Source: Thermocoleostomius sinensis A174
Lineage (GTDB): Bacteria; Cyanobacteriota; Cyanobacteriia; Elainellales; Elainellaceae
Assembly: GCF_026802175.1 (NCBI RefSeq)
Contig: NZ_CP113797.1
Span: 5,557,026-5,621,025, forward strand
DNA length: 64,000 nt
Direction of reading: 5' to 3'
Position 1 is the first letter of the stretch, and each line of letters starts with the position of its first letter. Shown here one piece after another: positions 1-64,000 of this stretch. A program made the position numbers and the translations under genes. The notes below the pieces were generated by a model. The model made no database searches and had not been told where the DNA came from. It saw nothing but the letters and a program-made list of their open reading frames with translations.

Positions 1-504
1 CCAGCCCGAATTTTGCAGCATCTTAATCACGTTATGTATGCCGATTTGGAAAATTCCAACCGCTTTGTGACGCTATTTTATTCGGAATACAACGCTAAAA
101 CCCGCATTCTGTCTTATAGCAACGCTGCTCATAATCCGCCGCTGCTATGGCAAGCTGCTACTGGAACCATCAAGCGCCTAGACACCTTGGGAATGCTGAT
201 TGGACTGGATATGGACAGCAAATATCACGAAGCCAAAGTGCAGCTTCATCCGGGTGATACGGTCATGTATTACACCGATGGCTTTACAGATGCTGCGAAT
301 CAAAGTGGCGATCGGTTCAATGAAGAAAATCTGGAGCGTCACTTCCGACTTGCTTGTCGTACCTGTGACGGTCCGCAAGCCATTCTAGATTACCTGTTTG
401 ACCAAGTGCAGCAGTTCATTGGGGCCGATCGCCACAACGAGGATGATATGACCTTGATTGTGATGCAGGTAAAGCCAGATGGCTCGGTTGATACCGGGGC
501 TTAG
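1..504 (+). CDS. SpoIIE/PP2C-family protein phosphatase, C-terminal part (5' truncated by window)
   Basis: The reading frame is open from the first base, so the gene starts outside the window and only the last 167 residues are seen. They match the end of a PP2C-like SpoIIE/RsbU phosphatase: an AHNPPLL segment, the metal-binding YTDGFTDA segment (YTDGVTEA in the family), and a final EDDMTLIVMQV strand (DDMTLLV in the family). Such proteins dephosphorylate serine/threonine on anti-sigma antagonists or other partner-switching proteins in the cytoplasm, and often carry GAF, PAS or response-regulator domains N-terminally, which cannot be judged here. It converges with the b-type cytochrome gene, with only 8 bases between the stop codons. 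Confidence 0.85.
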   Translation, partial: PARILQHLNHVMYADLENSNRFVTLFYSEYNAKTRILSYSNAAHNPPLLWQAATGTIKRLDTLGMLIGLDMDSKYHEAKVQLHPGDTVMYYTDGFTDAANQSGDRFNEENLERHFRLACRTCDGPQAILDYLFDQVQQFIGADRHNEDDMTLIVMQVKPDGSVDTGA

Positions 505-512
505 AAATGGGC

Positions 513-1178
513 TTATAAATTAAAAACGGGCAGAATAAAGGCCAACAGAATTCCGCCGATCACGATCGCCTCGATAATTCTAAGAATGGAACTAGAATGA
601 CGAGTTTTGAAGCCTTGCAACCAAGTGCGCGGAGTATCATCTTCCCGTCTGCTCCAATTAAACATTGAGGCTATTAGCGGCACTCCGCCCACTTTGACGC
701 CTAGCAATATATGTAGAGCAAGACTAAGAAACAGCACGGCCCAAGCTACCAAATGTGCCAAATACCAGGAGCGGTTGACTTCACCCGCAGGCAGCCATTC
801 TTCTTTCATCATGCGACCTGTCACCACGGAAAATGTAGCGGCAAGCAGCATTAGCGTATTGGCAACGCGGTGCATTGTCACCCACCATATGGGTTTGCCA
901 AGCTGGTTTAACTGTCCGAACGACTGTTGCACCAATCGCCGATCGCCAAGCCGAAAACTGTAGAGTGCAAAAAACGGAAAGAGCAACAGAAATGTGAGGG
1001 CAATCGTGCCATGAATTCCCTGAATATCACCTAGCGTCGGCAAGGCAAGTCCACCCCAGCGTTTGTCATAGGTGTTATACACCCAAAAGCCGGTGATGAG
1101 TGCTAGAACGATGAGAATCGCAGCAGCACTGTGCAATATTCGTAGCAGAACTGGTTGATAAGGACTAGACTGCGGCAT
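513..1178 (-). CDS. b-type cytochrome membrane protein (cytochrome b561/b6-like domain)
   Basis: This 221-residue protein has about five hydrophobic segments. Histidines lie in membrane-like contexts (LRILHSAA near residue 16, GIHGT near 56, MHRVAN near 105, YLAHLV near 143, ALHILLG near 157), the pattern of a di-haem four-helix cytochrome b561/Ni-hydrogenase b-type subunit. The likely role is electron transfer between quinol and a partner in the membrane. No dehydrogenase or hydrogenase subunit lies next to it, so the partner is unknown. It is transcribed alone and convergent with the upstream phosphatase. The domain call is a judgement from helix and histidine pattern; another small cytochrome b family is possible. 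Confidence 0.65.
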   Translation of the reverse strand: MPQSSPYQPVLLRILHSAAAILIVLALITGFWVYNTYDKRWGGLALPTLGDIQGIHGTIALTFLLLFPFFALYSFRLGDRRLVQQSFGQLNQLGKPIWWVTMHRVANTLMLLAATFSVVTGRMMKEEWLPAGEVNRSWYLAHLVAWAVLFLSLALHILLGVKVGGVPLIASMFNWSRREDDTPRTWLQGFKTRHSSSILRIIEAIVIGGILLAFILPVFNL

Positions 1179-1360
1179 CAGAAAAAGCCCGATTGTGAAG
1201 CTAAAGGAAATCAGGAGGGTGACCTCCCCGGATCAATTCCATAATGCTCTGACTTGTAAGAAGTTGGTGAAACTTGCATTATTTAATTTATTTTTGGGAA
1301 TCCTGTCACACTAGCGGCTCGTTGAAAACCGCCAGCTTTTCTAAACAGGATCTTCTTGAA

Positions 1361-1609
1361 ATGGCAACATTTGAGTTATTTCAGCATCCATGGCTCTGGT
1401 CAAGTGATTTGGGTGGATGCGATTTGATGCAGCAGGGTTTACTCTGGCATGGCACGATCGTCCACAGCGTATTCGCTCAGTTTGACACCGACGTGTTTAA
1501 GCCCGTGCGCGGTTTTTTCAATTACTTCATCCAATCTGGACAGATTTGGGCATTACTGATTGGCACAGCAGTAGGGTATCTATTCCGTAGCCTAACTAGC
1601 TACGGTTAG
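1361..1609 (+). CDS. small conserved-looking protein of unknown function, one membrane segment
   Basis: An open frame begins at 1274, but the ATG at 1361 is preferred because AGGA (1347-1350) lies ten bases upstream. It gives an 82-residue protein. The first half has aromatic and His residues (FQHPWLW, LLWHGTIVHSVF); residues about 55-75 (IQSGQIWALLIGTAVGYLF) form a probable membrane helix. I do not recognise a family and assign no function. The gene stands alone between a divergent cytochrome gene and argH. Its stop codon sits in the 3' arm of a hairpin (1590-1611). Confidence 0.5.
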   Translation: MATFELFQHPWLWSSDLGGCDLMQQGLLWHGTIVHSVFAQFDTDVFKPVRGFFNYFIQSGQIWALLIGTAVGYLFRSLTSYG

Positions 1610-1611
1610 GC
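1590..1611 (+). terminator. hairpin spanning the stop codon of the small membrane protein gene
   Basis: GCCTAAC (1590-1596) pairs perfectly with GTTAGGC (1605-1611) across an 8-base loop, and the TAG stop is in the 3' arm. No T tract follows, so it is either a weak/processing hairpin or incidental. Confidence 0.3.
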
Positions 1612-1745
1612 AACAACGTGAGAGAGTAGGGAAGTAAAGCGAAGGCTGCATTCTGTGTCGGTACGACAACCGACTCCCAGCGGCTGCTTCCTTAAAATTC
1701 AGAACTTACACTTCTGACGTTCAACTCTCAAAACACGATTGCGCC

Positions 1746-3146
1746 ATGGTCAATACATCTTCACAACCTCAAACTTGGAGCCAACGGTTTGAATCGGCGC
1801 TGCATCCAGCGATCGCCCGCTTTAATGCCAGCATTGGGTTTGACATTGAACTAATTGAATACGACCTGACGGGTTCCCAAGCCCATGCCAACATGCTGGC
1901 CCATACAGGCATTCTTTCAGTAGAAGAAGGAGAAAAACTGATTGAAGGATTAGAACAAATTCGGCAAGAATATCGGCGAGGCGAGTTCAATCCGGGTGTT
2001 GAGGCTGAGGATGTACATTTTGCGGTAGAGCGGCGGCTGACGGAATTAGTTGGAGATATTGGCAAAAAACTGCACACGGCTCGATCGCGCAACGACCAAG
2101 TGGGAACCGACACGCGGCTGTATTTGCGTGACCAAATTACGCACATTCGCCAGCAGCTACGCGACTTCCAAACTGTAATGCTGACGTTGGCAGAGCAAAA
2201 CATCGAAACCCTGATTCCGGGCTATACCCACTTACAACGGGCCCAGCCGTTGAGCTTGGCACACCATCTGTTAGCCTATGTGGAGATGACCCAACGGGAC
2301 TGGGAGCGGTTGGGGGATGTGTATAAACGGGTAAATATTTCGCCTTTAGGCTGCGGAGCGTTAGCGGGTACGACGTTTCCCATCGATCGCCACTATTCGG
2401 CACAGTTGCTGAACTTCGATAAACCCTATGCCAATAGTTTGGACGGAGTCAGCGATCGAGATTTTGCGATCGAATTTCTCTGCGCGGCTAGCTTGATTAT
2501 GGTGCATCTGTCGCGGCTGGCTGAAGAAGTGATTTTGTGGGCTTCGGAAGAATTTAGCTTTGTGACGCTGAAAGACAGTTGCTCTACGGGTTCCAGCATC
2601 ATGCCGCAAAAGAAAAACCCGGATGTGCCGGAACTAGTGCGCGGCAAAACGGGACGAGTGTTTGGGCATCTGCAAGCCCTGCTGGTGCTGATGAAAGGAC
2701 TGCCCCTCGCCTACAACAAAGATTTGCAGGAGGACAAAGAAGCCCTATTTGATAGCGTCAAGACGGTACGAGCCTGTTTAGAAGCCATGACGATTTTGAT
2801 GCAGGAAGGGCTAGAGTTTCGCACGACTCGACTAAACGAAGCTGTTGCCGAAGATTTTTCCAATGCTACCGATGTCGCCGATTATTTGGCAGCTAAAGGG
2901 GTTCCCTTTCGCGAAGCCTACAACTTGGTGGGGAAAGTGGTGAAAACCTCGTTGTCTGCTGGAAAGTTGTTGAAGGATTTAACCCTGGATGAGTGGCAAG
3001 CGCTGCACCCTGCCTTTGCCGCCGATATCTACGAGGCGATCGCCCCACGTCAGGTGGTGTCAGCCCGTAACAGCTATGGTGGTACGGGCTTTGAACAGAT
3101 CAAACAAGCGCTAGCTGCGGCAAAGCAGCGTCTAAACGAAAGCTAA
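1746..3146 (+). CDS. argH: argininosuccinate lyase
   Basis: ArgH cleaves argininosuccinate into arginine and fumarate, the last step of arginine biosynthesis, as a cytoplasmic homotetramer. The 466-residue length is normal for the family. The fumarase/aspartase superfamily signature [12 protein letters not shown] is at about residues 282-293 and supplies the flexible catalytic-serine loop. [13 protein letters not shown] (substrate-binding loop) and [11 protein letters not shown] (catalytic-His loop) are also present. The ATG at 1746 begins a family-like N-terminus ([20 protein letters not shown]). It converges with aroF, nine bases apart at the stops. Confidence 0.97.
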
Positions 3147-3155
3147 GACCGATCT

Positions 3156-4016
3156 CTACACACAAGAAAGCCGGGGGACAATCCCGGCTCCTACAGGTAT
3201 GGATCGACCAACGGCGGCGGCGATCGGTTCTAGACTGCGCACTAAACTTACCATGTCTTCTAGAGAAATTGTCTGACGGGCATCTGAGATCGACTTTTCC
3301 GGCTCTGGATGACATTCCACCATGATGCCATCGGCTCCGCAGGCGACGGCGGCTCTGGCCAAATCGGCAACTAATTCTCGTTTACCGGTGGCATGACTGG
3401 GATCGACGACGATCGGCAGATGGGTAATTTGCCTCAGCGCGACCACGGCTCCCAAGTCCAACACATTGCGGGTGTAGCTATCGAAGCTGCGAATTCCTCG
3501 TTCGCATAAAATCACCTGGGAATTGCCGTGGCTGAGGATATATTCGGCGGCCATCACCAGTTCCTCGATCGTGGCAGCCAGTCCTCGTTTTAACAGGACA
3601 GGTTTGTTCACTTGCCCCAAGGCTTTCAGCAGATCAAAGTTTTGCATATTACGGCTACCCACTTGCAGCACATCGGCATGAGCCGCGATCTCCTCGATCT
3701 GTGAAATGGCCATGACTTCGGTAATCACAGGCAATCCGTAGCGATCGCGCATGGACGCCAGAATTTGTAACCCTTCTACGCCCAATCCTTGGAAATCATA
3801 TGGGGATGTGCGGGGCTTATACACACCTCCCCGGAGGGCTTGCACAGGAGCCGCCGCTAGCCGATTGGCGATGATTTCCATTTGCATTTGATTTTCCACC
3901 GAGCAGGGGCCACCGACAATCAACAAATCCGGACCACCGATCGAAACGCGATCGGATAGCTGAATCACGGTTTTATGTTCGGAATTAGCTTTGAGCGCGA
4001 GTTTCGCCTTTTGCAT
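3156..4016 (-). CDS. aroF: 3-deoxy-7-phosphoheptulonate (DAHP) synthase, short beta-type
   Basis: The enzyme condenses phosphoenolpyruvate with erythrose 4-phosphate, the first step of the shikimate pathway. Visible family motifs in order are GGPCSVEN (metal-binding Cys), KPRTSPYDFQGLG, VLLKRGL, ICERGIRSF, VDPSHATGKRELV and MVECHPEPEKSISDA. At 286 residues it is shorter than the usual roughly 340 of cyanobacterial enzymes and lacks most of the N-terminal ferredoxin-like regulatory domain, which may make it insensitive to aromatic amino acid feedback (inference). Its last ten codons form a terminator-like hairpin. A close homologue was historically labelled ccmA in cyanobacteria. Confidence 0.93.
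   Translation of the reverse strand: MQKAKLALKANSEHKTVIQLSDRVSIGGPDLLIVGGPCSVENQMQMEIIANRLAAAPVQALRGGVYKPRTSPYDFQGLGVEGLQILASMRDRYGLPVITEVMAISQIEEIAAHADVLQVGSRNMQNFDLLKALGQVNKPVLLKRGLAATIEELVMAAEYILSHGNSQVILCERGIRSFDSYTRNVLDLGAVVALRQITHLPIVVDPSHATGKRELVADLARAAVACGADGIMVECHPEPEKSISDARQTISLEDMVSLVRSLEPIAAAVGRSIPVGAGIVPRLSCV
3169..3189 (-). terminator. intrinsic terminator-like hairpin inside the last codons of aroF
   Basis: On the minus strand AGCCGGG and CCCGGCT form a perfect 7-bp stem around a 7-base loop, followed by TTTCTTGTGTG. The aroF frame runs through it and stops at 3156-3158, beyond the hairpin. Confidence 0.55.
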
Positions 4017-4148
4017 GAGAAGTCTCCTTGGTTGAGGTTGGGGAGTAGAGGTAGGGAGTAGGGAATTAGGAACTGGGAGAATGAGGAAGGTAGAGGAGAA
4101 AAATCCATCTACTCTCTTTTCATCTTTCAGCTTTTAGCGTTTCAAACT

Positions 4149-4182
4149 AAAAACCCGGAACCGTTTCTGGCTCCGGGTTTTG
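4149..4182 (-). terminator. strong bidirectional terminator-like hairpin upstream of aroF
   Basis: On the minus strand ACCCGGAGCC and GGTTCCGGGT pair (one mismatch) around AGAAAC and are followed by TTTTTAG, a canonical intrinsic terminator about 135 bases before the aroF start. On the plus strand the stem ends in GGGTTTTG. It could terminate the small RNA proposed just upstream or act as an aroF attenuator. Confidence 0.6.
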
Positions 4183-4322
4183 TGAATGCGGTTGCAGCAC
4201 CATTTACCCAGAGCTTAGGCTGAGCCAAAAAAAGTAAAAGCCGTAAAAAAAGCTGGGAGAATGATGCAACACAATCGGATTCCTATACTTAGTAGGGGGG
4301 ATAACGACAGTCTTAAAAATAC

Positions 4323-4400
4323 AAAAACCGCAGTGTTCATTCTGCGGTTCACCTTGAGGTTTCATGCGAGATTGAACTCACCTCAGGTGAACCTCCATAA
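4323..4400 (-). ncRNA. candidate small structured RNA ending in an intrinsic terminator
   Basis: Read on the minus strand, GGTTCACC-TGAGGT (about 4380-4393) pairs with ACCTCA-AGGTGAACC (about 4346-4360) to give a 14-bp stem with one bulge. It is followed at once by AACCGCAG/CTGCGGTT (4327-4348) and the T-rich run TTTTTGTATTTTT. The two stems share the bases AACC, so they may compete. No protein frame is convincing here. I do not recognise it as Yfr1, Yfr2, 6S or another known cyanobacterial RNA, and the 5' end is a guess. Confidence 0.4.
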
Positions 4401-4582
4401 ACCAAAAGTAAAAGTAGGATGCAGATTGACACATATGGTTGCGAGTTCTTGCTAAAATTTGCTGATTTATTGCCAAGGTAGCAAAGTCGGAGAAGATTAG
4501 TCAAGTACCCGATCGGGGTACAAGGCATCAGCAAAATTAATAGCTTCACCTCAGCTAAGCGACGATTGATTGTGAGCAAATT

Positions 4583-5536
4583 GTGAGTGAATCGCATCCG
4601 AAAAAAATTCGTGCGCCGATGAATCGCACCCTAGATCTGACACCGGAAGACCGCTTGCGCTTGCGGCCACGTTTAATTCGTGATATCCCAATAGAGTTGA
4701 CCGCACTGCCGATCGGCACAATCCACGGAGATTCGATCGCGTTGGCTTCCCACCTACCATGTCATACTGTGGATTTGCTGATTTTAGATCCGCCCTACAA
4801 TCTCAACAAAGATTTCAATGGCTATCGATTCTCTAAGCGCACGGTGGCAGACTACACGAGGTGGCTCGATCGGGCAATCGTAGCCTTTAAACCACTGCTC
4901 AAATCCACGGCTTCCGTTTATATTTGCGGTGAATGGTTGACTTCTGCGTCTATCTTCGAGGTGGCGTCTTCTCATTTCATTGTCCGCAATCGCATCACGT
5001 GGGAACGTGAGAAAGGGCGAGGAGCTAAAGCTAACTGGAAAAATGCTAGTGAGGATATTTGGTTTTGCACTGTATCCAACACGTATACCTTTAACGCTGA
5101 TGCTGTGAAGTTGCGCCGCCGTGTAATTGCACCCTATCGCCAGCAGGACGGTACACCTAAAGATTGGCAAATCACCCAGCAGGGTAAGTTTCGAGAAACA
5201 TATCCCTCGAATCTGTGGACGGACATCACTGTGCCGTTTTGGTCAATGCCCGAAAATACTAATCACCCGACCCAGAAAAGCGAGAAGCTCATCGCTAAGC
5301 TGATTTTGGCTAGCACCAAGGTGGGGGATATGGTCTTCGATCCATTTCAAGGCAGCGGCACATCGTCGGTGGTAGCGAAGAAACTCAATCGAGCTTACCT
5401 AGGCATTGATTTGAATGAAGAGTATTGCCTGTTGGCAGAGCGACGTTTGGAACTGGCAGAGGTCGATACCACGATTCAAGGTTTAGCGGAGGGGGTGTTT
5501 TGGGAGCGCAATACGTCGGTAGGGCGATCCTCGTAA
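4583..5536 (+). CDS. orphan beta-class DNA methyltransferase (N6-adenine or N4-cytosine)
   Basis: The 317-residue protein has DPPYNLNKDFNG (catalytic motif IV, D69-Y72) before DPFQGSGTSS (SAM-binding motif I, residues 253-262), the order of beta-class amino-methyltransferases. The stretch between them would be the target-recognition region. It transfers a methyl group from S-adenosylmethionine to an exocyclic amine of a base in duplex DNA. No restriction endonuclease is adjacent, so it is a solitary methylase, probably for genome marking. Widely conserved cyanobacterial solitary methylases include the GGCC-type m4C enzyme of Synechocystis; homology to that one is a guess. The start may be GTG 4583 or ATG 4619. 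Confidence 0.9.
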   Translation: MSESHPKKIRAPMNRTLDLTPEDRLRLRPRLIRDIPIELTALPIGTIHGDSIALASHLPCHTVDLLILDPPYNLNKDFNGYRFSKRTVADYTRWLDRAIVAFKPLLKSTASVYICGEWLTSASIFEVASSHFIVRNRITWEREKGRGAKANWKNASEDIWFCTVSNTYTFNADAVKLRRRVIAPYRQQDGTPKDWQITQQGKFRETYPSNLWTDITVPFWSMPENTNHPTQKSEKLIAKLILASTKVGDMVFDPFQGSGTSSVVAKKLNRAYLGIDLNEEYCLLAERRLELAEVDTTIQGLAEGVFWERNTSVGRSS

Positions 5537-5632
5537 TCTCCCCGATCGAATCTCCAAAAACTAAACTCCAAAAACGATCTAGGCTATTAAATTAGTCTCT
5601 TAAATTTAGTTTCTACTGTTCTTAGTGCTTTT

Positions 5633-6466
5633 ATGCAAGTTGAATGGCGCGTCGTTAAAACCTACGAAGATATTCTTTATCACAAAGCCGATGGCATCGC
5701 CAAAATCACCATTAACCGCCCCCATAAACGCAATGCCTTTCGTCCCAAGACCATTTTTGAACTCTACGATGCCTTTGTCGATGCTCGCGAAGATACCGAT
5801 ATCGGCGTTGTGCTGCTGACCGGGGCCGGTCCCCACACCGACGGCAAGTATGCCTTCTGCTCCGGTGGCGATCAAAGCGTGCGCGGCGAGGCGGGTTATG
5901 TGGGCGATGATGGCATTCCTCGCTTGAACGTGTTGGATTTGCAGCGGTTGATTCGATCGATGCCTAAAGTGGTAATTGCCCTAGTGGCAGGCTATGCCAT
6001 TGGTGGTGGGCATGTGCTGCATGTAGTATGTGATTTGACGATCGCAGCCGATAATGCCATCTTTGGACAAACAGGACCCAAGGTAGGTAGCTTTGACGGA
6101 GGGTTTGGAGCCAGTTACTTAGCGCGAATTATTGGTCAGAAAAAAGCACGCGAAATTTGGTTTCTCTGTCGGCAATATGATGCGAACCAAGCCTTAGAGA
6201 TGGGGTTGGTCAATTGCGTTGTTCCCGTTGAGCACTTGGAAGCGGAAGGAATTCAATGGGCCCAAGAAATCCTAGAGAAAAGTCCGATCGCCATTCGTTG
6301 CCTTAAAGCGGCGTTCAACGCCGACTGTGATGGACAAGCGGGATTACAAGAACTGGCTGGTAATGCCACTTTGCTCTACTACATGACTGAAGAAGGAGCC
6401 GAAGGAAAGCAGGCTTTTCTAGAAAAGCGCAAACCCAATTTTCGTCAATATCCCTGGCTGCCATAG
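5633..6466 (+). CDS. menB: 1,4-dihydroxy-2-naphthoyl-CoA synthase
   Basis: MenB closes the second ring from o-succinylbenzoyl-CoA in the naphthoquinone pathway, which in cyanobacteria makes the phylloquinone of photosystem I. The crotonase-fold motifs are clear: [13 protein letters not shown] at the N-terminus, [11 protein letters not shown] and [11 protein letters not shown] (oxyanion hole), and [19 protein letters not shown], typical of the bicarbonate-dependent MenB subgroup. The length of 277 residues is normal. It starts with ATG at 5633 and is monocistronic here; the rest of the men pathway is not in the window. Confidence 0.96.
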
Positions 6467-6521
6467 CGCACTCATAATAGGCAAAAGTGACGAAGGCGAA
6501 CCAAGAGCAGTGAGATGACTA

Positions 6522-6707
6522 TTGGAGCATCCTGAACTGCTACAACGCCTGAAGTGTATTGGCTTGACGGGTAGAAACGTCAAAAAGATTATTGAAACCA
6601 TTGAACACAAACAACGCTACAAACCCTTCGAATCTCTGAAAGATGTTGTGATGCGGGTCAAAGGGTTGACCTACGAAAAGATAGTTGATTTAGTTGAAAA
6701 TCCTTAG
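6522..6707 (+). CDS. short helix-hairpin-helix-like protein or gene remnant
   Basis: The 61-codon frame opens with TTG just after an in-frame stop and has no clear ribosome binding site. Its sequence alternates two helix-hairpin-helix-like units: LLQRLKCIGLTGRNVKKIIETIE, then PFESLKDVVMRVKGLTYEKIVDLVE, which resembles the second half of ComEA/PsbU-type HhH domains. It could be a small DNA-binding protein, or the C-terminal remnant of a larger one. Nothing upstream restores a longer frame. The 295 bases after it contain no other gene. Confidence 0.4.
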   Translation: MEHPELLQRLKCIGLTGRNVKKIIETIEHKQRYKPFESLKDVVMRVKGLTYEKIVDLVENP

Positions 6708-7002
6708 CAAATGGGAATGCTAAAGAATATCCGGTTGCCTAAAAGCAGTCTACCAAAGCAATAATGCGCAGCAGTATCCCAGTAAACTTGTCTAAATCTC
6801 ACTGAACTAATCGATCAGGGTAAAATTTCGGTTAAATAAAGAGTTAGTAAGTGAGGAGTTGGGTAGGAAATTATCTAGATAAAAGATGAGAAAGTAAGAA
6901 AAGTGGGAATTAAGCCAATTAATTGCTTCGATCCTTAAATTTCGGTTTAAGATTTCCCTTTATGGCTATTTAGCCCACTGGTATCAAACATTTCGGATTC
7001 TG

Positions 7003-8343
7003 ATGATGCCGCACGATGCCCTGGAAATTGTCAACAAAATTCTTGAACCGAAACGGCTTAATTATGCACAAGAGGTGGTTCTCTTACAATCTTGGTCAGG
7101 AAAAATTTATCGAGAAATTGCCGCAGAATTTGGCTATGACCTAGACTACATCAAGGAAGTTGGCTCCCAATTATGGAGTTCTTTGTCAGACGCTCTAGGC
7201 GAAAAGGTGACAAAAAAGAACTTCAAGCTCGTGCTGTCTAACTTCTATTCTAATAACACGGCGGCGCTCGACCCAGAGGCTGATCTGATTTCCCCCAAAC
7301 TAGAACCGCTGCGGTTTCCAGGGGGGGTTGTACCACTCTATTCCAACTTATACATCCACCGCCCACCCATCGAAGAGAGGGCTTATGCAGAAATTGTAAG
7401 ACCAGGAAGCTTAATTCGCATTAAAGCCGCTCGGATGTTGGGCAAATCGTCTCTCATTTATCGCGTGCTAGATCATGCCCGACAAAGACGCTTTCACACG
7501 GTGATGCTGAATTTACAAACTGCAGATGATTCAGTATTGAACGATCTCAATCAATTTTTGCGTTGGCTATGCCTCAACGTGAGTTGGCAATTGAATCTAG
7601 AGCCTAAGCTGGACAATTATTGGAATGAGGAGATTGGCAGCAAGGTTAGTTGTTCCATCTACTTTCAAGAATATTTGCTATCGCACCTGGATACACCGAT
7701 TGTTATTGCGCTCGATGAAGTGAATCGCCTCTTTGAGTATTCCGACTTAGCCAAAGATTTTCTGCCTCTGCTGCGGGCCTGGTATGAAGAAGCTGCGAAT
7801 GTAGAGATTTGGCAAAAACTGCGGTTAATTGTGTCTCATTCTACCGAGGTCTATGTTGCTCTTAACATTCACCAATCACCGTTTAATGTAGGGTTGCCTA
7901 TCTACCTACCTGAATTTACTCGATCGCAAGTGCAAGATTTGGTACAGCGCTACGGCCTCAGCCGTACTGAAATCGATGAGCAAGAGATTGACGCTTTGAT
8001 TGTTTTAGTGGGTGGACATCCCTATTTGGTTCGGCTAGCCCTATACTGGTTGCGCCAACGGGAAATGACCTTCTCGGAATTATTGCAAACAGCCCCAACA
8101 TTATCTGGCATCTACAGTAATCATTTACGCCGCTGTTGGGAAGAAGTGCAACAATTTCCAGAGTTATGGGAAGCACTTCAGCAGGTAGTACGTTCTCCAG
8201 AGGGGCTGCCATTAGACTCCATCATTGCCTATCGCTTAGAAAGCCTGGGGCTTATTAAATTTGAAGGCAGTAACGTTGTCCCGTCCTGTGATCTATACCG
8301 CCTCTTTTTTCTGGCACAGATGGGTGATGGAAACGGGAATTAG
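7003..8343 (+). CDS. AAA_35-like ATPase with N-terminal HTH of the vWA-MoxR-associated type
   Basis: The first ~90 residues (ALEIVNKILEPKRLNYAQEV, then YREIAAEFGYDLDYIKEVGSQ) match the helix-turn-helix domain at the N-terminus of many cyanobacterial NB-ARC, WD40 and conflict-system proteins. The rest is an AAA_35-like STAND-type NTPase: PLYSNLYIHRPPIEERAY, an atypical P-loop ARMLGKSSL (G147 K148 S149) where the family has PRQMGKTSL, and ALDEVNRLF (D238 E239) as Walker B. A winged-helix-like C-terminus follows (LPLDSIIAYRLESLGLIK). No effector or WD40 repeat is attached, so this is a stand-alone switch of unknown output. It sits alone between menB and the lipoprotein gene. Confidence 0.75.
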   Translation: MMPHDALEIVNKILEPKRLNYAQEVVLLQSWSGKIYREIAAEFGYDLDYIKEVGSQLWSSLSDALGEKVTKKNFKLVLSNFYSNNTAALDPEADLISPKLEPLRFPGGVVPLYSNLYIHRPPIEERAYAEIVRPGSLIRIKAARMLGKSSLIYRVLDHARQRRFHTVMLNLQTADDSVLNDLNQFLRWLCLNVSWQLNLEPKLDNYWNEEIGSKVSCSIYFQEYLLSHLDTPIVIALDEVNRLFEYSDLAKDFLPLLRAWYEEAANVEIWQKLRLIVSHSTEVYVALNIHQSPFNVGLPIYLPEFTRSQVQDLVQRYGLSRTEIDEQEIDALIVLVGGHPYLVRLALYWLRQREMTFSELLQTAPTLSGIYSNHLRRCWEEVQQFPELWEALQQVVRSPEGLPLDSIIAYRLESLGLIKFEGSNVVPSCDLYRLFFLAQMGDGNGN

Positions 8344-8369
8344 CTACAGTACCCTACCCAATAGATGGC

Positions 8370-9050
8370 TCAAAACTGTAGATTCTCCCAAATGATATTC
8401 GATCGTGGCTCAAACCCATCAACGTATTCAACAGGATAGTGGGTAAGGGTGTAGAACAAATGCCCATCTTCCTCGCCTACGTAAATCGCCCCGACAATTA
8501 ACTCGGTTTCCAGAGGATGTTGATAGAGTAGTTTTTCTTCTGCCCAGCTATAGCTAACGATATCAGTTCGATCGAGCAGTTCCCATTGGTTATTAATTAG
8601 TAACCCCTGGTTACCTAAAATCAACTCTTGCATCATTTCTAAATCAGCCGATTGGCGCGGCATAAAGAAAGATAGATATGCCTGTTCGTTTTTTACCCCT
8701 GCCGGACTAAAGTAAAACTGCACATGCACTCCTTCTGCGGAGGTTTGTACTTCTGGAATGAAGGTCTGGGCCGGATAGTAGGTAGTAAACGGCACATCCC
8801 GATGTTGAAACAGCCGCAATTCAACCTCTTGAGCTTCGCCCTCCAAGCTCATTGTGATGATTTTTGTATCTGGCTGAACCTTATCTGAGGTATCCTCCGG
8901 AACGTCCGATAGGGGAACAGCGGCTGGGCTATTAGACGGTGACGGCGTGAGACCGGGAAAAGTCAATTCTCTTGATGGCAGCGAGGCACAAGCAGTAGCA
9001 GCAACTAACATCCCTCCAATGAACCAATAGCCTATAGTGCGGGATATCAT
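8370..9050 (-). CDS. hypothetical lipoprotein
   Basis: An upstream TTG/ATG frame runs to 9077, but ATG 9050 is preferred because GGGAG lies seven bases before it and it yields a clean lipoprotein signal: ISRT, a hydrophobic stretch, then LVAATAC with the lipid-modified Cys at residue 21. A Pro/Ser-rich linker (residues ~25-50) leads into a ~170-residue beta-rich domain with no motif I can name (QEVELRLFQHRDVPFTTYYP, YLSFFMPRQSADL). It starts 16 bases after the leuS stop on the same strand, so the two are probably cotranscribed. Function unknown; expected on the periplasmic face of a membrane. Confidence 0.65.
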   Translation of the reverse strand: MISRTIGYWFIGGMLVAATACASLPSRELTFPGLTPSPSNSPAAVPLSDVPEDTSDKVQPDTKIITMSLEGEAQEVELRLFQHRDVPFTTYYPAQTFIPEVQTSAEGVHVQFYFSPAGVKNEQAYLSFFMPRQSADLEMMQELILGNQGLLINNQWELLDRTDIVSYSWAEEKLLYQHPLETELIVGAIYVGEEDGHLFYTLTHYPVEYVDGFEPRSNIIWENLQF

Positions 9051-9066
9051 CCCGTTTCTCCCGGTA

Positions 9067-11643
9067 TTACCCAACAACGAAGTTTACAAGTTTCCCTGGC
9101 ACTACAATGACTTTCTTGATAGTCTTTCCAGCAATGTAGCGCTGTGCTAGCTCAGACTCACGGGCATAGGTTTCCAGTTCTTGCTGGCTAGCTTGGGCTG
9201 GCACTTGAATTGTACCGCGAGTCTTACCCATAATTTGAATCACTAGCGGAATTTCATCTACCACTAATGCGGTTGGATCAGGAACACACCAAGGCTGATG
9301 GTGGATGGAATCGGTATGCCCTAATCGCTGCCACAACTCTTCGGCAATATGGGGTGCAAATGGAGCCAACAACTTCAACAGGGTCTCAATTCCTTCTCGA
9401 TAAACAGGTGAGGTCTTGCAAGTAGCATCATTAAGAGCATTGCTCAATTTCATCAACTCCGAAACGGCTGTATTAAATTGATACTCTTCTTCCAAGTCTT
9501 CTGTAATCTGCTCAATGGCATAGTGAATGGCGTAGCGCAAGTCTTTCTCATCGTGATTCAGCGCCTGAGCCTCAGCGGTTTTTTGTACAGACGCACGATC
9601 GCCAAACTCGCACACCAAGCGCCACACCCGATTTAAGAAACGAAATTGCCCTTCCACATCCGCATCATCCCATTCCAGATCTTTTTCCGGCGGGGCTTTG
9701 AATAAAATGAACATACGAGCGGTGTCTGCGCCATATTTACCCAATACATCGCCGGGATCAATGCCGTTATACTTCGACTTTGACATTTTTTCAAACACCA
9801 CTGTCAATGGTTCACCAGTAGCTGGATCGGTAGGGTTTGACAGATCGGCAATTTGACTGGGAGCAACATACTTCCCAGTGTTGGGATTTTTGTAGGCGGC
9901 TGCCTGCACCATCCCTTGCGTTAGAAGACGCTTGAACGGTTCATCAAAGTTGAGTAAGCCTCGATCGCGCAACACTTTGGTGAAAAAGCGCGAATACAGC
10001 AAGTGTAAAATTGCGTGCTCAATGCCCCCCACATATTGATCTACGGGCATCCAATCATTGGTTTTGGCTGGATCAAACACCTGCTGATCATTGCGAGCAT
10101 CGGGGTAGCGTAAGAAATACCACGATGAACAAATAAAGGTGTCCATCGTGTCAGTTTCACGGCGGGCGGGTGTACCGCAGGTGGGGCAAGGCACGTTAAT
10201 CCAATCTTCTAGTTGCGCCAAGGGCGACGGCCCGCGTCCCGTAAATTCTACATTTTCTGGTAGCAACACCGGCAATTCAGCATCGGGAACAGGCACCGTA
10301 CCACAGCTAGAGCAATGCACTACTGGAATTGGACAGCCCCAATAGCGCTGACGAGAGATTAACCAATCTCTAAGGCGGTAGTTGGCTGTTCCCTTGCCTT
10401 TGCCATTAGCTTCTAGCCATTGCACCGCCGCTTCCACGCTTTGCCCCGAACCTTTGCCAGTCATTACGCCATCGAGCGGCCCAGAATGCACCATTACCCC
10501 TTCGTGGGGGTAGGCTGCGGTCATGGTATCTGCGTCGATCGTCTCATTGGTTGGTTGCACTACCACCTTGATCGGCAGATTAAATTTCTTGGCAAACTCA
10601 AAATCGCGTTGATCGTGAGCCGGAACCGCCATGATTGCGCCCGTACCATAGCCCATCAGCACATAGTCAGCAATCCAAATGGGAATTTTTTCGTCGTTAA
10701 CTGGATTGATGGCGTAGCTGCCCGTCCATACGCCTGTTTTTTCTCGATCGTCTGCGGTGCGATCGATTTCATTCTTGGCTGCCGCTTCGGTGCGATAGGC
10801 AGTCACAATCTCAGCTTGTGACTCAGTGGTCAATTTCTCAACTAGCGGGTGTTCGGGAGACAGCACCATGAAGGTTGCTCCCCACAAGGTATCAGGACGG
10901 GTTGTGAACACGGGTATCGTTTCTCCCGTCTCGGTTTGAAACACTACTTCGGCTCCAGTAGATTTGCCGATCCAGTTTTCTTGCATCAAGCGGACTCGCT
11001 CCGGCCAGCCGTCTAACTGATCTAGGTCTTGCAGTAGTTGTTCAGCATAGTCAGTGATTTTGAGGAACCACTGTTTCAGCAGTCGTCGTTCTACCATCGC
11101 GCCCGATCGCCACGATCGCCCTTCACTGTCCACCTGCTCATTAGCTAAAACAGTTTGGTCAATCGGGTCCCAATTCACTGCTGCTTCTTTTTGGTACGCC
11201 AACCCGGCCTTAAAAAACTCTAGAAAAATCCACTGTGTCCAGCGGTAATAGTCTGGCGAGCACGTCGTGACTTCCCGCTCCCAATCGTAGGACAACCCCA
11301 ACCGCTGCAACTGCGCCCGCATTTGCGCCACATTCTGGTAAGTCCACTTGGCTGGATGAATGCCCCGATCGATCGCCGCATTTTCCGCTGGCAGCCCAAA
11401 GGCATCCCACCCCATTGGATGCAGAACTCGATAGCCTTGCATTCGACGCACTCTAGCAATGACATCGGTAATTGTGTAGTTACGGACATGCCCCATGTGC
11501 AAATTGCCTGATGGATAGGGAAACATGGACAATGCATAGAACTTGGGCTTGTCGGTGTTGTCAGGTGTACGATCGCTGCCTTCAGCCAGCCACGTTTGCT
11601 GCCATTTTTCCTCAATTTCTGCCGGATTGTAGCGGGACTCCAC
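9067..11643 (-). CDS. leuS: leucyl-tRNA synthetase
   Basis: LeuS charges tRNA-Leu with leucine in the cytoplasm. The class I signature [11 protein letters not shown] is at residues 42-52 and KMSKS at 619-623. The CP1 editing domain ([18 protein letters not shown]) and zinc-ribbon-like pairs (CSSCG, CPTCG) are present. The frame extends to a TTG at 11661, but GTG 11643 gives the usual MESRYNP start and has AGGAG eight bases upstream, so 858 residues is the better model. It lies upstream of the lipoprotein gene on the same strand. Confidence 0.97.
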
Positions 11644-11725
11644 GAACGGAACTCCTGTCAAGGTAAATAATTAGGGATGTTTCTACACCATTCTATAAGT
11701 TGTTCGGGATTGGTTGATAAATTCT

Positions 11726-12151
11726 ATGGATCTAGGCTCTACTGTAGCTCCAGCCCGTCTCAAAGTTTTCGTGTATGGAACCTTAAAACCGGGTCAGTGC
11801 AACTACGATCGCTACTGTGGCCATGCAGTGGTGAACCAACAGGTGGCGATCGTGTATGGACAGTTATTTGATTTGCCGTTTGGCTATCCAGCCCTTACTC
11901 CCGGTCCCGGAGTTGTTCACGGTGTTGTATTGGAATTTGCCGATAATAATGTACTGACTCAACTCGATGAACTCGAGGATTATGATCCACAGCGGCCAAT
12001 TGGGCAGAACGAATATGTGCGAGTACTAGTCAAAACGTTTAGCCTTCAGCATCAGCCTCTCGGTGAAGCGTGGGCTTATCAGATGCCGCTCGAACAGGCT
12101 AAACGTTTTGGAGGAGTCCGACTTCCGCACGGATACTGGCAAGGGCGCTGA
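11726..12151 (+). CDS. gamma-glutamylcyclotransferase-like (AIG2/GGCT) protein
   Basis: About 141 residues with the family's substrate-loop signature near the N-terminus (FVYGTLKPGQCNY) and the acidic LDELEDYDP segment that carries the catalytic Glu. Members convert gamma-glutamyl amines or dipeptides to 5-oxoproline and a free amine; the exact substrate cannot be read from sequence. ATG 11726 is chosen over an in-frame TTG at 11714. It is divergent from leuS (82 bases between starts) and converges with the anti-sigma gene. Confidence 0.85.
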   Translation: MDLGSTVAPARLKVFVYGTLKPGQCNYDRYCGHAVVNQQVAIVYGQLFDLPFGYPALTPGPGVVHGVVLEFADNNVLTQLDELEDYDPQRPIGQNEYVRVLVKTFSLQHQPLGEAWAYQMPLEQAKRFGGVRLPHGYWQGR

Positions 12152-12165
12152 ATGAATCCTCAAAC

Positions 12166-12732
12166 CTACTGAACGCCATCAGTTCCGGGGGACACCGAGT
12201 CTGAAATGGCTGCTTTAGGAATTTCAATCACAGGTCGATCGAGGGCAATCATCAGGCCGTCATGGGGTAAGGCATTGGAGGTGATGCGGTGGGTATCTGG
12301 AGATTGAGCGATCGAGGGCACTAACTCTCCACCGGAAAAAGTACTAGCGACGGCTCCAACAAATAAGGCGGCAATCGCCATTCCCCCCCACAGGGCAGTC
12401 CGCTTCGGGCGACGCTCTAACCGAGAAATGACCTCGACGGCAACCTGTTCAACGGGCTGTTCAGGAGCAGGAACTGGCAGCATTCGCACGCCTTGCCGCA
12501 GTTTCAGCAATCGAGCATGTAACCGTTGCATTGTTGCATCCGTCGCTAGCCACTGTTCAACTTGGCGACGTTCATCGGCCGAAACTTCTCCGTCTAAGTA
12601 GGCGCTGAGTAGTTCAAATCGATCGCGCTTTAGGTTATCAAGGGTGTTTGGAGAAGACTGATCCCACCGGCGACCCGGTTCGTCATCTGGTAGAAGAGGG
12701 CTATAGTTATCGCAATCGTCAAAGTTAGACAT
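12166..12732 (-). CDS. anti-sigma factor, SapG-like, single membrane segment
   Basis: The cytoplasmic N-terminal half holds an anti-sigma helix bundle (RFELLSAYLDGEVSADERRQVEQWL, residues ~36-60). A membrane segment follows at about 126-145 (RTALWGGMAIAALFVGAVA), and then a ~60-residue extracytoplasmic tail. No HxxxCxxC zinc motif is seen, so it is a non-zinc type. It lies downstream of, and on the same strand as, the SigG-like sigma gene, the standard sigma/anti-sigma arrangement; in Nostoc the SigG partner is called SapG. Start ATG 12732; a 14-codon upstream extension is less family-like. Confidence 0.8.
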   Translation of the reverse strand: MSNFDDCDNYSPLLPDDEPGRRWDQSSPNTLDNLKRDRFELLSAYLDGEVSADERRQVEQWLATDATMQRLHARLLKLRQGVRMLPVPAPEQPVEQVAVEVISRLERRPKRTALWGGMAIAALFVGAVASTFSGGELVPSIAQSPDTHRITSNALPHDGLMIALDRPVIEIPKAAISDSVSPGTDGVQ

Positions 12733-12955
12733 TTTTAGGATCTCTAGTGTTTTAGAGGCAAGATCAAACAACAAAAGTCAAAGTTGGAAAGCGGTAGTTT
12801 GGTTGTAGAGCCAAGAACGCAGGAATCCGTAGTCACCATGACATCCTCAGCGCTCAACAAGCTGTATTGCGATACACAATAGGCATTGAGCCGCTGTACG
12901 CTCAAACCCTGCATCCAGAATAGCGTAGCTGCCTTTTGGATCAATCTCTGCTAAC
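12733..12955 (-). other. 223-bp spacer between sigma and anti-sigma genes
   Basis: The spacing is unusually long for such a pair. A 66-codon minus-strand frame (12744-12944) fits inside it but has no domain-like composition and no clear ribosome site, so I treat it as non-coding. The sigma and anti-sigma genes may be uncoupled translationally. Confidence 0.4.
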
Positions 12956-13618
12956 TCAATCTTCTAGATAAGTTTGTAATTGATACTGAAGCCGTTGGCG
13001 TGCTCTGGCAATTCTGGATTTGACGGTTCCTAAAGAAACCCCGGTAATTTCAGCAATTTCTTCATAGGACATCCCTTCGATTTCTCGCAATACGATGGTA
13101 GTTCGGAATACTTCTGGTAAATCGGCGATCGCTTCTCGGAGTTGATCATAGAATTCTTGAGTAATCATCTCCTCGGCTGGGCCCGGATCATCGGAAGCAA
13201 TTTCCCAATCTATTTCTCCATCCTCAACATTCAACGGCGCATCTAGCGATAGAGGGGGATTAACCCGCTTACGCTTGCGCAACTCGTCATAGAATAGGTT
13301 TGTTGTGATCCGGCTCAACCAACCACGAAATTTAGCAGGTTCTTGCAAGCGTTTAATGTTTCGATAAACCCGAATCCAGACTTCCTGAGCCAAGTCTGCC
13401 CGATCTGTCCAATCTGGAGCAAGGTGATATAACACCTTCTCTACATGGGGATGATAGCGGCGAATCAGTTCTGAAAACAGCGCTTTTCCAGGACGCACCC
13501 CAGCTTGACACTGCAAGATTAGGTCATAGTTGGAGAGTTTGTTGGCTTGAACCAGCGAGGCTTGAGGAGCAATCGCCTCAACCGCTGACCAAGATACAGG
13601 AAGAGATTCACTACTCAT
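12956..13618 (-). CDS. sigG: ECF/group 3 RNA polymerase sigma factor, SigG-like
   Basis: Region 2 (DRADLAQEVWIRVYRNI; FRGWLSRITTNLFYDELRKRKR) and region 4 (MSYEEIAEITGVSLGTVKSRIARARQRL) give a standard ECF sigma factor. The inter-region linker is long and acidic (NVEDGEIDWEIASDDPGPAEE), and the N-terminal extension SLPVSWSAVEAIAPQ is characteristic of cyanobacterial SigG proteins. These direct transcription during envelope or other stress and are held by a membrane anti-sigma protein, here encoded downstream. ATG 13618 gives the most family-like start; the frame stays open to TTG 13693. Confidence 0.88.
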   Translation of the reverse strand: MSSESLPVSWSAVEAIAPQASLVQANKLSNYDLILQCQAGVRPGKALFSELIRRYHPHVEKVLYHLAPDWTDRADLAQEVWIRVYRNIKRLQEPAKFRGWLSRITTNLFYDELRKRKRVNPPLSLDAPLNVEDGEIDWEIASDDPGPAEEMITQEFYDQLREAIADLPEVFRTTIVLREIEGMSYEEIAEITGVSLGTVKSRIARARQRLQYQLQTYLED

Positions 13619-13693
13619 TGACAGAACTTGACTGTGAGGGATTCCGTTTCTGAATGACGCTGACATGGGCGAGATGTTCCCTTGCAATTTCAA

Positions 13694-14154
13694 AGGTTTT
13701 CAAACAGGATGGGCGACTCATAAACGGGATTTGCTTGAAAGTTATACCGTTATTACTGAAAGGCGACCTTGAAGTTGCGCTCATTTCAGGTCGTCTACAA
13801 ATGCGGTTGAGTACCATCCGGAAAATCGGTAGAGCGACAATGAAGTCTCATCAAGGGCTTACCTAAGCATGGGCTTTAGATGAAATAGATTACTACTCGA
13901 TAGCAGAGTCAATACGGATTCGATTCAAACAGGGGCAAGTCCAACAGCATTTTGGGCTGGAGAACCCTTGCGAACATCCTCCGATTGGGCCATCCTTTCA
14001 TCGGTATTCCTCTGATGTGAATTTAAAACGTTTAGAAAGCACTGAACATTACACCTATTCAGAATAAGTTGAAAATTGTGGGTCAGCTAGTGACTGTGGA
14101 CAGTCATTGTCGCTGCACATGCTGCTCATCCAGACCGCAGCAGTAATCGAAGCG
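13694..14154. other. 461-bp region between divergently arranged sigG leader and the DUF3598 gene 3' end
   Basis: This should contain the sigG promoter. A 70-codon plus-strand frame (13654-13866) overlaps the sigG leader and is probably spurious. I see no tRNA, repeat or strong terminator. Confidence 0.5.
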
Positions 14155-14997
14155 CTAAGCCTCAACCTTTCGTTCTGTCACCAGTGTTAAGCTAACCCAG
14201 CCACCCTTGGCATCATAGCGGCGAATCATCCGCTGCCGTAGATTCTTGGCAATCAACCAGCCAGCTTCTAGAAAAAAAGGCTCTCCCTTAGGGATAGTTA
14301 ATGGGGTATTTGATGACGCGCCATCTGGCAATAGCAGCAGTTGAATCGGATAATGTCCTTGCTGAAAGCGCACGATCGACCCTGCAATTTCTCCTGTAGA
14401 CACGAGTTCCCATTGGGGCGTGGTTAGCTGTTGGCGTAGCAAATTGCCCTCCCGATGTACCTGAAGTGATGTGACATAGCCCTCAGGCGTACGCCAATCG
14501 GGATAGAGCGTGATGGCTGTTCCTTGCCAATTTCCCAACAACATTTCCACTGATAGAGGTGGACGTTCAGTCTTTGGAGTATGCTGCCGATGTTCACGAA
14601 TTAGCGTTAAGCGAGAAAAATGACCGTCTTTATCGAACAGTTGCACCAACCGCAAGCGACGATCGCTTTGAATAAAACCAAGCTCAGCCCCAAACTCAGA
14701 GAAGGGAGCGAACTGCATAGAACCTTGTGAAAAGGCCCCATCGGCAAAGAATAATGTGCTTCGACTGAGCGAACTGTACTCTAATACTTTGTTCTGAACC
14801 AGTTCGCCTGTTGCCAGAGAAAACAACTGAATAGTCTGTCGGATTGTTTGGTTCTCGTTCAACCCTTCCAACGTGACTAGGGTGGGTGTGTCTTCTTGCA
14901 ACACTCCTTGCGGCGAGAAGCGCGAGAATGAACCTTGCCAAGCTCCCAGATTTAGGAGTAATCGTTCCCATTGAGATGTTGACGCATCAAGTGACAT
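14155..14997 (-). CDS. DUF3598 family protein
   Basis: The 280-residue protein shows the two-halves pattern of the cyanobacterial DUF3598 family, in which each half is a calycin-like beta barrel. Half 1 starts QWERLLLNLGAWQGSFSRFS and half 2 starts SVEMLLGNWQGTAITLYPDW. The family is related in fold to lipocalins and CpcT/CpeS-type proteins, but no ligand is established. No signal peptide is seen. The gene is divergent from the RlpA-like gene, with 168 bases between starts. A lyase-like or pigment-binding role would be speculation. Confidence 0.8.
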   Translation of the reverse strand: MSLDASTSQWERLLLNLGAWQGSFSRFSPQGVLQEDTPTLVTLEGLNENQTIRQTIQLFSLATGELVQNKVLEYSSLSRSTLFFADGAFSQGSMQFAPFSEFGAELGFIQSDRRLRLVQLFDKDGHFSRLTLIREHRQHTPKTERPPLSVEMLLGNWQGTAITLYPDWRTPEGYVTSLQVHREGNLLRQQLTTPQWELVSTGEIAGSIVRFQQGHYPIQLLLLPDGASSNTPLTIPKGEPFFLEAGWLIAKNLRQRMIRRYDAKGGWVSLTLVTERKVEA

Positions 14998-15165
14998 AGT
15001 TTTGCAGCTTGGTCTGAGACAAAAAATAGATCAAAAATCAACTAGATCAAAAAAACGACGTTTTTAGGTGTAAGGAACCCAAAGCCGGTACAATAAACCT
15101 CTGTTTCATTCCTTTTCAAACCGTTAAATTCTCTCAGGTTTCATGCGTTAAACATTATTAAATCC

Positions 15166-16536
15166 ATGAATTTTTTTGGACTTTTGTGGGCTGTATCTGC
15201 ACTGAGTAGCTTCTTATTTCCCCAGACTACCCCACGGCTTCTCGAAGATTTTAGTAAAGCCACTTCGGGGCGCACGGTTTCTCTAGTTAAACCCGTTAAT
15301 GTGGCTGTGACCCACGATCGCTCGCGGTCTTCTCTTCACGCAGGGTCAGTGCAACAATTTTCTACTTCACAGACTTTTTCGCAATCGAGTGCTCAATCGA
15401 GAGCTTTTTCTTCGTTTGCTTCTTCATCATTTGCTTCAACGCTGAGAGCTGTGAAATCGTCCGCTTTTCTGGCAGTTCTTAGGTCAAACTCAGTTGCCTC
15501 GATGCATGAAGCATCCCTAATTCACTCAGATTTAATGCAACAGTTCATTAACGGCTTGTTGCGGCGATCGAACACAATCCGAGATTTGATTGGGCAAATT
15601 ACTCCAACTGTCACCATTACCATCGCTGATAACCCCTGTGCTGCTACTCAGCGCTCTCAACGACCGGGTTGGAGATTGTGGCCCTTGGGGAACAATCTCC
15701 ATCAGTCTCAGTTAGAAACGGACAATTTTGCTCACTGTACTGGGTTGTGGCAAACGGATTGGTCGCAGCCAGAACCCATTCAGCAGGTGTTTCAAGTTCG
15801 CCTGCGGGGACATGTCATTGCAGAAGCTCCAACCTACGTCGAGGCAGAAGCGATCGCTCGACAACTGTATCAAGTGCTGCGACAACCCAGCTTTACACCG
15901 TATCACTTAGTTCCAGCGATTGTGAATGGCTTGCCCACGGGCAAAGCAGGTGATGCTCTAGTATTTTCCATTCAACGCGATTGGGCGACTTTGCTCGATC
16001 GCAATCCGGAGCTATTAGCCATTCAGTGGACAAATAATTTGCGGACGGCCCTCAACGTCCCACCGCTATCGTTGGTGGATGCTCAAAGCCAAATGTATGG
16101 ACTAGTGCCCACTGATCGTCAACTTGTAGGGGTTGCCTCGTGGTATGGTCCTTACTTTCATGGGCAACTGACTGCGACTGGTGAAGTGTTTCATCAGCAT
16201 GAACTCACAGCCGCACACCCATCGTTGCCCTTTAACACCTACCTAAAAGTGATCAATCAGCTAACTGGTAAAACTGTGATTGTTCGCGTCAACGATCGTG
16301 GCCCGTACTTTGAAGACCGATCGCTCGATCTGTCCCTAGAGGCAGCGCGCTGTTTAGGCAGTGAAGTGAAAGGAATTGTTCCCTATGAAGCCGTGATTAT
16401 GGAAAAAGCAGACCTTGCCCAATGGCACCAGTCTAATCAGATGACTGCAAGTTCTATCACTGGGACTCAATCTACTCAGTCAACGTGGCTGCAAGGACTA
16501 TTAGCTAGACAATCAGACTCTACCCAGCCTTATTAA
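15166..16536 (+). CDS. RlpA-like double-psi beta-barrel secreted protein
   Basis: The N-terminus is hydrophobic (LWAVSALSSFLFPQ), consistent with export, and is followed by a long Ser-rich, low-complexity stretch (residues ~60-110). The C-terminal ~100 residues are an RlpA-type double-psi beta barrel: VGVASWYGPYFHGQLTATGE, HPSLPFNTYLKVIN, VRVNDRGPYFEDRSLDLS, with the conserved catalytic-region Asp in NDRGP. RlpA proteins bind or cleave denuded peptidoglycan at septa. A middle domain (FQVRLRGHVIAEAPTYVEAE) resembles the cyanobacterial extension found before RlpA domains. It is monocistronic. Confidence 0.85.
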   Translation: MNFFGLLWAVSALSSFLFPQTTPRLLEDFSKATSGRTVSLVKPVNVAVTHDRSRSSLHAGSVQQFSTSQTFSQSSAQSRAFSSFASSSFASTLRAVKSSAFLAVLRSNSVASMHEASLIHSDLMQQFINGLLRRSNTIRDLIGQITPTVTITIADNPCAATQRSQRPGWRLWPLGNNLHQSQLETDNFAHCTGLWQTDWSQPEPIQQVFQVRLRGHVIAEAPTYVEAEAIARQLYQVLRQPSFTPYHLVPAIVNGLPTGKAGDALVFSIQRDWATLLDRNPELLAIQWTNNLRTALNVPPLSLVDAQSQMYGLVPTDRQLVGVASWYGPYFHGQLTATGEVFHQHELTAAHPSLPFNTYLKVINQLTGKTVIVRVNDRGPYFEDRSLDLSLEAARCLGSEVKGIVPYEAVIMEKADLAQWHQSNQMTASSITGTQSTQSTWLQGLLARQSDSTQPY

Positions 16537-16579
16537 ATCCAAGTTTGAAATGAATGACAGACTTCCAAACTGGCAGTGG

Positions 16580-17212
16580 CTAGGAATGGGTGTGAGATGG
16601 CAACACGATATGACGTGAACTGTCGATGCTTAACCATCCCTCTTCCTGCAACTGACTGAGTAAACGCGTGACAGTTACTCGGGTTGTGCCGATCGCATTA
16701 GCAAGCTGTTGATGGGTTAAACGCACACTTAATCGAGTACCGCTAGCCGTAGGCTGTCCCACCTCCTGCTTCAGCAACATCAGCAAATGGCGCAAGCGCT
16801 CTTCTACCCGACGATATCCCACCATCGCTAAAACCGCCTCAGTTTGCTGTAATCGGCGTGCTAGATGCCGGAAAATTCCATGCGCCAGCATAGGAGATTG
16901 TTCAATTTCAACCAATCGCAGCCGCATCAAATCCACATCAGTCAACGCCATGGCCTGATAGGGGCGAATCGACGAAAGCGGTAATCCGAATGGCATCGAC
17001 GGGCAAGCTAACCCCAATAGCGATTCATCGCCACTGTCGTACAGCGTTCCCAACTGCACTACACCACGACAGACCACTAGAATTTCATCCGATAGCATTC
17101 GAATCGACTGACCGCTCCTGTAGGGCTGTAGATTTCGTCCCCTGTATAGCTCCTCCAGCAGTTGACGTAGATCGGGCTGTGGAGTTGCCTCTAGGGACTG
17201 AGAATGGAGCAT
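16580..17212 (-). CDS. Crp/Fnr-family transcription regulator with NtcA-like DNA-binding helix
   Basis: The N-terminal cNMP-binding-like barrel lacks the FGE...RS phosphate-binding cassette, so cyclic nucleotides are probably not bound. A dimerisation helix and a winged HTH follow ([24 protein letters not shown]), very like the recognition region of NtcA ([21 protein letters not shown]). It therefore may bind a GTA-N8-TAC-like site, but the sensor half is clearly not NtcA. The frame opens at GTG 17221; ATG 17212 is taken. It converges with the RlpA-like gene. Confidence 0.85.
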   Translation of the reverse strand: [210 protein letters not shown]

Positions 17213-17417
17213 AACGATCACGGGGCGAATGTTTTCCTCTTTACCCTAAACACCCAAGCTAAAGAAGGGGTAATCGCAAGATTATGAAAACACTATTAAC
17301 AGATTTAAGTTTGGTTAAGAAAAGAGTGAATCGGTACATTGATAGCTAGACAGATAATTCATGCCATCCCATTCCCGACCCTCGATTCCCGATTCCCAAA
17401 TCTCAACTGGCGATGTT

Positions 17418-19007
17418 CTACTCCACTCCTCCTTGCAAACACCGAATTGCCTCTAACATTCCCCGCGCCTTATTTAGTGTTTCCTGATATTCCCGATCGG
17501 GTTCTGAATCCGCCACTAGTCCGGCTCCTGCTTGCACACTCACAATCTGCTGCCCATTGGGCTGTCGGCGCACTACCATCGTACGGATTGCGATCGCCGT
17601 ATTCAATTGTCCCTCAAAGTCGTAGTAACCATACGCTCCCGAATATACACCGCGACGGCACGGCTCTAGGTCATGAATAATTTGCATCGCGCGAATTTTG
17701 GGCGCACCGCTCACCGTTCCAGCCGGAAAACAGGCTTTCAGCAGTTCCCAGGCGGTTTTGTCAGGAGCTAACTTGCCCACAACATTGCTGACGATATGCA
17801 TGACGTGAGAATAGCGTTCAATCACCATTAATTCGTCCACCGTCACGGTTCCATTGGCACAAACGCGCCCAAGATCGTTACGTCCCAAATCTACCAGCAT
17901 GACGTGTTCTGCCACTTCTTTCGGATCTTGCAGCAAATCTTCGGCCAACGCAGCATCTTCCTGGGGAGTTTTGCCCCGAGGGCGAGTTCCAGCGATCGGT
18001 CGCACCGTTGCCACCTTACTTCCATCCTGCTCGGGTGACAAATCGGCTTTTACCATCACTTCAGGACTAGAGCCAATAATCTGCCAGTCTTGAAAGTGGA
18101 AATAAGCCATGTAGGGGGAAGGATTGATTAACCGCAGCGATCGATATAAGGCAAACGGATCACCGCTATAGGTTGCCGAAAGCCGTTGCGAAATCACAAC
18201 CTGAAAAATATCACCTGCACGAATGTGGGCCTTGGCCTTTTCCACATTGGCGCAAAACTGTTCTTTCGTGAAATTACTAGTGTAAAAGGGAATTGGAGGT
18301 TGACCAATTTCCACGCCTTCTCTGTTCTCTACCCCTTGTTCCCTCCCCTCTGTTCCTGGTGGTGTCCATTGCAACACAGCATCTCGACTGGGAACGGGAG
18401 TTTGCAACTTATTGACTAGCTGACGAACTCGCTGACAGGCTTGATGGTAAGCTTGCTCTAAATCAACCTGTGGATTGCGTAGATCGGCATAGGCGATCGC
18501 CCAAATCTTACGTTTGACCTGATCAAAAATCAACAACTGATCGATTTGCATCCACAATCCATCAGGTAGATCTGTTTCATCAGGTGGATAAACTGGAACA
18601 CACGGCTCAATCCAGCGAATTAGCTCATAGCCCCAGAAACCAAATAAACCGCCAATTCCTGGAGGCAGTTGCGGTAACTTTACCGGATGAAACGGCTCCA
18701 AGCAAGCCGACAACGCTGTAAACGGATCGCCATCAAATCCCTGCGTTGAGCCATCTCGGTAGGTTTGCGTTGTACGATCGCCCCGTGTTTCAAGCACCCA
18801 CAAGGGATCACAGCCCAAAAAACTATAGCGTCCTAGATTTTCGCCCCCTTCCACCGACTCCAACAAAAAACTATAGGGCTGACCCGCACAAACTTTGTAC
18901 CAAGCCGAAACAGGAGTGTCAAGGTCAGCAACCCATTCTTGATAAACCGGAATGAAATTACCCTGCTGGGCTAGACAAACGAATTGATCAAAGGTTGGAG
19001 AAATCAT
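17418..19007 (-). CDS. trpE: anthranilate synthase component I
   Basis: TrpE makes anthranilate from chorismate with ammonia from TrpG, the first committed step to tryptophan. Chorismate-binding motifs are present (PFYTSNFTKEQFCANVEKAK, VISQRLSATY, PIAGTRPRG, FPAGTVSGAPKIRAM, YSGAYGYYDFEG, VQAGAGLVADSEPDREYQE). A feedback-type segment LLESVEGGENLGRYSF is present near residue 45. A variable, low-conservation insert (GTEGREQGVENREG) lies near residue 215. ATG 19007 gives the usual MISPTF start; the frame extends to 19049. No trpG or other trp gene is adjacent. Confidence 0.95.
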   Translation of the reverse strand: MISPTFDQFVCLAQQGNFIPVYQEWVADLDTPVSAWYKVCAGQPYSFLLESVEGGENLGRYSFLGCDPLWVLETRGDRTTQTYRDGSTQGFDGDPFTALSACLEPFHPVKLPQLPPGIGGLFGFWGYELIRWIEPCVPVYPPDETDLPDGLWMQIDQLLIFDQVKRKIWAIAYADLRNPQVDLEQAYHQACQRVRQLVNKLQTPVPSRDAVLQWTPPGTEGREQGVENREGVEIGQPPIPFYTSNFTKEQFCANVEKAKAHIRAGDIFQVVISQRLSATYSGDPFALYRSLRLINPSPYMAYFHFQDWQIIGSSPEVMVKADLSPEQDGSKVATVRPIAGTRPRGKTPQEDAALAEDLLQDPKEVAEHVMLVDLGRNDLGRVCANGTVTVDELMVIERYSHVMHIVSNVVGKLAPDKTAWELLKACFPAGTVSGAPKIRAMQIIHDLEPCRRGVYSGAYGYYDFEGQLNTAIAIRTMVVRRQPNGQQIVSVQAGAGLVADSEPDREYQETLNKARGMLEAIRCLQGGVE

Positions 19008-19049
19008 ACGTATGGTTGGATGTGGGCTTAGGCTTAAGTAGTCTACCAT

Positions 19050-19538
19050 TCCCCCTTCCTCCCATCAGTTCACCCCATTGCAGGATGAAACTTCATCGAG
19101 ATTGCGCAAATATAAAGGTCAATTACGATTAAATTCATCTACACTAGCTAAGGATAATGATTCAGTGAACTCTACAGCAACCCGTCAGCTACACCGGCCG
19201 AGTGGAGTAGAAATACTGAAGAGCGGTAATTCTGTTCTGCTTACTCTTGAGTCAGATAGCTCTGAGCATCAAACCTGGAGTAGCTAAGTTAAGTGGCTAA
19301 TTGCTGAATCCAACCGGAAACAACAAGTTTCCTATCGTATCCATCTAAAGTGGCTCAATCAATTAGTTCATTGAAATGTGCCCCGACTTTTTCAACTTCA
19401 CAAACCATTCAGTTTGCTGACTCGACCACCTAATTCACTTTTTGCTCAGCCCTCCATCCCTCACCACGAGTTTCAGTTCAATCCTATCCCTAAGATAGTT
19501 GCCCATCTATACCATCTCCAGTGGGAGACACAGACACA
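19050..19538. other. 489-bp region between trpE and a small hypothetical gene
   Basis: It should hold the trpE promoter (minus strand). A 69-codon plus-strand frame at 19078-19287 has no recognisable domain or ribosome site and I do not count it as a gene. No repeat or RNA motif seen. Confidence 0.5.
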
Positions 19539-19775
19539 ATGAGAGACTTTGTTTTAGACGCCCCAAACGAAAACCGCTACACCTACTTTGTTGCCTATTA
19601 CGGAAAAGATTTTCAAAAGCAAACAGCAGTGCTAAATGTTAGACATGATTTCACAGACTCAATTCAAGACCTACACGTCAAAATTCGATCGCGCATCAAT
19701 GAAGTCTTAGGACTAGAAACGCCTTCCTGCTACCACATTCTTGCTCTTGCCGCTCCAGAGGTCATTCCGGTTTAA
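19539..19775 (+). CDS. small cytoplasmic protein of unknown function
   Basis: The ATG at 19539 gives 78 residues (MRDFVLDAPNENRYTYFVAY...). The composition is that of a compact alpha/beta domain: two beta-like segments, YFVAYYGKDFQKQTAVLNV then SCYHILALAAP, flank a helix (SIQDLHVKIRSRINEVLGL). There is no signal peptide or membrane segment. I do not recognise the family. GGGAG lies about 12 bases upstream. It precedes glyA by 232 bases on the same strand. Confidence 0.55.
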   Translation: MRDFVLDAPNENRYTYFVAYYGKDFQKQTAVLNVRHDFTDSIQDLHVKIRSRINEVLGLETPSCYHILALAAPEVIPV

Positions 19776-20007
19776 GGTAGAATCTCATTAGACTTGTCTG
19801 TACGAGACTCAGAAGGCACAATCAATACGCCCAATACACCGATGTGACCGAGGTCAAGGTGGCTATTGCTGAAGAGATTCGCTCAGCTTCGAGGAGAGAG
19901 GAATATCAGAGTTATCATTAGTAGTCCGGGAGTGTTACACCGATAATCCTAATTTGAGGATTCTCCCTTATCCGTTTTGATCTCTAGACTCTCGTTGGAG
20001 TTTGATT

Positions 20008-21291
20008 GTGTCTCAAACAAATTTTGATTTTTTGGCAGAAACCGATCCTCTTGTTGCCGATCTGATTCAGAAAGAACTTCAGCGTCAACGGGATCACTTA
20101 GAGTTGATTGCTAGCGAAAACTTTACCTCTCCAGCCGTGATGGCGGCTCAAGGTTCGGTTCTCACCAATAAGTATGCCGAGGGCTTGCCAAAGAAGCGGT
20201 ATTATGGCGGCTGTGAATTGATTGACGAAATTGAGCAAATTGCGATCGATCGGGCGAAACAGTTGTTTGGTGCAGCCCATGCCAATGTCCAGCCTCACTC
20301 AGGTGCGCAGGCGAACTTTGCGGTCTTTTTGTCCTTGCTGGAACCTGGTGACACGTTCATGGGCATGGATTTATCCCACGGTGGACACTTGACACATGGA
20401 TCGCCTGTCAATGTGTCGGGCAAGTGGTTCCAAGCTTGTCATTATGGAGTGAACCAGAACACCGAGCAGCTTGATTATGATGAAGTTCGCGAACTGGCGC
20501 TCAAACATCGCCCAAAACTGATCATCTGTGGCTATTCGGCTTATTCGCGCATCATTCATTTTGACAAGTTCCGGGCGATCGCCGATGAAGTTGGGGCTTA
20601 TTTGATGGCCGACATCGCTCACATTGCGGGACTAGTGGCTACTGGACACCACCCTAGCCCCATTCCCCATTGTGATGTTGTCACCACTACCACGCACAAA
20701 ACGCTGCGGGGACCTCGAGGAGGGTTGATTTTGACCCGCGATACCGAACTGGGCAAAAAGTTTGATAAGTCTGTGTTTCCGGGTAGCCAAGGTGGCCCTC
20801 TAGAACATGTGATTGCCGCTAAAGCCGTGGCATTTGGGGAAGCCCTACAACCTGAGTTTAAAACTTACTCTGGGCAAGTGATTGCCAATGCTCAAGCTAT
20901 GGCCGCTCAACTGCAAGCGCGAGGCTTGAAAATTGTTTCCAATGGGACTGAAAATCACGTGATGTTGGTGGATTTGCGATCAATTGGCATGACCGGAAAA
21001 GTAGCCGATCAGTTAGTTAGTGGCGTTCATATCACAGCCAATAAAAACACCGTTCCTTTTGATCCAGAATCGCCTTTTGTTACTAGTGGTTTGCGCTTAG
21101 GCTCCCCTGCAATGACGACACGTGGTATGGGTGTGACAGAATTCACCGCAATTGGTGACATCATTACCGATCGATTGCTACATCCAGACGACGAAACGAT
21201 TGCGCAAGATTGCCGTCAGCGAGTAGCTAATCTGTGTACTCAATTTCCACTGTATCCTCATCTCACCATTCCAATTCCTGCATTAGTTTAA
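20008..21291 (+). CDS. glyA: serine hydroxymethyltransferase
   Basis: GlyA interconverts serine and glycine with tetrahydrofolate and supplies one-carbon units; in cyanobacteria it also matters for photorespiratory glycine. PLP-binding [15 protein letters not shown], the N-terminal [13 protein letters not shown] and [17 protein letters not shown] are exact family motifs. GTG 20008 is preferred as start because GGAG lies seven bases upstream; TTG 20002 is also in frame. The resulting 427 residues is the normal length. Confidence 0.97.
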
Positions 21292-22169
21292 GGAACAGGG
21301 TGGCAATGCTGTCTCAAGGCTGAAATTGAGGTTAACCCTACCCCAATCTTAGGAATACGAGAGTCGGCATTGCCTACTATATGCAAGTAACGGTGTTTGA
21401 ACAGTTTGGTAATAACTAGATATCATCAACGGCTCCAGACATTCTTACTGCCAATGAGAATGAATGAGGGAATCATGCCATCAGTTTGCGGCTTTTTCTT
21501 CTCATTCGATTGAAATAAATTAAGTAACATTCTAGTGTAACCACCGTGTCTAGACCCGCTCTCCCTGATATAAGCTTCTTAGATTCAAGTTGTGATTCCT
21601 GTTCGTTACTACGTTTGAATATCAACTCTGGAATTTAAGGGTATCCCGATGACGCTCTATTCCTGAACAGCTTGCAAGCTCAATCTAGTACTCTCTAGAT
21701 TTCTGCAATGACAATTTCTGCAATGACAATAGAAACAACCCACAAAAGATAGAATTTTACATATCAGTAGCACTCTTTATCAGTACGCGCTGTGCAGGCT
21801 AGTGTAGAAGCAAATCTCATCATCCCATCAATCGCATGATATCCTAGAAATATCTTTAGGTTTTCACCGCTTGGTGTCTGTCCTATGAACTATAGCTATG
21901 GCGTACTAGGGAGGTGTCCCTCCTAGGTTTGTGGGTAGTATAGTTTAGGCCAGGCGTTTAGACGAGCATCTGCCTGTTCTGACTCCTGAATTGGCTCAGA
22001 GTTTATCCAGTACGACCAGCTTTTGATTGCTGAAAGAATCAATCAAATGGGTTAGTAACCGAAGTGATGGAAGCTCAGGGAAACAGCCTAATTCAGTTGG
22101 CAGGTCGGCTTTTCACAAAAATTGGAAGCCTCGGCAGAAGTACGTTGATTCTTATCCAGAGCACCTTTC
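21292..22169. other. 878-bp non-coding region between glyA and a Crp-type regulator
   Basis: It contains a perfect 15-bp tandem repeat (21701-21730) and a hairpin CTAGGGAGG/CCCTCCTAG at 21906-21926 with a 3-4 base loop. Otherwise I see no reading frame with coding character; a frame at 22027-22290 overlaps the next gene out of frame. The length leaves room for a small RNA or a long leader of the regulator gene. Confidence 0.5.
21701..21730. repeat. perfect 15-bp tandem duplication
   Basis: The unit TTCTGCAATGACAAT occurs twice in direct succession. It lies in non-coding DNA; no function is apparent. Confidence 0.8.
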
Positions 22170-22853
22170 ATGCAGACTGCTGCTTTTAGTGAATTATTTC
22201 CCTTGTTTAGTGCCGCTAGCCCGGAGACGATCGAATGGCTTTTGTCAATTACGGTTGAACACGAATATCCGGCAGAACGAGTCGTGTTAATGGAAGATGC
22301 TTGGGGAAATGCAGTCTATTTTGTCGAATCGGGCTGGGTGAAAGTCCGTCGGCATGTAGGGGATGACGTTGTAACGCTAGCAATCCTGGGACGTGGTGAT
22401 TTTTTTGGCGAGATGGCAATTTTAGATGAATCGCCTCGTTCAACGGATGTTGTGGCATTGTCATCTGTGCGCTTGTTGAGCATTTCAGCTCAACGATTTA
22501 TTCAAACGCTATTTAAAGATTCTCAGCTTCACCATCGTATGTTGCAACTGATGGTGAAGCGTTTGCGGCAAACTAACTACCGCTTTCAACTGCGGCATCA
22601 GCCTCCGGCTATTAAACTGGCTAACACGCTTGTCTCATTAGGAGAAAACTACGGACTGCCTTCCGAGCACGGGACGGAGATTTTCAACATTCCTCATCGC
22701 GATTTGGCTGATGTGAGTGATATTACACCCGATGAAGCCCTGAAGATTATGGATAAATTGCACAGTAAGGGCTGGATCAAAATTGATACCCATCGTCAGG
22801 TTGTTTACCTAGTCAACATGCGACAGCTAACACATTTAGCAGGCAAAGTTTGA
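22170..22853 (+). CDS. Crp/Fnr-family regulator with intact cyclic-nucleotide pocket motif
   Basis: 227 residues. The barrel has GDFFGEMAILDESPRSTDV, the phosphate-binding cassette with Glu, Arg and Ser/Thr in the positions that contact cAMP in CRP, so cyclic nucleotide binding is plausible. The winged HTH is IFNIPHRDLADVSDITPDEALKIMDKL, divergent from NtcA. Such proteins act as dimeric DNA-binding regulators. It is followed by an M61 peptidase gene 121 bases downstream on the same strand. The targets cannot be inferred. Confidence 0.88.
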   Translation: MQTAAFSELFPLFSAASPETIEWLLSITVEHEYPAERVVLMEDAWGNAVYFVESGWVKVRRHVGDDVVTLAILGRGDFFGEMAILDESPRSTDVVALSSVRLLSISAQRFIQTLFKDSQLHHRMLQLMVKRLRQTNYRFQLRHQPPAIKLANTLVSLGENYGLPSEHGTEIFNIPHRDLADVSDITPDEALKIMDKLHSKGWIKIDTHRQVVYLVNMRQLTHLAGKV

Positions 22854-22974
22854 TGATGGAAGTTGCTTAAAAAACTCCCTGTTGAGAGTTGTTAGCTGTG
22901 AGTTGTTAGTTGGGGATGTTTAGAGGCACAATACCCAAACAACCCATTCATTGCCGAGCAGCCAACAACTAGAA

Positions 22975-24765
22975 ATGACAGAAGCTACTCAAGTTCGACC
23001 GCAATCGTTATCTCGCACTGCTTTAGACATCCACTATTACGTCTCGATGCCTCAACCTTCCTCTCACTTGTTTGAGGTGACGCTACAAATTAAAGGATGG
23101 CACGCAGACGTTTTGGATTTGAAGATGCCCGTTTGGACACCGGGTTCTTATCTGGTACGAGAGTATGCTAGACATCTCCAAGAATTCCAGGCAGAAGGAG
23201 AGCGATCGCTGAGTTGGCAGAAGCTGAGTAAAAACCATTGGCAGATTGCAACGCCCGCAACCAGTGATATTACGGTACGCTATCGTATTTATGCGAACGA
23301 ACTAACAGTTCGCACCAACCATCTCGACTCAACCCATGCCTACTTCAACGGCGCAGCGTTGTTCTTCTATATTCCTGGCTTTGAGCACCATCCCTTGCAT
23401 GTGACGATCGTGCTGCCCAAACCGGAATGGCGAATTGCGACCCCGCTACCCTCGGTTGCGTCGGAACCTAACACCTTTGAAGCCATCGATTTTGATACCT
23501 TAGTCGATAGCCCATTTGAAGTAGGGTTACACTTTCACTGCGAGTTTGAAGTTTTGGGGAAACCGCACGAATTCGTAATTTGGGGCATGGGCAACGCCGA
23601 GCCAGAGCAAATTGTGGCTGATACTCAGAAAATCATTGAAGTCGAGGCGGCGCTGTTTGGGGGATTGCCCTACGATCGCTATTTATTCTTATTACATTTG
23701 GCGACCCAAGGGTTCGGCGGACTAGAGCACAAAAACTCTTGTTCACTGATCTATTCCCGATTTGGCTTTCGCAATGAAGAGCGCTACTATCGGTTTATGC
23801 AACTGGTTGCGCACGAATTCTTTCATCTGTGGAATGTGAAACGGATTCGACCCAAAGCGCTGGAAGTCTTCAACTACGAGGGGGAAAACTACACACCGTC
23901 GTTGTGGTTTAGCGAAGGTACAACCAGCTATTACGATTTGGTCTTGCCAATGCGGGCTGGTATTTATGATGCCCGGACATTTTTGAAGAATCTAAGCAAA
24001 GAAATCTCTCGCTACTTGACCATTCCCGGACGACACATTCAAGCGTTAAGCGAATCGAGTTTCGATGCTTGGATCAAGCTCTACCGCCGCGATGCGAACA
24101 GCGATAATTCCCAAATTTCCTACTATCTCAAAGGAGAGATGGTGTCACTACTGCTGGATTTGCAAATTCGCTCGAAGTTTCATAACCAGCGATCGCTGGA
24201 TGATGTGATGCGGCAAATGTGGCAACAGTTTGGACAGCTTGAAATTGGCTTTACCCCGGAACAATTGCAAACGGTGATTGAATCAGTAGCAGAAGAATCC
24301 TTGAGCGATTTCTTTCAGCGCTATCTGCACACTACTGAAGATCTACCGTTTGATTCATATCTCACTTTGTTCGGACTGCGGCTTCAACCCGAAGACAACC
24401 ACCATCTGCCTCCTTTCCTAGGTCTCACCGCCAAATCAGAGAACGGACGTGAAATCATCAAATTTGTCGAGGTGGGGTCGCCTGCACAACAAGCTGGTCT
24501 TGATTCGGAGGATGAATTGCTCGCCATTAATGGACTGCGAGTCAAAGCCGCTGAGTTGAGCGATCGTCTGCGGGATTTTTACCCTGGTGAACTCATTTAT
24601 ATTTCTGTATTTCACCAGGATGAGCTATGTACTTATCCCGTTACGTTAGGGGAACCTCGCCCTGCGTCCTACCAATTAGTTGCCGTTGAATCGCCGACTT
24701 CAGAGCAGCAGCAAGCGCTGGAAGGATGGCTGGGTGTTGCTTGGGATAAGATGTGGTTGTCGTAA
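22975..24765 (+). CDS. M61-family zinc aminopeptidase with PDZ domain
   Basis: 596 residues from ATG 22975 (a TTG-initiated extension begins at 22951). The zinc site is HEFFHLWN (H280, E281, H284), with the third-ligand region WFSEGTTSYYDL ~30 residues on, and GGLEH upstream, the glycyl-aminopeptidase M61 pattern. The C-terminal ~100 residues form a PDZ domain (GREIIKFVEVGSPAQQAGLDSEDELLAINGLRV). No signal peptide is seen, so it is likely cytoplasmic. The family prefers Gly/Ala N-termini. Confidence 0.92.
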   Translation: MTEATQVRPQSLSRTALDIHYYVSMPQPSSHLFEVTLQIKGWHADVLDLKMPVWTPGSYLVREYARHLQEFQAEGERSLSWQKLSKNHWQIATPATSDITVRYRIYANELTVRTNHLDSTHAYFNGAALFFYIPGFEHHPLHVTIVLPKPEWRIATPLPSVASEPNTFEAIDFDTLVDSPFEVGLHFHCEFEVLGKPHEFVIWGMGNAEPEQIVADTQKIIEVEAALFGGLPYDRYLFLLHLATQGFGGLEHKNSCSLIYSRFGFRNEERYYRFMQLVAHEFFHLWNVKRIRPKALEVFNYEGENYTPSLWFSEGTTSYYDLVLPMRAGIYDARTFLKNLSKEISRYLTIPGRHIQALSESSFDAWIKLYRRDANSDNSQISYYLKGEMVSLLLDLQIRSKFHNQRSLDDVMRQMWQQFGQLEIGFTPEQLQTVIESVAEESLSDFFQRYLHTTEDLPFDSYLTLFGLRLQPEDNHHLPPFLGLTAKSENGREIIKFVEVGSPAQQAGLDSEDELLAINGLRVKAAELSDRLRDFYPGELIYISVFHQDELCTYPVTLGEPRPASYQLVAVESPTSEQQQALEGWLGVAWDKMWLS

Positions 24766-24775
24766 GCAGGACTTG

Positions 24776-24841
24776 GGAATTAGGGATTAGGGGTTGGGGG
24801 TTAGAGGCAATGTCTCTAGCTTTTGTCTAATCCCGAATTCC
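24776..24841. terminator. bidirectional hairpin between convergent M61 and ybjQ-like genes
   Basis: GGAATTAGGGATTAG (24776-24790) pairs with CTAATCCCGAATTCC (24827-24841), 14 of 15 bases, across a 36-base loop. It fills the whole gap between the two stop codons. Confidence 0.5.
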
Positions 24842-24852
24842 GCATCCGTCAG

Positions 24853-25188
24853 TTATCGCCCCGACTGTAATCGCACTGCTGTACCGCTGGCTGTAATCAG
24901 CAACAGCGCTCCCGACTGATCAATATTCACCGTTCCGGTATCAATTTCAATGCCCAACACGGCATTAGCGCCCAAGCTGGCGGCTCGCTGCTGCAATTCT
25001 GCCAGGGCATCGCGATGGCCGCGTTCAAACACTCGCTCATAGCTGGCAGTACGACCACCGATGATGTCGCGAATTCCGGCAAAAAAGTCTCTCAGGGCGT
25101 TTGTTCCATAGACGACTTCTGCCGTGACGACGCCTAAGTAAGCTTCGACAACGGCTCCTTGGATGACATCAGTTGTTGATAGAATCAT
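24853..25188 (-). CDS. YbjQ/UPF0145 family protein
   Basis: 111 residues, the normal length for the pentamer-forming YbjQ family. Family features are the N-terminal STTDVIQGAVVEAYLGVV, the FFAGIRDIIGGRTASYE loop and LGANAVLGIEIDTGTV. The family is annotated as a putative heavy-metal-binding domain, but its role is not settled. It is cytoplasmic and short. It is divergent from the TPR gene with 36 bases between starts, so the promoters must overlap. Confidence 0.9.
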   Translation of the reverse strand: MILSTTDVIQGAVVEAYLGVVTAEVVYGTNALRDFFAGIRDIIGGRTASYERVFERGHRDALAELQQRAASLGANAVLGIEIDTGTVNIDQSGALLLITASGTAVRLQSGR

Positions 25189-25224
25189 CTATTGTCCTTA
25201 CACAATCTTACGCTGTTACCCTAG

Positions 25225-26409
25225 ATGACCTTACCATTCCCACGACTGACTGTACATAAGCCTGCATCTAAGCAATCGGTCTGGCTAAGTGTTTGCTTGG
25301 GAGGAGCCGTCATCATCTCACCTCAGATGGCTCAAGCTCAAATAGTTTCGCATCCAATTGCCCCTGATGTAACTATCCAGCCTCTCGTTGCTCGGAATCG
25401 AGTTGCCCCAACTATTGCCCAAAATAACGACGATCGCCTCAATGAGTTACTGAAGCAAGGGCGAGAATTGGTAGACGCAGGAAATTTAGCAGAAGCGATC
25501 GCGGTGTATGAAGAGGCAGCCCGCCTAGAGCCAGACAATGCCCGAATTTTCTCGGCGATCGGTTTTTTGCAAGCACGACAAAACAATTTTCAAGCCGCCG
25601 TTGAGTCGTACCAGCAGGCTGTGTCCCTAGAGGGCGACAATGCTGATTTCTACTATGCGTTGGGCTACAGCCAAGCCAACTTGGGGAACTATGCCGGGGC
25701 GGCTGATGCGTATCGTCGGGCGGCTCAACTCAGTCCTAATAATATCGAAGCGTTGCTGGGGTTGGGGGTGGTGTTGGCGCGGCAGGAAAACTATGCCGGG
25801 GCGATCGAGGTCTATCAACAAGTGCTGCGGCAACGGCCAGATGATGCTCAAATTCACGAATTTATTGGCTCGGCCTATCTCCAGGAAGGACGATACGAGG
25901 ATGCCCTAGCTTCACTACAGCGAGCGGCGCAATTATCACCTCGGCGTGGCAGCGTGCAACTAAACTTAGGTGTAGCGTTGCTGAATTTGGGAGATACTGC
26001 GGCTGGAATGGCGGCCCTAGAACGAGCGGCCCAGTTTGAACCGCGCAATGGGTATATTCACTTGCAAATTGGCGATATCTATCGACTACAAGGAGATTTG
26101 CCTAGAGCACTGCAACAGTATGAGCGAGCCGTTTCGGTACAGCCAAGCCTAAAGGAGGGGCATGCGGTCTTGGGTGAGTTGTATCTAGAGCAGGAAGACT
26201 ATTTGCGGGCAATTGTTGCTTATCGGGAACTGATTGAATTAGCTCCAGAAGATGCTGATGCTTATTATCACCTTGGACTAGCGCTGAAGGGACGCAATCG
26301 TACGGCTGAGGCTCTGAATGCTCTCCAAACCGCCCGGACTCTTTATCAACAGCAGGGCAATGCTGAAGGGGTTGATAAGGTGGAGACCGCGATCGATGAC
26401 ATTGATTAA
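25225..26409 (+). CDS. secreted TPR-repeat protein
   Basis: A basic, hydrophobic N-terminus (VWLSVCLGGAVIISPQMAQA, then a likely cleavage after AQA) indicates export. From about residue 70 to 390 there are roughly nine tandem 34-residue tetratricopeptide units (for example NLAEAIAVYEEAARLEPDN, NYAGAADAYRRAAQLSPNN, NYAGAIEVYQQVLRQRPDD). TPR arrays scaffold protein complexes; the partner is unknown. It is followed by an AI-2E-family gene after 260 bases. A weak Ala-rich stretch precedes the repeats. Confidence 0.88.
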   Translation: MTLPFPRLTVHKPASKQSVWLSVCLGGAVIISPQMAQAQIVSHPIAPDVTIQPLVARNRVAPTIAQNNDDRLNELLKQGRELVDAGNLAEAIAVYEEAARLEPDNARIFSAIGFLQARQNNFQAAVESYQQAVSLEGDNADFYYALGYSQANLGNYAGAADAYRRAAQLSPNNIEALLGLGVVLARQENYAGAIEVYQQVLRQRPDDAQIHEFIGSAYLQEGRYEDALASLQRAAQLSPRRGSVQLNLGVALLNLGDTAAGMAALERAAQFEPRNGYIHLQIGDIYRLQGDLPRALQQYERAVSVQPSLKEGHAVLGELYLEQEDYLRAIVAYRELIELAPEDADAYYHLGLALKGRNRTAEALNALQTARTLYQQQGNAEGVDKVETAIDDID

Positions 26410-26669
26410 TGATTGAGACGACATCGATTAAAACATTAATGAAGTTGATAGAAACGAAGGTAGAGATGGCTTCAGGTTGAAATCTACTTCTGAGATTAAT
26501 TTCCGGGCTTAATAAGCTTGAACCTTGATCGGCCCTTAACGGCTGAATCAACGTCCGAACGGTGGACTGTGAGACCGATCGCCAACGAATTAAGCTATAG
26601 AGGTTAAGCGGGGCTATCTAGTCGTTATGTCCATTGTTGTACACTCATCGTAGGACTTGCGATTGTGAA

Positions 26670-27779
26670 ATGTTTCAGTCATTGAACAAGCTCCCTCCCC
26701 TCGTTAGTTGGGGGCTGCTGTTTCCCATTATTTTCCTGAACGGTTGGCTCTTGCTCGTTTTGGCGCAGGAGCTACAGCCCTTGCTAAGTATTTTGATCAG
26801 CGCTACGCTGCTGGCTTTTTTGTTAGACTATCCGATTCGATTTTTGGTCGATCGGGGCGTCAGTCGCGGCATCGCTATCAGTCTAGTGCTGCTGGTGTTT
26901 CTGTTAATTCTGGTAGTGTCGGGCGTGTTTCTGATTCCCCTAATTTTGAAACAAGCCAATGAACTGTTGACCAAATTGCCGGAGTGGATTAAATCAGGTC
27001 AGCAGCAGTTGATCAGCCTAGAGGATTGGGCCATTGCTCAGCAGTTACCGATCGATCTCAGCACGACGATTAATCAACTGGTGGCACGACTGACAACCGG
27101 ATTGCGCGCCCTCACTAGCCAAGCCTTCAGCATTGTATTTGGAGCGATCGGCAGTGTCGTTAATGTGTTTCTGACGTTAGTGTTTACAATCTTTTTGGTG
27201 CTGCGCGGCGAAAGCCTGTGGGCTGGCATTTTAGGATGGTTTCCGCCTCAGTGGAACCTACGTATTCGCGAGTCGTTGCCCGAAAACTTTGAGCGCTATA
27301 TTGCTGGACAAGTGACAATGGCGACGATTGTTGGCATTGTACAAACAACCACGCTGGTCATTTTGCGGGTTCCCTTGCCACAACTGTTTGGCATTGGCAT
27401 TGGCGTAGCAACGCTGATTCCCTTTGGCGGAACTGTCACTATTATCACGGTTAGTTCTCTGCTAGCCCTGCAAAACTTTTGGCTGGGCTTTAAAGTCTTG
27501 CTAGTGGCCATAAGCATTAACTGGGCGATTGAAAATATTTTGGCGCCGCGCATTGTAGGCGAACTGACCGGACTCAATCCCGTCTGGATGTTGATATCAC
27601 TGGATCTGGGTCTGAAATTAGGGGGCGCGTTGGGGCTAGTGATTGCTGTACCGATTGCCAGCTTCATTAAAGCCACTGCTGATACGATTCGCAACAGCCG
27701 ATCGGGGTCTTCGCTGGTCTTGGTGACGGGAGACCCTCCCGCAGTGGAAGAACAACCCGTTGGGCGATCGGACGAGTGA
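26670..27779 (+). CDS. AI-2E (PerM/TqsA) family membrane permease
   Basis: 369 residues from ATG 26670; the frame opens earlier at 26634 with a TTG. About eight membrane segments are seen. The C-terminal family signature GVATLIPFGGTVTII (family PxxGP/F-like) and the terminal NPVWMLISLDLGLKLGGALGLVIAVPIASFIK are recognisable. Members export autoinducer-2 or small ions/solutes; substrate cannot be read. The cytoplasmic tail is charged (GRSDE). It converges with a small membrane-protein gene. Confidence 0.88.
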   Translation: MFQSLNKLPPLVSWGLLFPIIFLNGWLLLVLAQELQPLLSILISATLLAFLLDYPIRFLVDRGVSRGIAISLVLLVFLLILVVSGVFLIPLILKQANELLTKLPEWIKSGQQQLISLEDWAIAQQLPIDLSTTINQLVARLTTGLRALTSQAFSIVFGAIGSVVNVFLTLVFTIFLVLRGESLWAGILGWFPPQWNLRIRESLPENFERYIAGQVTMATIVGIVQTTTLVILRVPLPQLFGIGIGVATLIPFGGTVTIITVSSLLALQNFWLGFKVLLVAISINWAIENILAPRIVGELTGLNPVWMLISLDLGLKLGGALGLVIAVPIASFIKATADTIRNSRSGSSLVLVTGDPPAVEEQPVGRSDE

Positions 27780-27919
27780 AGAACAAATCGGTTGAGGCGC
27801 GACGTACTGACCGTTAGAAGTATTTTGAACTAGTACGCAAACTACTCTAGAGTGAGACCGCTACGCCATTTGCTGCTCTGTGGGCATTATCGAATCAAGT
27901 GATGAACTTGACAGCGAAC

Positions 27920-28336
27920 TCAATAGCGCCAATAGCGTCGGCCTTTCCAAAAAATGCCCACAACAACTCCAATTAGCAAAAATCGACCAGGTGTTACTAA
28001 ATTTACCGGCAAGGGCAACAGCGACTTGAGGAAAAACGCAACCATGACACACAACACCAGCGCCCACAGGATGCCTGTATTAATCACAATTTGAGGATAC
28101 ACGCGCTCTAACCAATACACGGCTAATGCACCCACTCCAACGGCCATTGCAAAGAAGACGATCGCACCAAGTAACGGAGAAAACAACACTGCAAACACCC
28201 CTTGCAGCGCTGGTACAAACTGGTAGCTCAGGGCTAATCCTAATTCCAACAGAAAGGTAATTAGGGCCGTTGCTAGAGCGGTTAAACTCAACGGCAGCCA
28301 GGGTAAGTACTTAAGACGTTGGAGAGGATTACGCAT
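27920..28336 (-). CDS. small four-helix membrane protein, unknown function
   Basis: 138 residues with four hydrophobic segments (LPLSLTALATALITFLLEL, GVFAVLFSPLLGAIVFFAMA, TGILWALVLCVMVAFFLKS, GRFLLIGVVVGIFW) and a basic tail GRRYWRY. No motif I recognise. It lies 88 bases downstream of the HerA-like gene on the same strand, separated by a G-rich spacer, so cotranscription is possible. Confidence 0.6.
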   Translation of the reverse strand: MRNPLQRLKYLPWLPLSLTALATALITFLLELGLALSYQFVPALQGVFAVLFSPLLGAIVFFAMAVGVGALAVYWLERVYPQIVINTGILWALVLCVMVAFFLKSLLPLPVNLVTPGRFLLIGVVVGIFWKGRRYWRY

Positions 28337-28424
28337 GGGGAGGGATTAGAGGTGGGGGATTGGGGGTGGGAATCAAGAATCAGGAATTGCCTTTTACCTT
28401 TTTCTTGCATCCCTCATCCCTAAA

Positions 28425-30125
28425 TTATTCGATACTAACGCCCCGAAAGGTTTTCGATCGACTGCGGCTGGGTACAGCAGCTTGTTCGATCGTGCGAGCT
28501 TGCACCTGATGAGCTTGAAAGTACTTCTGCCATTCATAGGGTGCATCTAGCGTTTCACCGCCGTGTTTGGTGAGGCGCGATCGTACTTGACATAGAACGG
28601 GTGTGTTGACGCAAGCTCCGGCAATGATCACTTGTCCTTTGGTTAGGGCAGGTAGTTCTTTAAGCAAATCGCGTCCGGCGGCTTCCACCCCATACTTGAG
28701 GCTATCTTGATCAACGGGATTGACAATTCGCATGACAAACTGGCTCATGCATTGAGACAACACATCCGAGTCCAACTTGCCGGGGCGTTGCGTAATTAAA
28801 CCCACACCCAACCCAAACTTACGCCCTTCGCTTAAGATTGTGCGGATTACAGCTTTACAACGAGAGGGTTCATGGGCCGGAGCAAAGCGATGGGCTTCTT
28901 CCAGCAAAATGAACACCGGATACGGTAAATAATTTTCATCACCGGGGGCAATCCGTTCTTTCTGTGTGCTCATGCGGGCATGGCTCGATTGTCGCAATAC
29001 AGCGGCACAGATCACCTGCTGTTCGTCCTGGCTAATTTCGTTCATTTGCAGCACAGTCACTTGCCCCGGTTCAAACAAATCTTTGGGAGCTAGATGCTCA
29101 AAGGCATGAAAGTAGGGCGATCGCTCCAGTCGATCGAGTTTCCATTCCAACGCCGGGGCCGACGATCCCAACTTGAGATCGCCATCTTCCGTTTGCTGAC
29201 TGTCTACTTCGCGCACTGCTGTAATCAAGTCCTGGATACTCCAGCGATAATCGCCTTGACGATGGCGTCGCACCAACTCAAAGGCTTTGTGCAACACCGA
29301 CTGTTGTCGATCGCTCATTTCCGGCAGCAAGCTGAGAATATCGTAATAGTCCAGCGATGAAATGCGAATGCGGACATCATCCGGCTTCAACACTTTCACC
29401 TTGGGAGCATAGCCATCGGTGGCAGTGAAGGCCGCATGACCCCGAATGTCTGCGAGGGTATCGTATTCGCCATGGGGATCAAAGATCAGCACGGCCGCCC
29501 GGTTTTTGGGTAACAGCAGTTCTTCCACCAACACCCCTGCCGTATAGGATTTTCCCGATCCAGTTCCTGCCAAAATGGCCATATGGGTGCTGACTAATTC
29601 CTTTACATCCAGCGCGATCGGCACGGCTCCAGCCTCGCGCAGCAGCAACGACCCAATATGAGCGCCCCCTACCTGATCGGGTTGTTTCTTGTTCAACACT
29701 TGCCGTAAGGTATCATCGTTAGCTAAATATACTTTTGCACCGGGATCGGGAGTAATGCGGGGGTTAATGAATCCTAGCGCTGGGTGAAAATAGCCAATCA
29801 CATCCACGGTAATCTCATAGATTTCTGGATTGGGATGGATAAATCCAACCAAGGCAGCAATCGCTTCAGGGCTAATTTCTGTATCGGCAAACATGCGATC
29901 GGGCAGATGATCAATCAGTCGTCGAGCCGAGATTTTACCCAAAATTTGCCAGGTTGCCGGCTGTGACCCGTTTTCCTGTGGCGATCGAGCTTCATAGTAA
30001 ACAAATTCGCCAATCTTCACCGAGCGGTTACTGGCAGTAATAAACACATATTGATTGCCCGTTTCTCCAGGGCCTTTCACGGTGCCAATGGTGGAAGATA
30101 AGAAGGAACGATCCGCTACAACCAT
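28425..30125 (-). CDS. HerA-like hexameric ATPase (HAS-barrel plus DUF87 ATPase)
   Basis: 566 residues. The N-terminal ~130 residues form a HAS-barrel-like beta domain (FITASNRSVKIGEFVYYEA). The P-loop is AGTGSGKSYTAGVL near residue 187, Walker B is FILLEEAHRFAPA, and FGLGVGLITQRPGKLD is the HerA/FtsK-type arginine/sensor region. In archaea and some bacteria HerA works with the nuclease NurA in DNA end resection. No nurA neighbour is seen here, so the partner and even the DNA role are open. Stand-alone bacterial HerA proteins also appear in anti-phage sets, but nothing else nearby supports that. Confidence 0.88.
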   Translation of the reverse strand: MVVADRSFLSSTIGTVKGPGETGNQYVFITASNRSVKIGEFVYYEARSPQENGSQPATWQILGKISARRLIDHLPDRMFADTEISPEAIAALVGFIHPNPEIYEITVDVIGYFHPALGFINPRITPDPGAKVYLANDDTLRQVLNKKQPDQVGGAHIGSLLLREAGAVPIALDVKELVSTHMAILAGTGSGKSYTAGVLVEELLLPKNRAAVLIFDPHGEYDTLADIRGHAAFTATDGYAPKVKVLKPDDVRIRISSLDYYDILSLLPEMSDRQQSVLHKAFELVRRHRQGDYRWSIQDLITAVREVDSQQTEDGDLKLGSSAPALEWKLDRLERSPYFHAFEHLAPKDLFEPGQVTVLQMNEISQDEQQVICAAVLRQSSHARMSTQKERIAPGDENYLPYPVFILLEEAHRFAPAHEPSRCKAVIRTILSEGRKFGLGVGLITQRPGKLDSDVLSQCMSQFVMRIVNPVDQDSLKYGVEAAGRDLLKELPALTKGQVIIAGACVNTPVLCQVRSRLTKHGGETLDAPYEWQKYFQAHQVQARTIEQAAVPSRSRSKTFRGVSIE

Positions 30126-30575
30126 AACAAAGCGTCAAAGAGAACAAAAGAACGATTTGAACAACTAATCCAACCACAAATACGAGGATTTCAACCTCGA
30201 CATAATCCGCCTGCAATCACGCTCACTGCACTCTCGATCGCGCGGCACAATGCGGTCTACAATCACGGTCATCAAGCTGAAGCGGGTAGACGCGATCTCA
30301 GGTTTGAATGGTTTGAATCCCATCTCACTTAGCCCTTTTTGACTAGTACAAGTATATATGAGACCTTCTGAAATCTTGCTTAAATTCCTAATAAAGCCAT
30401 AAAAGTAGCGGTTTAATCGATCGCTTTTCCCTATATCTAGTTCGCAGAACCTAGTTCACACCATTCAAATAAGTGGAAGCAAGCTTCACCAAGCTTGTGA
30501 AGGAAATTTCCCAGATAGCGCTAACAAGGGTAAGTAGTAAGGGTAAAGTTAGGTAATCTAGAACCAATATTTAGG
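30126..30575. other. 450-bp region between divergent herA-like and SRPBCC genes
   Basis: It contains both promoters. I see several HIP1-type CGATCG sites and the short tract ACTAGTACAAGTATATATG near 30343-30361, but no gene, repeat or terminator. Confidence 0.5.
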
Positions 30576-31229
30576 ATGCGCCAAATCGCCACTAATCATT
30601 GCATGATGGGTATGAATTCTGACTTTGATGCCGCTCCTTTGACCAACAAACCGTTTTCTAGCGAGGCTGAGACCTTGGCAGATCTGGAACTCGCTGATGC
30701 TGAGGCACTGGTAGCAGATTATGGAGATTTGCCGCTACAGGATGTTGAAGTGAGAACAGACAAAGCAGAAGGTCGTCAACGGCAAATTTCTGCCAAAATC
30801 TATATTCCCCATCCGACAGAACAGGTGTGGCAAATTCTGACGGATTATGACCATCTAGCCGATTTTATTCCGAACTTGACCCGAAGCCAGCGCATTGACC
30901 ATCCCCAAGGCGGCATTCGCATCGAGCAAATTGGTGCAGAGTCACTGTTGAAGCTGAAGTTTTGTGCACGGGTTGTCTTGGATATGGTTGAGCATTTTCC
31001 TCATCGTCTTGATTTTGAAATGGTGGAAGGCGATTTTAAGCTGTTTCGAGGCAACTGGACGCTGCAACCCTTAGCTGAGAACGCCACAGAGCTTAGCTAT
31101 CACCTCACGGTGTTACCGCATCGTCTAATGCCAGTTGCCATGATTGAACGCCGTCTTAGGGCGGGCATGGTGTTGAATCTATCTGCTATTCGCCAACAGG
31201 CCGATCGATTGTTTGCCGCCAATGCCTAA
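30576..31229 (+). CDS. SRPBCC-superfamily (cyclase/dehydrase-like) protein
   Basis: 217 residues. The first ~60 residues are acidic and low in structure (ETLADLELADAEALVADYGD). The rest is a START/Bet v1-like helix-grip domain: SAKIYIPHPTEQVWQILTDYDHLADFIPNLTRS, then RGNWTLQPLAENATELSYHLTVLP. Such proteins bind lipophilic ligands in the cytoplasm; the cyanobacterial coenzyme-Q-binding/cyclase subgroup has this form. It converges with the PLP dehydratase gene with a four-base overlap at the stops. ATG 30576 and 30603 are both possible starts. Confidence 0.8.
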   Translation: MRQIATNHCMMGMNSDFDAAPLTNKPFSSEAETLADLELADAEALVADYGDLPLQDVEVRTDKAEGRQRQISAKIYIPHPTEQVWQILTDYDHLADFIPNLTRSQRIDHPQGGIRIEQIGAESLLKLKFCARVVLDMVEHFPHRLDFEMVEGDFKLFRGNWTLQPLAENATELSYHLTVLPHRLMPVAMIERRLRAGMVLNLSAIRQQADRLFAANA

Positions 31230-32260
31230 GCTTGTTCTCGCAGGTAAAGAAGACGCTGGAGATCCACATTGCCGCCACTAAGGATTACCCCTACTCGTGA
31301 GCCAGATAGATCTAGCTTGCCCTCTAACAACGCCGTAGCAGCAAGTGCGCCAGTGGGTTCAATCACCAACTTCAGGCGCTCCCAAAGATAGAACAAGGTG
31401 CGTAAGAGGGCAGTGTCGGATACCGTCACCATATCGTGAACATAGTGCAGCACCAGGGGAAAGGTAAGCGTTCCCAATGATGGAGTACGTGCTCCATCGG
31501 CAATTGTGTTGGGGTTATGCACGGTTTGCAGTGTGTTCGTGTGAAACGATCGGGTCGCGTCATCTCCTTGCTCTGGTTCTACCCCTACCACCTGACAGGT
31601 AGGAGACAAGGCATGAGCCGCGATTGCACAGCCAGACAGTAGCCCACCGCCACCGCAGCACACCAACAGCCAGTCGAGTTCTCCAACGGTTTCAAATAGC
31701 TCTTTCGCGGTTGTCCCTTGTCCAGCAATGACATGGCGATGATCATAGGGTGGAATCACCGTTGCTCCTCGCTCTGCCGCAATCTCACGGGCTAGCGTTT
31801 CTCGGGTGGTCTCTGCCCGATCGTACAAAATCACTTCGGCTCCATATCCACGTGTAGCGGCAAGTTTCACAGCAGGGGCATCCTGCGGCATCACGATCGT
31901 TGTGGGAGTCTTGAGCAAAGTTCCCGCCAAGGCCACAGCTTGGGCATGATTCCCAGAGGAATACGTGAGCACCCCCCGCTGCCGCTGCTCTGGGGATAAA
32001 TTGGCAAGCGCATTAAATGCCCCGCGAAACTTAAACGAGCCAGTGCGCTGAAAATTCTCGCACTTAAAAAACACCTGACAGCCAGTGCGCTTATTCACCG
32101 ATCGCGAGGTCATCACAGGGGTAGTATTTACCTGTTCCTCAAGGGTTATTGCGGCTGCCTCAATATCGTCATAGGCGATCGAAGCAACCACTGCTTCAAA
32201 CGAGGAGGGTTGAGAGGAAGTAGCCACAGTGTCTGCAAGATTAGAGAAACTTTCATCCAT
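31226..32260 (-). CDS. PLP-dependent threonine/serine dehydratase-like enzyme (fold type II)
   Basis: 344 residues from ATG 32260; a TTG extension reaches 32287. The PLP lysine is in QRTGSFKFRGA, the phosphate-binding loop is VCCGGGGLLSG, and the SSGNHAQAVALAG motif is present. There is no ACT regulatory domain, so it is a catabolic-type dehydratase, serine racemase or threo-3-hydroxyaspartate ammonia-lyase; these cannot be separated by eye. Reaction: alpha,beta-elimination of ammonia from a hydroxy-amino acid. Two 15-bp tandem repeats lie just upstream (32319-32348). Confidence 0.88.
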   Translation of the reverse strand: MDESFSNLADTVATSSQPSSFEAVVASIAYDDIEAAAITLEEQVNTTPVMTSRSVNKRTGCQVFFKCENFQRTGSFKFRGAFNALANLSPEQRQRGVLTYSSGNHAQAVALAGTLLKTPTTIVMPQDAPAVKLAATRGYGAEVILYDRAETTRETLAREIAAERGATVIPPYDHRHVIAGQGTTAKELFETVGELDWLLVCCGGGGLLSGCAIAAHALSPTCQVVGVEPEQGDDATRSFHTNTLQTVHNPNTIADGARTPSLGTLTFPLVLHYVHDMVTVSDTALLRTLFYLWERLKLVIEPTGALAATALLEGKLDLSGSRVGVILSGGNVDLQRLLYLREQA

Positions 32261-32318
32261 TAAAACCGATCTGAAACGCAGCCCCAAAAGCAGCGTCTAA
32301 CACGATTTGAAAGAATAC

Positions 32319-32348
32319 AAATGATCAATTTGCAAATGATCAATTTGC
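32319..32348. repeat. perfect 15-bp tandem repeat upstream of the dehydratase gene
   Basis: AAATGATCAATTTGC occurs twice in tandem. Each unit is close to a palindrome centred on TGATCA, so the pair could be two operator half-sites on successive helical positions, 58-87 bases before the start codon. Confidence 0.7.
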
Positions 32349-32423
32349 TTATTAAGGTGACGATTAAATGGTTCAGGGCTATCCCATGAAATTGGTGAAA
32401 AGAAGCAGGTGTTGTACCAGCAA

Positions 32424-32702
32424 CTACATCAAGCCAGACTCAATTTGTCCCAATGGGATAAAGCATTCCTTAGGTAAAAGGATTGGTTTTTGCCTAAAAA
32501 TCAACTTGCCGCGATAGCTATAGCGATCGATTGCAATTCCGATGGGGCGCTGCATTTCTTCGGGGTGCACTTCATAATAAGTTCGATAAATTTGTCGAGC
32601 CGCTTGCAACAGGGCTGGATCAAGCAATCCTGAGAAGTGCATCGTTTCTGTCGGTTCAACCGAAATCGGCGATCGCGATTCGGTTTGTTGGGAGTATACC
32701 AT
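32424..32702 (-). CDS. small protein of unknown function
   Basis: 92 residues (SQQTESRSPISVEPTETMHF...). There is a helix-rich centre (LLDPALLQAARQIYRTYYEVHPEEM) and a beta-like C-terminal part (IGIAIDRYSYRGKLIFRQ). I do not recognise it. It has no membrane segment. It lies alone, 160 bases upstream of the dehydratase start on the same strand, and could be the first gene of a two-gene unit. Confidence 0.5.
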   Translation of the reverse strand: MVYSQQTESRSPISVEPTETMHFSGLLDPALLQAARQIYRTYYEVHPEEMQRPIGIAIDRYSYRGKLIFRQKPILLPKECFIPLGQIESGLM

Positions 32703-32952
32703 TCGCTTACCCTATTCTCACAGCTAGACTCTAGTTGATTTATTTTACTGCGGCACAAAAGAAAAGAAAATTTACACAGGTAGCAGAATGTCTTCATCCA
32801 ACGTATTGTTCAGTTGTTCAGCACTTTGCTGTCTTAGCAAAATTGTCTTAGCAAAACGTTGATTGAGATGATTTCTCTGTATATCTCTCTGTATGTCTCT
32901 ATGTATGAATGTCTGAGAATAAAATAATACTCATGCTTTACCATGCTGCATC

Positions 32953-33023
32953 GCATTCACCCCACTGCCTGCGGTTCCTCTTGTCAAAGGGAGGTTGGGA
33001 GAGATTGGCATACGGTGCAACCT
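32953..33023 (+). repeat. dispersed repeat, copy A (upstream of rbcL)
   Basis: The ~71-bp stretch beginning GCATTCACCC and ending GGTGCAACCT has a second, inverted copy at 62309-62381. The most conserved part is TTGGGAGAGAT-GGCAT-CGGTGCAACCT, where the two copies differ at only two positions. Confidence 0.75.
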
Positions 33024-33252
33024 CATAGAAAAATGGTATTAGATGTTAAGTTTAATCTGAGCGGTTGCTCTAAGGATGTTGCATTACATTAAAGCTTCCT
33101 AGCTTCAATGCAATTGCAAACACAAGAAAAAGTGCCAATCACTCTTTATCAGGGCGATCGCACTCACATCATATTTGATGTCAATTCGCAACGAAATACT
33201 CTAAACTTGTAATTTTTGTTTACTTATACAGCTACATTGTTGTATAGTGTCA

Positions 33253-33277
33253 CAAATATAAACAATAGTTATATTTG
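33253..33277 (+). promoter_or_regulatory. candidate LysR-type (RbcR/CbbR) operator upstream of rbcL
   Basis: CAAATATAA and TTATATTTG form a perfect 9-bp inverted repeat with a 7-base spacer, 241 bases before rbcL. It contains T-N11-A (T33259, A33271), the core of LysR-type regulator sites. RbcR/CcmR-family LysR proteins control rbc genes in cyanobacteria, so such a site is expected; this assignment is inference. Confidence 0.45.
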
Positions 33278-33517
33278 CGCTAAGAAGTTTCAAAGTTGAG
33301 CTTATTACATTCCTGGTATATTTTGATTGAACCTAATAACCGGGGCAAAAAACATAAAGACAAGCTGAAGGTTGTCAGTTTAGTGGCCCTAATTTGTGCC
33401 AACTGAGGTTTTCAGCACAAGTTGTTGTCTGAAGCTCAATCGGTCTGCATTGTCAACTCAGACATGCAGACGTGGGTTCTCGTGTTCGGATCAAAGTGAT
33501 TCACAGGAAGGGAAATC

Positions 33518-34948
33518 ATGTCTTACTCGCAAACCAAAACCCAGAGTAAAACTGGGTATCAGGCTGGGGTTAAAGATTACCGTCTAACCTATTACACACC
33601 AGACTATACGCCCAAAGATACCGACATTTTGGCCGCATTCCGGGTAACTCCGCAGCCTGGAGTTCCCTATGAGGAAGCGGGGGCAGCGGTTGCAGCGGAA
33701 TCTTCAACCGGAACTTGGACAACTGTTTGGACGGATCTATTAACTGACCTCGATCGCTACAAGGGTCGTTGCTATGACATCGAGCCTGTTCCCGGTGAAG
33801 ACAATCAGTTTATTGCCTACATTGCCTATCCGCTAGATCTGTTTGAGGAAGGCTCTGTCACCAACATGTTGACTTCTATTGTTGGTAATGTGTTTGGGTT
33901 TAAGGCACTGAAAGCATTGCGCTTGGAGGATCTACGGATTCCCGTTGCCTACCTCAAGACGTTCCAAGGCCCTCCGCATGGTATTCAGGTAGAGCGCGAC
34001 AAGATTAACAAGTACGGTCGTCCGCTACTGGGTTGTACGATTAAACCCAAGCTGGGTTTGTCGGCGAAGAACTACGGTCGTGCGGTGTATGAGTGTCTGC
34101 GCGGTGGTTTGGACTTCACCAAAGACGACGAAAACATCAACTCTCAGCCGTTCCAGCGCTGGCGCGATCGGTTTACTTTTGTTGCTGAAGCAATTCACAA
34201 GGCTCAGGCTGAAACCGGTGAAATTAAAGGTCACTACCTCAACGTTACCGCTCCTACCTGCGAAGAAATGATCAAGCGGGCCGAGTATGCGAAAGAACTC
34301 GGAATGCCGATCATCATGCATGACTTCTTGACCGCTGGTTTCACTGCCAACACCACCCTCGCTAAGTGGTGCCGTGATAACGGTCTGTTGCTCCACATTC
34401 ACCGCGCTATGCACGCTGTGATTGACCGTCAGAAGAACCACGGAATGCACTTCCGCGTTTTGGCGAAGTGTTTGCGGATGTCGGGCGGCGACCACATTCA
34501 CACCGGAACGGTTGTGGGTAAGTTGGAAGGTGACAAGGCAATTACCCTCGGTTTCATTGATCTGCTACGTGAAAATTACATCGAGCAAGATCGCTCTCGC
34601 GGTATTTTCTTCACTCAAGACTGGGCTTCAATGCCAGGGGTAATGGCTGTGGCATCCGGTGGTATTCACGTATGGCACATGCCCGCTCTAGTTGAAATCT
34701 TCGGTGATGATTCCGTGCTTCAGTTTGGTGGTGGCACGTTGGGACATCCCTGGGGCAATGCCCCGGGTGCAACGGCAAACCGGGTGGCGCTAGAAGCCTG
34801 CGTTCAAGCTCGCAACGAAGGTCGTGATCTGATGCGCGAAGGCGGTGACATCATTCGGGAGGCCGCTCGTTGGAGTCCTGAACTGGCAGCAGCTTGCGAA
34901 CTGTGGAAGGAAATTAAGTTTGAATTCGAGGCTGTTGATACCGTTTGA
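33518..34948 (+). CDS. rbcL: ribulose-1,5-bisphosphate carboxylase/oxygenase large subunit, form IB
   Basis: The catalytic subunit of Rubisco fixes CO2 onto ribulose bisphosphate inside carboxysomes. The 476 residues contain [11 protein letters not shown] with the carbamylated Lys at 202, [20 protein letters not shown] and [23 protein letters not shown] lies five bases before the ATG. It is the first gene of an rbcL-rbcX-rbcS operon; an inverted repeat directly after the stop may stabilise a monocistronic rbcL transcript. Codon use is cleaner than in most neighbours, as expected for a highly expressed gene. Confidence 0.99.
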
Positions 34949-34952
34949 TGCG

Positions 34953-35009
34953 AGGCTAAAGGCTAAAGGATTGGGAATCAGTCAATCACTTTCTTTCGGC
35001 CTTTAGCCT
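34953..35009 (+). promoter_or_regulatory. rbcL-rbcX intergenic hairpin
   Basis: AGGCTAAAGG (34953-34962) pairs perfectly with CCTTTAGCCT (35000-35009); a second GGCTAAAGG at 34961-34969 offers an alternative 5' arm. No T run directly follows, so it is more likely a partial terminator or 3'-end stabiliser that raises rbcL over rbcX/rbcS. Confidence 0.55.
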
Positions 35010-35029
35010 TATACTTCTTCCTTTTTCCT

Positions 35030-35443
35030 ATGGATCTCCGGCAAATTGCCAAGGATACAACCAAAACGCTGATTAGCTACCTCACGTATCAGGCGGTGCG
35101 AACGGTATTGGCTCAGTTGAGTGAAACCGATCCTCCCAGAGCCTTCTGGCTCCAGCGATTTTCTGGTAAAGAGAAGATCCAGGATGGGGAAGCTTATCTC
35201 CAGGCATTGTTTCAAGAGCAGCAGGATTTAGCATTTCGGATTCTGACGGTGCGTGAACATATTGCTGAAGAAATTGCAGATTATTTGCCGGAAATGTTGC
35301 GATCGACGATCCAGCAGGCCAATATGGAACAACGTCGTCAGCAGTTAGAGCGCATGACGCAAGTGAGTCTGGAACCTACAGTTTCTCACCCAGAGCAATC
35401 TGGTGAGTCAGAGTCACTGGATACGGAATCTGAAGGTGGCTAA
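35030..35443 (+). CDS. rbcX: Rubisco assembly chaperone RbcX
   Basis: RbcX is a homodimer that clamps the C-terminus of nascent RbcL and helps assemble the L8 core. The 137 residues start MDLRQIAKDTTKTLISYLTYQAVRTV and contain the helical core AYLQALFQEQQDLAFRILTVREHIAEEIADYLPEM, all typical. The C-terminal ~25 residues are a variable Ser/Glu-rich tail. It sits between rbcL and rbcS, the usual place in beta-cyanobacteria. Confidence 0.97.
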   Translation: MDLRQIAKDTTKTLISYLTYQAVRTVLAQLSETDPPRAFWLQRFSGKEKIQDGEAYLQALFQEQQDLAFRILTVREHIAEEIADYLPEMLRSTIQQANMEQRRQQLERMTQVSLEPTVSHPEQSGESESLDTESEGG

Positions 35444-35604
35444 TCGCGTGATTCTGGTGATAGGTAATGCGGTAATAGAGTAGGAAATCGACGATCGAAA
35501 CCAGCATTGGACTTTATACGAATTGTCAATCTTCCATCACCAATTACCAGTTGCCAATTACTAAGTTCAAGATCTATCAAATTACCTTAGAAGCTAAACC
35601 AACC

Positions 35605-35946
35605 ATGAAGACATTACCCAAAGAGCGCCGTTACGAAACCTTTTCCTATCTGCCTCCGCTCAGCGATGCTCAGATTGCTCGGCAGATTCAGTACACAATT
35701 GATCAGGGCTATATTCCGGCTGTGGAATTCAATGAAGATTCTGCTGCAGAAACCCACTATTGGACCCTGTGGAAGCTACCCCTATTCAACGCCAGAAGCC
35801 CCCAGGAAGTGCTAAATGAAGTGCAACAGTGCCGTTCCGAATATGGCAATTCCTACATTCGGGTGGTTGCGTTCGACAATATTAAGCAGTGCCAAGTGAT
35901 GAGCTTTATCGTTAATAAGCCAAACAGCGGTGGCTATCGTTACTAA
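35605..35946 (+). CDS. rbcS: Rubisco small subunit
   Basis: 113 residues from ATG 35605; the frame extends upstream to 35551 but [21 protein letters not shown] is the family start. The small-subunit core ([46 protein letters not shown]) is complete. Last gene of the rbc operon. A duplicated 70-bp segment and a strong terminator follow. Confidence 0.98.
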
Positions 35947-35998
35947 AGCTCAAGCATGAATCTTGAAGGGTAGGGTTTAAGTTGTAGCCTTCGGGTTA

Positions 35999-36016
35999 GT
36001 GTTAAATGTTTAACAC
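35999..36016. promoter_or_regulatory. perfect 8-bp palindrome downstream of rbcS
   Basis: GTGTTAAA-TG-TTTAACAC is a perfect inverted repeat with a 2-base centre. It may be a protein-binding dyad or a tight stem; nothing else identifies it. Confidence 0.4.
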
Positions 36017-36032
36017 CAGAGGCGCAAGCTTT

Positions 36033-36172
36033 TGAAGCTCAAACTTTTTTGAGTGATCCGAACAAATCCCATTGCGAAACAGGAGGTGGAGCTATCTGCC
36101 TCTGAAGCTCAAACTTTTTTGAGTGATCCGAACAAATCCCATTGCGAAACAGGAGGTGGAGCTATCTGCCTC
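36033..36172 (+). repeat. perfect 70-bp tandem duplication in the rbc 3' region
   Basis: Two identical units lie at 36033-36102 and 36103-36172. Each starts TGAAGCTCAAACTTTTTTGAG and ends GGAGCTATCTGCCTC. Each carries a small CTCAAA/TTTGAG hairpin and the 5' arm plus most of the 3' arm of the terminator stem. Confidence 0.95.
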
Positions 36173-36179
36173 CTTTTTT
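36151..36179 (+). terminator. intrinsic terminator of the rbcLXS operon
   Basis: AGGAGGTGG (36151-36159) pairs with CTGCCTCCT (36166-36174) over a 6-base loop and runs into TTTTTT. It is formed by the second copy of the duplication; the first copy has the stem but no T tract. Confidence 0.85.
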
Positions 36180-36564
36180 GCATACCTTTTTTAGGTTAAT
36201 GATTGGGTCGATCGCAGTCAGTGGCAGGGTTCGATCGCATTTGTTCGATCGCATTTACAAAAAGCCCCCAGCCGAAGCCAGGGGCGATTAAATCAGGGTG
36301 CATCTACCATTCCCATATACCTGTTGGACAGCACTTATCCGGAAACTAATCTGTATCAAACTAATCTATCGGCGTAATCCTGTGGTTTAGTTTCCCGGTG
36401 TTCTTTCCCATGCTTGAAATTCCTGGGTGCCTAGCTTATTGGCGCCACTTGTTTGCATAACCTCGTGTAACCGATCGTTTTCAGTCAATGAAGGGATGCA
36501 TTGAGACAGTTTGTGCCCTTCAACCATTCATCTACAAAACGCCATAGGCAAAGGAGCAACGGCA

Positions 36565-37803
36565 ATGGTACGTAAACAATTGGGGACGGAAGAGCATGAT
36601 CTTTGGAGTGGCACAGACGGAGCTAATCGATTCGTCGCCCTAGCGGGTAACGATCGCTGCTTTGGACGGGGCGGTAATGATGTGATTAGCGGCGGTGCCG
36701 GCGATGACACAATTGATGGCGATGCTGGCGACGATCGGATTAAGGGCGACTCTGGTAACGATACGCTGAATGGTAATGCGGGCAACGATCGCATCAGCGG
36801 CGGTGCAGGAGATGATCACCTCCGCGGTGGATCGGGTAACGACACGCTTAAGGGTGGAGCCGGCAACGATTTTATGGCGGGTGATACTGGCGATGATGTG
36901 ATGATCGGGGGAACCGGTAATGATGTGCTGGACTGGGATGACGGTGACGGTAGCGACACGATGCTGGGTGGATTAGGACGAGACACGATCGAAGTCGATG
37001 GGTCGGTGACGAGGGGCGATCATTTTGTTTTGGGTAGAAATGCAGCAGGCAGAGCTTTCTTTGAACGGGTCAGCTTAGATGGGCAGCTGATCGGACAGTT
37101 TACGCTCACAGTTAGTACCTCTGAAATATTTGATGTTAGTGGTGATGGCGGCAACGATACGTTTATCATTAATGACCTAACTGGAACAGGTGTAGAGTTA
37201 GTGCAGTTTAGTGGCGATGATGGCGATGATTTAGCCGACGGTCGCCACAGCAGCACTCCGCTACAACTCGATGGGGGCAGCGGCAACGATACGCTGATTG
37301 GCGGCGTGGGAACAATGTTAGCGGCAACTGGTGCAACGTTGGGCGATACGCTGACGGGTGGGATTGGACATGATCAGTTTACCTTTGCCACCAATCCCTT
37401 CACAGGTGCATTACCGGGACAAAACGTAAACCAACCGGCTGTGATTACCGATTATGAAATTGGTATCGATCGCATCGCCTTCGATCGCCAAGCGTTTGGG
37501 CTAAATCGGTTAGAGTTTCAACAAGGTAATGTGACACAATTCACGGGCAATCAGAATTTGTTAGTTCTAGAAGGCACATTTGCCAATGCTGGAGAAGCCG
37601 CCCAAGCCATCGCTAATAACGATGCCATTACAGCCAATCGGGGAGTGTTTGTCTACTTCAACCGCACCTTGGGCATCAGTCGCGTCGTGTTCTCGCAAGA
37701 TTTAGCCAACGGTGGCCCCATCAGCGTCGTTGCCAACTTGGCCAACTCCACCAATTCCGGCAATCAGGCTCTCTTCTCCGCTAACGATTTCAGCTTGGTT
37801 TAA
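36565..37803 (+). CDS. RTX (haemolysin-type calcium-binding) repeat protein
   Basis: 412 residues from ATG 36565, chosen because AAGGAG (36551-36556) lies eight bases before it. From residue ~20 to 140 there are about ten nonapeptide GGxGxDxh repeats (GGNDVISGGAGDD, GNDTLNGNAGNDRI, GNDTLKGGAGND), and later GNDTLIGG. These bind calcium in a parallel beta roll and usually belong to proteins secreted by type I systems. The C-terminal part (TDYEIGIDRIAFDRQAFGL) resembles secreted cyanobacterial RTX ends. It is the gene directly upstream of the caspase-WD40 gene, 186 bases away, same strand. Confidence 0.9.
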   Translation: MVRKQLGTEEHDLWSGTDGANRFVALAGNDRCFGRGGNDVISGGAGDDTIDGDAGDDRIKGDSGNDTLNGNAGNDRISGGAGDDHLRGGSGNDTLKGGAGNDFMAGDTGDDVMIGGTGNDVLDWDDGDGSDTMLGGLGRDTIEVDGSVTRGDHFVLGRNAAGRAFFERVSLDGQLIGQFTLTVSTSEIFDVSGDGGNDTFIINDLTGTGVELVQFSGDDGDDLADGRHSSTPLQLDGGSGNDTLIGGVGTMLAATGATLGDTLTGGIGHDQFTFATNPFTGALPGQNVNQPAVITDYEIGIDRIAFDRQAFGLNRLEFQQGNVTQFTGNQNLLVLEGTFANAGEAAQAIANNDAITANRGVFVYFNRTLGISRVVFSQDLANGGPISVVANLANSTNSGNQALFSANDFSLV

Positions 37804-37989
37804 CAAAGATTGGGGCGATCGCAAGCATTTTGCCGATTGTCCCCACCAAAAGTTGCTAGCTTATGCAAAACTGCCTACGAATAGACAATTCATTCTGTTT
37901 CTCTTGCTATAACCAGCAATTCTTGATTCATTGACGGATACTACCAACAAGGCCGTTAACAACGCTGTCAAACATCAGGGTTTAAGCTT

Positions 37990-40308
37990 ATGTGCCCCCT
38001 TAGCCTTAAGACCAGCGATTCTACTCAAATTTTGGCAACCGGCAAAGCCAAACTGTGGGCCCTTTTGGTAGGTGTGAACCAGTACCAAGATGAGTCATTC
38101 CCAAATCTAGATTATTCTGCAATGGACTGCCGAGAATTGGGAATTGCCCTCAACGAAGCCACCGCCGAATTTCCCTGCAAGCAGATCTTGATTCATCATG
38201 ATTTTGCCGCCGAGTTACCAACCCTCGCCGCGATCGATCGGCAATTGCAATGGATTGCTACAACTGCCAAACCGCAAGATACGGTTCTAATTTATTTCTC
38301 TGGACATGGGGTCATTGAATATCGCACCTATCAAGCCGTGTTGTGTCTACAAGATACGCGCAGCGACGCGCTGCTAGAGACGGGCTTACGAATGCAAACA
38401 GTACTGCAACGGCTGGAAACCTGCGAAGCTCGACAACAATTGGTTTGGCTGGATGCTTGCCACAGCGGCAGTTTAATGATGCGAGGAGCGCGGGACGTAG
38501 GTGAAAGGATGATGTCGGACAATCCCACGGTGCAGTTGGTGCAGGTGTTGCGCAATCGAGCCGCCCAAAGTCGTGGTTTTTATGCCCTGTTGTCGTGCGA
38601 TGAAGGGCAGCGATCGTGGGAGTTTCCTGAACTGGGGCATGGCGTGTTTACCTATTACCTAATTCAAGGACTGCGGGGCGAAGCAGCAGACAACGACGGT
38701 GTCATTGAAGCAGATGCGCTCTATCGCTATGTCTATCGCCAAACTGTGCAGTATATTCAGCAAAAAAATCAGCAGTTACGAGCGTTAAATGAAGAAAAGC
38801 GGCTGCGTCGTGAAAGTCCGCTGTATCCAGAATACCCACCGCAAACGCCTAAACGTATTGTCGAAGGCGTGGGCGAACTGGTACTTGGCATGATTTCACC
38901 AGACGCGATCGGGTCGCAATCTCCACCGTCGGCATCCGTTCCCACCCTGTCCTTACCTAGTCATTCTACGGTTGAAGCCAGTCCTGAGCCAGAGCCGATT
39001 GAGTCTGTCCTGAGTGATGACCTGAGTGATGATATGAGTGCAGTTGCTAAAACAGCTATGCCGCCTACAGTAGCCTCATCCACAACTGCACCGGCACCGG
39101 GAACTGGAGACACCACGATTCTCTATCATCATTCCACCGCAGCGGTCACAACCGCTCCGATTTCAGCAACCTCTAACCGTGCATCAAATACAACAGTCGA
39201 TCGCACGCTTATTTCCAATCGTCCCTGGCGACCGTATATTTGGATTGCTGGAGCGCTAATGGGAGCCGCGGTGCTGTTGCCGATCGCATGGAGTTGGTGG
39301 CGATCGAATTCGATGGAAAATGCTGAGTCACACGCTTGTAATATTAAAGCCGATTATGTTCAAACTGGTTCAAACCAGCGCTTTGATGCCCAAATCTTAT
39401 TAGATAATTGTGAAGCGGGTGGCAGTTGGCAGCAGGTGCGGGTACAAACACTGACCGAGCATGTGGGACCGGTGTGGGCAGCCGCCTTTACCAGCGACGG
39501 CAATACGTTGGCCAGCGGCAGCGGCGAGGTAGTAGAAATTTGGGATTTGCGCACTCAAACCTTGGTGCGAACGCTGGTAGGGCATGCTAAACAAATTCAT
39601 GCGGTGGACATCAGCCCCAATGGGCAAACAATCGTCAGTTCCAGCGGCGACCAAACGGTGAAGATTTGGAATTTGGCTACCGGCAAGTTACTGCGCACCC
39701 TGGAGGGCCACACCAGCACTGTCTGGTCAGTCAATATCAGCCCTGATGGACAAACCCTGGCTACTAGCAGCAGCGATCGCACCATTAAGATTTGGAATTT
39801 GGCTACCGGCGAGTTACTGCGCACCCTGGAGGGCCACCAAGATTGGGTATTTGCAGCCGTATTTAGCCCTGATGGGCAAACTCTGGCTAGCGCCAGCCAA
39901 GACCGAACCATTAAATTATGGGACTGGCAAAATTCTAGGGAACTGCAAACCTTGACCGGACACAATAATGCGGTGCGATCAATTGGGTTCGATCCAAGAG
40001 GAGAACGGTTGGCTAGCGCCAGTTGGGATCGATCGGTCAGGCTCTGGGATCTAGAGACGGGGGAGGTGGTGCATACCTTCACGGGGCACACTGACCATGT
40101 TGTTTCTCTGGCTTTCAGCCCTGATGGCAAAACCTTGACTAGCGGTAGTCGCGATCGCACGGTCAGGCTCTGGAATGTAGAAACTCGTACCTCGATGGCA
40201 ACGCTATACGGTCACACTGATTGGGTATTAGCGGTAGACTTTAGCCCAGATGGTAATACCCTAGTGAGTGGAAGCCGCGATCAAGTTATTACACTCTGGA
40301 GACGGTGA
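37990..40308 (+). CDS. caspase-like (peptidase C14) protease with membrane segment and seven-bladed WD40 propeller
   Basis: 772 residues. The N-terminal ~250 residues are a caspase-fold domain: KLWALLVGVNQYQDE, then the catalytic dyad in YFSGHG (H106) and WLDACHSGS (C157). This is the orthocaspase/metacaspase-like form found in cyanobacteria. A disordered Pro/Ser/Thr-rich linker (~310-410) leads to a membrane segment at ~416-436 preceded by Arg residues (RPWRPYIWIAGALMG). Seven WD40 repeats (residues ~480-772) close the protein. Blades 2 and 3 are almost identical in DNA. The stop overlaps the kinase gene start by four bases. Role: probable signal-triggered proteolysis; substrates unknown. 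Confidence 0.92.
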   Translation: MCPLSLKTSDSTQILATGKAKLWALLVGVNQYQDESFPNLDYSAMDCRELGIALNEATAEFPCKQILIHHDFAAELPTLAAIDRQLQWIATTAKPQDTVLIYFSGHGVIEYRTYQAVLCLQDTRSDALLETGLRMQTVLQRLETCEARQQLVWLDACHSGSLMMRGARDVGERMMSDNPTVQLVQVLRNRAAQSRGFYALLSCDEGQRSWEFPELGHGVFTYYLIQGLRGEAADNDGVIEADALYRYVYRQTVQYIQQKNQQLRALNEEKRLRRESPLYPEYPPQTPKRIVEGVGELVLGMISPDAIGSQSPPSASVPTLSLPSHSTVEASPEPEPIESVLSDDLSDDMSAVAKTAMPPTVASSTTAPAPGTGDTTILYHHSTAAVTTAPISATSNRASNTTVDRTLISNRPWRPYIWIAGALMGAAVLLPIAWSWWRSNSMENAESHACNIKADYVQTGSNQRFDAQILLDNCEAGGSWQQVRVQTLTEHVGPVWAAAFTSDGNTLASGSGEVVEIWDLRTQTLVRTLVGHAKQIHAVDISPNGQTIVSSSGDQTVKIWNLATGKLLRTLEGHTSTVWSVNISPDGQTLATSSSDRTIKIWNLATGELLRTLEGHQDWVFAAVFSPDGQTLASASQDRTIKLWDWQNSRELQTLTGHNNAVRSIGFDPRGERLASASWDRSVRLWDLETGEVVHTFTGHTDHVVSLAFSPDGKTLTSGSRDRTVRLWNVETRTSMATLYGHTDWVLAVDFSPDGNTLVSGSRDQVITLWRR
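39661..39839 (+). repeat. recent WD40 blade duplication inside the caspase gene
   Basis: The ~50 bases starting at 39661 (AAGATTTGGAATTTGG...) recur at 39787 with a single difference over the matched stretch. The offset of 126 bases is exactly 42 codons, one WD40 blade. Confidence 0.85.
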
Positions 40309-42398
40309 ATAAAAATCCCAGTCAGTCGCATCCGTGGATTAGTCGCTCTGTTGGCGATGGCGATCGCTATTACCTGGAATCGGTTCTCGGCAGTGGCGGC
40401 ATGGGTGAGGTATTTTTGGCGATCGATACGCGCTTGGGCAAAACTGTGGCGCTGAAGCTGCTGCGGGAATCGTTGGCGATCGCGGAAAATTTGAACTTAC
40501 GAGAACGGTTTGAGCGGGAATGTGCCATCTGTGCGGCGCTGAAAAGTGAACACATCGTCCAAGTCAGTGACTATGGTGTCACCGCCGAAGGCTATCCGTT
40601 CTATGTAATGGAATATTTGCAAGGGCAAACCCTAGAATATCGCCTGGCTAAGGAGCCGCGGTTATCTGTCTCTGAAACCTGCCACATCATTACGCAGGTT
40701 TGCGCTGGCTTGCAACTGGCTCACGATGGCATTGTGCTGTGGGATCGCAAAACTGGATCGAGCGAACAAATTAAAGTGGTGCACCGCGATCTCAAGCCTG
40801 CCAATATCTTTTTAGTTCCCACCGCCTTGGGAGAATTGGTCAAAATCATTGACTTCGGTATTGCCAAAATTCGATCGCTGCAAACTAATCACACTAATGC
40901 CACTGGCTTCTTTTTGGGAACCTGTCACTATGCGGCTCCAGAGCAATTTTCGGGGCGGCGTATCGTGGACGAGCGTGCCGATATTTACAGTTTGGGTGTG
41001 ATTCTGTATGAAATGCTCACCGGGATTGATCCGTTTGGCTTTGACTACCGACGCCAGTTTGTGGCTAACGAAGCTTGGTTTGCGGCGCACACCTCCACGA
41101 CGCCATTACCTTTACGATCACAGCCCCACTGTCAAGACTTACCCCCCGCCCTAGAAGCAATCGTCTTGCGCTGTTTGGCAAAATCTCCGGACGATCGGTT
41201 TCCCTCGGTGGTCGCGTTGAGTCAGGCGCTACAAACGGTTCGTTCGACTCCAGAGTTAGTTCCTCCAGTTAACGCGCACGGCTTGAAGCCAGATTCGCTC
41301 CAAGAGAGGCCTTCCCTAGCGGCGAAATTAGCATCCCACGATGGTCAGGTTAATCGAGGAGAAACGACACGCCTATCCCCCTCGGTGTGGCTTCCTCGTG
41401 TGGTACAACAGTGGCGCTGGCGGCTGCTGGCGATTGCTGGGGTTTTGTTGTTGCTAGGTGGTAGCTACTATGTGGCTCAGTGGCGACAGGCTCCTATCAC
41501 CCGTGAAGCAACCCAATTCGATCGCTACAGACTAGCTCAAACCCTATCTGGCAACATGGCCCCTGTCTGGACAACGGCGCTACATTTCAATGGGCAAACG
41601 CTGGTTAGCGGCGGCGAAGATCACACGATTCGAATTTGGGACTTAGAAACTGGGGACAACAGCCTACTGTCTGATCATGAAGACGTAGTGCGATCGCTCA
41701 GCCTCAGCGCTGATGGGCAACTGTTGGCCAGTGGCAGCAGCGACGCCACCATTAAACTGTGGCGCTTGTCCACTCGCCAATTGCTGCGTACCTTGACTGG
41801 ACACACGGCCGCTATTTGGTCGATCGATCTCAGTCGGGATGGTCAAACCCTAGTCAGCGGCAGCGAAGACGGCACCATTCGCGTCTGGAATGTGCAAACT
41901 GGAGCAGTTGTTCACACCCTCACCGGCCACAATGGTCCCGTGTACGCCGTGACCCTAAGTCGCGACGGCCAAACCTTCGCTAGTAGTAGCGCCGACAAAA
42001 CCATCAAAATATGGAACTTGCAAACCGGAGTCTTACTGCGCACCCTAACTGGACATACTGATGCCGTTAGAGCCGTGGCATTTAGCCCTAATGGGCAACT
42101 GCTGGCTAGTGCCAGTTGGGACAAGACTGTGAAAATCTGGAATTTGCAAACTGGTAGCTTGGTACATACGCTGGAAGGGCATCGCGATCGGGTTGTTTCA
42201 GTTGCCTTTAGCTTCAACGGGCAAACTCTGGTCAGCGCTGGCCTCGATCGCACCATTAAACTGTGGAATCCGCAAACGGGCACATGGCAACAAGACCTCA
42301 CCGGACATTCTGATTGGGTCTTATCGGTGATTACCAGTGCCTCCGATCGCAAAATTATCAGCAGCAGTAAAGATCAAACCATTAAACTGTGGCGCTAG
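40305..42398 (+). CDS. Hanks-type Ser/Thr protein kinase with membrane segment and seven-bladed WD40 propeller
   Basis: 697 residues, starting with GTG 40305 inside the stop of the caspase gene. Kinase motifs are complete: GSGGMGEVF (G29-), VALKLL (K51), HRDLKPANIF (D162), DFGIA (D183), YAAPEQF and DIYSLGVILYEML, so it should be active. A short insert (VLWDRKTGSSEQIK) precedes the catalytic loop. A juxtamembrane region leads to a membrane segment at ~372-392 flanked by WRWR and QWRQ. Seven WD40 repeats (residues ~400-697) follow. The same layout as its neighbour suggests a shared input. Confidence 0.95.
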   Translation: MNKNPSQSHPWISRSVGDGDRYYLESVLGSGGMGEVFLAIDTRLGKTVALKLLRESLAIAENLNLRERFERECAICAALKSEHIVQVSDYGVTAEGYPFYVMEYLQGQTLEYRLAKEPRLSVSETCHIITQVCAGLQLAHDGIVLWDRKTGSSEQIKVVHRDLKPANIFLVPTALGELVKIIDFGIAKIRSLQTNHTNATGFFLGTCHYAAPEQFSGRRIVDERADIYSLGVILYEMLTGIDPFGFDYRRQFVANEAWFAAHTSTTPLPLRSQPHCQDLPPALEAIVLRCLAKSPDDRFPSVVALSQALQTVRSTPELVPPVNAHGLKPDSLQERPSLAAKLASHDGQVNRGETTRLSPSVWLPRVVQQWRWRLLAIAGVLLLLGGSYYVAQWRQAPITREATQFDRYRLAQTLSGNMAPVWTTALHFNGQTLVSGGEDHTIRIWDLETGDNSLLSDHEDVVRSLSLSADGQLLASGSSDATIKLWRLSTRQLLRTLTGHTAAIWSIDLSRDGQTLVSGSEDGTIRVWNVQTGAVVHTLTGHNGPVYAVTLSRDGQTFASSSADKTIKIWNLQTGVLLRTLTGHTDAVRAVAFSPNGQLLASASWDKTVKIWNLQTGSLVHTLEGHRDRVVSVAFSFNGQTLVSAGLDRTIKLWNPQTGTWQQDLTGHSDWVLSVITSASDRKIISSSKDQTIKLWR

Positions 42399-42490
42399 CT
42401 CTAGCCACAGTTTTTATTTATTCTCCAGCCTTCCTGCATAACCGCTCACAACTGCACGTATCTACCACTAACCAAACGGAGGGTGTGATT

Positions 42491-43564
42491 ATGTTAAACA
42501 AAAATGATTCCTCACCGACTACATCTACTACATCCACTACATCCACTGCGTCCACTCGATCGGAGCGATCGTCTCGGTGGCTGATTGGCACGGGCTTGGC
42601 AACGCTAGTGGCAGTATCAGGCGTGGCTTTTGGGGTGTATCAATGGCGTGACCAGCAGCAAGTAGAGGCAAGAGCAAACTGGGAAAATGTGCAGGTGCAA
42701 GTCCTGACGGGGCATACTAATGAACTGTGGTCGGTGGCACTCAGTCCTGATGGAGAAACGCTGGCAACAGCCAGTGAGGACAAAACCATTCGCCTCTGGA
42801 ATGCTGACAATGGAGAGTTAATCCGCACGCTGGAAGGCCACACCGATGGTGTGCTGTCGGTCGCCTTTAGCCCCGATGGAGAGACACTAGCTAGCAGCGG
42901 CAAGGATTTCACCATTCGCCAGTGGAACCCCGCTACTGGCGAACTGTTGCGCACAATCAATGCCCACACCAAATTTATTCGATCGATTGCCTTTAGCCCC
43001 GATGGTCAGCAATTGGTGAGCAGCAGTTGGGACAAAACTGCCAAAGTGTGGGATTGGCAAACCGGGGCGTTGATCCGAGCATTTGAGCCGCAACCGACGG
43101 GCATTTTTGCTGTGGCCGTTAGTCCTGACGGGGAAACAATCGCCACTGCCAGCAAAGACAACCTAGTGCGGTTATGGAATCTGCAAACTGGCACGCTGCT
43201 GCATACCCTTGAAGGCCATACGGACTCGGCCCGATCGATCGCCTTCAGCCCTGATGGTCAGACCTTGGCCAGCGGCAGCAACGATCGAACTATCAAATTG
43301 TGGAATGTGGAGACTGGAACCTTGCAGCGCACCCTAGAAGGACACAGTGATCTTGTCAATGCCCTCACTTTTAGCCAAGATGGTATGCTACTGGTCAGCG
43401 GCAGCGAAGATTCAACCGTGAGAGTGTGGCGTTTGGATGCAGGCACCACGCTACGCGCCCTATTTGGTCATACAGATGTGGTGCGATCGGTAGCGCTCAG
43501 TGCCGATAACGAGCAGTTATTTAGCGGTAGTGTGGATCAGACGGTGCGAATGTGGCGGCATTAA
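42491..43564 (+). CDS. membrane-anchored WD40 propeller without a catalytic domain
   Basis: 357 residues from ATG 42491, with GGAGG eight to ten bases upstream; the frame is open from 42389 but that extension has no support. A Ser/Thr-rich cytoplasmic stub (TTSTTSTTSTASTRSERSSR) leads to a membrane segment at ~30-50 (WLIGTGLATLVAVSGVAFGV), then exactly seven WD40 repeats ending at the last residue. It has the same anchor and propeller as the two upstream genes but no effector. It may be a competitor, scaffold or co-receptor for them. It converges with ccsA, 22 bases apart. Confidence 0.9.
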   Translation: MLNKNDSSPTTSTTSTTSTASTRSERSSRWLIGTGLATLVAVSGVAFGVYQWRDQQQVEARANWENVQVQVLTGHTNELWSVALSPDGETLATASEDKTIRLWNADNGELIRTLEGHTDGVLSVAFSPDGETLASSGKDFTIRQWNPATGELLRTINAHTKFIRSIAFSPDGQQLVSSSWDKTAKVWDWQTGALIRAFEPQPTGIFAVAVSPDGETIATASKDNLVRLWNLQTGTLLHTLEGHTDSARSIAFSPDGQTLASGSNDRTIKLWNVETGTLQRTLEGHSDLVNALTFSQDGMLLVSGSEDSTVRVWRLDAGTTLRALFGHTDVVRSVALSADNEQLFSGSVDQTVRMWRH

Positions 43565-43586
43565 ACTATGTCATCTAGAAAGTCAT

Positions 43587-44573
43587 CTAGAAAAACCAGC
43601 CGTAGCTGTGCAAGCCTTTGCCCAACAAATTCACGCCCAGGTAGCACACCCACACCACTAAAAATCCGGACGCTGCCAAAATAGCCGGACGCCGACCTTG
43701 CCAACCGCGCGTAATGCGGGCATGGAGATAGGCTGCAAACACCAGCCAGGTAATCAAAGCCCAGGTTTCCTTCGGGTCCCAACTCCAGTAAGATCCCCAG
43801 GCTTCGTTGGCCCAGACGGCTCCGGCAATGATGCCGATCGTCAGCAGCGGAAATCCCAGTCCAATCATGCGATAGCTGATGTTGTCTAGCGTATCAGCTA
43901 GGCTCAAACGCTGAATCGTCAAGGGCGTGGCGGCTGTCGTGGTGGCAGGGCTGAGTACGGCAACCCCCCCATTTTTATCTGGAGTGGTAGTCTGCTGGGG
44001 TGGTTTTTCATCCTCCGCCTTGCGCAAGCGATAGGCTCCCGTGCCGACAGAACTACCTTTCAACTCCACCTCTTGTCCGCGCGTCACAAACAGAAACGCG
44101 ATCGCCAGCATCGCTCCCACCATCAGTGCCGCGTAACTAAGCAGCATAACGCTGACGTGCATCATTAGCCAATTCGACTTGAGGGCGGGAACCAGTGGTT
44201 CTGCGGATTGCATCTGTGGCGGCAGGCTTAGCGTGGCAAATGCGGTAATTCCCATCGCTATTGGGGATGTCACCACTCCCACCAACGCGCTGCGGCTCAT
44301 TGTCTCTGCCACAAAATGCACCGCTGTAATACCCCAGGCGATGAATAAGAGGGATTCATATAAATTACTGAGGGGGAAATATCCTGCCTCAATCCAGCGT
44401 GCGCCGAGCAAGGCGGCAATGCAAAGGTTGGCGATCGCCATTCCTGTTGTTCCCAGCAAAGGCAAGTGGGGGAGTTTTGGGAACGCCGCACCGCTCCAAT
44501 ACATCAGCATGGTGATAAACAGAACGGCAAAGGCCGCATTGTCAAGCCAGTTCTGAAGGGCAACTAAATCCAT
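43587..44573 (-). CDS. ccsA: cytochrome c biogenesis protein CcsA (ResC-type haem exporter/ligase subunit)
   Basis: With CcsB it forms system II, which moves haem across the thylakoid/plasma membrane and attaches it to apocytochromes c. The WWD domain [20 protein letters not shown] is complete, and conserved His are seen in AYLHARI and [13 protein letters not shown]. About eight membrane segments. The frame opens at 44618, but ATG 44573 gives the family start [12 protein letters not shown] (328 residues). A variable loop ([14 protein letters not shown]) is in the middle. No ccsB in the window. Confidence 0.95.
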
Positions 44574-44784
44574 GCACGGTTTCTCCGATCTCCAGTCATC
44601 AGGGCAATGGACGTGCAAACATAGCTGTAACTTTCACGTCTATTCTTTCACGTCTATATCTTTATGGTATCGAGTCTTGGCGCTGGTCTTCATTCTCCTA
44701 GCATTCCCTCACAATCGAACAGGGGCAATGATCGATCGCTCCATCCATTACCCCTCGCCCGTTACGAACCCTGCATTTCACCCG

Positions 44785-46602
44785 TTATCTGATGGAATCC
44801 ACCAGGAAATTTACGCTCGACAGCACAGGAGCCGCGCCCCCGCTGACCGTATCGCCCAGTTTGGCAATCACTCCACCGCTGCCCAGCCCGCCAATCAAAC
44901 CATTTTGGTCGAAGAATAATTTACCCGTTTCCCGACTGTAAAGAATCCGCACCAATGGATGCAACACCGTTGCCCCCAGTTGCGCCGTAGCATCATTGGC
45001 AACCGTAGCAAATTCAGACACTCCCAACGCATTACCGAGCAGGCTAGTTAGTCCAAACGTGGCTTTATCGAGCGCGATGATGTCTTCAACTGGATTAAAA
45101 TCGGTTAGCAAATCCTCACCCAGTTCCTTGAGGGCGAATACATCAATGCCAGTGCCGCCGGTCAGTTGATCGAGTCCGGCTCCGCCAATCAACGTATCGT
45201 TGCCCACCCCACCAACCAAGGTATCATTGCCGCCGCCGCCTTGCAGCAGGTTGTTGCCCGCTGTTCCCACGATTTTGTTGTCCAACTCGTTGCCCGTGCC
45301 TTTGAGGTTGCTGCCGATCAACTCCAGGTTTTCCAAATTGTCGCGCAGGACATAATCGATCGTCGATTTGACGAGATCTGTGCCAGCCCCTACCCCTTCT
45401 TGAACTCGATCGAGCACATTATCCACAATATAGGTGTCATCGCCCAGCCCTCCAATCAACGTATCTGCACCCGCTCCACCATCGAGGATGTTATTGCCCT
45501 CATTGCCCAGAATTTTGTTGGCCAGCGCATTTCCGGTTCCTTTGACTGCACCCGCCAGTAGTTCCAGATTCTCGATGTTATCGCGCAGAACATAATCCAC
45601 GGTGCTTTTGACCAGATCATTTCCTTGCCCAGCCAGTTCTTCTATCGTATCTAGCGCATTGTCCACAATATAGGTATCGTCGCCTAAGCCACCGATCAGG
45701 GTATCAATACCTAAACCGCCATCGAGAATGTCATTGCCATCACCGCCAACGATCGTGTCATTACCAGCCCCGCCATTCAGCGTATCGTTGCCGCTGCCGC
45801 CACTCACCGTATCGTTACCAGCCCCACCATTGATCGTGTCATTGCCAGCCCCGCCAGAGAGAGTGTCGTTGCCAGTGCCGCCACTCACCGTATCGTTGCC
45901 GCTGCCGCCTGTAACATTGCCCCCAATGGCGCCCCCAGTGGAACCGCCCCCGGTAGAATTACCTCCAGTAGTGCCGCCTGTAGAGTTCCCGCCCGAGCCG
46001 CCTTTGGGTGGATTACTAACTACCACATTGAAGTTGCCTTGACCAATGTATTCAATAAATTCAACGTTGGCTGGAAGCGTGTAGGTGGAAAGAGTTGTCC
46101 GAACAATATCAATCCCTTCATTCGCCTGTTCAATCACCACATCTTTTGCATTATCAACAATGTACAGATCGTTGCCATTTCCGCCAATTAGCGTATCTGC
46201 ACCTCCACTGCCATCAAGAATATTGTTCGCTTGATTGCCTGTGATGGTATTGTTCAAGGTGTTCCCTATGCCGTTGAGAGCTTGATTGCCTGTTAAGACT
46301 AAATTCTCAAGATTAGTACCCAAAATAAAACTTACCGATGCTTGTACGGTATCTGTTCCCTGTCCCACCTTTTCCCGAACTTTATCTTTTACATTGTCAA
46401 CAATGTAGCGATCGTTGCCTTTGCCGCCTTTCAGAAGATCGTTGCCTTTACCACCGTCTAACAAATCATTGCCATCACCACCCACAAGGCGATCGTTCTT
46501 GCCCAGTCCAAACAGTTTGTCATTTCCTGCCAGTCCAAACAGAAGATCCTTGCCTTTACCACCACGGAGAGTATTGCGCTTAGAAGTGCCTTTGCGACGC
46601 AT
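44785..46602 (-). CDS. large RTX calcium-binding repeat protein
   Basis: 605 residues, almost wholly repeats. Blocks of GGxGNDxh nonapeptides alternate with ~65-residue units of the type GDDTYIVDN...NLVLTGN/ENLELLAG...GTGNAL-NKI-GN, found in secreted cyanobacterial RTX proteins. A Gly/Ser/Thr-rich hinge lies near residues 190-230. Two of the long units (about residues 310-440) are highly similar and look recently duplicated. The end (EDLLTDFNPVEDIIALDK...LFFDQNG) is a typical type I secretion C-terminus. It is divergent from an ABC exporter-like gene, 300 bases apart. Confidence 0.92.
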   Translation of the reverse strand: MRRKGTSKRNTLRGGKGKDLLFGLAGNDKLFGLGKNDRLVGGDGNDLLDGGKGNDLLKGGKGNDRYIVDNVKDKVREKVGQGTDTVQASVSFILGTNLENLVLTGNQALNGIGNTLNNTITGNQANNILDGSGGADTLIGGNGNDLYIVDNAKDVVIEQANEGIDIVRTTLSTYTLPANVEFIEYIGQGNFNVVVSNPPKGGSGGNSTGGTTGGNSTGGGSTGGAIGGNVTGGSGNDTVSGGTGNDTLSGGAGNDTINGGAGNDTVSGGSGNDTLNGGAGNDTIVGGDGNDILDGGLGIDTLIGGLGDDTYIVDNALDTIEELAGQGNDLVKSTVDYVLRDNIENLELLAGAVKGTGNALANKILGNEGNNILDGGAGADTLIGGLGDDTYIVDNVLDRVQEGVGAGTDLVKSTIDYVLRDNLENLELIGSNLKGTGNELDNKIVGTAGNNLLQGGGGNDTLVGGVGNDTLIGGAGLDQLTGGTGIDVFALKELGEDLLTDFNPVEDIIALDKATFGLTSLLGNALGVSEFATVANDATAQLGATVLHPLVRILYSRETGKLFFDQNGLIGGLGSGGVIAKLGDTVSGGAAPVLSSVNFLVDSIR

Positions 46603-46901
46603 AATTGCTTACCTAGCTGTGATTGATCGTTACGACTGCATCCTAGTGGCGCGAGCATCTGTTTTGGCTGGCAATAAACACGAGAGTTTGATGCTTTACT
46701 TATCGTTACTTAGACAAAAATCTGCGGATGCACTTACCGGATTTTGCTCCATTTCCTTGAAGACGTAAGAATTGGGTAATCTTTGAACAGCATTTCGCTA
46801 TCCCAACCCTCGTTCGACAAAGCTCACGAACCTCCTAACTCCCAACTCCCAACCCCCGATCGCCAACTCCTCTCTTCTCGCTAGAAAGTTATCGTAGAGA
46901 G
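46603..46901. other. 299-bp divergent promoter region between RTX and ABC exporter-like genes
   Basis: It should carry the promoters of both genes. AACTCCCAACTCCCAACC-type simple sequence lies at about 46835-46856. No frame with coding character and no clear operator. Confidence 0.45.
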
Positions 46902-48749
46902 ATGAAGACTTCGCATCATCCACTGCCTTTCTCATTTCTTAAGCAACGTTTTCAAGCTTTTCACCAATCGCTTTCTATTTTTCAATACTGTCGTCGCGCC
47001 ATTCAACTTGTTTGGACAACCGATCGGCATCTCACAATTGGGTTAGCAATTTTGACGATCATTGCTGGGTTGTTGCCTGCGATCGTGGCCTATCTGGGCA
47101 AATTGATCGTAGACGCAGTGGTGGCAGCGGCTCAGTCGGGTGGAGCGGCTTGGACGGCTCTGCGCTACTTGGGGCTAGAAGCGATCGCTGTAGCACTGTT
47201 GTCAGGCAGCCAGCAGGGCATTTCACTGTGTCAATCGCTGCTGCGGGTGTTGTTGGGGCAGAAGGTGAATGAACTAATTCTGGAAAAGGCCCTGACACTG
47301 GATTTAATTCATTTCGAGGATTCTGAATTCTACGACAAGATGACGCGGGCCCGGCGTGAAGCCTCGACCCGACCGTTGAGCCTTGTAGGACGCACCTTCG
47401 GCTTAGTAAAAGATACTCTCTCGCTAGTTACCTACGGTAGCCTACTGCTGCAATTTTCGCTGTGGGCCGTATTGCTGCTGATGGTGGCAGGTATTCCCGC
47501 TTTTATTGCTGAAACTCGCTTTGCTCAAGCTGCCTTTCGGTTGTTTCGGTGGCGGGCCCCCGAAACCCGCGAACAACATTATTTGGAAACGCTGCTGGCT
47601 CGCGAAGATTTTGCAATGGAAGTGAAGCTGTATCAGTTGGGGGAGATGCTGTTGAATCGCTATCGGGCCATTTTTCAGCGGCTCTACCACGAAGATCGGG
47701 ATTTGACAGTACGACGAAGCGTGTGGAGCTATTTTCTCAGCTTGCTCAACACTGCCACATTTTATGCCACCTATGTGTGGATTGTGCTAGAGGCGATCGC
47801 GGGTCGCATTTCTTTGGGAGAGTTGACCATGTACTTAGTTGTGTTTCGCCAAGGACAATCTACCTTTTCAGCCATCCTGACATCAGTAGGCGGCATGTAC
47901 GAAGATTGCCTTTATCTCTCTAATCTCTATGAATTTCTAGAAGAAGCAGTCCCAGAACCTACTGGATACGCCACTTATGGACCTTTGCCTGGAGACGGGC
48001 TGCGGTTTGAGCATGTTAGCTTTACCTATCCCGATACGACCCAACCTGCCCTCAAGGATGTATCATTTCACTTACGACCGGGTGAGAAACTAGCGATTGT
48101 GGGTAAGAATGGATCAGGGAAAACGACGTTAATTAAGCTATTAACTCGCTTGTATACGCCTGATTCAGGACGAATCTTACTGGATGGCCGAAACATTCAA
48201 GACTGGGACATTGACGCTTTACAGCGGCGCATCGGCGTAATTTTTCAAAACTTTGTGCGCTATCAATTTACCGTCGGTGAGAACGTTGGTGTTGGCGATG
48301 TAGAGTATTTTGAGGAAGAACCGCGTTGGCATGTTGCTACTGAAAAAGGAACAGCCCGATCGTTTATTGAAGACATGCCAGAAGGATTTTACACGCGATT
48401 GGGTCGTTGGTTTCGAGGCGGACGGGAACTCTCGGGCGGGCAGTGGCAGAAGATTGCACTGTCGCGAGCGTTCATGCGATCGAGTGCAGATATTTTGGTG
48501 CTAGACGAACCCACTTCCGCTGTGGATGCCGAAGCCGAAGTAGAAATTTTTAACCAACTGCGATCGGTGACACACAATCAAATGGCCATCTTGATCTCCC
48601 ATCGGTTTTCCACCGTGCGCATGGCCGATCAGATTATGGTGCTGGTCAACGGCGAAATTTTGGAACAAGGGACTCATGCTGAACTGATGCAGCGGCAGGG
48701 ACACTACGCACGATTATTTGAGTTACAAGCTGCTGGTTACTTGTCGTAG
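46902..48749 (+). CDS. ABC exporter-like half transporter (permease-ATPase fusion)
   Basis: 615 residues: an N-terminal ~330-residue membrane domain with about six helices, then one ATPase domain with GKNGSGKTTLIK (Walker A), LSGGQWQKIALSRAF (signature) and ILVLDEPTSAVDAEAE (Walker B). There is no N-terminal C39 peptidase. It should act as a homodimer exporting a lipid, peptide or other amphiphile. The position opposite an RTX gene makes type I secretion conceivable, but no HlyD or TolC gene is near, so this remains inference. The layout is of the MsbA/MdlB kind. Confidence 0.88.
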   Translation: MKTSHHPLPFSFLKQRFQAFHQSLSIFQYCRRAIQLVWTTDRHLTIGLAILTIIAGLLPAIVAYLGKLIVDAVVAAAQSGGAAWTALRYLGLEAIAVALLSGSQQGISLCQSLLRVLLGQKVNELILEKALTLDLIHFEDSEFYDKMTRARREASTRPLSLVGRTFGLVKDTLSLVTYGSLLLQFSLWAVLLLMVAGIPAFIAETRFAQAAFRLFRWRAPETREQHYLETLLAREDFAMEVKLYQLGEMLLNRYRAIFQRLYHEDRDLTVRRSVWSYFLSLLNTATFYATYVWIVLEAIAGRISLGELTMYLVVFRQGQSTFSAILTSVGGMYEDCLYLSNLYEFLEEAVPEPTGYATYGPLPGDGLRFEHVSFTYPDTTQPALKDVSFHLRPGEKLAIVGKNGSGKTTLIKLLTRLYTPDSGRILLDGRNIQDWDIDALQRRIGVIFQNFVRYQFTVGENVGVGDVEYFEEEPRWHVATEKGTARSFIEDMPEGFYTRLGRWFRGGRELSGGQWQKIALSRAFMRSSADILVLDEPTSAVDAEAEVEIFNQLRSVTHNQMAILISHRFSTVRMADQIMVLVNGEILEQGTHAELMQRQGHYARLFELQAAGYLS

Positions 48750-48934
48750 AAAAATCTTTGTAGACATGTTCAGAGAACGGCCCGCAAGATTAAATGCTGT
48801 ATCGAGGCATCGGCTTCTCGAAGCACCGAAAGCTAAACGGATGGTAGTATTCCAATCGGTTAGGATCGGTTGATCAGTAACAAAGCATCGAATTCGGACA
48901 TTACACCAACACTCTCTGCCACAGCTACAGTGAT

Positions 48935-49321
48935 ATGCAAAGCAAGATGCAACAACGTTTAATGTTTACCGCTCTAATTCTTTTAGCAACTGGCATCACT
49001 CATCCAATCGTCACGTTGGCCCAATCCTCGGAAGTCCCTACTGCTGGAGATTGTCTAGTGGGAACACCAGAGGGCGTATTTGCAGGCGATCGTCCGCTAA
49101 GCCGTGATCAGTTTGCGGCTGGGCTAGATGCCTGTTTGCGTCCTTTGGAGACTCAACTGAATCTGGAACAGTATGCCACACAGGCAGAAATGGAAACCAC
49201 CATTCAGCGGCAATTGGAACTGAATCGCGAACTGGGAATTTTAAGTGATCGAGTCGATGAGTTGCTGGGCGAACCCTCCACGCCCCCTACCCAAACTGAT
49301 ACTGCACCAACTCAGGAGTGA
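48935..49321 (+). CDS. short secreted protein: SLH-like segment plus coiled coil, no porin barrel
   Basis: 128 residues. The N-terminus is a signal peptide (MFTALILLATGITHPIVTLAQ). Residues ~45-70 (GVFAGDRPLSRDQFAAGLDACL) match the second half of the SLH motif seen in cyanobacterial Som/iron-uptake porins (G-R-LTRYEFAAGLNACL). The following ~45 residues (ATQAEMETTIQRQLELNREL...LSDRVDELL) match the coiled coil that precedes their barrel. The barrel itself is missing and the frame ends in a Thr/Pro tail. It may be a peptidoglycan-facing spacer. The stop overlaps the convergent amine oxidase by 10 bases. Confidence 0.7.
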   Translation: MQSKMQQRLMFTALILLATGITHPIVTLAQSSEVPTAGDCLVGTPEGVFAGDRPLSRDQFAAGLDACLRPLETQLNLEQYATQAEMETTIQRQLELNRELGILSDRVDELLGEPSTPPTQTDTAPTQE

Positions 49322-51246
49322 CAAGACTGTGGGTGCGAAGAAGGCGGCACGTCGAGTGCCGGATTGGCATCGAAGAACCCTGCTGGCTTAAGCATAAACC
49401 CCGAATAGGCGGTGGGCATAACTGGAAAGTCTTCGGGGCGGGGGATGTGATGATGGCCAAACACATACCACACCACAACATCGGTATTATCGATCGATCG
49501 ATTCGCTTGTGTCCATTGAGGTAACCCTTCGCCGCCGGGATGCTGGTTGGGATAATTGCCTGTAGCAAAGCGCTCAGACTCGTTATAGGGTGTCACCCAC
49601 AGATGTTTGGTCATAAACCCAGCCCGCTTTAGGATGGGTGCATCGGGATGGGCAAAGGGCAGCACGTTTTCACCCGGTGCAATTTTGAAGCCAACGGGTT
49701 GTCCCAAGCGATTGGTGACATTAGGATTGACGACTTTCCAGTAGCGTCCAGCTAACGGATCGATAATGCGCTGGGCTTCCTGTTCGGTTTTCAGCAAAGT
49801 AGGTTTAGCGTAGAACGCATTGCCCTGTGGGTTGTCTGGCCCGATCGGCTCCGCTTCCGTGTTGATTTCGTAAACGGAATTCGCTGTACCATCCAAATCG
49901 AAATCTAGTCGCATACAGAAAAAGTGCTGATGGTTCAACGCATTCAGTTCAGGAGCCACGATCGTGCCATATTTGGGATAGTCTGCTAGTGCACCACAGA
50001 GCAGTAATCCCGTCAGTTTCACCTCATACTGGATCGTGCCGTCTTGATAGAAATACCAGAAGAAGCCGTATTCATAATTGTCCACCGTGGCAATAAAAGA
50101 AAGCACAAGACGACGCGATCGTCTTACTTCGACTTCATCTAGTCGCCAATCGGTATGTTTCCAGAGAATGCCGAAATCTTCTTCGTGCAAACAGATAGCA
50201 TTTTCGATCACCGATACATTGCCGCGACTATCGGTCAGCACCCCGTCAAAGTAGCGAATTTCCCCCAAACAATCACATCCTAGCCGCAGCGAGTTAGCCA
50301 ACAAGCCCACGCCATGTTCGCCTACATCAAAGGCATTTTTGCGGAAGTGTTGTGGGCGTGGGTCGCCATAGGGCACGACCATTTCTGCTAGTGAGGCACG
50401 ATACAAAATCGATCGCACCTGCCCTTGATCTTCATAGCCGACTGTGTAGAGTACTAATCCTTCTCGCGGCGTAAAGCCAATGCGCATTTGCCACTTTTGC
50501 CAGCGAATACAGTGCCCCTCTACTGTAAAACTGGGACCTTCTGGTTGCGTGATATGCAGGGGTTGAATGTCTGGGCGCAACTGGGGCTGAAACCGTACCG
50601 CATATTCGCCGGGTTCGGGCGGTACGGGATATACCCCCAAGTCTTCAATCCGTACCACCTGCATCGTGTTGAGATTCACCACCGGAATCAATCCTTCAAT
50701 CGGGCGCGAATAAAAATTACTTTTCGGTGTCGATCGCAGATAGCAAATGCAACGCGACAGCCGCAGCCCTACTTCATCGGCAAAGCCAAAATTGCCGATC
50801 GCCCACGGATCAACCACAACCGCCTCTAAATCAGTGATGCCTCGTTTAGCCAGTGCCACAGCGAAATCGGGATGAGCTTTCACCGCTGCTTCACATTCCG
50901 CCAACTCATCGGCCATGATGTTGGGTTGCACATCGGGAATGTGTGTCCAGGTAATCACCTCATTTTGTGTGAGGGAGACGATCGCCTCATAGGTTTTGCC
51001 CGTTTCATTGTCTAACAGAATCAAAAAGGCCTGGCGATCGAGCACATCCCCTGGCTGAAGGTTGAGGATCATGGATTTAGGTGGCTCATTCAATGTGACA
51101 CAAGGGAACCGAAAGGTTGCCCCCACGTGCTTTTGGGAACGAACCAGAGCAACAGCAGCAGCAATTTCATCCGCCGACAGCGGCTCTAACGGATGCAGCG
51201 GCATAGCTTGAGCCGAGGTCGTTAAAGGCGTGTGCATCGAGGTCAT
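49312..51246 (-). CDS. tynA: copper-containing primary-amine oxidase
   Basis: 644 residues, the usual length. The topaquinone precursor is Tyr391 in ATVDNYEYG. Copper ligands are H439 and H441 (HQHFF) and one of the His triplet H598-H600 (FGHHHIPRPEDFPVMP). The enzyme oxidises primary amines to aldehydes, releasing ammonia and hydrogen peroxide. No signal peptide is visible, so it is probably cytoplasmic unless a longer start exists. It is a stand-alone gene and could supply nitrogen from amines. Start ATG 51246 or 51237. Confidence 0.95.
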   Translation of the reverse strand: MTSMHTPLTTSAQAMPLHPLEPLSADEIAAAVALVRSQKHVGATFRFPCVTLNEPPKSMILNLQPGDVLDRQAFLILLDNETGKTYEAIVSLTQNEVITWTHIPDVQPNIMADELAECEAAVKAHPDFAVALAKRGITDLEAVVVDPWAIGNFGFADEVGLRLSRCICYLRSTPKSNFYSRPIEGLIPVVNLNTMQVVRIEDLGVYPVPPEPGEYAVRFQPQLRPDIQPLHITQPEGPSFTVEGHCIRWQKWQMRIGFTPREGLVLYTVGYEDQGQVRSILYRASLAEMVVPYGDPRPQHFRKNAFDVGEHGVGLLANSLRLGCDCLGEIRYFDGVLTDSRGNVSVIENAICLHEEDFGILWKHTDWRLDEVEVRRSRRLVLSFIATVDNYEYGFFWYFYQDGTIQYEVKLTGLLLCGALADYPKYGTIVAPELNALNHQHFFCMRLDFDLDGTANSVYEINTEAEPIGPDNPQGNAFYAKPTLLKTEQEAQRIIDPLAGRYWKVVNPNVTNRLGQPVGFKIAPGENVLPFAHPDAPILKRAGFMTKHLWVTPYNESERFATGNYPNQHPGGEGLPQWTQANRSIDNTDVVVWYVFGHHHIPRPEDFPVMPTAYSGFMLKPAGFFDANPALDVPPSSHPQSCHS

Positions 51247-51979
51247 AAAATCATTCGTTCTTTCAAAATTTCCGTTAGCTTTTTTACAGATTTTCTTAAT
51301 TCGGCATTAAATTTTATTTCGCACAACCCCCATTGAAAACTAAACCTGTAAGAGTATAAAACATGAAGTTAAATCTATGGATCAATTAGGAGGATTTGAG
51401 AGCTACATTGACTTGAACATAAAATTAAACCTTAATCTCTACAGGGTTGCGCTTAACTCAGATTGTTAATCAGATTATTTTTTGGTAACGTCGCTTTTAA
51501 TTCCCTTCGTCAACCCCCCATTGTCAAAGCCAATCGTCAAAGCCAAAACACAGCCGCACGTTGGCGCTTTGGTGATAGGAACTATCTAGTCATGCATTCT
51601 AGTTATGCATTGAAGATGAATGGTGTCCTATTTTGAGATCGCTGTTTGAATGTGTGCAGTGATTCATCATGCTTTTGTTTGGCAAGGTTAAAGTCTTGTC
51701 GAATTTTTGCTGTTGATTTAGAACTGGTGCACGGTTCAATCACCGAATTTGATACCTTGTGTTTCCTATCATGTTCCGCTTTAATGACTTGATTGCGTAG
51801 TTCAAGCGTAAACTCGCAATTGGTCATTCTGCTTCGCTTTGAATCGAGATCATCGATACATCTCGGTGTCGTTAGTCAGCGTTATATAGGTCACCTACTT
51901 AAAGTGACATCATTCACAAAGTTGACTTAAAGTTGACCTGATTTTTGAACTTAAATATTAGTGAGGATCTAAACAACCC
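51247..51979. other. 733-bp AT-rich region between amine oxidase and sugar transporter
   Basis: Both promoters lie here. A 74-codon frame on the minus strand (51603-51827) has no domain character or ribosome site. I see no tRNA, IS element or repeat. Confidence 0.5.
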
Positions 51980-53131
51980 ATGTTTAAAGCTATTCGCCAC
52001 AGCCTTCCGATTCTAGGTCTTGTACTCTTGGCGGCTTGCACCAACAACCCAGGTGGTACTGCTGATTCTAATGCAACGGGGAACACCACTGCTGATGCAA
52101 ATACCGAGTTTCCAGCGGCTAAAGACTGTCAAAATGTGGCTATTTTGCTACCCGAATCGGATTCGTCGGCTCGCTATGAAGCTTACGATCGCCCGCTACT
52201 AGAGCAGGAAATTAAAGCGGCGCTGCCCGGTGTCACTATTCAGTACGCCAACGCCAACAACAACGCTGCAACGCAACAAAATCAGGCAGAAGCAGCCCTC
52301 ACGAAAAGTGCTTGTATTTTGGTAGTAGATCCCAACGATAGCGAACAGGCCGCAGTGATTGTGCAACAGGCCAAGCAAAGTGGTGTTCCAGTCATTGCTT
52401 ACGATCGCCTCATCCAAGATCCAGATTTAGCCTTCTATGTGTCGTTTGACAACGAGCGCGTGGGTGAACTGCAAGGACAATATATTGTCGATCAATTCAA
52501 GGCAGGCAATTTGGGGCTAGAGAAGGGCGCGAATTTGGTAATGATTAATGGTGCACAAACCGACAACAACGCCTTGTTATTCCGTCAAGGTGCTCTAAAA
52601 GCGCTGCAACCGTTAGTAGACAGCGGCGATTTGAACCTAGTGTTTGATCAATATACACCCAACTGGGACAACGCTCGAGCGCAATCGCTAATGGAAGGGG
52701 TCTTAACTAAAGAAAGCAACAATGTCGATATTGCCTATGTTGCTAATGATGGGATGGCGAATACGGTGATTGCCGCGCTGCGTACTCAAGGATTGAATGG
52801 TAAGGTACTTGTTACTGGACAGGATGCAACACTCACAGGGATTCAAAATATCCTTACCGGCGATCAAACTATGACCGTATACAAACCGATCATTGAAGAA
52901 GCTCGTGCCACTGCTCAATTAGTGGCTGCTCTCAGCAAAGGCGAAGATACCAGCACTATTGTCAATGGCGAGACAGAACTGCAAGACGGCACACAAATTC
53001 CCTCGGTACTAGCAACGCCGATCGTTGTGGATCAAAGCAACGTTGAAGACACGGTGATCAAAGACGGATTCTTGACCAAAGAGCAAATCTGCAATGGGTT
53101 GCCTGCGGGTGCAGGTGGAATTTGTCCATAG
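51980..53131 (+). CDS. sugar ABC transporter substrate-binding lipoprotein (type I periplasmic-binding fold)
   Basis: 383 residues. A lipoprotein signal ends in LVLLAAC. Low-complexity Asn/Thr/Gly-rich linker, then the ribose/xylose-binding-protein fold: KDCQNVAILLPESDSSARYEAYDRPLL, CILVVDPNDSEQAAVIVQQAKQSGVPVIAYDR, ANDGMANTVIAALRTQGLNGKVLVTGQDA. This is closest to XylF-type proteins by segment order. First gene of a three-gene importer; a hairpin behind its stop probably sets it above the other two. Confidence 0.9.
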   Translation: MFKAIRHSLPILGLVLLAACTNNPGGTADSNATGNTTADANTEFPAAKDCQNVAILLPESDSSARYEAYDRPLLEQEIKAALPGVTIQYANANNNAATQQNQAEAALTKSACILVVDPNDSEQAAVIVQQAKQSGVPVIAYDRLIQDPDLAFYVSFDNERVGELQGQYIVDQFKAGNLGLEKGANLVMINGAQTDNNALLFRQGALKALQPLVDSGDLNLVFDQYTPNWDNARAQSLMEGVLTKESNNVDIAYVANDGMANTVIAALRTQGLNGKVLVTGQDATLTGIQNILTGDQTMTVYKPIIEEARATAQLVAALSKGEDTSTIVNGETELQDGTQIPSVLATPIVVDQSNVEDTVIKDGFLTKEQICNGLPAGAGGICP

Positions 53132-53133
53132 GC

Positions 53134-53180
53134 AAGGATGAGGGATGAAGGATAAACGATTCATCCTTCGCCTTCATCCT
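53134..53180 (+). promoter_or_regulatory. intercistronic hairpin after the binding-protein gene
   Basis: GGATGAAGG (53143-53151) pairs perfectly with CCTTCATCC (53171-53179); AAGGATGA (53134-53141) and TCATCCTT (53161-53168) give an alternative inner stem. No T tract. Such structures often protect the abundant binding-protein mRNA. Confidence 0.5.
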
Positions 53181-53214
53181 TCCGCCATGTCCTTCTCTAC
53201 ATAAGGAGCAATCA

Positions 53215-54045
53215 ATGACAGACAGTTCACTTTCGATCGTCTCCGATCGCGACTCAATTCCCAATAGCATTCCTCGGTTACAACTCAAAAATATCTGCAA
53301 ATCCTTCGGTGGAGTGCAAGCTCTGAAGCATGTAGACTTCGAGGTCTATGATGGCGAAGTTGTGGGTCTAGTGGGTGATAACGGCGCGGGTAAGTCAACG
53401 TTGATTAAAACTATGTCTGGAGCCTATGTTCCCGACCAAGGCGAGATTTTAATTGATGGCCATCCTGTGACTATTCAAAATCCTCAAGATGCCACCCAAC
53501 AAGGGATTGAAACGGTATATCAGGATTTGGCTCTATGCGACAACCTGGATGTGGTGGCAAACTTGTGGCTAGGACGGGAAGCCTACCGCGAACTGATTCC
53601 TGGTGTGTTGCGCGTGCTAGACGAGACGGAAATGGAACGCCGCACGCTCGAGGTATTGAAAACCTTAGATGTCAAAATCCCCTCGGTGCGATCGGCGGTA
53701 GCAGGACTATCAGGAGGACAGCGGCAGTGCATTGCCGTAGCTAAAACCATTTTGCGACAACCCAAAGTTGTGCTGCTAGACGAACCTACTGCGGCTTTAG
53801 GAGTGGCCCAAACGCGGCAAGTCCTCAACTTAATTCTGCGTCTTAAGGAACAAAAACAAGCGGTCGTGGTAATTTCGCACAACTTGCACGATGTGTTTGA
53901 AGTGACCGATCGCATTATTGTCATGCGATTAGGCGAACGAGTCCGTACCTTTGAAACCCGCACTGCTAAACGGGAGGCAGTTGTTGCTGCCATCACCGGA
54001 GCCGATAAAGAAGCTATTACCGAAACCGATGTTACGGGTGTGTAA
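53215..54045 (+). CDS. sugar ABC transporter ATP-binding protein, single ATPase domain
   Basis: 276 residues with GDNGAGKSTLIK (Walker A), LSGGQRQCIAVAKTIL (signature), VVLLDEPTAALGV (Walker B) and ISHNLHDVF (switch His). The carbohydrate-class features (KSFGGVQALKHVDFEV, ETVYQDLALCDNLDV) are clear. Unlike XylG/RbsA it has one, not two, ATPase domains, as in FrcA-type importers, so it should form a homodimer. AGGAG lies eight to nine bases before the ATG. Confidence 0.93.
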   Translation: MTDSSLSIVSDRDSIPNSIPRLQLKNICKSFGGVQALKHVDFEVYDGEVVGLVGDNGAGKSTLIKTMSGAYVPDQGEILIDGHPVTIQNPQDATQQGIETVYQDLALCDNLDVVANLWLGREAYRELIPGVLRVLDETEMERRTLEVLKTLDVKIPSVRSAVAGLSGGQRQCIAVAKTILRQPKVVLLDEPTAALGVAQTRQVLNLILRLKEQKQAVVVISHNLHDVFEVTDRIIVMRLGERVRTFETRTAKREAVVAAITGADKEAITETDVTGV

Positions 54046-54090
54046 GGACGCTTCACAACCCCTCAACTCAATACCTTTAGAACAACGCAA

Positions 54091-55338
54091 ATGGTTATGA
54101 AAAGCTTAGATCACAACTCTCCTCAAGGGGGAAAGATGGTTCATCAACCCCCCGATCCTGCTCCGCCCCAACGCGCAACCTTTAGCTTACGATCGCTGAT
54201 GCAGGGCGATCTGGGCTTCATTCCAGTGGTGCTGACGTTGGCTTTAATTACTATTTACTTTCAACTCACAACCAGCGGCGTATTTCTGCAAGCTCGCAAC
54301 TTGTCGAACCTAACGCAGCAAATTGTCGTGATTTCCATTCTCAGTATAGCTGCCGTGTTAGTGCTGCTGTTGGGGGAAATTGACTTGAGTTTGGCCGCCG
54401 TAGCCCAGTGCTGTGCCGCAATCATGGCAACCGTTTCTGTGTATCAAAACTGGAACCCGTGGCTGGCAATTCTGCTGGCGCTGGTGGCGGGTGCTGTGAT
54501 TGGCTTCGTCAACGGCTTCTTCACAGCCGTGCTGCGTGTACCGTCGTTTATTGTGACGCTGGCTGGTTCGATCGGCTATGCTGGCTTGTTATTGGTAGTG
54601 ATGGGGCCACAAACGACGCTAGTTGTGCGCGATCCGGTGATTCGATCACTGGCTCCTACCTATCTGCCGCCGGTTTTGGGATGGGGCATTCCTCTAGTTG
54701 GCTTAGGTCTGTATGCGTTGGGGATTTGGTACGCGCAAAAACGCCGATCGCACGTCGGATTGCCAACTAAACATCCCACCCAGCTTGTATTACAGTTAGC
54801 CGCTGCAACAGTCGTTGTCTTAGTTGTGGTGTTTCTCTTCCACGCCTATCAAGGTGTACCGCAGGCGGTGATGATTGCCTTAGGTTTAGTGGTGCTGTTT
54901 TGGCTACTGTTGCGTAAAACCCCCTTTGGACGCCATTTGTATGCAGTGGGAGGCAATGCAGAAGCGGCCCGACGGGCGGGCATTAATGTCGTGCGCATGA
55001 AGATAATTGTGTTTATGCTGGCGTCTACCTTGGCGGCGTTTGCAGGCATTATGATGACTTCTCGCAGTACGGCGGTGGCAACGCAAATTAGTTCCACCTT
55101 GTTGCTGAATGCGATCGCAGCCGCCGTGATTGGTGGCGTCAGTTTATTTGGAGGGCGCGGCTCGGTGTGGGCTGTGATCCTGGGAGCACTAGTCATTGGC
55201 AGTCTTGACAATGGGCTGGATTTGTTGAACCAAGATCAAGGGGTCAAAAATATTGTGCAGGGAACGGTGCTGGTCCTAGCCGTGACAGCCGATGCAATCG
55301 TGCGACGAGCTGGATTTGTGAGAAAGGCTAAGGGATAA
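54091..55338 (+). CDS. sugar ABC transporter permease (XylH/FrcB-like)
   Basis: 415 residues and about ten hydrophobic segments. The BPD_transp_2 core is seen in FVNGFFTAVLRVPSFIVTLAGS and in the cytoplasmic coupling segment LYAVGGNAEAARRAGINVVRMK. A basic ~40-residue N-terminal extension precedes the first helix. It completes the import system with the binding protein and ATPase. ATG 54091 or 54097. The sugar is unknown; pentoses or fructose are typical for the family. Confidence 0.92.
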   Translation: MVMKSLDHNSPQGGKMVHQPPDPAPPQRATFSLRSLMQGDLGFIPVVLTLALITIYFQLTTSGVFLQARNLSNLTQQIVVISILSIAAVLVLLLGEIDLSLAAVAQCCAAIMATVSVYQNWNPWLAILLALVAGAVIGFVNGFFTAVLRVPSFIVTLAGSIGYAGLLLVVMGPQTTLVVRDPVIRSLAPTYLPPVLGWGIPLVGLGLYALGIWYAQKRRSHVGLPTKHPTQLVLQLAAATVVVLVVVFLFHAYQGVPQAVMIALGLVVLFWLLLRKTPFGRHLYAVGGNAEAARRAGINVVRMKIIVFMLASTLAAFAGIMMTSRSTAVATQISSTLLLNAIAAAVIGGVSLFGGRGSVWAVILGALVIGSLDNGLDLLNQDQGVKNIVQGTVLVLAVTADAIVRRAGFVRKAKG

Positions 55339-55397
55339 CACTATAACGACTCAGAATCGAAACGATCGCAGCCTCATGCAGCCTCATGGCAGATGAC

Positions 55398-56009
55398 TCA
55401 TTGGGTTCGTGTTGGCTGCATCGATCGTCTGGAGGCAGGCGCACGATCGCCAACTGGATCACTAGCAGTATGATCTAGAGGGACAGAAACGTGTGGAGCT
55501 TGTGAGGCTGTGCCAACATCCGGACGAGCATTGAGCCACACCAAAATCCCGCTCAGGGCTGCGATCGCTCCAATGGAAATGCCACCCAATACCCGCACTT
55601 GAGTTCGCAAGCGGCGAATTTCTAAATTAACACTGTCGGGCAGTGCGGTGGGGGGAATATTGGCTACGGCAGGCACAGCGCTGGTCGGGGTTGTGGCTGG
55701 GCTTTTGAAAGCAGTCTTGAAGCGCAACCAATTGGTAATCAGTCGTGGCCCATTCTTCTTAAACCAGCGCAGAGCAATGATTTTAATCACAGGTTTGGAT
55801 AACTTGGCAAGTCCTTTGGCCGGAGCTTTGAGGGGCGATTGCTTCAGCCGTTGGTTCACCAGGTTGACAGACCCTACATCATACAGGCAGTCGATGATTA
55901 ATTTGACAGTGGCTTCTTCACGTTCGATCAGGTAAACCAGAAGCAGAAACACTTCACGCATCCGCTCCTCTTTCATTTGTTGTTCGTTCAATTCCTTCGG
56001 CGTCTGCAT
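55398..56009 (-). CDS. hypothetical protein with one membrane segment
   Basis: About 203 residues from ATG 56009; the frame runs to 56027. The N-terminal ~100 residues are helical and basic (EERMREVFLLLVYLIEREEATVKLIIDCLYDVGSVNLVNQR, then KPVIKIIALRWFKKNGPRLI). A membrane segment is at ~145-165 (VRVLGGISIGAIAALSGILVWL), then a disordered tail rich in Pro/Ser/Arg. I do not recognise it; the form is common in cyanobacteria. It converges with the permease gene. Confidence 0.6.
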   Translation of the reverse strand: MQTPKELNEQQMKEERMREVFLLLVYLIEREEATVKLIIDCLYDVGSVNLVNQRLKQSPLKAPAKGLAKLSKPVIKIIALRWFKKNGPRLITNWLRFKTAFKSPATTPTSAVPAVANIPPTALPDSVNLEIRRLRTQVRVLGGISIGAIAALSGILVWLNARPDVGTASQAPHVSVPLDHTASDPVGDRAPASRRSMQPTRTQ

Positions 56010-56027
56010 TGTTTCCCTTGCTGTCAC

Positions 56028-56394
56028 CCATTCAAAATCTAACTTATCCTGTTTAAGACGCCGCTGTTGTCAAGATTTAATCTGTGTCTGCTAAATCTGG
56101 CAACAGTGTCTATCTCGCTGTCTATCTGATAACCGACTGATAACTGAAATTATTGCAAATTGTATTACTTAGTACCTCTGCCCTAAGAAAGGGGACAAAG
56201 CAATGGCTAAAACCTGCTGCTCATGAGCCATTCATCTCACACAATCGGCAACATTGAACCAACCTCATCCCCAGTCCTCGTTTTCCTACCCACCGGTAGA
56301 AGGAGAGGAATCCAACAGAGCCGTGGTGCATTGCGTCTAGTTGATCTGTCTATTTGCACAACTAGGTTGAGGCAGAGACCCGCTATGATGCTAA
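56028..56394. other. 367-bp region between divergent hypothetical gene and the 1285-residue gene
   Basis: It contains an imperfect inverted repeat around the ACCCACCGGTAG motif near 56290 but no coding frame; a 71-codon frame at 56223-56438 overlaps the next gene out of frame and is not supported. Confidence 0.4.
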
Positions 56395-59300
56395 ATGATT
56401 TCATACTTGTATGTGCCCATGTTCCAAGCGGCGTTTGAACGATTTTGGGAACTCCTTGGTGGGGTCTTTGCCCTCAATGCGGAAGCCTTTCGATCGCTCA
56501 GTGAATTACCTCTTGGTTTAATTGTGTCGTTGGCAATCGTTATCGCAGCAGGATTATCACAGGCGATTGCTCAAAGCATCATTTTATTTATTAATCAGGT
56601 GAAGCCGCTACGCTTCATTTTCAGTTTATTGCTGAATGCAGTACTGTTCACCTTTGGCTATCTGTTTTTGGTACTCAGCACTTGGGCCGTCACGCTCTTA
56701 CATTGGACAGAACCCATCCCTCTGATTGTCTTGGTTGTGGTGCTTGGAATCAGCTATGCCCCGCTAGTATTCAGTTTTCTGGGAGCAATTCCCTATCTAG
56801 GGGTACCGCTTCTGACCGTGCTTGCTATTTGGCACTTGTGGGAAATGATAGTTGGGATTACGGCGGTAACAGAGTTAGGCATTGTGGGCGCAGTCAGCTA
56901 TGTTGCGATCGGATGGCTAGTTTTGCGGTTACTAGAATCAACCGTAGGACAGCCGTTAGCTAACTTGGGGCGATGGTTATCCAACAAAATTGCGGGCGTG
57001 CCTTTGGTGACTCGCAACAGCGATCTTCGAAGAATTGTGCAGGGTGTCGTGGAGCAGACTACCAGCGGGGTACAAATTTCACCACAGTCATCGATGGCGG
57101 GCTATCAGGGGCCATCCTTCGATCGCACCCTAACCGATCGCCAAACCAAGCAATCAACTAGACGCCGATCGCAATCATCATCGTCCTCTGCAAACTCAAC
57201 AGACGAACCCAGTGAAGAGCCGATCGTGTTCACGCTTGATCCAGCCAGCATTCGGGCAGCGGTATTGAAATTGCGCACCACTCGCAAACCGCCCCAAGGC
57301 ATCAATCGCAAAATTCGCACGATCTTGGGGTTGGTGGGCATGGCGGTGCTGGTATTTCTAGTTGTGGTCGCCTTTGACCCACTGCGAGCTTGGCTCGTTG
57401 CCCAGATTGAACAATTCCCCGAACCGTTTCGGTTTTTGTTTGATTTAACCTGGATTGGATTCATTGCGCTGGTAGTGGCTGGACTGTTAGCCCCGTTGGA
57501 ATCACTGGGCTGGTGGGCTGGATGGTATGCCGATGACATCGACATGATTCTAAATGCTGGCACGTTGGCAACCCCGATCGCCAACGAATCAGACATTTCG
57601 CACTTTGTTGTCTACCTCGATGGCATCAGCAAGTCTACGTTTGAGTATTTGCCAGATGTCGAAGAATTTCTGCACGCCCTTACCCCGGCTTTGCCAGAAA
57701 ATGTGGCACTGATTCGCGATATCATGCCCTACTCGGTGCTAAACAATCCACTGGTTGAAGATCGCCCGCTCGCATTTTTGTGGCGCTTAAGCGACGATCG
57801 CCGGCTGAATAATCCGGCTAGTTTATTAGGCATGTTGATCAATTTGCGAAATGTGTGGACGGTAGCTGTTTCGGCCGATAAGCGCTACGGGCCGATCTAC
57901 AACCAAGGCATTGCTCAAGTGATTTACAACGGGTTAATCAACCACGGCTATCATCCTGACAGTGGCATTCCTGTCACTTTAATTGGCTTTAGCGGCGGCG
58001 GACAAATGGCAGCGGCATGTGCTCCGTTCTTAAAACGCGCCTTGAATGGGCCGATTGATGTGATCTCGCTAGGCGGGGTGATCAGCGGTAACTGCAACAT
58101 TCTGAAATTGGAACACCTCTATCATCTAGTTGGACAAAAAGATATTGTCGAGCGACTCGGAGTGGTGATGTTTCCGGGGCGCTGGAAACTGTTTCCTTTG
58201 TCCTATTGGAACCGAGCCAAAAAGCGGGGCAAGATTAGTGTCGTATCTTTGGGGCCAGTGGGGCATCAAATTCCCGGTGGGCTGATGGACCCTGAACAAT
58301 TCCTGCCCGATGGTCGTAGCTATTTGCAACAAACGATCGATTTCATTGCGGCGATTTTGCATGGAGAATTGCTGCGAGAAGAACGGGTTGCCAACCGCCA
58401 ACCTAGTAACTATCAACTCTATCAACAAGCTGCCTTCAACCATCCTGATTATTACCCGCTGACGCAGCCAGTTCCACTCGATCGCTATCAGCCGGTTGCG
58501 CCGTGGATAGGACGCCTGATCCTGCCGTCTCCGTCTGCTCGCAAACGAGTCAAAGGGGCACTGTTTGAAGTTCATCATGCCCCGATCGAGTATCACCACC
58601 TAGTGGGGCGAATTGTGATGCTGCAATGGAGCTACAATCCCAATGTGCGGGCGTTGGTACGAGCCGTCACCAAAGATGTACACTTTAGTGCAGAAGCCGA
58701 TTATACCAGCGAATATGGCGGGCTAGTGCACCCTGAGCGGTTGGATCACTGGCGACAGGTGGGGCCATTGGAATCCTTGGCTGGATCGCGCCCCCAGGAT
58801 GATGTCATCGTGATGCTACCGTCCAAGGTGGAGGTGGAGGAATATCAGCGGCTGGAAACTAAGGAAACAGCCAAGGAACTGCCGATCGATCCCGCCCAAC
58901 TTCATCCAGACTCTGCTGTGCCTTCTGCGCCTTCTGTTAGCTATGTGCTGCGTATCGAGAGCCAACCGATTCAAATTACCGGGCGGTTTTACGGGCTGGT
59001 GCAGTTTCAGACCGCGCTGGACGACGATCGGTTTCAGGTGGTGCACTTTAATCGACAGTCGCGTCAGTTTAATGGCCCTGAAGAAATTGTGCGGTTGCCA
59101 CAGGTAGTAGCGGATCAAAACGGTGTCTTTCCATCGACTAGTCATGGAATTGAACGCTCTGCCCCTAACACAACCGGATGGTATATCTACGGTGCCCCCG
59201 ATGCTGATGGTGTGTTTGTGGTACAGTCCCTTGCCCCTCGGGCGCTGCTGTGGCTACAGCCCGATCAAATCATTTGTGGTCGTCAAGCAGCTTACCATTA

Positions 59301-60252
59301 CATCCGCAATCAGGCCTGGGCTAATATTGCTGCCCAAAAAGGCAAAATTAGCTCGGTGTTGCTGAATCCTTCTGAACAGAGATATCAGGCAGCGATCGAA
59401 GATTGGCACGTCGGCGATCGGGCATTAGTGCTACATGTGTATGGCGGCATTGGCGGCAAAAAGCGGGAACCTGCGGCAGCAACTCCGTTGTTTTTTGGCC
59501 ATTTCGCCTACGGAGTGGCCACCGTTGTACATGATCCAATAGCTGATGAGCGCCGCTTTGATATTCGCTATTACCAGGTCTATACTCACAACACCGATGG
59601 GTTAGTGGCGGGTGTGCTGCACTGGAGTCGCTACATGGGCGATCGCCAGTTTGGTTGGATGGGTACACGCCCAGTTTGCGATATTTTGATCAAACTAGAA
59701 GCCTTCACAAGACGTTATCGATTTGGTGATATGGAGCGATCGCCACTAGAAACCATGCTTCAGCAGCTTGAGGCTATGACGGCTCGATACCGGATTGGCG
59801 ATGGTACGGGTGGAACCTATGTGGGAGTCGCCAATAACTGTGCACAAGACTCGAATCAAGCACTGTTCGCCAGTTTGGTGCATCTAGAAACAAATGTTCG
59901 CAATGGTCAAGCCTGGCTGGAACAGTGGTCAGTGACCCATCCCGATCAAGCTCAACGGTTTGAGCAACTGCTGTCCTTAAAACGATCGCTGAAGCGCCAA
60001 TTGCAACCGTTTGGCGTGCCGCGTCCAGACTGGGAGAAAAACGAATACAACTTGGGCAGCACCCTAGAAGATGAACCCCTGCGCAATCTGGTGACGGGAC
60101 TGGGCAGTTGGCGAACCATTTTGCCGCGCTTGGCCAGTGATGCGGTTGTCAAAAGTTTCCTTCGTCAAGGGGCCACCGTTTGGGTCTTGCGTACTAGTCA
60201 AGTGGGCGGGTTTGATCCTGACATTGAACCGATCGCCCCCATGACGTTATAG
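56395..60252 (+). CDS. very large membrane protein with predicted serine-hydrolase domain
   Basis: 1285 residues. About five membrane segments occupy residues 30-190, then a Ser-rich linker (~240-275) and two more segments (~305-380). Residues ~400-660 look like an alpha/beta hydrolase: PVTLIGFSGGGQMAAACAPFL with nucleophile S533, D583 in VGQKDIVERLGV, and H624 in LGPVGHQIPGG, in the correct Ser-Asp-His order. The C-terminal ~620 residues match nothing I know; NCAQDSNQALF near residue 1150 is a notable Cys-containing motif. It may act on a lipid or peptide at the membrane, but the substrate is unknown. Start may be ATG 56395 or 56419. Confidence 0.7.
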   Translation: MISYLYVPMFQAAFERFWELLGGVFALNAEAFRSLSELPLGLIVSLAIVIAAGLSQAIAQSIILFINQVKPLRFIFSLLLNAVLFTFGYLFLVLSTWAVTLLHWTEPIPLIVLVVVLGISYAPLVFSFLGAIPYLGVPLLTVLAIWHLWEMIVGITAVTELGIVGAVSYVAIGWLVLRLLESTVGQPLANLGRWLSNKIAGVPLVTRNSDLRRIVQGVVEQTTSGVQISPQSSMAGYQGPSFDRTLTDRQTKQSTRRRSQSSSSSANSTDEPSEEPIVFTLDPASIRAAVLKLRTTRKPPQGINRKIRTILGLVGMAVLVFLVVVAFDPLRAWLVAQIEQFPEPFRFLFDLTWIGFIALVVAGLLAPLESLGWWAGWYADDIDMILNAGTLATPIANESDISHFVVYLDGISKSTFEYLPDVEEFLHALTPALPENVALIRDIMPYSVLNNPLVEDRPLAFLWRLSDDRRLNNPASLLGMLINLRNVWTVAVSADKRYGPIYNQGIAQVIYNGLINHGYHPDSGIPVTLIGFSGGGQMAAACAPFLKRALNGPIDVISLGGVISGNCNILKLEHLYHLVGQKDIVERLGVVMFPGRWKLFPLSYWNRAKKRGKISVVSLGPVGHQIPGGLMDPEQFLPDGRSYLQQTIDFIAAILHGELLREERVANRQPSNYQLYQQAAFNHPDYYPLTQPVPLDRYQPVAPWIGRLILPSPSARKRVKGALFEVHHAPIEYHHLVGRIVMLQWSYNPNVRALVRAVTKDVHFSAEADYTSEYGGLVHPERLDHWRQVGPLESLAGSRPQDDVIVMLPSKVEVEEYQRLETKETAKELPIDPAQLHPDSAVPSAPSVSYVLRIESQPIQITGRFYGLVQFQTALDDDRFQVVHFNRQSRQFNGPEEIVRLPQVVADQNGVFPSTSHGIERSAPNTTGWYIYGAPDADGVFVVQSLAPRALLWLQPDQIICGRQAAYHYIRNQAWANIAAQKGKISSVLLNPSEQRYQAAIEDWHVGDRALVLHVYGGIGGKKREPAAATPLFFGHFAYGVATVVHDPIADERRFDIRYYQVYTHNTDGLVAGVLHWSRYMGDRQFGWMGTRPVCDILIKLEAFTRRYRFGDMERSPLETMLQQLEAMTARYRIGDGTGGTYVGVANNCAQDSNQALFASLVHLETNVRNGQAWLEQWSVTHPDQAQRFEQLLSLKRSLKRQLQPFGVPRPDWEKNEYNLGSTLEDEPLRNLVTGLGSWRTILPRLASDAVVKSFLRQGATVWVLRTSQVGGFDPDIEPIAPMTL

Positions 60253-60277
60253 TCCTTGTTTATCCGCGTTTGGTGCT

Positions 60278-60811
60278 ATGTCTCAATCTTCTGCCCCGTT
60301 GGTTCTCACACTCAAGCTAGATGGTCATAGCTTCGATCGCTTCAATTCTTTGCGGCAACAGCATTTCCCCCCTGAGCGCAACTTTTTGCCTGCTCACATC
60401 ACGCTGTTTCATGCTCTTCCCAGTCAACACGAACGATCGATCTGTCATACCCTCCAGGAGGTTTGTTCTCAGACATCCGTATTGCCACTGATATTCCCTA
60501 CCCTGCGATGTTTGGGTAACGGTGTGGCCATCGAGGTAGAGTCTTCTGAATTGCTGCAAATCCACCAAGATTTAGCCTATCGCTGGAAAAACTGGCTCAC
60601 GCCGCAAGATCGGCAACGCTATCGATCGCACATCACGATTCAAAACAAAGTTTCACCCGAACAAGCTCGGCAACTCTACGATCGGTTATTGCCCGAGTGG
60701 CAGCTTCAGCAGGGACAAGGAGAGGGGTTACTGTTGTGGTACTACAAGGGTGGCCCGTGGGAACTTGTCCAGGAATTTGGGTTTAGTCAAACAAATAACG
60801 CAAACAAGTAA
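60278..60811 (+). CDS. 2H phosphoesterase (2'-5' RNA ligase family)
   Basis: 177 residues with the two HxTx motifs that define the fold: HITLF near residue 42 and HITIQ near 123. Members hydrolyse 2'-5' or cyclic phosphodiester bonds in RNA or nucleotides. The first and last strands (VLTLKLDGHSFDRFNSL, GEGLLLWYYKGGPWELVQEF) fit the family. It starts 25 bases after the 1285-residue gene on the same strand and is probably cotranscribed with it. Confidence 0.88.
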   Translation: MSQSSAPLVLTLKLDGHSFDRFNSLRQQHFPPERNFLPAHITLFHALPSQHERSICHTLQEVCSQTSVLPLIFPTLRCLGNGVAIEVESSELLQIHQDLAYRWKNWLTPQDRQRYRSHITIQNKVSPEQARQLYDRLLPEWQLQQGQGEGLLLWYYKGGPWELVQEFGFSQTNNANK

Positions 60812-60911
60812 CTATCGATCACGCATGATTAATCGTCATTCGTTGAATCACTGAATTCAACGACGTTGCTGAACAGAAGTATGATTCTGATTCTCGTGCT
60901 GGAGCTTCTTG

Positions 60912-61077
60912 CAGCCCTCACCCTCACCCTCTCCCAAAGCAGAGAGAACAACAAGTCTGGCTCCCTTCTCCTGAGGTTAAGACAAGCGATAGTCCGGACA
61001 CTTTTGTGCTAAACCGCCTCATCCCCCAACCTTTCTTCCAAAAAGGCGAAGGGGAGCCGGATTTAGGGTAAGGGCTG
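60912..61077. repeat. MITE-like element with nested inverted repeats
   Basis: The ends CAGCCCTCACCCT (60912-60924) and AGGGTAAGGGCTG (61065-61077) are inverted repeats, 12 of 13 bases. An inner pair, GGCTCCCTTCTCCT (60959-60972) and AGGCGAAGGGGAGCC (61044-61058), matches with one base insertion and one change. The ~166-bp element is too short to code. Similar palindromic spacer elements are common in cyanobacteria. Confidence 0.65.
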
Positions 61078-61097
61078 GCACAGATAGAATGCACCCT

Positions 61098-61961
61098 TCA
61101 ACTAGGCGGTAACTCCAATGGAATTGCGCCTAATAACCCTTTGCGAAAGTCATTTAACAGTTGATTCGCTGCACGTTCTTTGTCTCCTTGGTAACGCTGC
61201 TCTGCCAGTTGTGCCAGATAGCTTTCACCTGTAAGTTTGCCTAGTTCAAGTCCGTATCGAGCTTGTAACGGCAACTCTGGCAGCATCTCTGGTGCTTGAG
61301 TCTGGATGTGCTGAAGGCGATCGACCAAGGCAGCGGCCACTCGCTGATTATCGTAAGCGGCCTCTCCAATGTCATCACAAATGGCAAGCTTAATGGCGGC
61401 TGCTTGATCAGCCAATCGCGATGGCAACACTCCTGGTGCATCCAACAGTTCTAATTGATCGGAAATGCGAATCCAACGTAACTGTCGTGTCACACCCGCC
61501 CGCCGAGCACTGTCTACCACCCGTCGCTTTAACAGGCGATTGATCAACGCGGACTTACCAACATTGGGAAAGCCAATTACCACCGCTCGCACTGGACGGG
61601 GTAACATGCCGCGATCGCGACGGCGCTGATTCATTTTTTCTCCCGCTGCCATAGCCGACTGTGCCAAGACGGAGATGCCCTGCCCCTGGTTGGCATTGGT
61701 GAAGTGCGGAAAGGTTCCCTGAGTCTTGAACCACTCTAACCATGCTTGCTGTGCTTGTGGCGGAATCATATCAACCCGATTCAACACCAATACCCGTTCT
61801 TTGTTACCTACCCACTGCTGTATTTGTGGATGGCAGGTAGCCAAAGGAATGCGGGCATCCCGAACTTCTAGGACAACATCAACTTTTTTCAGTTGCTCTA
61901 GCAGGGCTTTTTCTGCTTTGGCAATGTGACCGGGGTACCATTGAATGGGAGGCGAGGACAT
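61098..61961 (-). CDS. ylqF: ribosome biogenesis GTPase YlqF/RbgA
   Basis: 287 residues with the circularly permuted GTPase order: G4 (LNRVD), then G1 (GFPNVGKSALINRL), then G3 (LDAPG). RbgA-type proteins help the late assembly of the large ribosomal subunit. The N-terminus (IQWYPGHIAKAEKALLEQLKKVDVVLEVRDARIPLA) is diagnostic. Cytoplasmic, single gene; the MITE-like element lies just past its 3' end. Confidence 0.96.
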   Translation of the reverse strand: MSSPPIQWYPGHIAKAEKALLEQLKKVDVVLEVRDARIPLATCHPQIQQWVGNKERVLVLNRVDMIPPQAQQAWLEWFKTQGTFPHFTNANQGQGISVLAQSAMAAGEKMNQRRRDRGMLPRPVRAVVIGFPNVGKSALINRLLKRRVVDSARRAGVTRQLRWIRISDQLELLDAPGVLPSRLADQAAAIKLAICDDIGEAAYDNQRVAAALVDRLQHIQTQAPEMLPELPLQARYGLELGKLTGESYLAQLAEQRYQGDKERAANQLLNDFRKGLLGAIPLELPPS

Positions 61962-62308
61962 GGCTTATTTACAGGGTGAGTCCACCATCATAGCGATATT
62001 CTCCATTCTGGTATAGAAACTCCATTATAAGAGCAATTGCTAGGCTGATAGAAATATTGAACCAGAGGTGGTACTTGGTATAGAACAAGATTATGACTAA
62101 CTTGTAAACGTGAGCTGGAATTAAGCTGGAATTAAAAGGGAAAAAATTTGACTGGAATGGAATAGTATCGAGGATATAGTGCCGCAGAGTTTATCGCTAC
62201 GAGCAAATTAAGCGAACTAACAAAATTTCCCCGTTTCTATAGATCACTTAGTTCGATCGGTGACATCAATACGATCGCCAAAATACAATTGCCAAGCGGG
62301 TCCCAATT

Positions 62309-62381
62309 AGGTTGCACCGGATGCCGATCTCTCCCAATCCCCCTTTAACTAGGGGAGATGCTGCTGGAGTCGGGTGAATGC
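62309..62381 (-). repeat. dispersed repeat, copy B (upstream of psaA)
   Basis: Read on the minus strand it starts GCATTCACCCGACT and ends CCGGTGCAACCT, matching copy A (32953-33023) along its length. It is inverted with respect to psaA. Confidence 0.75.
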
Positions 62382-62965
62382 AAGACCGCATGACAGAGAC
62401 TGAATATAAACCAGAATCTGAATGAAATATTTCATTTCACAAATATTACTTGCACAAACTCACGTGGAATGTATTTAGATAGTTGAGTTATCTCTATGAC
62501 TGGAATTAAAAATTTCTAAGAAAAGTCATTATCGATCATTAAATTATTAAGATTCATTGAAATCACTGGAAAATGTTGCTGTGTCTTGATCACAGCATTC
62601 ACTTTCAAAAATCATTGAATGTTTCGTTTTATAAAAAAATCTCAATGATGCACCATTTTTTTGCTGATGACGCGCCCAAAAACCTGGTGGATCAAGCGTT
62701 TGCCAATTTGAAATATTGTTAACCTACTTCATGATGGTTTGAATACAGTTCTATAATGCTCGTCAGTACCTCCCCAAGCCGCGAACACTGTTCTGATTTG
62801 TTTCGGGCTGTTGTTCTGTGGATTCCCTAGTTAAATAAGGCGGAGTCTAGATCTTTTAGACGCTCCCATCTGGTCTCATTACGCCTCTTTATCATTCCTC
62901 GCCTGGTTTTCAGGTGAACTTCCAGGGAAACCGGCTGCTTGGGTCAAGGCTACTCGTTCCTTGTC

Positions 62966-62985
62966 TAGAGAGAGGAGAGTCTCTA
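62966..62985 (+). promoter_or_regulatory. psaA leader hairpin presenting the ribosome binding site
   Basis: TAGAGA (62966-62971) and TCTCTA (62980-62985) form a perfect 6-bp stem that ends at the base before ATG 62986. The 8-base loop GAGGAGAG contains the Shine-Dalgarno core GAGG/GGAG. Confidence 0.6.
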
Positions 62986-64000
62986 ATGACAACTTCCCCA
63001 CGGGAGCGAGAGGCGGCAACACCGAAGGTTAGAGTCGTGGTCGATAAAGACCCCGTGCAAACTTCTTTCGAGAAGTGGGCACAACCTGGTCACTTCGATC
63101 GCACCCTCGCTAAGGGTCCAAAAACGACGACTTGGATCTGGAACCTTCACGCCGACGCTCACGATTTTGATAGCCATACCAGTGACCTAGAAGATATATC
63201 CCGAAAAATCTTCAGCGCCCACTTTGGTCACTTAGCCGTTGTGTTTGTTTGGCTCAGCGGCATGTACTTCCACGGCGCGAAGTTCTCCAATTATGAAGCG
63301 TGGTTGGCTGACCCCCTGCACATCAAACCCAGTGCTCAGGTGGTTTGGCCGATCGTTGGTCAAGAAATTTTGAATGCGGATGTTGGTGGTGGTTTCCAGG
63401 GAATTCAAATCACCTCTGGATTTTTCCAACTCTGGCGTGCATCTGGCATCACTAATGAGTTTCAGCTTTACTGCACCGCGATCGGTGGTTTGGTGATGGC
63501 TGGGTTGATGCTATTTGCAGGCTGGTTCCACTATCACAAGCGTGCTCCGAAGCTGGAGTGGTTCCAGAATGTGGAGTCGATGATGAACCATCACCTAGCA
63601 GGTTTGCTAGGGTTGGGTTCTCTGGGCTGGGCGGGGCATCAAATTCATGTCTCGCTGCCCATCAACAAGCTGTTGGATGCTGGGGTTCCCATTCGGGATA
63701 TTCCCCTACCGCATGAGTTCATTCTCAATCCCAGCTTGATGAAAGATCTCTATCCCAGTGTTGATTGGGGAATTCCCAGCGGTATTATTCCTTTCTTCAC
63801 CCTCAATTGGGGAGTCTACTCTGACTTCCTTACCTTCAAGGGGGGCTTAAACCCTGTCACAGGGGGGCTGTGGTTGTCGGATACAGCTCATCACCATGTG
63901 GCGATCGCTGTACTATTCCTCATTGCAGGGCATATGTACCGCACCAACTGGGGCATTGGTCACAGCATGAAGGTGATCCTAGAGAACCACAAAGGCCCCT
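62986..64000 (+). CDS. psaA: photosystem I P700 apoprotein A1, 5' part (3' end beyond window)
   Basis: The frame stays open to the window end and gives the first 338 of roughly 750 residues. N-terminus [20 protein letters not shown], then [56 protein letters not shown] and [22 protein letters not shown] are exact PsaA sequence. PsaA with PsaB holds P700 and the first electron acceptors of photosystem I in the thylakoid membrane. psaB should follow outside. The frame lacks a stop here, so simple ORF searches may miss it. Confidence 0.99.

Follow-up and report, generated by a model that had tools for sequence, protein, structure and literature searches.

Leader-peptide attenuation is a textbook mechanism. 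The trpL and pheL systems of E. coli each have one leader for one amino acid, and their segment scheme includes a protector 1:2 stem. In both, stalling on codons for the end product chooses between a terminator and an antiterminator (PMC11802643), much as is proposed below. Leader peptides have also been described before DAHP synthase genes. In Corynebacterium glutamicum, the aroR leader of the aroF operon (Neshat 2014, as cited in PMC11802643) encodes a leader peptide containing Phe-Tyr-Phe upstream of such a gene, and transcription was described as rising under Phe limitation and as unresponsive to Tyr (PMC11802643). In Acholeplasma, the uORFC-13-1 motif places a predicted uORF with a Phe codon beside an intrinsic terminator before aroF; it has one uORF and is described from 24 sequences of Acholeplasma and environmental DNA, not from cyanobacteria (PMC8632094). 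Two short ORFs in one leader RNA, each controlling transcription elongation, have been described for Salmonella mgtCBR. These two ORFs answer different signals (ATP and proline) in an additive manner, and this tandem attenuation is called a singular example by its authors (PMC3641672). According to a 2010 survey, no case had been known outside Proteobacteria and Actinobacteria until the one that it described in Firmicutes (PMC2965389), and a 2016 paper stated that there were no reliable data on attenuation in cyanobacteria (PMC4833913).

The locus analyzed here lies in a 64,000-nt stretch of DNA from the cyanobacterium Thermocoleostomius sinensis A174, referred to as the window. All elements of the leader are on the minus strand, upstream of aroF-A (4016-3156), which encodes a type I-beta-like DAHP synthase of 286 aa that lacks an N-terminal ferredoxin-like domain. 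DAHP synthase is the first enzyme of the Tyr/Phe/Trp pathway. The 5' leader of this gene is best explained, with a probability of about 0.93, as two ribosome-mediated (leader-peptide) transcription attenuators in series. aroR is one leader in an actinobacterium (PMC11802643), whereas here two leaders in series carry codons for Tyr, Phe and Trp. Unlike in mgtCBR, both leaders carry the same three amino acids, each with its own intrinsic terminator. Judged from sequence comparison, tandem aromatic attenuators before aroF-A would be a new variant of a known mechanism that appears to be widespread in the class. The unit was not described in any title or abstract start found in the open-access literature. 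Two gates in series with the same three amino acids lend themselves to the question of what tandem attenuation achieves.

Leader peptide 1 is encoded at 4434-4378 (MCQSASYFYFWFMEVHLR followed by a stop codon, with an ATG start), and an equivalent ORF was picked in 75/75 distinct aroF-A loci. It contains six consecutive aromatic codons (Tyr Phe Tyr Phe Trp Phe, within 4399..4416). Its stop codon sits inside the 5' arm of a 14-bp stem with one bulged base, formed by 4393-4380 (arm A1, which includes the end of the ORF up to the first base of the stop codon) and 4360-4346 (arm B1). The final four bases of B1 (AACC, 4349-4346) are also the start of terminator 1, a hairpin at 4350-4325 with a T-rich tail at 4327-4315, supported by a terminator scan, shuffled folds and covariation. 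Leader peptide 2 is encoded at 4272-4204 (MLHHSPSFFYGFYFFWLSLSSG followed by a stop codon) with equivalents in 74/75 distinct aroF-A loci. Its GTG start is followed by TTG in this sequence; ATG is found in most relatives. Eight of nine codons within 4225..4251 are aromatic (Phe Phe Tyr Gly Phe Tyr Phe Phe Trp). The 5' arm of antiterminator 2 (A2, within 4206..4214), identified from sequence, covariation and nascent folding, overlaps the stop codon of leader 2, and its 3' arm (B2, within 4170..4178) lies within the 5' arm of terminator 2. The terminator 2 hairpin with its T-run (4181-4149; folds and covariation) is located about 150 nt beyond terminator 1, with its end 132 nt upstream of the aroF start (4016). 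Each leader ORF terminates in an arm able to pair with the 5' side of its own terminator.

A sequence-only reading of this DNA had already listed the 14-bp stem, the terminator hairpin with its T-rich run, the second strong terminator about 150 bases on and the four bases common to the first two stems, and each of these was recovered at the positions given above. The same reading had stated that no coding frame explains the stems. This was wrong: the stems are explained by two short ORFs with many Tyr, Phe and Trp codons, whose leader peptides are central to the proposed mechanism. One of the two ORFs begins 34 nt outside the interval 4149-4400 that had been considered.

The fold of the region is stronger than that of dinucleotide shuffles, with z = -5.1 for 4149-4400 and -3.8 for 4320-4400, and with z = -4.1 for terminator 1 and -6.6 for terminator 2. 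A simple terminator scan of 3000-6000 gave no numerical excess (2 found versus 3.3 expected) and did not list terminator 2. The stems are judged real because they are conserved; conservation, not the count of terminators, decides. When the whole window was scanned with Rfam 15, no small RNA, T-box or riboswitch reached threshold at the aroF leader. A match of SdsR_RyeB at terminator 2 (20.9 bits, cut-off 38) was regarded as a fortuitous hit on a T-run hairpin. Elsewhere, the sole threshold match in the window was NsiR1 (nitrogen stress-induced RNA 1) at 36257-36309 on the minus strand (56.7 bits, cut-off 39).

In the proposed mechanism, RNA polymerase would transcribe leader ORF 1 first, and its six aromatic codons would gauge the supply of charged tRNA-Tyr, tRNA-Phe and tRNA-Trp. 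With plentiful charged tRNAs, the translating ribosome would reach the stop codon of leader 1 and cover A1, so that terminator 1 could form. With scarce charged tRNAs, the ribosome would stall on the aromatic codons and A1 would pair with B1, which would withdraw four bases from the start of terminator 1 and let polymerase read through. Leader ORF 2 would come next, with A2 competing likewise for the larger part of the 5' arm of terminator 2. aroF would be transcribed only by polymerase that passes both gates. The enzyme would then probably be made only when Tyr, Phe and Trp run short. With a single promoter upstream of both leaders, as we infer, the two gates would be expected to multiply their readthrough. 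The short RNA released by termination would be produced even with plentiful aromatics and could conceivably have a further role in trans.

The aromatic reading frames are conserved. In a blastn search, 4200-4470 matched 35 of 60 genomes, counting that of T. sinensis, and every match lies upstream of aroF and on the same strand. To avoid choosing loci by the leader itself, aroF was also collected by protein. An aroF-like match was found in 138/175 genomes of the class, counting aroF-A and paralogues together, and the aroF-A set was cut at about E 1e-115, which gave 60 genomes; G003 and G038 were omitted, as their aroF-A genes are cut by contig ends. Upstream regions with an identical last 250 nt were counted once (L001, for example, is a duplicate of L002), which reduced 104 regions to 86, 75 of them upstream of aroF-A. 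An aromatic-cluster ORF was defined as one with at least 5 aromatic residues in 9, Trp included. At least two such ORFs were present in 72/75 distinct aroF-A upstream regions, 35 of which (own included) had first been found through the leader DNA, compared with 1.2% of 1,500 shuffles and 0/75 reverse strands. Both Tyr codons and both Phe codons occur at the aromatic positions. Some ORFs were assigned by judgment: the leader 2 ORF at L013, L071 and L081 was picked by hand because the selection rule had chosen wrongly, and non-ATG starts were set by rule or by hand in 2 cases for leader 1 and 6 for leader 2.

Aromatic ORFs were also counted in loci found by protein only. Of 80 such loci, 78 had at least 400 nt upstream, and 69/78 had at least two aromatic ORFs, a count in which the second ORF is not leader 2 in a few loci (e.g., L157); six had one and three had none. 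Some genomes are in both locus sets. The three loci without an aromatic ORF by this count were L156, L158 and L184. Covariance models matched both leaders in L158 and also in L156, where they are farther upstream; L184 had no match to either. Among all 80 loci, the leader 1 model matched 75 and the leader 2 model 73, with L121 and L125 cut short upstream.

Covariation was assessed in alignments of 35 sequences, which are related to each other, so the counts that follow are not independent events. Paired cells amounted to 97.9% for antiterminator 1 (8 bp core), 99.6% for terminator 1, 89.8% for antiterminator 2 and 90.0% for terminator 2. All four helices exceeded shuffles and slid controls in paired cells and in covariation score. 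For three of them (terminator 1, antiterminator 2 and terminator 2), additional pair types were no more numerous than in shuffles. The clearest sign of alternative structures is the three-way covariation at the shared bases. In alignment A2, where triplets are given in the order arm A1, shared base and 3' arm of terminator 1, columns 62/106/131 read TAT in 30 sequences, CGT in 2, TGC in 2 and CGC in 1, and columns 63/105/132 read TAT in 33 and TGC in 2. In alignment A3, columns 73/117/139 read GCG in 32 and GTA in 3. At all three positions, pairing of the shared base with each of its two partners is possible in 35/35 sequences; less clean shared columns of alignment A3 are 69/121/135 (23/35) and 68/122/134 (18/35). 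The arms also pair better within than between species, in 72/75 cases for attenuator 1 and 60/74 for attenuator 2. The suggestion of the sequence-only reading that the first two stems may be mutually exclusive, as in attenuators, is strongly supported by these shared bases. Its second guess, an aromatic-responsive aroF leader, likewise gains strong support from the conserved aromatic ORFs and the covarying arms, from which a response to aromatics would be expected.

The protector 1:2 stem of the E. coli leaders is a point of difference. In leader 1, such a stem is unsupported, with better within-species pairing in 39/75, which is about chance. In leader 2, segment 1 (4270-4253, the leader 2 start region) could form a protector stem with segment 2 (4213-4191); within-species pairing is better in 54/74, a moderate level of support, and the stem forms in the unmasked fold.

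The spacing of the elements is also well kept. Among 71 loci in which A1 was found by pattern, the Trp codon is 8 nt from A1 in 54 and the leader 1 stop codon is 13 nt from the A1 start in 65. In leader 2, the distance from the last aromatic codon to the stop codon is 18 nt in 54/74.

Folds with the ribosome footprint masked gave a more conditional picture. When the ribosome is placed at codon 9 of leader 1, as in a stall, the predicted structure is antiterminator 1, and terminator 1 is reduced to 4 bp; a ribosome placed at the stop codon allows terminator 1 to form. The ribosome-free RNA folds into A1:B1. A stall on the first Tyr codon (7 in the A site) yields a different local structure in which terminator 1 stays intact, and stalls at Trp (11) or the last Phe (12) retain 7-8 bp of this terminator, roughly the number seen for a ribosome at the stop. 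In leader 2, terminator 2 wins at equilibrium in every masked state, and antitermination at this leader must therefore be kinetic. Nascent RNA that ends before the 3' arm of the terminator forms A2:B2 (-23.0 kcal/mol); without a ribosome, the 1:2 stem and the terminator form, as in the trp scheme. On the evidence of these folds, the model works only with specific stall sites and with kinetic folding. No sigma-70 promoter was assigned: a 9-of-12 match upstream of 16/75 leaders versus 8% of shuffles is a weak excess, and 10 positions matched in none. An ORF at 4583-5536 on the plus strand, which resembles a DNA methyltransferase by its DPPYN motif, is divergent from the aroF leader, and any leader promoter should lie between the two.

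How widespread is the unit, and how closely is it linked to this type of DAHP synthase? The leader 1 covariance model matched 126/388 genomes of the class, one match each, in 15 families. The leader 2 model matched 109/290 genomes, with two weak matches, one of which is the sole match of G194. Both models matched in 106 genomes. In 59/60 aroF-A genomes, a leader 1 match is found 148-355 nt upstream of aroF-A on the same strand; the models were trained on 35 such loci, and part of these linkage and match counts is thus true by construction. The exception is G088, where the leader 2 model does match. The G146 contig breaks off after leader 2. Neither model matched any of 28 loci, made up of paralogues and of aroF-like genes from outside the class. 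No leader was present at any of 10 paralogue loci (L096-L105), and no aromatic leader at 16 aroF-like loci from 14 genomes outside the class. In the T. sinensis genome, a strict pattern of four aromatic codons followed by Trp, with the stop seven codons later, matches leader 1 alone. In G136 (L203, G136:C48:72500-76000, minus strand), leader 1 is kept before a decayed aroF-A fragment, and intact aroF-A was not found.

These results bear on other explanations of the locus. The sequence-only reading had put a probable small RNA in its title. In an explanation of this kind, the region from about 4434 to 4315 would give a free transcript that acts on other mRNAs, with separate transcription of aroF. 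Such an explanation predicts a terminated RNA of about 120 nt, as does the attenuator model, and a trans-acting leader peptide, peTrpL, has been described in S. meliloti (PMC7298713). The conserved reading frame of synonymous aromatic codons argues against a free small RNA, as do the position of the unit upstream of aroF-A in nearly all genomes of that set and before the decayed gene in G136, the second unit of the same build that follows the first, and the absence of a Rfam small RNA match at the aroF leader. We consider a free small RNA very improbable, and it was rejected as the main reading on account of frame conservation and of the unit's linkage to aroF-A. It is not the best account of the terminators, since each belongs to its own attenuator.

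It is improbable, with more to be said for it, that only one unit works as an attenuator and that the other is a relic or a simple terminator. Some lineages do keep one unit. Leader 2 was not found in L035, the leader 1 model matched without the leader 2 model in G045, G136 and G291, and the converse was seen in G088, G194 (weak) and G229. The many genomes matched by both models and the covariation of shared bases in both units speak for two working attenuators. Very little credence is given to a last alternative, in which the leaders act mainly by translation coupling or as an aromatic-sensing RNA (T-box or riboswitch) rather than by ribosome stalling. No specific point was found in its favor; terminator 2 ends well before the aroF start (by the 132 nt noted above), no T-box or riboswitch family reached threshold in the window, and the conserved signal is an in-frame run of aromatic codons. 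Two attenuators in series remain the preferred reading.

The enzyme itself offers a possible rationale for such control. The ferredoxin-like domain PF18152 is absent from 14/14 aroF-A proteins of set A1 and from L221. It is present in 10/10 other aroF-like proteins (the T. sinensis paralogue, five loci of the class and four outside the class). Solved structures exist for both builds, with and without the domain. In the Thermotoga DAHP synthase, this domain mediates Phe/Tyr feedback (PMC5526877), and AroF-A, which lacks it, is therefore expected to escape such feedback. By this analogy, the data suggest that control of the aroF-A gene replaces control of the enzyme. The aroF-A leader unit might also find practical use as a lever on aromatic compounds in cyanobacteria. 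The possibility that aroF-A is the only DAHP synthase in the 29 genomes with a single aroF-like match was rejected. When these 29 and the T. sinensis genome were examined, a further PF00793 match was present in 29/30, with one PF00793 match only in G045, and type II DAHP synthase (PF01474) was found in 0/30. The further PF00793 enzyme, of about 360 aa, is presumably of type I-alpha. No shared leader was found upstream of it in 12 genomes; at a laxer threshold, 4/12 had unrelated ORFs.

The age of the unit can be approached through loci labeled as Melainabacteria. Leader 1 was matched at 63.7-83.5 bits in L158, L174, L176 and L178, which are labeled as Candidatus Melainabacteria or 'Cyanobacteria bacterium SZAS LIN-3' (which we take to be akin to Melainabacteria). 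The leader 2 model gave 77.2 bits in L158, 34 in L174, 15.5 (partial) in L176 and 8.7 in L178; an aromatic ORF is present in L176 and L178 by ORF count despite these low scores. In the protein tree, five rows, these four loci and L184, lie outside the other cyanobacterial rows, which form a group of 80 (support 89/83), with L184 and L158 as long branches in a tree that includes metagenome bins, which can be mixed. Isolate SJ512, labeled as Candidatus Melainabacteria, has two aroF-A-like genes, L176 with leaders and a divergent L184 without either. Ancient descent of the leader unit together with aroF-A is possible. It is tentatively proposed, at somewhat less than even odds, that the two-gate attenuator for three aromatics arose with aroF-A before the split of Cyanobacteriia and Melainabacteria and has been inherited since, with gates that would multiply to a steep switch and stand in for the missing allosteric domain. 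If this origin is correct, the unit would be among the oldest known leader-peptide attenuators.

Two minor observations concern the relation of leaders to each other and to paralogues. The leader 2 model weakly matches leader 1 (17.9-23.9 bits) at L175:1199-1332, L154:1204-1335, L142:1165-1297 and L174:1168-1301, which may reflect origin by duplication or merely similar codons. At L095, a paralogue with the regulatory domain, a lone aromatic ORF is located about 359 nt upstream of its aroF and is followed by a terminator-like hairpin; this is possibly an independent attenuator and an exception among paralogues.

Follow-up and report, generated by a model that had tools for sequence, protein, structure and literature searches.

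The window analysed here, a stretch of 64,000 nucleotides of DNA from Thermocoleostomius sinensis A174, encodes a protein that joins a serine hydrolase to a Yip1-like membrane domain and to a domain of 620 residues; this fusion is common in one cyanobacterial group and unnamed. As an explanation of the whole, we consider rather probable a serine hydrolase anchored in the membrane, with a Yip1-like partner and a second, C-terminal unit. The alpha/beta-hydrolase fold itself is known; the conserved membrane architecture around it is undescribed, and one domain family is unassigned. The conserved Yip1-hydrolase pairing and the unassigned C-terminal domain are what the present analysis adds to a preliminary description of the same DNA.

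Gene and domain organization

The whole gene lies at 56395..60252 on the + strand, as do all features given below, and runs from ATG to stop, encoding 1285 residues just as the preliminary description had read it. Since full-length relatives 53-61% identical to the window protein occur in many genomes, and three further loci of the family are present in the window's genome, the frame was taken to be real and not a product of chance. No reliable match to the whole protein was obtained in Pfam, NCBIfam, PHROGs, PADLOC models or PDB sequences; a defence-system reading was set aside, PADLOC having given no match. The multi-pass character claimed earlier was reproduced by a simple Kyte-Doolittle scan, which revealed seven hydrophobic segments, five of them in residues 40-179 and one each at 309-327 and 347-365. 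Three modules act as units, namely the Yip1-like module (residues 9-224), the hydrolase (351-654) and the C-terminal module (670-1285). Between the first two lie a linker of residues 225-308 (57067..57318), which is poorly conserved and positively charged by charge count, and the last two hydrophobic segments (57319..57489), which lead into the hydrolase. When the side of the membrane was read from the charge rule, different forms of the protein gave contradictory sides.

As had been noted, a 2H-type phosphoesterase gene (PF13563, E 2.4e-20) starts at 60278, 25 bases past the stop codon. The hint of a link between the two genes gained no support, the neighbour not being kept beside the gene in relatives. 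In nine relatives, the 2H homologues sit on contigs other than those of the listed family matches, and the phosphoesterase was rejected as a functional partner; in the two exceptions the homologue shares a contig with a stand-alone hydrolase, about 16 kb and 125 kb apart.

Identification of the serine-hydrolase domain

The hydrolase domain with its membrane-proximal lead (57445..58356) was delimited by alignment and structural matches. The alignment comprised 38 domains with 29-71% identity to that of the window, drawn from three phyla (cyanobacteria, Alphaproteobacteria and Actinomycetota), with Sinorhizobium, Microvirga and Nonomuraea represented. No more than 15 of its columns were invariant, and among them were S533 (57991..57993), the predicted nucleophile, D583 (58141..58143), the predicted catalytic acid, and H624 (58264..58266), the predicted catalytic histidine and only invariant His of the domain. 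GFSGGG occupies residues 531-536, and the triad proposed from the letters of the DNA proved exact in position and order. D495 was likewise invariant, and a role for it as a helper residue is conceivable.

In the AlphaFold model of residues 1-670, which is of low confidence (mean pLDDT 47.8) because only six sequences went into it, a nucleophile elbow was predicted, with a strand at 527-532 followed by the elbow and a helix at 534-550; a hydrophobic strand-like segment precedes both D583 and H624. All 50 of the 50 listed VIA-align matches of this model were alpha/beta hydrolases (Z 7.0-8.6; rmsd 3.5-5.9 over 143-188 residues). They included RavL, TesA, APT1, cutinase, DDHD and lipase types, the top match, still with a low-confidence model, being RavL (Z 8.6, 159 residues, rmsd 3.9), and the matches listed by Foldseek were mostly alpha/beta hydrolases too. 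A VIA Z below 8 by itself may reflect a common arrangement; weight was placed here on the uniformity of the matches, taken with the invariance of the triad and with the Thioesterase, lipase and Abhydrolase models that family members matched weakly. Pfam Thioesterase was touched weakly by 9 of the 38 members (best E 0.0011), weak lipase and Abhydrolase Pfam matches were also seen, and three weak PDB sequence matches each spanned the nucleophile elbow. The window's own hydrolase fell below every Pfam and NCBIfam cut-off and reached no named alpha/beta-hydrolase family. As implied by the superpositions, S533, D583 and H624 would lie close together in the modelled fold.

The invariant triad and the uniform structural matches thus give good support to the earlier proposal that a multi-pass protein here contains an alpha/beta hydrolase. 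We regard the fold assignment as nearly certain and catalytic activity as highly likely. The Ser-Asp-His order, the SGG elbow and the superposition over residues 389-663 are shared with the alpha/beta-hydrolase superfamily. However, the window protein fits no named family within it, whether of thioesterase, cutinase, acyl-protein thioesterase, RavL or DDHD type, and differs in being membrane-anchored, paired with a Yip1-like module and, in the fused forms, extended by a module of 620 residues.

Pairing of the hydrolase with a Yip1-like membrane module

The N-terminal membrane part of the protein (residues 9-224; 56419..57066), with five hydrophobic segments, had escaped the preliminary description and is judged Yip1-like from its sequence relatives. 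The Pfam Yip1 (PF04893) cut-off of 28.6 bits was passed by 6 of 9 scanned stand-alone relatives (29.7-39.5 bits), and the presence of several hydrophobic segments is a further feature shared with the Yip1 family. Residues 1-297 of the window protein gave no direct Pfam Yip1 match over 28.6 bits, and the assignment therefore rests on the relatives (E 1.3e-85 with a profile of the module). In contrast to the Yip1 family at large, the module here is tied to a hydrolase. Eukaryotic Yip1 proteins are described in one account as mostly Golgi proteins (PMC6682643).

In the sampled cyanobacteria this pairing is fixed. At each of the 15 distinct cyanobacterial loci whose hydrolase has its own gene, a Yip1-like gene adjoins it, divergently in 14 and co-directionally in one (L047), where hydrolase, Yip1-like gene and C-terminal module, the last as a third gene, form a same-strand cluster. 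In one genome (L080) the Yip1-like module and the hydrolase are fused without the C-terminal module, and at six loci (L010, L021, L025, L026, L038 and L048) the hydrolase is fused to the C-terminal module and has an upstream Yip1-like neighbour in place of the N-terminal fusion. For the C-fused hydrolases of L011 and L012, no Yip1-like gene was seen in the short flank examined. Outside cyanobacteria, a membrane protein of 163-170 residues was found directly upstream of the hydrolase in all three loci examined. With 9-14 bits in a three-sequence search and an hhalign probability of 7.5% (controls below 1%), a relationship between this protein and the Yip1-like module is suggestive only. We consider that the Yip1-like partner is very probably required for function.

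The Nonomuraea (L059:2856-6894) and Sinorhizobium (L057:4226-7026) hydrolases follow genes for the small membrane protein and a UDP-glucosyltransferase-like protein, and a patatin-like phospholipase gene lies upstream in the former. Such lipid-related neighbours were present only in these distant loci.

Features of the C-terminal module

That the last 620 or so residues match nothing was confirmed against Pfam, NCBIfam, PHROGs, PADLOC and PDB sequences. The module (residues 670-1285; 58402..60249) has no assigned fold and recombines with other parts: it was also found by itself, and in some proteins a stretch of about 200 residues carrying an Rce1-like (CPBP) domain comes after it. The latter arrangement was seen in three proteins of 830-890 residues (L045:5363-7900, L060:5905-8406 and L032:11295-13913), the tail passing the PF02517 cut-off in the first two and not in the third. 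Of 194 genomes sampled from the phylum, 28 carried the module.

In an alignment of 45 sequences, H884, H1014, H1036, C1149 and Q1151 were invariant and D1152 nearly so, with a conservation peak at about 1007-1156. H1036, in GHFAYG (59500..59502), and C1149, in NCAQDSNQALF (59839..59841), are candidate catalytic residues; the latter motif, which had been pointed out before, starts at residue 1148. The module is a sizeable cyanobacterial domain family without an assignment and with a clear candidate active site.

The AlphaFold model of the module was of low confidence (mean pLDDT 53.9; both models were built on 6-8 sequences), and structure searches with it gave nothing usable (best Foldseek E 0.54, best VIA Z 3.9). 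When 292 genomes were searched for remote relatives of the C-terminal slice, the weak matches were open reading frames from one deep-branching genus (E 0.002-0.02). These aligned mainly over helices, lacked the Cys and are presumably TolC-like outer-membrane efflux proteins, and they were therefore dismissed as chance matches.

Distribution and history of the family

Family matches were found in 42 of 60 genomes, a sample mostly from the window's family. The window's genome holds, besides the present gene, a second full-length copy (59% identical), a split version (L038) in which a Yip1-like gene accompanies a gene for the hydrolase and C-terminal module, and a locus (L039) where hydrolase and Yip1-like module are neighbouring genes, each standing alone. 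A peptidase S51 gene (L037:2076-2957), which we take to be cyanophycinase-like, lies upstream of the second full-length copy at a distance of about 4 kb. No family members were found on viral contigs, and no hydrolase-domain match in phages.

A maximum-likelihood tree was built from 59 hydrolase domains. In it, the hydrolases fused to the C-terminal module formed one group (40 domains, 91/96), the stand-alone hydrolases another (15 domains, 100/100) and those from outside cyanobacteria a third (3 domains). Because the C-fused hydrolases form a single group, the tree fits a single fusion event joining hydrolase and C-terminal module. At two further loci the family gene is split into overlapping frames near residue 374-383 (L022:438-4164 and L030:171-3875), with a further break near residue 1140 in the second; these are possibly assembly frameshifts in fragmented genomes.

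Alternative explanations

Some plant hormone receptors use the alpha/beta-hydrolase fold without turnover, and such receptors were among the VIA matches of the 1-670 model, so the domain could in principle have been retained as a receptor or structural part that has lost turnover. However, a full Ser-Asp-His set and SGG elbow kept invariant across such wide divergence would be unusual for a pure receptor, and we hold this very improbable beside an active hydrolase. For the C-terminal module, the choice is between a catalytic and a binding part. A non-enzymatic scaffold recruiting substrate to the hydrolase, e.g. through a beta-barrel at about 700-865 and a His/Cys metal site, would agree with the existence of the module without the hydrolase; among its invariant residues, three His and one Cys could bind metal. 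Residues 700-865 also gave repeated OB-fold matches (Z 2.6-3.9, all tied, from a poor model), but this signal is at noise level, and the strongest conservation, at about 1007-1156, falls outside the barrel-like region and resembles an active site more. Such a scaffold is somewhat unlikely, and a thiol enzyme in general comes close to an even chance, a little on the doubtful side.

The more specific proposal places the module among the circularly permuted, papain-like NlpC/P60 thiol enzymes, which would make the protein a two-step acyl hydrolase or transferase with Ser and Cys sites. The order of a GD-strand, GH(F/Y) and then (N/S)C opening a predicted helix is that of permuted NlpC/P60 enzymes; H1036 precedes C1149, both invariant in the 45 sequences, and a helix was predicted from C1149 onward in the weak model. 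The His-before-Cys order and the Cys at a helix start are, as signs of this fold, suggestive only. In Staphylococcus aureus, LnsA (permuted NlpC/P60) and LnsB (CPBP-like) jointly N-acylate lipoproteins (PMC7387801), and the same two kinds of part are joined in the sister proteins in which the candidate thiol module is fused to an Rce1-like CPBP domain. In the window protein, on the other hand, a Yip1-like domain and a serine hydrolase take the place of CPBP, and the profile of its C-terminal module did not resemble those of the permuted NlpC/P60 families compared. The parallel is an analogy of parts rather than a demonstrated relationship. With hhalign and a shallow profile of the module, the C-terminal catalytic slice gave 0.07% and 0.24% against LRAT and Peptidase_C92, compared with 75% in the LRAT-C92 control; the module also lacked any Pfam or PDB match, and no papain-like fold was among the structural matches listed for the weak model. 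We therefore treat the permuted NlpC/P60 assignment as tentative and somewhat doubtful. The counterpart motif in LRAT is NNCEHF. An LRAT-family protein is encoded elsewhere in the window's genome (L087, G000:C1:1953735-1954046), and of 117 genomes sampled from the phylum, 27 contain this family; a search of the sampled phylum for Lnb_N gave no member.

Proposed mechanism and implications

In the mechanism that we favour, S533 would be the nucleophile that attacks an ester or thioester, H624 would serve as the base and D583 as the acid, and the Yip1-like domain would be a dedicated partner, most likely holding or positioning the hydrolase at a lipid surface. Such a placement would make a lipid or lipid-modified protein the probable substrate, and a lipid or acyl compound is slightly favoured. 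The C-terminal module, around H1036 and C1149, would add another functional unit; its most plausible role is thiol hydrolysis or acyl transfer, either on the substrate of the hydrolase or on the one that follows. The full combination, in which two acyl-chemistry centres, S533/D583/H624 and a new thiol family with H1036/C1149, share one polypeptide on a Yip1-like membrane platform, is rather unlikely.

Most sampled genomes of the window's family hold at least one copy of this gene, yet the searched libraries give it no name. Through the fixed pairing with a serine hydrolase, bacterial Yip1-like proteins gain a function that can be tested, and the unassigned C-terminal domain family can be probed through two residues. 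If the two-centre reading is true, the protein would represent a new type of acyl-transfer machine in the cyanobacterial envelope or thylakoid, with a thiol module that in other proteins is combined with a CPBP membrane domain.
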